Positions 1 through 19,546 of a stretch of DNA of 19,546 nt are shown piece by piece. The notes beneath the pieces were generated by a model. The model did no database searches. It saw only the letters and a program-made list of their open reading frames with translations, and had not been told where the DNA came from. Source of the stretch: Planctomycetes bacterium UBA1135 (GTDB lineage Bacteria; Planctomycetota; UBA1135); the NCBI GenBank assembly GCA_002311925.1, contig DCAK01000021.1, positions 18,881 through 38,426 on the forward strand, written 5' to 3'. Position numbers and translations under genes: made by a program. Numbering within the stretch: the first letter of the stretch is position 1; each line of letters starts with the position of its first letter.

Positions 1-1012
1 ACGTGGTTCCGCAATGAACGCAATGGGGGAGAAGACTGTGTTTTCTGCCTCCGCAATCCCTGCAGGATTCGAACAAACGGGTACCGCATGAGGGGCATGA
101 GGACTCTCCCTTCGGTCCGCCCTCCTCCGGGCTTGACCATGGGTAGGCGCACACGGGGCAGTGCCCCTTTTGATAGGCCTCGCGTCGGCGCTTCAAAAGG
201 ATTTCCGGGTCGGGAGAGGAAGCCGACCGGAGAAGGCGTACCAGGAACGCCAAAACGATGAGGATGGCCGCTCCAATGGCGATGTACTTGAAGTATTCCT
301 CCGGGAAGTGCTCGAACATCACCACTCCCACCTTCCAGAAGGAAGCGAGGAGGCAGGCCAGGAAGATGGGTCGAAGAAGGCTTCCTTTGCGTCTTCCCCA
401 AGCCCAGGCCGCGGCCAGAAGGATTGGGACGATGAAGATGAGCTTCAGCCCGCCCATCTTGATGCGGTGGGATTCCCTGGCCTCCTGGAAGGCTTCCCAA
501 GCCGGGCGTTTCTTTTCGTTGAGGATTCTTTCTAGTGCTTGCTTTTCCCCGGTCGCCTGGTGCCTTGCGCCATTGAGTTCGGCGATACTGATATTGGCGC
601 CCTCGAATTCATCCTGGGCGTCGAGAAAGCGGGTTCTCGCCCTGGCCAGGGCGGCCCGCTCGGCTTCGTCGGGTTGAACTCCCCGCTCGAGATTCATCCT
701 CTGGAGTTCCGCAAGCTTCTCCATCGTTTGACCGGCGTTTTGCATGCTTCGGCCCAGAGTCTCCTGGATTTCCTTCTGCCGCTTGATTTCTGAATCGGTT
801 TTTTGGATTTCCACCTGGAAGGCTGCCACCTGTTCCTGCAGTTCCTCGGGAACCACCTCAGCCTCGAAGGCGGCGAGATCCGGGCCCTCCATGTCGCCGA
901 TGTCTTCAAGAATGAAGCCAAAAAGCCAAATCAGGAACAGGGTGAGGATGCTGCTGAGGATGATGATGCTCCACCTGAGCATGCGCGGAATTGCCTTGGT
1001 CATGAAGGCCAT
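1..1012 (-). CDS. Membrane protein with coiled coil and C-terminal double zinc ribbon (partial, 3' end off left edge)
   Basis: Open reading frame of 337 codons with no stop before the window edge, so the C-terminus is missing. Visible order: transmembrane segment near residues 14-35, a charged Gln/Glu/Arg-rich region likely to form a coiled coil (about 45-180), three further hydrophobic segments (about 188-205, 212-233, 243-262), then two Cys4 zinc ribbons. The first uses C285, C288, C306 and C309, the second C317, C320, C331 and C334. The coiled coil between TM1 and TM2 probably lies on the far side of the membrane and the zinc ribbons in the cytoplasm; this is inferred. The ATG at 1012 was chosen; an in-frame ATG at 1003 is possible. 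It lies 12 bases after the FG-GAP gene stop and is probably cotranscribed with it. No function is recognised. Confidence 0.8.
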   Translation of the reverse strand, partial: MAFMTKAIPRMLRWSIIILSSILTLFLIWLFGFILEDIGDMEGPDLAAFEAEVVPEELQEQVAAFQVEIQKTDSEIKRQKEIQETLGRSMQNAGQTMEKLAELQRMNLERGVQPDEAERAALARARTRFLDAQDEFEGANISIAELNGARHQATGEKQALERILNEKKRPAWEAFQEARESHRIKMGGLKLIFIVPILLAAAWAWGRRKGSLLRPIFLACLLASFWKVGVVMFEHFPEEYFKYIAIGAAILIVLAFLVRLLRSASSPDPEILLKRRREAYQKGHCPVCAYPWSSPEEGGPKGESSCPSCGTRLFESCRDCGGRKHSLLPHCVHCGTT

Positions 1013-1024
1013 GGTAGGAAAACC

Positions 1025-2713
1025 TCAGGGAGCCACGGTCAGGGTTCGCGCGATGGAGGAGAATCGCGGAACCCCGGTTCCGGGCCCGGCGGCAACCGCG
1101 GCAAGCCAGGCAGTGCTTCCCAGGAGAGCTGAAAACCCCGCAAGGGGGAGGACCGAAAAGCTCCGCCTGCCTTGGCTGTCCAAAAGGCCGAAAGCACCGG
1201 GAAGGAAGCCGGGCCTCCATCCGGCGAGCATGGATTGCAATACCGAATCCAGGGTCAGTGGGATTTCGAGCCCCTGAAAGTTGGTGGGCCCGTTTCCACC
1301 AAGCGACACCAGGACTGCGCCTGCTTGTCCTCCAAAGGCCGGGGAAAAATCCATCCAGCCGTCCACCCCCGCGCCGCTCAAGGAAAGGGTTGAGTCGCTC
1401 ATCACCAGGCAGGGATTGAAGCGGGAGACGTAGGCGGCTCCGGCACGGGGGAGGTTGAAGGGGTTTCGGTGGGCCATCCCGCAAAGGAAATCCGCCCTGC
1501 CGTCTCCGTCGAGATCTCCGAGGCCGGCGACCGATTGGGGATGGGCGGTGGGAACGGTGCCGATGCTCCAAATCACCATCTGGTCCCTGCCGGATACGAG
1601 GTAGGTGTCTCCCGTCGCGCTCGGAGCGCTGACGATGATGTCTGGAAACCCGTCCCCGTCCACATCTCCGGCGCCGGATACGGTTCGACCAAAATGGTCA
1701 CCGGTCGCGCCATCGATCTGGAAGAGGGTGGACCCGTCGGGGCCGGAAAACACCCTTACGATGCCGGCATCCAGCCGTCCCCCGGGGCGAGCCAGTGGGG
1801 CTCCGAAGACTCCCTCGTCCATACCGTCTCCGTTCAGGTCCCCGACCCAGTCGACCGAATACCCCAGGCAATCGGCGGGAGAGGGTGAGGTTCCTGCAAT
1901 CGACCAGGCAAGGCTTCCGTCGATTCCCGAGAAGGCGTAAACGGTGGAAGGGCCTCCCACCATGAAAGGGCTCAGGCCAAGACCACCGACCAGGATGTCG
2001 GGGTGCCCGTCTCCGTTGATGTTTCCGCCTCCGGCGACGCAATAACCGGCTCCGTTCAGGTTGCCTGACCCGTCCAGCCGGTGAATCACGCTTCCGTCAA
2101 GGCCGGAAAAAATGAAGGCGCTGCCGTGCCGATTGAAATAACCCGTGCCGGCCCAGGGAGCTCCTACCACCAGGTCCGGCGTTCCATCGGCGTCCACATC
2201 CCCGGCGCCGTCCACACTGTGCCCCAATTGAATACGGTCCCAGTTCCCATGCCATTCCATAAGGAGTGAACCGTTCTGCCCTGAAAATAGGTGGGCCGAA
2301 CCGCCCGCATAGTTTCCACCCGGAGATGCGAAGGGGGCTCCCACGAGGATGTCGGGAATTCCGTCCCCGTCGATATCACCGGCGCCCGCAACGGAATGCC
2401 CGAAGCGGTCTCCTGCGAATGAACCCTCGAAATCCAGAAGAAGGCCACCATCCGAGCTGGAAAAGACGAAAACTTTGCCGGCTTGAAAACGACCGCCGGG
2501 GGATGCTTGATCTGCCCCGACGACGAGGTCGTCCAATCCGTCCCCGTCAAGGTCTCCCGCATTGGCCACGGACCAGCCGAAGTTGTCCCCGGCGTTGCTC
2601 CCGTTGAAATTAAGGATGGCTTCATGATCCCCTCCAATGGATTGAGGGAAGATCGAAGGGCTCAGACCGGCAAGGAATCCGAGAATGAGTGGTGGAACGA
2701 GGGAAAACAGCAA
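1025..2713 (-). CDS. Secreted FG-GAP (integrin alpha-like) beta-propeller protein
   Basis: A 562-residue protein. The N-terminus is a signal peptide (hydrophobic residues 2-20, likely cleavage before the Gln/Ser region near 24-26). Seven FG-GAP repeats follow, each with a calcium-loop motif of the D-x-D/N-G/A-D-G type near residues 54, 113, 172, 231, 292, 350 and 400, about 60 residues apart, consistent with a closed seven-bladed propeller. Residues from about 435 form a separate beta-rich tail ending in a hydrophobic Ala/Gly-rich stretch. Such proteins are extracellular and calcium-stabilised, often in adhesion or ligand binding; the ligand here is unknown. The start is TTG at 2713: an in-frame stop lies three codons upstream and no ATG or GTG is available. 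No clear Shine-Dalgarno is seen. It diverges from the cysteine dioxygenase gene. Confidence 0.88.
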   Translation of the reverse strand: MLFSLVPPLILGFLAGLSPSIFPQSIGGDHEAILNFNGSNAGDNFGWSVANAGDLDGDGLDDLVVGADQASPGGRFQAGKVFVFSSSDGGLLLDFEGSFAGDRFGHSVAGAGDIDGDGIPDILVGAPFASPGGNYAGGSAHLFSGQNGSLLMEWHGNWDRIQLGHSVDGAGDVDADGTPDLVVGAPWAGTGYFNRHGSAFIFSGLDGSVIHRLDGSGNLNGAGYCVAGGGNINGDGHPDILVGGLGLSPFMVGGPSTVYAFSGIDGSLAWSIAGTSPSPADCLGYSVDWVGDLNGDGMDEGVFGAPLARPGGRLDAGIVRVFSGPDGSTLFQIDGATGDHFGRTVSGAGDVDGDGFPDIIVSAPSATGDTYLVSGRDQMVIWSIGTVPTAHPQSVAGLGDLDGDGRADFLCGMAHRNPFNLPRAGAAYVSRFNPCLVMSDSTLSLSGAGVDGWMDFSPAFGGQAGAVLVSLGGNGPTNFQGLEIPLTLDSVLQSMLAGWRPGFLPGAFGLLDSQGRRSFSVLPLAGFSALLGSTAWLAAVAAGPGTGVPRFSSIARTLTVAP

Positions 2714-2762
2714 GACGGTTCATGCTACAGGGTGATTGTTATCCTGGCTGACACATCCCGCA
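2714..2762. promoter_or_regulatory. Short divergent intergenic region
   Basis: This is the only non-coding DNA between the divergent FG-GAP and cysteine dioxygenase genes: 49 bases with the GTG start for the dioxygenase, 22 with the alternative TTG at 2736. Promoters for both directions must lie here or inside the flanking coding ends. I could not pick convincing -35/-10 boxes, so this is inferred from gene layout only. Confidence 0.3.
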
Positions 2763-3335
2763 GTGGCTTCCTCCCTCTTTGCCAATTCCTTCATCCGCAG
2801 CCTGGACGCGGCAGTCCAGGATGGGGACGTGGGTTCCCGTTGTTCCAAGGTGAAATCCGTTTTGAAGGATGCCATTGAGGGAAATCCTGGATTTCTCCAC
2901 CCCGAATTCTTGGAAACCTCGGAGGGTGGTTATTCCCGTCACCTTTTCCACAGGGACCCCGCCGGCCGGTATTCGGTGGTCATCATGGTCTGGGACAGGG
3001 GCCAGGGCACTCCCCTGCACGACCATTCAGGAATGTGGTGCGTGGAGGGCGTCTACCAAGGAAAAATCCAGGTTATTTCCTACGCGTGTGACGGAGAAAC
3101 GGGAGAAGATTCGGGCCTCTTCCGTTTTCACGAATCCGAGAAAGTTCTCGCCGGCGTCGGAGAAGCTGGCGCCCTCATTCCCCCCTACGACTATCACTCC
3201 ATCTCCAATCCGGACCGCTCTCCCGCCGTCACCATCCACGTTTACGGAGGGGAAATGGAGCGATGCAACATGTTCCTTCCTGAAGGGGAGGGCTGTTTCC
3301 GCCGCCAGGAGCAGGTTCTGGCCTACACCCCCTGA
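2763..3335 (+). CDS. Cysteine dioxygenase family protein (CDO type I cupin)
   Basis: A 190-residue cupin matching the cysteine dioxygenase family, which oxidises cysteine to cysteine sulfinate with a mononuclear iron. Numbered from this start, the iron ligands appear to be H86 and H88 (HDH motif) and H145 (in YDYHS). The second-shell pair H159 and Y161 (IHVYG) and the substrate-carboxylate Arg (R59, in GYSRH) are present. C93 lies five residues after H88, the place of the mammalian Cys that crosslinks to the active-site Tyr. GTG at 2763 gives the usual family length; a TTG at 2736 would add nine residues. Neither has a good ribosome binding site. The stop TGA overlaps the proposed CTG start of the next gene. 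Thiol specificity (cysteine or 3-mercaptopropionate) is not certain; the Arg favours cysteine. Confidence 0.85.
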   Translation: MASSLFANSFIRSLDAAVQDGDVGSRCSKVKSVLKDAIEGNPGFLHPEFLETSEGGYSRHLFHRDPAGRYSVVIMVWDRGQGTPLHDHSGMWCVEGVYQGKIQVISYACDGETGEDSGLFRFHESEKVLAGVGEAGALIPPYDYHSISNPDRSPAVTIHVYGGEMERCNMFLPEGEGCFRRQEQVLAYTP

Positions 3336-5680
3336 TTCCAATCCTTTTCGCACTTCTTCTTTCCGTCCAGGGGAATCCCGACGGAATCGTGGAGGCCACG
3401 CCGTGGCAGCTGGCCGGGCCCTTCAACCATCCCGAGGGTCCTCTGGGTATTGGGACCCCCCATCCGCCGGAAACACTCCTCAAGCAGATGAGGCCGGGGG
3501 AGACCTTGGATCTCTCAGAGTTGAAGTACGAGGGGAAGGGCGGGTCAATTCTTTCCTGGATGCCGGCAACCACTCCGAAGCTCCCGAAAGAATCCCACCC
3601 CTTGGATTCTGGATTCATCAACCTCGCCAATCAACCCTCCAACCCCCAAGGAATCAAGGGATGGAGCGAGAAAATTGCCACCTATCTCTACCGGACCGTC
3701 ACCCTGAAGAAGTCCGGCCCTGTTCTCGTCACCATGGGCAGCGACGACTCCCTTCGATTTTGGGTCAACGGAGAACTGGTGCTTGATAGGAATGTCGCGA
3801 GGGGGACGGATGTTGCCGCGGACCTGGTCTATTTGTCCCTCGGAGAGGGGGTGAATCACCTCCTTGCCAAGGTCGTGAATGGGGGAGGGGCGGCGGGCTT
3901 CGCCATGCGGAAATGGAAAAAGCCACCCCAGAACGACATCGACGCGTCCATCGACAAGGGAGTCGATTACCTCCTTGCTCAACAACTCATTGATGGATCA
4001 TGGGCCGAGCGCCAAGGGGCGTATCGCAACGGGTCCACTTCCCTGGCCCTCTACGCCCTCATGAAATCCGGACTGCCTTCCAAGCATCCTGCCGTTCAGA
4101 AGGGACTTGCTTTTCTCCGGGCGGAACCGGCGGTCAAGACCTACTCCTTGGGATGCCAGATGTTGGCGGTCGCGGAAACCAAGGAGCCGGCCTTCCTCCC
4201 GTGGCTGGAGGAAATGGCGGCCGACATGGGCAGTTGGCAGCTTCGTGGAGGGATGTGGTCTTACCCCGAGGGAAACCCCGACTTGTCCTGCACCCAGTAC
4301 GCCGCCTTCGGATTACGGGCGGCCGCTTCCCGAGGGGTCAAGGTGCCGGATTTCCTCTGGGAAAGGCTGGCGCAAGGGGTGCTCAAGTACCAGGAAAAGA
4401 GAAACCTGAGCTCTGCGGGTCCACCAGCGGCGGGGTTCTCCTATCGGAACCACCTCCCGCTTGCTCCCACCGGCTCCATGACCACCGCCGGAATCGCCGT
4501 TCTCCAGATTTGCGCAGAAGCCTTGGGAGGGGAAATGGATTCGAACTTGGCGGAACGGGTCCACAGAGGAATCGACATGGGCACGGTATGGCTTTCCAAC
4601 CAGTTTTCGGTTTCCAAAAACCCCTGGAAAGGGTGGGGCCATTACTACTTTCTCTATGGATTGGAACGGGCGGGTTCACTTCTGAACTTGAAGAATTTTG
4701 GAAAGCATGATTGGTATTGGGAAGCGGCGGGGTTTTTGCTGGAGCACCAGGGAGGCAGCGGGGATTGGTTCGATCGTCCTTCTTCAGCCCACCAAGGGCC
4801 AGAAATCACCACTTGTTTCAGTCTTCTTTTTCTCAACCGGGCAACGCAGGGGCCGACCACCCGCCAAAAAGAGTCTTCCCGACCCGGTACCGGAAAGTCC
4901 GACCCCAACAAGGGGCCGGTTCAACTCGTGGCCACTTCCGGACCTCCCGCCACCTTTTGGCTGGAGTCCCCCGGCACCACATCCGCCATAGACCGGGTTG
5001 AATACCGCGTCCGCTTGCAGGATGGAGGCGAATGGGGCTTCATAGGGGAGGTTCGACCCGACTCCGAATCTCTGGGTGGAGACCGCTTTCCCATCCAACA
5101 CCTGTTCGAGTTCCCGGGGATTTGGGAGGTGCGAGCCAGTGTCTTTCTTCCGGGGGGGACCCGCCTGGAATCAGGACCAGCCGTGCTGGAGGCAAGGGAA
5201 GGGGTGGCTCCACACCAGCTTCGCTATTCCGACGATGCCGTGCGCAATCTGCTTGCCCGCCGCAATCCCGTCGTGGGAGCGAGTTCATCGAAAAGAACCT
5301 TCCCCGCCAAGAACTTGGTGGACAATACGGCATACAGGTCGTGGGTTTGCGACCCGACGGACAAGGACCCCTGGTTCCAGGTTGCCACTTCCTCTTCGGT
5401 GAAGGTGGACCGCATTCTTCTGACCCACGCGCGAACCCGAAAATCCAGGCAGAAAGACAATCCTCGGCCCTCCAAGATCGAGGTTTTTCTCAATCGCGAC
5501 ACGACTCCGATGGTCGTCAATGTATTGACGGACTATCGCGAAAAGACCGTCATTGTTCTGGACAAGACTCGCCGCATCAACAGGTGCCGGGTGCGGATTC
5601 TGGAAGTCGTAGGGGGCGAAATTGGCAAGCATCAAATCGGTTTCGCCGAAATCGAGTTCCAGGCGGGGCCTGTGGACTGA
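3332..5680 (+). CDS. Secreted terpene-cyclase/prenyltransferase-like toroid protein with lectin-like N domain and C-terminal F5/8-type-C-like domain
   Basis: 782 residues from CTG 3332. The first ATG/GTG/TTG in frame is GTG 3389, but the 19 codons before it encode a classic short signal peptide (LIPILFALLLSVQG), and CTG 3332 overlaps the previous stop as CTGA, matching the other junctions. Domains (numbered from CTG): a galactose-binding-like module about 110-195 (GSDDSLRFWVNGE); an alpha/alpha toroid about 200-500 with QW-like motifs (QQLIDGSW, HQGGSGDW) and a D-x-S-x-TQY helix; a linker; a beta domain about 530-620; and a discoidin-like domain about 640-780. The cyclase DxDD motif and the prenyltransferase zinc set are not seen, so terpene cyclisation is unlikely. 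Such toroid proteins are common in planctomycetes and their role is unknown. It is probably coupled to the dioxygenase gene and ends against the opposing gene. Confidence 0.82.
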   Translation: MIPILFALLLSVQGNPDGIVEATPWQLAGPFNHPEGPLGIGTPHPPETLLKQMRPGETLDLSELKYEGKGGSILSWMPATTPKLPKESHPLDSGFINLANQPSNPQGIKGWSEKIATYLYRTVTLKKSGPVLVTMGSDDSLRFWVNGELVLDRNVARGTDVAADLVYLSLGEGVNHLLAKVVNGGGAAGFAMRKWKKPPQNDIDASIDKGVDYLLAQQLIDGSWAERQGAYRNGSTSLALYALMKSGLPSKHPAVQKGLAFLRAEPAVKTYSLGCQMLAVAETKEPAFLPWLEEMAADMGSWQLRGGMWSYPEGNPDLSCTQYAAFGLRAAASRGVKVPDFLWERLAQGVLKYQEKRNLSSAGPPAAGFSYRNHLPLAPTGSMTTAGIAVLQICAEALGGEMDSNLAERVHRGIDMGTVWLSNQFSVSKNPWKGWGHYYFLYGLERAGSLLNLKNFGKHDWYWEAAGFLLEHQGGSGDWFDRPSSAHQGPEITTCFSLLFLNRATQGPTTRQKESSRPGTGKSDPNKGPVQLVATSGPPATFWLESPGTTSAIDRVEYRVRLQDGGEWGFIGEVRPDSESLGGDRFPIQHLFEFPGIWEVRASVFLPGGTRLESGPAVLEAREGVAPHQLRYSDDAVRNLLARRNPVVGASSSKRTFPAKNLVDNTAYRSWVCDPTDKDPWFQVATSSSVKVDRILLTHARTRKSRQKDNPRPSKIEVFLNRDTTPMVVNVLTDYREKTVIVLDKTRRINRCRVRILEVVGGEIGKHQIGFAEIEFQAGPVD

Positions 5681-8600
5681 TTATTCCTTGGGGCCGGCCA
5701 ATCCGGTTCGGGCGTGGTCGTGGTGGATGGTCATCCACTTCCGCATGCTTTCGGGAAAACCCGTTCGGTAGCGGCCGTATCGCTGGGCCCAAAGGAGGAT
5801 TCCTGCCGGGTCCACGAAGGCGAGAGCCGGGGAGGTCCATCCCTGGACCGTCCATTCGCTTTCTTCCAGGATGATGTCCCGCTGGTGGAAGGCAACCTCG
5901 AATCCGCCAGGTGAACGTTTGGCGTAGTCGATATTGAGCAGGTCGGCGACGCCGGGGTCCATCGATTTCGGAAGGACCACGGTTACCCCTTGGCTGGGGT
6001 CCTCGGCCTCGAAATCGAGAAAGAATCTCTCCAGAACTTCCCGCACACGTTGGAGGCGATCCCCGGCATTCAAGCTCGCCAGCTTCTTCGAGGTTTCTTC
6101 GGGGAACCACAGCAGCAGGGTCCCGGATACGGACAAGGGCAGGCCGAGGACGGGTCTACGAACCAACTCTCTCCAACTGTCCTCCCCGGGGCGGGAGGGG
6201 TGAAGTCCTCCTCCGAGGGCTGGGCCGGCAGGGGACCAACGCAAGCGGTCGAGCCTCTGCACCACCGGGTTCCGGACCCGCATGGCGCCTTGGGAGGTGA
6301 AGAAGCCGATTTTCCCCTGGATTGGGCGGCCGTCCAGGGTGGAAACGACGGCAACCCGTTGCCCTTCCACGGTGACTTCCGCGGTCGGACCGTCCACCAG
6401 GATTTCCAAGGAAAAGGTCGGGTCGGCGTTCTTGAAAGCGACGGTTCCAGCCTGGCCGCCTCGGCGGACATAAAGGTCGGACAAGCTCCACGAGAGGCGG
6501 TCGGGGACGGCCGCCGAGGGCTTGACCCCGGCGGAATAAGCGGCGTCTCCAACCTGGAAGCCGAAGCGAATGTTGCGGTCGCGGCGGGTCCACCCAAGAG
6601 CGATTCCTCCTGAGACGAATGCGGTGGTCATCTCGATTTGGGCGGTCAGCTTCCACCGGCCGGGGTCCTGCCATTCTTCGGAGAGGGCGAAGGCGTCCCG
6701 GTAGTGGGATTTCCTGTCCATGGTGTCGGTTCCCTTTCTCGGCTCCTTGCGGCCGACATGCAGGTCGCCTTGGCGGTCGGTGTACCAGAGGCCGGGAACT
6801 CTGCGGTCTTCATGGCCCGTCAGGCCGTCTTCTCCCCAACCTCCTAGGCCCAGGGCCCTGGGCGGAGTGTTGAAGGGGTGGATTCCAAAATCTCCTCCTT
6901 CCAGGCGGGCTTTCACCCCCTCCAAGTTCATGCGTAGGAGGGGTAGCCCCAGGGTTGCGGCAAGCCTGTCGTGGTCGGCAGCCAACGCGCTCGCTGCCAT
7001 CTTGAGGCCTTGGGAGGCATAATTGCGGGCGGCCATGGCCAGACGCTCAAGGAAGCCTCGGGTGGCGGGGAGGCTGCTGAGGAAGGGGGCGGGTTCGGAG
7101 GCGGGAGGCCGGTGAGGGCCGTCGAGCCGTGGCCAAAATCTCACCACCCATGCGGCGTCCCTCGCCCCGAGTTTTTGGAGGATTTCGGCAAAATCCTCGA
7201 GAATGGCGTCGGAAGCTTCATCCACTCTCAGCGACCAGGTAAAGGCGTCCACAGCCTCCTTTCTCCGTCCCACTTCGAGCAAAATCTCTCCAGCGACCCT
7301 TGCCTGGTCCTGGCCGAACCAAGGTTCCGTCCGGCCCCGGAGCCACGACCAGGTGGGTTCATCCATGATCGTGGGGGATGGGTCTCCCCTCGGGGTCTTG
7401 GTGGTGTAACGAGCCGTCCAGGGGGCCTTGTTCCGCCAATGGAAACCTTGCAGGAATGCAGTGAAATCAGCGGCGAACTCCTCCATTCCCTCGGGACGCC
7501 CTTCTTTTCCATCCGCGAAAAAGGAGGCGAAGACTTGGACAGGATTCCCTCGCCGCCGCTCCTTGCCCCTCATGTATTTCTGGATACGCTCGGCGTAGAG
7601 GGGAACCAGTTTCTCCCCCTCCTCGGGTTCGTCGGGCCCGGCCCAGGTGTTCAGATAGACCCAGAGGGCGTAACCCGCAGTGTAATTGTCGCGATATTCC
7701 TCGGGTCCGGTTCCGACCAATTCCTCCAACTTTGCCTGGCTGCCGTAGCCCATGTTGAGGGCGCCCAGGAGGGTGCCGGGGCTGGCGTGGTTGGGCACGA
7801 ACTCAGTGTCGTAGATGCTGCCATAGGCTCCCCCAGTCCAGGTGGCCCGGCCCTCGGAAAGCCATCCGGGCAGACCTCCGAAGACGGCCCCGTCGAAGCG
7901 ATGCGTCAACTCGTGGGTGATGCCGCGGCCGAGGCCGGGGATGTTCCCGCAGGTGAACTTGAGAGTGGTGGTGTCGCCGCCCTGGAAACCACCGGCCCAC
8001 CAGAAGGGGGCTCCTTCCATTTCCAAACCATGGGATTCGGGGACGACCCGGAGGACGCCTGGTCGGCCGACGAAGGGATCCTGCTCGTACCAGCCGACTA
8101 GGCGGACATGATGATGTTCGACCGTGGTGGCGGAGCCGTGCAGGGTTCCCCAGCCGCAATTGGTTTCCACCCGGTACCAAGCCCTGGGGGAAAGAGACAC
8201 TCCCGGCTCACCGAACCCTCCATGGGCCTGGGTGAATTCTCTTTGCTGGATGAGATCCATTTCTTCCAGTTCTTCGATGGTCCAGACTCGGTTGTTGTCC
8301 ATGAGAAGGCGACGGGCTCGGCCGACGGCCCCTGCGGCGCTGCCCATATTGGTGGCCCAGCCGGGAGCCGGGGGCCCCTCCAGGTCGTCAAAACTGGCCT
8401 GCGCCGCCATTCCCCGGAGGCAGCGGGCCGCCCGGAGAGCCAACCTGGGCTTTCCCGAACTGAAGGCGTTCCGAATTACATCCTGGAGGCCTGTGTGCAC
8501 CCTCTTCATTCCCGCGTGGTCGGGAGCGAGGTTCGCATCAAATTCAGCGGCGGGGCCATTGAGGAGGAGGGGGGAGGGAGCCGCAAGGGTGCGGCCGAGG

Positions 8601-9025
8601 TCCTCGGCCCACTCGGCGACCAGCGAACCCCCAACTCGCCTTGTCTTGGTCCACTTGCCGTGAAACCTGGCCAATTCCCTGACGGCGGCGGCTCGGGCCT
8701 TGGCTAGGTCAACCGGAACCGAATCGTCCGGGGGAAGGCTTGCACGCACTTCTCTGGAGGGTTTGATGACTCCCCTTTGGTCGGCTGCATAGGCGGCCCA
8801 ATCCACGGCCCACATCACCCGCGCGTCGGGATCCTGGACTGCATTGGCGAGAAGAAGTTCCAGAACCGGGCCGGAATCCGGAACCAAGGAAAGGGCGTAA
8901 TCAAGGTGCCTGAAGGCCTCTTCGTGGTCACCCTTCTCCATGGCCGCGCGACCCGCCTCCACGGCCGGAACCCATGGATCCTGTTGAAGGGAGAGAGGGA
9001 CCGATAGCGCCAGGAAGAGAATCAT
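5681..9025 (-). CDS. Secreted multidomain HEXXH metallopeptidase-like protein (peptidase MA-like) with TPR, concanavalin-like and thioredoxin-like parts
   Basis: 1114 residues. Signal peptide at 1-14 (ends LSLQQ). A TPR-like helical pair lies about 20-60. The central domain holds HELTH (H371, E372, H375) followed by GLPGWLSEG with E391, the HEXXH plus downstream Glu layout of gluzincin/peptidase MA-like families, so zinc proteolysis is likely. Residues about 570-630 look TPR-like again. About 780-930 resembles a concanavalin/LamG-type beta sandwich. About 955-1100 resembles a thioredoxin/peroxiredoxin fold (LLLWFPEE, SPALAFVDPAGILLW) but has no cysteine, so redox activity is not expected. The ATG at 9025 overlaps the stop of the cytochrome-type gene as ATGA, implying translational coupling. 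The TAA at 5683-5681 directly abuts the opposing gene's TGA. Substrate is unknown. Confidence 0.85.
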   Translation of the reverse strand: MILFLALSVPLSLQQDPWVPAVEAGRAAMEKGDHEEAFRHLDYALSLVPDSGPVLELLLANAVQDPDARVMWAVDWAAYAADQRGVIKPSREVRASLPPDDSVPVDLAKARAAAVRELARFHGKWTKTRRVGGSLVAEWAEDLGRTLAAPSPLLLNGPAAEFDANLAPDHAGMKRVHTGLQDVIRNAFSSGKPRLALRAARCLRGMAAQASFDDLEGPPAPGWATNMGSAAGAVGRARRLLMDNNRVWTIEELEEMDLIQQREFTQAHGGFGEPGVSLSPRAWYRVETNCGWGTLHGSATTVEHHHVRLVGWYEQDPFVGRPGVLRVVPESHGLEMEGAPFWWAGGFQGGDTTTLKFTCGNIPGLGRGITHELTHRFDGAVFGGLPGWLSEGRATWTGGAYGSIYDTEFVPNHASPGTLLGALNMGYGSQAKLEELVGTGPEEYRDNYTAGYALWVYLNTWAGPDEPEEGEKLVPLYAERIQKYMRGKERRRGNPVQVFASFFADGKEGRPEGMEEFAADFTAFLQGFHWRNKAPWTARYTTKTPRGDPSPTIMDEPTWSWLRGRTEPWFGQDQARVAGEILLEVGRRKEAVDAFTWSLRVDEASDAILEDFAEILQKLGARDAAWVVRFWPRLDGPHRPPASEPAPFLSSLPATRGFLERLAMAARNYASQGLKMAASALAADHDRLAATLGLPLLRMNLEGVKARLEGGDFGIHPFNTPPRALGLGGWGEDGLTGHEDRRVPGLWYTDRQGDLHVGRKEPRKGTDTMDRKSHYRDAFALSEEWQDPGRWKLTAQIEMTTAFVSGGIALGWTRRDRNIRFGFQVGDAAYSAGVKPSAAVPDRLSWSLSDLYVRRGGQAGTVAFKNADPTFSLEILVDGPTAEVTVEGQRVAVVSTLDGRPIQGKIGFFTSQGAMRVRNPVVQRLDRLRWSPAGPALGGGLHPSRPGEDSWRELVRRPVLGLPLSVSGTLLLWFPEETSKKLASLNAGDRLQRVREVLERFFLDFEAEDPSQGVTVVLPKSMDPGVADLLNIDYAKRSPGGFEVAFHQRDIILEESEWTVQGWTSPALAFVDPAGILLWAQRYGRYRTGFPESMRKWMTIHHDHARTGLAGPKE

Positions 9026-11508
9026 CGGACAGCTTCCACCGTGGCCGGGAGAATTCTTTCCGGAGAAAGGGCCCAGCGGAATTTCACGTAGGTCAGGACA
9101 TCGGCCACTTCCTCGTCCGAGAGTCCCGCCACTCCCGGCATCACCAAGTTCCAGGACCGACCCGCAACCTGGATGGGGCCGTCCAGGCCGTTGGTCACAA
9201 TTCGGGCGAGTTCAGCAGCCGGCCTGTCCAACCATTCCGAACCTGCCAGCGGCGGGGCTAGGCCTTCCATGCCATCACCCATGGCTTGGTGGCAGTTGAG
9301 GCAGGTGCGGCGAAACACGCTTCGGCCCCGATTCTTGGCTGCGAGGAGTTGGGGGTCCTCCGGGGCTTCAGTCTCCGGGGTGGGAACCCATTTCAATTTC
9401 CCCGCCAGGATCTCACCCGGCGTTCGAAGAGAGGGGGCTTCGAGGTAAGCGAGCTTTCCCATCACCGGAGGTGCTGTGCCGATGAATGTTCTTCCTTTTG
9501 GAAGGCCAGCAATCAAGCCTGCGACCAGGTCTTCCTTCTGCCAAAGTGGGACGGATTCAGCGAACAGGAAATCGGTCAGGATGGCAAGGAGGTCCTCCTC
9601 CTCTCCCGTAGCGGCCACGCATTGTCCAAGTTCCCGGAAGAGGGGACGCCCACCGGGAGGCGGGGTTTGCCAATCGGGATGGGGGCCAATCGTCCCGAGA
9701 AGGGCGACTTCCAGACCTTGGAGACCCGAGACGGCCCCGGTTCGCAGGGGTGCGTCCGGGGCTCCCGATTTGAGCAGGGCAATCCAGATTTCCCTGGCTT
9801 TCTCGAAAGGGATGTAGGGAAGGCTCAGGGCCAACTGACGGCGGACCTCAATCGGGCCGATTTCCGCAATCCGATGCAGGACGGGAAGGAATTCTTTCGG
9901 AATGCCTGAAGCGAGAGTGGGCTCCAGGATGCGAATGGAGGCGGCTGCCACCGCGGAATCCGGGTCTTCCATGGCCTCAAGGAGAAGGGCAGGGTCTCTG
10001 CTTTCCAGGCCTTCCAAGGTCCAAAGGGCGTGGAGTCGGCCTCGGGCGGAACCTTCCCTCGCCATCTTCTCCAAACTCGGAATCACGGAGAAGTCTTGTC
10101 GGTCGACCAGTACCCGCTGGGCCGTATCCCGCCACCAACCCTCGGGATGAGCGAGGAGCCCGACAAGTTTCTCAGGAGCAGCATCGGACAGGCGAAGGGG
10201 GGCGGCCGGGGAAAAGTCCTCGGGGCTCACCCTCCAGATGCGGCCCAAGCCCAGGGGAGTGGCGAGTCCGCGGTCCTCCACCTGGTGGCGCAGGAAGGAG
10301 GTCATGAACATCCGGTGCTGAATGATTCCCCTGTAGAAGTCCACGACGAACAGGTTTCCGTCGGGCCCGTTGACCAGGTTGACGGGCCGAAAGCGTTCAT
10401 CCGTGGATGCCAGAAATTCTCCATCAGGAGTAGCGATTCGACCCCTGAGGAAACCGTTTTCGTTCTCCACGAGGCACCGCTGCACGAGATTCCCGGCAGT
10501 TTCGCATATGAAAGCATTGCCATGATAGGTTGACGGAAAGGTGGTCCCCCGGTAAATCACAGGACCACAGGCTGCCGTCCACCGGGACAAGCGGCCATCC
10601 TTGAGCAATCCTTCCTGGTAACCGCGGTTGACTCCGGGTGTTAGGTGAACGGGCCAGACCGGACCCTGCCTCAACACCGTGGAATTCACCCCCTTGGCCT
10701 TGCCCAGCCCCGGGTGCCGGACAGCGTAGTGGGAGGGAATGAGGTCGGCGTGAAGTGGGCTGCTGTTGTAGTTGAAGAATAAGCGCCCGACGTCGTCCTT
10801 TGAGATTCCCCATTGGCCACCCCCGCCTGACCTGGATTTTTCCCATCGCCCCGAACGGAATCGATAGCGACGGTTGTGACCGGCGAGGTGAATCCAGTTG
10901 TCCATTCCCCGGAGAAGACCGTTGGGCGAGTGCTCGGGGTTTGCAAGCCCTCCAAGGCCGGTATCGATGCGAGTGACTTCGTCCGCTTCGCCATCCCCGT
11001 CAAAATCCTGGCAGAAAAGGAGGTCGGGGGGTGCAAGGACGAGAACCCCGCCGGGCGCAAAACCCAGGGCCCGGGGAAGGACAAGGCGGTGAAGGAAAAC
11101 GGTCTTCTTGTCCATTCGGCCGTCGCCGTCTTCATCTTCCAAAACGACGATGGAGCCGTTGTCGACTCCTTCCCCCTTGCCATCGGGGTTGGGCATGTAA
11201 CCCTTCATCTCGACCACCCAAAGGCGCCCATCCTCGTCGAACTTCGCCACCACCGGGTCGTTGATGAGAGGTTCGGAGGCTACCAGCTCAATTTTGAATC
11301 CTGGCTCCAGGCGGAAAGTGTCCAGTTCCTCTTCGGGGCTCAGAGCCGGAGCGGGGGGAAGCTGAAGTTCCGGCGGAAGGGGAGTCTGGATTTCATCCTT
11401 CCTGTCGCCCGCTTGACCCTCGGCACTCCCAGCAAAGGCGAGCAAGGCGACGGCAAGAAGGATGAGCCGGAAAACGGGCCCGAGGCCCCAGGGGGAAGCC
11501 AAATCCAT
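9022..11508 (-). CDS. PVC-type beta-propeller/HEAT protein with C-terminal CxxCH cytochrome c domain
   Basis: 828 residues from ATG 11508, which begins a clear signal peptide (hydrophobic 13-28, cleavage near SAEGQ). An upstream ATG at 11562 would bury that signal behind 18 residues and overlap the divergent gene, so it was not used. The N-terminal half is a sugar/sorbosone dehydrogenase-like propeller starting with FRLEPGFKIELVASEP and carrying calcium-like DGDG loops. The middle has HEAT-like helical repeats. The C-terminal domain has a haem site C736-x-x-C739-H740 and a likely axial Met, M790, in LVMPGVAGLSDEE. This architecture is hugely expanded in planctomycetes and verrucomicrobia and is thought to be a periplasmic electron-transferring dehydrogenase; the substrate is usually unknown. 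It is coupled by ATGA to the metallopeptidase-like gene downstream. Confidence 0.92.
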   Translation of the reverse strand: MDLASPWGLGPVFRLILLAVALLAFAGSAEGQAGDRKDEIQTPLPPELQLPPAPALSPEEELDTFRLEPGFKIELVASEPLINDPVVAKFDEDGRLWVVEMKGYMPNPDGKGEGVDNGSIVVLEDEDGDGRMDKKTVFLHRLVLPRALGFAPGGVLVLAPPDLLFCQDFDGDGEADEVTRIDTGLGGLANPEHSPNGLLRGMDNWIHLAGHNRRYRFRSGRWEKSRSGGGGQWGISKDDVGRLFFNYNSSPLHADLIPSHYAVRHPGLGKAKGVNSTVLRQGPVWPVHLTPGVNRGYQEGLLKDGRLSRWTAACGPVIYRGTTFPSTYHGNAFICETAGNLVQRCLVENENGFLRGRIATPDGEFLASTDERFRPVNLVNGPDGNLFVVDFYRGIIQHRMFMTSFLRHQVEDRGLATPLGLGRIWRVSPEDFSPAAPLRLSDAAPEKLVGLLAHPEGWWRDTAQRVLVDRQDFSVIPSLEKMAREGSARGRLHALWTLEGLESRDPALLLEAMEDPDSAVAAASIRILEPTLASGIPKEFLPVLHRIAEIGPIEVRRQLALSLPYIPFEKAREIWIALLKSGAPDAPLRTGAVSGLQGLEVALLGTIGPHPDWQTPPPGGRPLFRELGQCVAATGEEEDLLAILTDFLFAESVPLWQKEDLVAGLIAGLPKGRTFIGTAPPVMGKLAYLEAPSLRTPGEILAGKLKWVPTPETEAPEDPQLLAAKNRGRSVFRRTCLNCHQAMGDGMEGLAPPLAGSEWLDRPAAELARIVTNGLDGPIQVAGRSWNLVMPGVAGLSDEEVADVLTYVKFRWALSPERILPATVEAVR

Positions 11509-11547
11509 GGTCGGGCAGGATAGCCCGCCGGGTAGGATGACTTTCTC
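11509..11547. promoter_or_regulatory. Divergent intergenic region with a small inverted repeat
   Basis: Only 39 bases separate the start of the cytochrome-type gene (minus) from the start of the DUF1080 gene (plus), the head of the sialic acid operon. It contains the inverted repeat CGGGC-N6-GCCCG at 11512-11527, which could be an operator, and AGGA at 11534-11537, a plausible ribosome binding site ten bases before ATG 11548. No convincing promoter boxes were found. The repeat is short and GC-rich, so chance is a real possibility. Confidence 0.3.
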
Positions 11548-12159
11548 ATGCGAATTCACCATTCACTCGGACTGATGGTGGCGCTTTCAATCGGTTGTGT
11601 GCCTTCCCAATCTGAGTCCATCTCTTGGATAGGGCCCGATTTTTCGGCCTGGAAAATTGTGGGTGGAAAGGCGGATTTTCGTTTCGAGAAAGGTGTCCTT
11701 TCAGGGGCCGGGGCGACTGGGGGGAATGCTTTCCTGGTGAGTCGTAAAAGCTTCACGGATTTCGAATTGAAATGCCAGGTGCGGATTCAACCCGGAGGGA
11801 ATTCGGGAATTCAAATTCGCAGCCATATCGGGGAAAACGGAAAAGTTGCCGGCTACCAAATTGAAATCGACCCAAGCGAGAGGGCATGGTCGGGGGGACT
11901 TTTTGATGAAGGGCGGGAGGGGTGGATTGTCTCCCTCGAAGGCAATGAAGAGGCTCGAAAGGCTTTCAAGGTGGGGGAGTGGAATCTCTATCGCATTGAG
12001 TGTCGCGGGTCTCGAATCCGAACTTGGGTGAACGGGATTTCATGCGTGGATTGGAATGAAGCCGGAGACTTATCCGGATTCATTGCATTTCAGGTTCATG
12101 GGGGTGGCAAGACCCAGGTGGATTGGAAGGAAATCGACTTCAAGGAATTCTTCGGATGA
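11548..12159 (+). CDS. DUF1080 / 3-keto-disaccharide hydrolase-domain lipoprotein
   Basis: 203 residues. A short N-terminal hydrophobic stretch ends in LSIGC with C17, a near-fit to a lipobox, so it is probably a lipoprotein. The rest is one jelly-roll domain of the DUF1080 (PF06439) type: the FSAWKIVGGKADFRFEKGVL opening, the GNSGIQIRS strand, and a closing VDWKEIDFKEF strand. The family was renamed for 3-keto-glucoside hydrolases, but many planctomycete members have no tested activity and may simply bind glycans. It is the first gene of the plus-strand operon; its stop overlaps the nagB start (ATGA). Hand counts of several lines give about 50-60% GC here against about 67% in a sampled line of the symporter gene. 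Function within the sialic acid operon is inferred from position only. Confidence 0.85.
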   Translation: MRIHHSLGLMVALSIGCVPSQSESISWIGPDFSAWKIVGGKADFRFEKGVLSGAGATGGNAFLVSRKSFTDFELKCQVRIQPGGNSGIQIRSHIGENGKVAGYQIEIDPSERAWSGGLFDEGREGWIVSLEGNEEARKAFKVGEWNLYRIECRGSRIRTWVNGISCVDWNEAGDLSGFIAFQVHGGGKTQVDWKEIDFKEFFG

Positions 12160-12911
12160 CGCGGGCGCTGGAGGTCCATCCGGGGACGGATGCAGTCGCG
12201 GATGCCGCCGCCGAGCTTGTGACGGACAGAATTCAAAAGGCGGCAAGCCAGGAGTCGCCCTTCGTTCTTGGATTGGCCACCGGCTCCACCATGAAGTCCA
12301 TTTTCTCCAGATTGGTGGACCGGCATCAAGGGGGCGGCCTTTCCTTCGCCGGGGTCGAGATTTTTCATCTCGACGAATATTGGCCCCCCCGGGCCGATGA
12401 CCCTGCCGGATTTGCTGCTTCCTTGGACGCACTCCTGGTTGGCCAAATTGACCTGGCTCCCGGGGCCTTTCATCCCTTTCCGGCAGGGGTCGAGGAGGAT
12501 GAAACCGCCAACGCATGTGCTGCCTACCGCGCATCCATCGCCTCCCGTGGGGGGGTAGACCTGCAATTGGTGGGTATCGGAACGAACGGCCACCTGGCCT
12601 TCAACGAACCCGGCTCGGGACGGGATTCCCGCGCCCGGAAGGTGGAACTGAATCCCGAGACTCTGGCCAGGATGCCGGAGGGTGTGGACTATCACCAAGC
12701 CCTGACTCTCGGTATCGCCGACATCCTGGATTCCAAGGCAATCCTTTTCGTGGCGACCGGGGGCGAGAAAGCGGAGGCCGTCCGCCGCACTCTTGAGGAA
12801 GCCCCCTCTGCTGATTGCCCGGCCTCCTTTCTCCAGGACCACCCGTCCACCACCTGGCTTCTGGACGCCGCGGCGGCCTCTCTTCTCCAAAGCGGAGAAT
12901 CCCAGGATTGA
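12156..12911 (+). CDS. nagB: Glucosamine-6-phosphate deaminase
   Basis: 251 residues, matching the usual NagB length (about 240-270). It converts glucosamine-6-phosphate to fructose-6-phosphate and ammonia, the last step of amino-sugar breakdown, in the cytoplasm. Visible motifs: the phosphate loop LATGSTMKS (about 40-48), FHLDEYW with D73 and E74, and GIGTNGHLAFNEPGS with N144, H146 and E151. The place of the E. coli catalytic Asp141 is Asn here, as in the Gram-positive type of NagB, so this does not suggest inactivity. The C-terminal ALTLGIADIL and ATGGEKAEAVR motifs are also present. ATG 12156 overlaps the preceding stop as ATGA; a longer reading from 12123 would run into the previous gene. 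Its substrate would arrive from GlcNAc via a kinase and NagA that are not in the window. Confidence 0.93.
   Translation: MTRALEVHPGTDAVADAAAELVTDRIQKAASQESPFVLGLATGSTMKSIFSRLVDRHQGGGLSFAGVEIFHLDEYWPPRADDPAGFAASLDALLVGQIDLAPGAFHPFPAGVEEDETANACAAYRASIASRGGVDLQLVGIGTNGHLAFNEPGSGRDSRARKVELNPETLARMPEGVDYHQALTLGIADILDSKAILFVATGGEKAEAVRRTLEEAPSADCPASFLQDHPSTTWLLDAAAASLLQSGESQD
12894..12897 (+). promoter_or_regulatory. Ribosome binding site supporting the TTG start of nanA
   Basis: GGAG inside the 3' end of nagB, ten bases before TTG 12908. It decides the nanA start, because the only longer candidate starts lie deep in nagB and would add residues foreign to the family. Confidence 0.55.
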
Positions 12912-13828
12912 GCCCTAATTTTCCCGGCCTCACGGCGGCGGTTCATACGCCTTTTGATTCCTCCGGTGCTTTGAAGGTTCAGACGGTCCCGGCCCAGGCG
13001 AGTTTCCTGGCGGGTCGGGGAATACTGGGAGTTTTCGTTGGTGGCACCACCGGAGAGTGGCCATCCCTCACCGTCACCGAGAGAATGCATTTGGCCGATG
13101 CCTGGTCCACAGCGGGCTCTCAGAACGGATTGAAGGTCATCATCCATGCCGGGCATTCCGCGTTGGAGGATGCCCGCGCCCTGGCGGGGCATGCCGCCAG
13201 TTTGGGGGTGGATGCCATTTCCACCCTCTCCCCTTCCTTTCTCAAGCCTTCGAGCCTCGGTGCTTTGGTGGATTGGTGCGCCCAAGTTGCCGAACCCGCC
13301 GCCTCTCTTCCCTTTTTCTACTACCACATTCCGGTTCTCACCGGCCTCTCCTTCCCCATGGCGGACTTCCTTCCCCTTGCATCGGAGGAGATTCCCAATT
13401 TTGCCGGGATCAAGTTCACATCCACGGATTTCAACGATTTAGAGGCCTGCGTCAATTTGGCAATGGAGGATGTCGAAATCCTCTTCGGGGTGGATGAAGA
13501 AATCCTTCGAGGATTACAGGCCGGATGTCGAGGAGCCGTGGGCAGTTCCTACAACTTCGCCTCTCCCCTTCACCTGGCCTTGATCGAGGCCCATGAATCG
13601 GGCGCTTTGGATGAGGCGGGTCGACTTCAGAAGCTTGGAGTTCAGGCCATCGAAGCTCTCCAGAAAGCGGGCTATCTCCCGGCCGCGAAACAACTCATGG
13701 GAAGGATGGGAGTCGAGATTGGCAGCGCCCGTCCCCCGCTTGTCCCGGTTTCCGAGGCGGCAATGGACGAGGCGGAAGAAATCCTTCGCGGACTTGGGCA
13801 TCCCGATTGGGGAGGGGGGACTTCATGA
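12908..13828 (+). CDS. nanA: N-acetylneuraminate lyase (DHDPS/NAL aldolase family)
   Basis: 306 residues from a TTG start that overlaps the nagB stop as TTGA and has GGAG ten bases upstream. The enzyme cleaves N-acetylneuraminate to N-acetylmannosamine and pyruvate through a Schiff base. Visible motifs: the pyruvate-binding loop GGTTGEWPSL (45-54), FYYHIPVLTG with the catalytic Tyr at 139, and FAGIKFTSTDF with the Schiff-base Lys at 169. The YYHIP version of the Tyr motif resembles the animal-type lyases more than E. coli NanA (YNIP). Neighbours fit: nagB before, a mutarotase-transporter, 2-epimerase and sialidase-like gene after. Dihydrodipicolinate synthase is the main alternative, but the motif variants and operon context argue for sialic acid. 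Confidence 0.93.
   Translation: MSPNFPGLTAAVHTPFDSSGALKVQTVPAQASFLAGRGILGVFVGGTTGEWPSLTVTERMHLADAWSTAGSQNGLKVIIHAGHSALEDARALAGHAASLGVDAISTLSPSFLKPSSLGALVDWCAQVAEPAASLPFFYYHIPVLTGLSFPMADFLPLASEEIPNFAGIKFTSTDFNDLEACVNLAMEDVEILFGVDEEILRGLQAGCRGAVGSSYNFASPLHLALIEAHESGALDEAGRLQKLGVQAIEALQKAGYLPAAKQLMGRMGVEIGSARPPLVPVSEAAMDEAEEILRGLGHPDWGGGTS
13811..13815 (+). promoter_or_regulatory. Ribosome binding site for the mutarotase-symporter gene
   Basis: GGAGG in the last codons of nanA, nine bases before ATG 13825. It supports ATG 13825 over the upstream candidate at 13807, as does the signal peptide that begins exactly at 13825. Confidence 0.55.
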
Positions 13829-16308
13829 GCCTTCTCCTTGTTCTCGCATTTCTTCAACAAGGTGAACTCAAGTGGTCCAGCTTGCCCCCTCTCGCCGACG
13901 GCCGAGGTTTCGGGGGAATGTTCGCGGGAGTGGTTGGTCCTGAGGAAACTCTCCTTGCCGCCGGCGGCGCCGATTTTCCCAATGCCCCCCCATGGGAGGG
14001 TGGCGAAAAGGTGTGGACCGACAAGATTTGGGCCTTGGACGGTCCTGCAGGGAATTGGGAAGCGGTCGGGCAACTCCCCGCTCCCCTGGCCTACGGGAGC
14101 TCCATTCCATGGCGGAACGGTTTTCTGGTGGTCGGGGGACGAGATTCGGGAGGAAGCGTTGCGTCCGTTTTCAGCCTCTCCTGGGACGGAGAAAACATCT
14201 CCGTCGAGGAATTCCCTCCGCTTCCCCAGCGTTCCTCCTTTCATTGCGCCGGAAAAATCGGCAACTCCCTCTTCCTCCTCCCCGGCCAGTCGGATGCGGA
14301 CGGACGCGACCTGACCCCGGAATTCTGGTCCCTCGACCTCGACCAACCCGAACTAGGCTGGCAAGTGGAAGCTCCCTGCCCGGGAGGCGCCCGCATCAAG
14401 GCGGCCGCCACCGTGCAGACCCTCGGGGATGGAAGAGAGGGCTTTTTCGTTTTCGGCGGGGAACACCCCGACGAGGGGATTCTTTCGGATGCGTGGGCTT
14501 TCCTGCCGGGAGAGGGGTGGCGCGCGCTCGCGGACCTTCCCGCCCCCAAGGCGGCGGCCGGGATTTACCCGGCGGGGCAGTCCCACATCCTTCTTTTTTC
14601 AGGGGATGACGGGTCGTTGCGGGGAACCCCCCAGGACCAACACCCCGGCTTCTCCAGTGAAGTTCTCACCTACCACACCATCACCGACACCTGGACCCGG
14701 GTCGGCAGCATGCCGGAGGGCGTGGTCACGGTGCCCATGGTTTCTTGGAGGGGATCTTTTGTCCTGATTTCCGGGGAAACCCGGCCCGGGGTGCGGACCC
14801 CTTCCGTCCTCGCCGCGAATCTTCCCAAGGGGGGCGGTGGCCTCCAATCCCTCGACCTCCTGATTCTTGCCCTCTACCTTCTTCTCCTGGTCGGAATGGG
14901 GGTCCATTTCGCGCGCCGAACCCGAGCCAGCCAGGACTTTTTCCTGGCCGGCCGCAGGATTCCAGGCTGGGCCGCCGGGCTTTCCATTTTCGGAACCCAG
15001 TTGTCAGCCATTACTTTCCTGGCCACGCCTGCCCTGGCCTATGCCACCGACCTCCGTTATGTCCCCACCTGGATTTCCATCCTCCTCGTGGCTCCCCTGG
15101 TGGTACACGGTTTCCTTCCCGTCTTTCGCCGCCTTTCCCTCGCCACCGCCTACGAGTACCTGGAGCGTCGATTTTCCCTGGCCGTGAGAATGTTCGGCAG
15201 CTGCGCATTTCTCATCGCCCAGCTGGCCCGGATGGGAATCGTGGTCTTCCTTCCCGCTCTCGCCCTGGCCACCGTCACGGGCGTCGATATCCAAATCTGC
15301 ATCCTGTCCACGGGAATTCTCGCCACCCTGTACACCACCCTGGGCGGAATGGAGGCCGTGGTCTGGACCGATGTCCTCCAAGTATTTGTTCTGGTGGGGG
15401 GGGTCCTGGTGGCCCTGGGAATCGCCATCGCCGGGGCCGGCGGGGCTGGCCCCCTTTGGGAACTGGCCCAAAGAGATGCAAAATTTCTCCTGTGGGACGG
15501 AGGCTTCGCCTGGACCGAGACGGCCAGCTGGTCGTTGCTGCTGGGATCTATCTTTCTGATGATTCCCCCCTACACCACCGACCAGGCGGTCATCCAGAGA
15601 TACATGAGCACCCCGGATGAGAAGGCCGCCGCCCGAGGGGTCTGGTTGAACGGCTGGCTTTCCATTCCCGCTGGAATCCTGTTCCCCATCCTCGGGGCCT
15701 GCCTCTATGCCTTCTACAAGGCCCAACCTGAGAAAATCCTGACCGGGATGCCCAACGACGGCATCTTCCCCCTTTTCATCGGCGCCGAAATGCCGGTTGG
15801 CCTGACCGGGCTCGTCATCGCCGGCCTTTTCGCCGCCACCATGTCTTCACTGGATTCCTCCATGCACAGCATCTCGACCGTGGTGGTGAACGACTTCCAT
15901 GGCCGATTCGGGAAAGCTCGCGAGGATTCCGAGATTCTGAAACTCGCCCGAAGGTGGACCGTGGTCGCCGGCCTGTTCGGAACCGCATGCGCCCTTCTCC
16001 TGTCCACTTGGGATGTGCGCTCCCTCTTCCTGTTCTTCTTGAAATCTCTCGGCCTGCTTTCCTCCGGCCTCGCCGGAGTCTTCCTCCTGGGAATCTTCAC
16101 TCGCCGGGCCCATTCCACCGGAGTTCTCGTGGGGGCATTCGTGTCCGCGCTCGTCCTGGGATGGGCCTCCATGGCCACCGACCTCCACACCTTCTGGTAC
16201 GCCTTCGTGGGAATGGGAACCTGCGTCGGCGTCGGGTGGGTTGCGAGCCTCGTCCTTCCAAGCGCAGCCCCCTCCTCCTCGCGGGAAGGAAAATCCTCGA
16301 CCCCATGA
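13825..16308 (+). CDS. Fusion of periplasmic sialic acid mutarotase (Kelch propeller) and Na+/solute symporter
   Basis: 827 residues. A short signal peptide (MSLLLVLAFLQQG) is followed by a six-bladed Kelch-type propeller at about 15-335 of the cyclically permuted mutarotase / NanM type: GGADFPNAPPWEGGEKVW (47-64) and SGETRPGVRTP (316-326) are family hallmarks. From 343 to about 812 it is a sodium:solute symporter with 13 or so hydrophobic segments, the ASQDFFLAGR and GGMEAVVWTDVLQ (507-519) signatures, and the MSSLDSSMHSISTV helix (673-686) that normally holds sodium-site residues. The symporter fold has its N-terminus outside, so the propeller would sit in the periplasm. Expected role: convert freed alpha-sialic acid to the transported anomer and import it with sodium. 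ATG 13825 overlaps the nanA stop (ATGA). Confidence 0.9.
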   Translation: MSLLLVLAFLQQGELKWSSLPPLADGRGFGGMFAGVVGPEETLLAAGGADFPNAPPWEGGEKVWTDKIWALDGPAGNWEAVGQLPAPLAYGSSIPWRNGFLVVGGRDSGGSVASVFSLSWDGENISVEEFPPLPQRSSFHCAGKIGNSLFLLPGQSDADGRDLTPEFWSLDLDQPELGWQVEAPCPGGARIKAAATVQTLGDGREGFFVFGGEHPDEGILSDAWAFLPGEGWRALADLPAPKAAAGIYPAGQSHILLFSGDDGSLRGTPQDQHPGFSSEVLTYHTITDTWTRVGSMPEGVVTVPMVSWRGSFVLISGETRPGVRTPSVLAANLPKGGGGLQSLDLLILALYLLLLVGMGVHFARRTRASQDFFLAGRRIPGWAAGLSIFGTQLSAITFLATPALAYATDLRYVPTWISILLVAPLVVHGFLPVFRRLSLATAYEYLERRFSLAVRMFGSCAFLIAQLARMGIVVFLPALALATVTGVDIQICILSTGILATLYTTLGGMEAVVWTDVLQVFVLVGGVLVALGIAIAGAGGAGPLWELAQRDAKFLLWDGGFAWTETASWSLLLGSIFLMIPPYTTDQAVIQRYMSTPDEKAAARGVWLNGWLSIPAGILFPILGACLYAFYKAQPEKILTGMPNDGIFPLFIGAEMPVGLTGLVIAGLFAATMSSLDSSMHSISTVVVNDFHGRFGKAREDSEILKLARRWTVVAGLFGTACALLLSTWDVRSLFLFFLKSLGLLSSGLAGVFLLGIFTRRAHSTGVLVGAFVSALVLGWASMATDLHTFWYAFVGMGTCVGVGWVASLVLPSAAPSSSREGKSSTP

Positions 16309-17480
16309 CATCCTTCGGCGCTCTCAATGGACGGCTCCTGGTCGAGGAAACTCTTCCCTTCTGGCTCAACCATGGTCTCGATGGGGAACATGGCGGGTTT
16401 TTCACCGGTTTGGGTCGGGATGGAAGCTTGGTGGACACCGACAAGGCGGTTTGGATGCAGGGTCGCGCCGCCTGGCTGTTCGGCCGCATGGCCCGCACCG
16501 AGGAACCACGGAAGGAGTGGCTGGAGGCGGCCCGGTCCTGTTGCGGTTTCCTGGCGGACCACGCCTTCGATGACCGGGGTCGACTGGCCTTCCTGTTGAC
16601 GCGGGAGGGAAGGATTCTCAGACGCCGTCGCTACGCATGGTCCGAGGCCTTTGCGGCGATGGGTTTCGGGGAATTGGCAGCCAACGAGGGCGATGAGGGC
16701 CTGCGCCAGCGGGCCTTCCAATTGGCCGACGCCTTCCTTGCAAACGAGGGAGATTCCGGGCGTCATCCCCCCAAGTGGGAGCCCGACGCCCGGCCCACCC
16801 GCGCTCTGGCCAAGCCCCTGATCGCCCTCGGCATGAGCCAGGCCCTCCGGGATTCTTGCGGATGGGAGGCGGGGGAGAAAGTGGCTGACCTGGCTCTTTC
16901 GGAAATGAAATCCTTCTTCGTCCGGCCCGACCTTGAGGCCGTCCTGGAAATCACCTCCCCGGATGGGGCCTTGGTTCATTCCGACGAGGGCCGCACTCTG
17001 CAACCAGGTCATGCCCTCGAAGGGGCCTGGTTCGTTTTGGAGGAAGCCCGTCGGCGAAGGGACGCGCAGGGCGACCCGGATTCAAGCCTTCAGACCATGG
17101 GCCTGGAAATGGCGGAATGGTCCTGGAAACGGGGCTGGGACCCTGAATCGGGTGGGATTTTCCATTCAGTTTCGCTCGACGGGGCGCCCATTCAAGAGGT
17201 TCACCAGGACATGAAATTCTGGTGGCCCCAGTGCGAGGCGATTCTTGCGGCGCTTCATGCCTGGGTCGCCACGGGCGATTCGAAGTGGGAAAAGAGGTAT
17301 GCCCAGGCGGGCGCATGGTTCGATTCCCATCACCGAGACCCGGAACACGGGGAATGCTTCGGGTGGCTTCATCGGGACGGTAGCCTTGCCCTCAGCCTCA
17401 AGGGGGGGATTTGGAAGGGTCCCTTCCACTACCCCCGCATGCAGCTCCTGGTGGGGCAGCTCGACCCCTGCAACCCATGA
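16305..17480 (+). CDS. N-acylglucosamine 2-epimerase (AGE family)
   Basis: 391 residues, the usual length for this (alpha/alpha)6-barrel family. It interconverts N-acetylmannosamine and N-acetylglucosamine without phosphorylation. Visible motifs: GEHGGFFTGLGRDG near the N-terminus, KAVWMQGRAAWLF, the KFWWPQCEA helix, EHGECFGWLHRDGS (347-360), and the C-terminal KGGIWKGPFHYPRMQ (366-380) with the expected catalytic His at 375. ATG 16305 overlaps the symporter stop as ATGA; the open frame reaches further upstream, but that is a shadow inside the symporter. It follows NanA in the pathway: ManNAc from the lyase would become GlcNAc. Cellobiose 2-epimerase is a related alternative, made unlikely by context. 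Confidence 0.9.
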   Translation: MTSFGALNGRLLVEETLPFWLNHGLDGEHGGFFTGLGRDGSLVDTDKAVWMQGRAAWLFGRMARTEEPRKEWLEAARSCCGFLADHAFDDRGRLAFLLTREGRILRRRRYAWSEAFAAMGFGELAANEGDEGLRQRAFQLADAFLANEGDSGRHPPKWEPDARPTRALAKPLIALGMSQALRDSCGWEAGEKVADLALSEMKSFFVRPDLEAVLEITSPDGALVHSDEGRTLQPGHALEGAWFVLEEARRRRDAQGDPDSSLQTMGLEMAEWSWKRGWDPESGGIFHSVSLDGAPIQEVHQDMKFWWPQCEAILAALHAWVATGDSKWEKRYAQAGAWFDSHHRDPEHGECFGWLHRDGSLALSLKGGIWKGPFHYPRMQLLVGQLDPCNP

Positions 17481-18622
17481 CGCTCACTCTCCTTCTCGCC
17501 CTGACCCTGCCCGCCCAGGAACCCGGGCCAGCGGGTTTTTCGATTCCCACCATCGACCTCGACCAGGAGGCTTCCATGCAAACGGTCGTGGACCGGGAGA
17601 AGGGCCAGTACCTGGGACATGTCACCACGGCCATGCTCGAGGACGGGAAGACTATTTTCGCCGTCTACCCCAAGGGCCATGGCAAGGGCGCCATCGTGAT
17701 GAAGCGAAGCGGGGACGGCGGCAGGACCTGGTCGGACCGCTTGCCCACCCCCGAGTCCTGGGCCACCTCCACCGAGGTCCCCACCCTCTACCGAACGGTG
17801 GACCGCGATGGGAAAAGACGCTTCATCATGTTTTCAGGGCTGAGGTCCATTCGCCTCGCTTCTTCCGAGGATGACGGGGTGACCTGGTCCGAATTGGAGT
17901 CCATAGGGGACTACGGGGGAATTGTTTCCTGCGCCGACATTGAACCCACCGCCGACGGCAGGCATTTCGCCCTCTTTCACGACGATGGGCGGTTCATGCC
18001 TGCGCAGTACCGACCCTCCGACGGCCATCCCTTTCATGTCTACCAAATCTGGTCCGAGGACGGGGGCCTGACCTGGGGGAAGCCGACGAGGGTGGCCTCG
18101 CATCCCAAGGCCCACCTTTGCGAGCCGGGCATCGTGCGCTCTCCGGACGGCATGAAGCTTGCGGTCCTGTTTCGCGAAAACAGTCGGACATTCAACGGCT
18201 TCGTGATGTTTTCCGAGGACGAAGGGGTCACATGGTCGAAACCCCGCCAACTGCCAGCCGCCTTGACAGGCGACCGCCATACGGCTCGCTACGCCCCCGA
18301 CGGTCGGCTCTTCATCAGCTTCCGCGACACGGCGCGCAAATCCGAAACCCAGGGAGATTGGGTCGGCTGGGTCGGGACCTTCGAGGACATCGAAAGGGGC
18401 CGCGAAGGTCAGTACCGGGTGCGTCTCAAGGACAACCTGCATCGCTGGGATTGCGCCTACCCAGGGGTCGAAATTCTCCCCGATGGGACCTTCGTCTGCA
18501 CCACCTACGGGCATTGGACGCAGGGGGAATCTCCCTGGATTCTTTCGGTCCGCTTCAAGTTGGACGACCTGGATTCTCGATTGGCAGGCGCTGGTGGGAG
18601 GCGTTCCCCTCTTTCCGAGTGA
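17477..18622 (+). CDS. Secreted sialidase-like protein with four Asp boxes (BNR repeats)
   Basis: 381 residues with a signal peptide (MTLTLLLALTLPAQ). Four complete SxDxGxTW Asp boxes at residues 78-85, 130-137, 193-200 and 246-253 mark a six-bladed sialidase-fold propeller. The canonical FRIP motif of GH33 enzymes is absent; the equivalent strand reads GHVTTAMLEDGKTIF, followed by the unusual YPKGHGKGAIVMKRS. Candidate carboxylate-binding arginines include R233 (LFREN) and R283 (ISFRDTARK). This may be an atypical sialidase family rather than GH33 (GH181-like is a possibility I cannot test here). Exo-sialidase activity rests mainly on operon context. ATG 17477 overlaps the epimerase stop (ATGA). 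Product would feed the neighbouring mutarotase-symporter. Confidence 0.85.
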   Translation: MTLTLLLALTLPAQEPGPAGFSIPTIDLDQEASMQTVVDREKGQYLGHVTTAMLEDGKTIFAVYPKGHGKGAIVMKRSGDGGRTWSDRLPTPESWATSTEVPTLYRTVDRDGKRRFIMFSGLRSIRLASSEDDGVTWSELESIGDYGGIVSCADIEPTADGRHFALFHDDGRFMPAQYRPSDGHPFHVYQIWSEDGGLTWGKPTRVASHPKAHLCEPGIVRSPDGMKLAVLFRENSRTFNGFVMFSEDEGVTWSKPRQLPAALTGDRHTARYAPDGRLFISFRDTARKSETQGDWVGWVGTFEDIERGREGQYRVRLKDNLHRWDCAYPGVEILPDGTFVCTTYGHWTQGESPWILSVRFKLDDLDSRLAGAGGRRSPLSE

Positions 18623-19546
18623 CTTCCGCCCCTCGTTTCCAGATTGCGGAGGCCGCTCTCGATCTCCTGCCTTGCCGCACCCGGATTCCCTTCCGGTTCG
18701 GAATCCACACCCTGACCGAGGCTCCGCTCGCCACCCTCACCGTGACGGTGACCACTGAGGACGGCGCAACGGCGCAAGGGGCATCGTCCGATTTACTGGT
18801 TCCCAAGTGGTTTGAAAAGGACCCCGCAAAAAGCCCCGAAGAAGATTCCGCCGCCCTTGCCGCCAGTGCCGAAGGGGCCTTCGAATTGGGGAAATCCCTG
18901 GAAGCGGCCACGGTCTTCGATTTATGGCACCAGCTCCACGCGGGCCGGGTGGGGAACCAACCCAAGGATGCTTCCGACCTCCTGGTTCGGGGTTTCGGGG
19001 TCGCCCTCCTGGAAAGGGCGGCCATGGACGCCGTTTGCCGCCTGCATGGCGTTTCCTTTCACGACGCTCTTCGTGGCGACCTGTTCGGTTTCCGCCCGAA
19101 TACCATTCATCCCGAGCTTGCCGGCTGGGACCTCGCCTCGGGATTGGAGAAAACACCCGCATCCTCCATCGGGCTCCGCCACACGGTGGGTCTTCTGGAC
19201 GCACTCCGGGAAACGGACGGCGGGGGCCCCCAGGACGGCTTCCCCGGCTCGTTGGCCGAGGACATCCGCCGCTACGGCTTGACCCTCTTCAAGATCAAGG
19301 TGGGGGGAGGAGCCGAGGAGGATTTGGATCGTCTCCGGGAAATTGCCGCGGTCCTCCAGGCGGAGGTGGAGGGCCCCGCGCGTTTCACCCTGGACGGAAA
19401 CGAGCAGTTCGTGAGCCTCGAACCCCTGGCCGACCTCTTGGAAGGCCTTGCCGCCTCCCCCGGAGGCGAAGAATTTCTCCAGGGCCTGTTGTTCGTGGAA
19501 CAACCCCTCAAGCGCGAGAAGACCTTCGACCCCGCCGCCCACAAGG
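18619..19546 (+). CDS. Enolase-superfamily (mandelate racemase/muconate lactonising-like) protein, partial at right edge
   Basis: 309 codons from GTG 18619 to the window end with no stop. The GTG overlaps the sialidase stop as GTGA. The N-terminal capping domain is about 1-150 (RIPFRFGIHTLTEAPLATL). The barrel shows FKIKVGG with Lys 225 and 227 (the KxK general-base position), FTLDGNEQF with D259 as the first metal ligand, and LLFVEQPL with E294 as the second. The third ligand and the opposite catalytic residue lie beyond the edge. These features predict Mg2+-dependent proton abstraction alpha to a carboxylate. The substrate is unknown; dipeptide epimerase, sugar-acid dehydratase or racemase are all open. 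It is the last visible gene of the sialic acid operon. Confidence 0.85.
   Translation, partial: MTSAPRFQIAEAALDLLPCRTRIPFRFGIHTLTEAPLATLTVTVTTEDGATAQGASSDLLVPKWFEKDPAKSPEEDSAALAASAEGAFELGKSLEAATVFDLWHQLHAGRVGNQPKDASDLLVRGFGVALLERAAMDAVCRLHGVSFHDALRGDLFGFRPNTIHPELAGWDLASGLEKTPASSIGLRHTVGLLDALRETDGGGPQDGFPGSLAEDIRRYGLTLFKIKVGGGAEEDLDRLREIAAVLQAEVEGPARFTLDGNEQFVSLEPLADLLEGLAASPGGEEFLQGLLFVEQPLKREKTFDPAAHK

What the first reader, a model, noticed from the sequence alone, without database searches (positions are those of the whole stretch)
13825..16308. Mutarotase fused to a sodium symporter: anomer conversion built into the transporter
A signal peptide, a NanM-like Kelch propeller and a complete sodium:solute symporter are one continuous frame with no stop and no internal start near the joint (about residue 335-343). 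Symporters of this family have an external N-terminus, so the propeller would sit at the periplasmic mouth and could pass the right anomer straight to the carrier. Similar fusions may be known in related bacteria, but the direct-handover idea appears worth testing.
Basis: partly seen in the sequence, partly recalled or inferred. Interest (0 to 1): 0.7.

Follow-up and report, generated by a model that had tools for sequence, protein, structure and literature searches.

The report
Sugar-flipping enzyme fused to sialic-acid transporter
This gene makes one protein in which an enzyme that flips sialic acid into its importable form sits outside the cell membrane as a cap on the sodium-driven pump that imports it; the fusion is common and has been reported before, but how the cap is attached, and signs that it outlasts its own enzyme activity, look new and testable.

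Summary
In detail: 13825-16308 is one 827-aa frame with a short signal-like segment, a six-bladed NanM-type propeller and a complete SiaT-type sodium symporter, inside a tightly overlapping sialate-type operon. The fusion is ordinary: one ORF spans the joint at all 80 loci kept from a genome scan, and a 2017 genome paper already names it.

The interpretation needs correction. The propeller is cyclically permuted relative to NanM and probably docked rigidly in the periplasm (AlphaFold2 pTM 0.93 and 0.90). But the chain leaves it on the face opposite the Glu318/Arg324 loop, about seven residues before the symporter, so mouth-to-mouth handover is unlikely.

Three unexpected results. (1) Fused propellers share a patch on the linker face that stand-alone permuted propellers mostly lack (219 of 238 against 7 of 104). 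(2) Fused propellers without the catalytic pair mostly keep the patch motif. (3) In the symporter tree, stand-alone SiaT and a signal-peptide-only group lie inside the fused clade, though the AU test does not exclude SiaT outside (p 0.088).

Best reading: an anchored mutarotase cap acting by proximity, perhaps with a second, non-catalytic role.

The parts
13825..16308 (+). Whole fused gene, 827 aa: signal-like segment, permuted NanM propeller, SSS symporter
13825..13860 (+). Short signal-peptide-like segment MSLLLVLAFLQQ (residues 1-12); a G-rich Shine-Dalgarno-like stretch lies just upstream of ATG 13825
13870..14820 (+). Six-bladed propeller (residues 16-332), cyclically permuted relative to E. 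coli NanM; N-terminal strand 16-20 closes blade 6
14416..14418 (+). Q198, fused-specific patch, near the linker-side face
14575..14598 (+). Residues 251-258 (GQSHILLF), a-b loop and strand b of blade 5, fused-specific patch (251-254 and 258)
14668..14691 (+). Residues 282-289 (TYHTITDT), end of strand c and c-d loop of blade 5, fused-specific patch (282, 284-289)
14773..14799 (+). GETRPGVRT (317-325): E318 and R324 align with residues 209 and 215 of the YjhT chain 2uvk; b-c loop of blade 6
14821..14847 (+). Linker (333-341) from the end of strand c of blade 6 to TM0
14848..16263 (+). [not shown]
15004..15015 (+). S394 to T397, equivalents of SiaT S60 and T63 (carboxylate binding)
15229..15231 (+). 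R469, equivalent of SiaT R135 (salt bridge to the sialate carboxylate)
15370..15372 (+). D516, equivalent of SiaT D182 (Na3 site)
11548..12159 (+). 3-keto-disaccharide hydrolase (DUF1080) family gene, 4-base overlap with nagB
12156..12911 (+). NagB-type glucosamine-6-phosphate deaminase (ATG 12156)
12908..13828 (+). NanA-like N-acetylneuraminate lyase, probable TTG start 12908, TTGA overlap
16305..17480 (+). AGE-type N-acylglucosamine 2-epimerase, ATGA overlap with the fusion gene
17477..18622 (+). BNR-repeat sialidase-like gene with a signal-like N-terminus, ATGA overlap with the AGE gene

Best explanation
[quoted passage not shown] A sialidase releases alpha-sialic acid; the cap turns alpha into beta at the membrane surface; the symporter imports the beta form; the NanA-like lyase and the AGE epimerase degrade it inside. 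The propeller is held by a short linker and probably by a fused-specific patch on blades 4-5, on the face toward the transporter; its active-site loop opens on the other face. So it most likely helps by raising the beta anomer locally, not by mouth-to-mouth handover. Shown by computation: fusion, permutation, residues, operon, patch. Inferred: activity, orientation on the symporter, substrate flow.
For: Both domains above Pfam cut-offs; permutation against 2uvk; of 77 relatives, E318 kept in 74 and R324 in 73, and the SiaT equivalents S60 in 77, T63 in 74, R135 in 77, D182 in 77. AlphaFold2 pTM 0.93 (108 sequences) and 0.90 for a relative 40% identical to the window protein (73 sequences): two domains of about 330 and 485 residues with free orientation should score far lower (inference). 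R324 to the TM0-TM1 loop is exactly 48 residues in 72 of 78 rows; the most constant propeller span of that length reaches 76%. Patch motif 219 of 238 fused against 7 of 104 stand-alone. SiaT holds beta-Neu5Ac. With the starts chosen here, all five junctions of the six-gene operon overlap by 4 bases.
Against: No coordinates or PAE were available, so the docking geometry is deduced from strand order. Coevolution did not exceed its control. SiaT's Gln82, whose change to Asp abolished transport, is Trp416 here, and Thr58 is Gln392. NanA-like, AGE and TIGR03548 scores are below NCBIfam cut-offs. Only 33 of 76 loci (18 of 42 with 4 kb on both sides) have a NanA homologue in the fetched flanks, so other sugar acids may be carried elsewhere in the family. 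Linker length is less constant in rows found through the symporter alone: 17 of 26 exact, 25 of 26 within 2.
Confidence: 0.62

Rival explanations
1. Permanent cap with a non-catalytic role: the propeller mainly stabilises or gates the symporter, or keeps other ligands out, through its linker-side patch; mutarotase activity is a function that can be lost. Compatible with the best explanation.
For: Fused propellers without the E/R pair mostly keep the patch motif: 5 of 6 in the 238-row set and 5 of 5 in the symporter-only set of 26 by a loose pattern, 5 of 6 and 4 of 5 by the strict one (rows printed); the distant L103, L123 and L159 fit the loose pattern by eye. Stand-alone propellers show the opposite: 6 of 104 by the loose pattern, 7 of 104 by the strict one. 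On the 58 fused rows of the quick tree, 9 lack the pair and need 8 changes.
Against: No patch partner on the symporter was found; coevolution inconclusive. Most fused propellers keep the E/R pair (232 of 238; 21 of 26). SiaT transports without a propeller. The loose pattern was written after the rows had been seen. Four of the E/R-less panel rows (L045, L053, L061, L073) come from a scan that used YHTITDTW as one of its six patterns, and L143 and L146 are from genomes of one genus.
Confidence: 0.3
2. Funnel handover: the substrate enters the propeller from the outer face, is converted, and passes along the propeller's axis to the symporter's outer vestibule.
For: E318/R324 sit in a loop on the outer face, while Q198 (strand a, inner) and 251-254 (a-b loop, inner), conserved mainly in fused proteins, lie toward the opposite end. 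The putative catalytic site of NanM is described at one end of a central cavity (PMC10017367 passage).
Against: Whether the axis is open or lies over the vestibule is unknown here.
Confidence: 0.12
3. Mouth-to-mouth handover: the active site opens directly onto the transport path.
For: One chain, periplasmic N-terminus, nearly constant linker.
Against: The strand order puts the active-site loop and the linker on opposite faces, and only about seven residues separate the last strand from the symporter's N-terminal stretch.
Confidence: 0.07
4. Passive tether: fusion only keeps enzyme and carrier in equal amounts and retains the enzyme at the membrane; there is no defined docking.
For: Free NanM serves Neu5Ac uptake in E. 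coli (PMC10017367 and PMC8141875 passages); free permuted propellers exist.
Against: pTM 0.93 and 0.90, near-constant linker, fused-specific patch.
Confidence: 0.2

Closest known systems
[quoted passage not shown]
   Same: Same fusion, predicted inner-membrane protein, same catabolic setting (N-acetylneuraminate lyase, N-acyl-D-glucosamine 2-epimerase).
   Different: Given there by annotation; the passages read say nothing of permutation, docking, catalytic loss or history. Different phylum and gene order. Its sequence was not compared here.
SiaT of Proteus mirabilis (5nv9/5nva)
   Different: No propeller; the Thr58, Phe78, Gln82 and Phe243 positions differ. Staphylococcus aureus SiaT has Tyr and Asn at 78 and 82 (PMC6039549 passages), as do 17 of 77 relatives; the window has Tyr and Trp.
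E. coli NanM/YjhT (2uvk)
   Same: Six-bladed Kelch mutarotase; Glu209 and Arg215 of the chain aligned with E318 and R324.
   Different: Free soluble periplasmic protein, reported as a homodimer (PMC10017367 passage); blade order not permuted; not fused.
TIGR03548 cyclically permuted mutarotase family
   Same: Same permuted order; free relatives end 7 to 34, mostly 9 to 12, residues after the motif, where the fused chain runs on to TM0.
   Different: Score 100.7 against a cut-off of 243.2; fused members carry the linker-side patch.

Membership tests
NanM mutarotase (PF24996) | Pfam NANM above gathering score | tested here: met
   98.8 bits, cut-off 45
NanM mutarotase (PF24996) | Glu and Arg of the GExxPGxR[TS] loop (catalytic role recalled from Severi 2008, paper not held) | tested here: met
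   E318 and R324 align with residues 209 and 215 of 2uvk; kept in 74 and 73 of 77 relatives
NanM mutarotase (PF24996) | Accelerates alpha/beta equilibration of Neu5Ac | not testable with these tools
   Needs an NMR or coupled assay
TIGR03548 permuted mutarotase subfamily | NCBIfam score above curated cut-off | tested here: not met
   100.7 bits, cut-off 243.2
TIGR03548 permuted mutarotase subfamily | Cyclically permuted order relative to YjhT | tested here: met
   Query 13-114 matches chain 227-333; 276-330 matches 166-221 (the second piece is weak by itself, 9.8 bits)
SSS symporter, SiaT type | PF00474 and TIGR00813 above cut-off | tested here: met
   146.7 over 22.8; 223.8 over 184
SSS symporter, SiaT type | Carboxylate ligands Ser60, Thr63, Arg135 and Na-site Asp182, Ser342, Ser343 | tested here: met
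   S394, T397, R469, D516, S674, S675 in the window
SSS symporter, SiaT type | Gln82 (Gln82Asp abolishes transport in SiaT) | tested here: not met
   Trp416 here; Gln in 7 of 77 relatives, Asn in 33; S. aureus SiaT also has Asn there
SSS symporter, SiaT type | Na+-dependent sialate transport | not testable with these tools
   Needs a proteoliposome or nanT-minus growth assay
Mutarotase-symporter fusion | One frame with both domains, seen in relatives | tested here: met
Mutarotase-symporter fusion | Defined docking of the two domains | tested here: inconclusive
   pTM 0.93 and 0.90, but no coordinates; coevolution no better than control

The most novel reading that the evidence does not exclude
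The propeller is an ancient, permanent periplasmic cap of a whole symporter clade, docked through a conserved patch and acting on the transporter itself; its mutarotase activity is one use of it and has been lost several times with the cap kept. The well-studied free SiaT symporters (Proteus, with Plesiomonas and lactobacillus relatives) are descendants of capped transporters that shed the cap.
Probability: 0.3. Interest if true: 0.75.

Novelty: new member of a known kind. Interest (0 to 1): 0.52.

Why it matters
An enzyme fixed to the mouth of its own carrier is a clean system for asking whether proximity helps transport. The linker-side patch and its persistence without the catalytic pair give a concrete test for a second, non-catalytic role. 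If SiaT lost a cap, the structural model for sodium-driven sialate import is a reduced form of a larger machine.

Tried and rejected
Misassembly or chance fusion: rejected. Coevolution of the propeller with extracellular against cytoplasmic parts of the symporter: 73 of 52592 pairs above z 4 against 27 of 25536, maxima 6.15 and 6.17; inconclusive, effective depth 154, and with the two wrong rows named next. Two wrong rows (TonB receptors of L088) were in the fused set; one search removed them and its counts are used, but the loop averages still include them. Symporter-side docking residues: columns conserved in fused rows but lost in both free SiaT and signal-peptide-only rows were four, all inside helices, so no docking site was found. 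The TM9-TM10 loop had the largest gain of conservation against 21 unfused symporters, too few to use.

Result against the history proposed: a first symporter tree (72 rows, quick) held all 51 rows labelled fused as one clade with SH-aLRT 90, with the one SiaT row and L100 outside; more SiaT and signal-peptide-only rows moved both inside. AU tests reject all unfused rows outside (p 0.0004) and the signal-peptide-only group outside (p 0.046), but not SiaT outside (p 0.088); the groups were named after a tree had been seen, which weakens them. In one search two rows without the E/R pair (L053, L061) were labelled as having it, giving 6 changes; corrected labels give 8. The propeller tree needs 11 changes between fused and stand-alone rows, some of which may be genes cut at contig ends. 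The fold search lists only best matches, so the absence of 2uvk among the rows shown means nothing.

Ascertainment: the 77-row panel came from a scan that used YHTITDTW as one of six patterns. Fairer comparisons are protein-database fused rows (strict motif 136 of 150) against stand-alone rows (7 of 104), both found by shared words, and rows found with the symporter part alone (strict motif 15 of 26, Q198 24 of 26). The 104 stand-alone rows were kept because they carry the catalytic motif (104 of 110), so their 104 of 104 is by construction.
Full report

NOT CHANCE AND NOT NEW. The genome scan found 298 relatives in 315 stretches and kept 80; at all 80 one ORF crosses the joint. Their titles name Planctomycetota, Verrucomicrobia, Acidobacteriota, Bacteroidota families, Armatimonadota, Hydrogenedentota, KSB1, Sumerlaeota and others. 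All 120 listed of 2693 protein hits, the window's own among them, have both domains. [quoted passage not shown] Of ten full-text searches this is the only report of the fusion that I found; I opened passages of some of the listed papers, not all, and subscription journals are not covered.

THE PROPELLER IS PERMUTED. Against E. coli YjhT (2uvk), query 13-114 matches chain 227-333 and query 276-330 matches chain 166-221 (the second match is weak by itself). YjhT residues 209 (Glu) and 215 (Arg), whose catalytic role I recall from Severi 2008 (not held), align with E318 and R324. Stand-alone permuted propellers mostly end 9 to 12 residues after this motif, where the fused chain runs into TM0. Of 82 ORFs taken from the 80 loci, five that lack the N-terminal part were dropped; in the remaining 77, E318 is kept in 74 and R324 in 73.

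TOPOLOGY AND GEOMETRY. Signal-like N-termini occur in 77 of 77 relatives; two tandem copies at L061 have lipobox-like N-termini. Basic residues in the 8 positions after TM0 exceed those in the 12 before it in 48 of 78 rows and equal them in 20, a modest signal. SiaT has its N-terminus in the periplasm (PMC5931594 passage). The AlphaFold2 model has pTM 0.93, mean pLDDT 94.2 (108 sequences); a Lutibacter relative 40% identical to the window protein gave pTM 0.90, pLDDT 92.4 (73 sequences). With two domains of this size such values need a confident relative placement (inference; no PAE was given). By established propeller topology, loops b-c and d-a lie on one face and a-b and c-d on the other; strands were assigned from the DSSP list. 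E318 and R324 are in the b-c loop of blade 6. The chain leaves at the end of strand c of blade 6, hence on the opposite face, and about seven residues later (LPKGGGG) reaches the stretch aligned with SiaT's own N-terminus (Phe340 column). The active-site loop therefore cannot simply face the symporter. The span from R324 to the TM0-TM1 loop is 48 residues in 72 of 78 rows; the most constant propeller span of that length reaches 76%. In 26 rows found through the symporter alone, the linker is exact in 17 and within two residues in 25.

A PATCH THAT MARKS FUSION. Comparing 238 fused with 104 stand-alone permuted propellers, 13 columns are more conserved in fused by over 1.2 bits, and all 13 are Q198, 251-254, 258, 282 and 284-289. 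These lie in blade 5 and near the end of strand a of blade 4, mostly at loops a-b and c-d, the linker-side face. Twenty random splits of the fused set gave at most 0.91. The strict motif ([IVL]T at 286-287 and T289) is in 219 of 238 fused and 7 of 104 stand-alone. Catalytic-face loops show the opposite: on average they are better conserved in stand-alone propellers (which still held two wrong rows). With protein-database rows only, 18 columns pass: the 13 above, L256, and W168, M296, V303 and M305, so the result is slightly less clean there. An ascertainment bias is stated under Tried and rejected.

PATCH WITHOUT CATALYSIS. Six of the 238 fused rows lack the E/R pair. The strict motif is kept in five (L088 has YNAITNVW); a loose pattern Y[HN]x[ILV]T[DNEKR]xW, written after seeing the rows, is also kept in five (P0007 has FHSITETW). 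In the 26 rows found with the symporter alone, five lack the pair; all five fit the loose pattern (20 of 26 overall) and four the strict one (15 of 26 overall). One of the five (L139) has Gly instead of Q198, and L143 and L146 come from genomes of one genus. L128, one of the five, is the nearest to the window on the quick symporter tree after L001. A second Pseudoalteromonas copy (L159) and the distant L103 and L123 (Sphingopyxis, beside a CoA ester lyase gene) also lack the pair and keep Y[HN]x[IV]TxxW. The loose pattern is in 6 of 104 stand-alone propellers. On 58 fused rows of the quick tree, nine lack the pair and need eight changes. So patch and catalysis come apart in both directions. 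The patch is best read as attachment or work on the transporter; this is inference.

HISTORY. In a careful tree of 52 symporter domains the fused rows need three changes, and none of 200 bootstrap trees has them as one clade; with the nine other unfused rows as outgroup, one gain and two losses is the simplest history. The clade holding all fused rows has 99/99 support. A signal-peptide-only group (L100, L145, L147) lies inside with 100/99, and free SiaT (Proteus, Plesiomonas, two lactobacilli) inside with 100/93. AU tests: all unfused outside p 0.0004; signal-peptide-only outside p 0.046; SiaT outside p 0.088. An earlier, smaller quick tree had the fused rows as one clade (SH-aLRT 90) with its one SiaT row and L100 outside. 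I regard cap loss as likely for the signal-peptide-only group and plausible for SiaT.

SUBSTRATE. SiaT's carboxylate ligands Ser60, Thr63 and Arg135 are S394, T397 and R469; the Na-site residues Asp182, Ser342 and Ser343 are kept, while Ser345 is Asp677. Thr58, Phe78, Gln82 and Phe243 are Gln, Tyr, Trp and Ser. Seventeen of 77 relatives have Tyr78 with Asn82, as in S. aureus SiaT, which has higher affinity for Neu5Gc (PMC6039549, passages read). SiaT was solved with the beta anomer, and E. coli NanT is said to carry it too (PMC8141875 passage). NanA homologues lie within the fetched flanks at 33 of 76 loci; a sialate acetylesterase-like gene lies beside one locus without NanA (L044), and other kinds of genes beside others. 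The family may not be purely sialate.

MECHANISM. Likely order: sialidase, alpha-sialate, cap, beta-sialate, symporter, lyase, epimerase. The cap most likely acts by proximity. Two open additions are transfer along the propeller's axis and a non-catalytic effect on the transporter; the second is favoured by the patch results. All steps of flow and activity are inferred.

Noticed in passing
L100:2884-4761 (-), L145, L147: Symporters 47-48% identical to the window's with a signal-peptide-like N-terminus and a short linker but no propeller, all from one genome family (f68): a likely relic of propeller loss.
   Followed up: partly
L088:7851-10436 and L159: Two fused copies on one Pseudoalteromonas replicon, both without the catalytic Glu/Arg loop; a gene annotated as kelch repeat-containing protein lies near the first (L088:17211-18364).
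   Followed up: partly
L123:949-3336: Sphingopyxis symporter with a propeller-like N-terminal half that Pfam does not recognise, beside CoA ester lyase and carboxylesterase genes: perhaps a different substrate.
   Followed up: partly
L119 (two copies) and G127:C1:1086408: Three fused genes within about 27 kb of one complete genome; L061 also has two in tandem, one without the catalytic pair.
   Followed up: no
L063 model residues 302-340: The Lutibacter relative has a predicted helical pair inserted in blade 5, absent from the window.
   Followed up: no
window 9022-11562 (-): DUF7133 protein with a C-terminal cytochrome c domain and a weak HEAT-repeat match.
   Followed up: no
window 5681-9025 (-): 1114-aa protein with a signal-like N-terminus and no Pfam match at E 0.001.
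   Followed up: no
window 2736-3335 (+): Cysteine dioxygenase type I family match (33.9 bits, cut-off 23).
   Followed up: no
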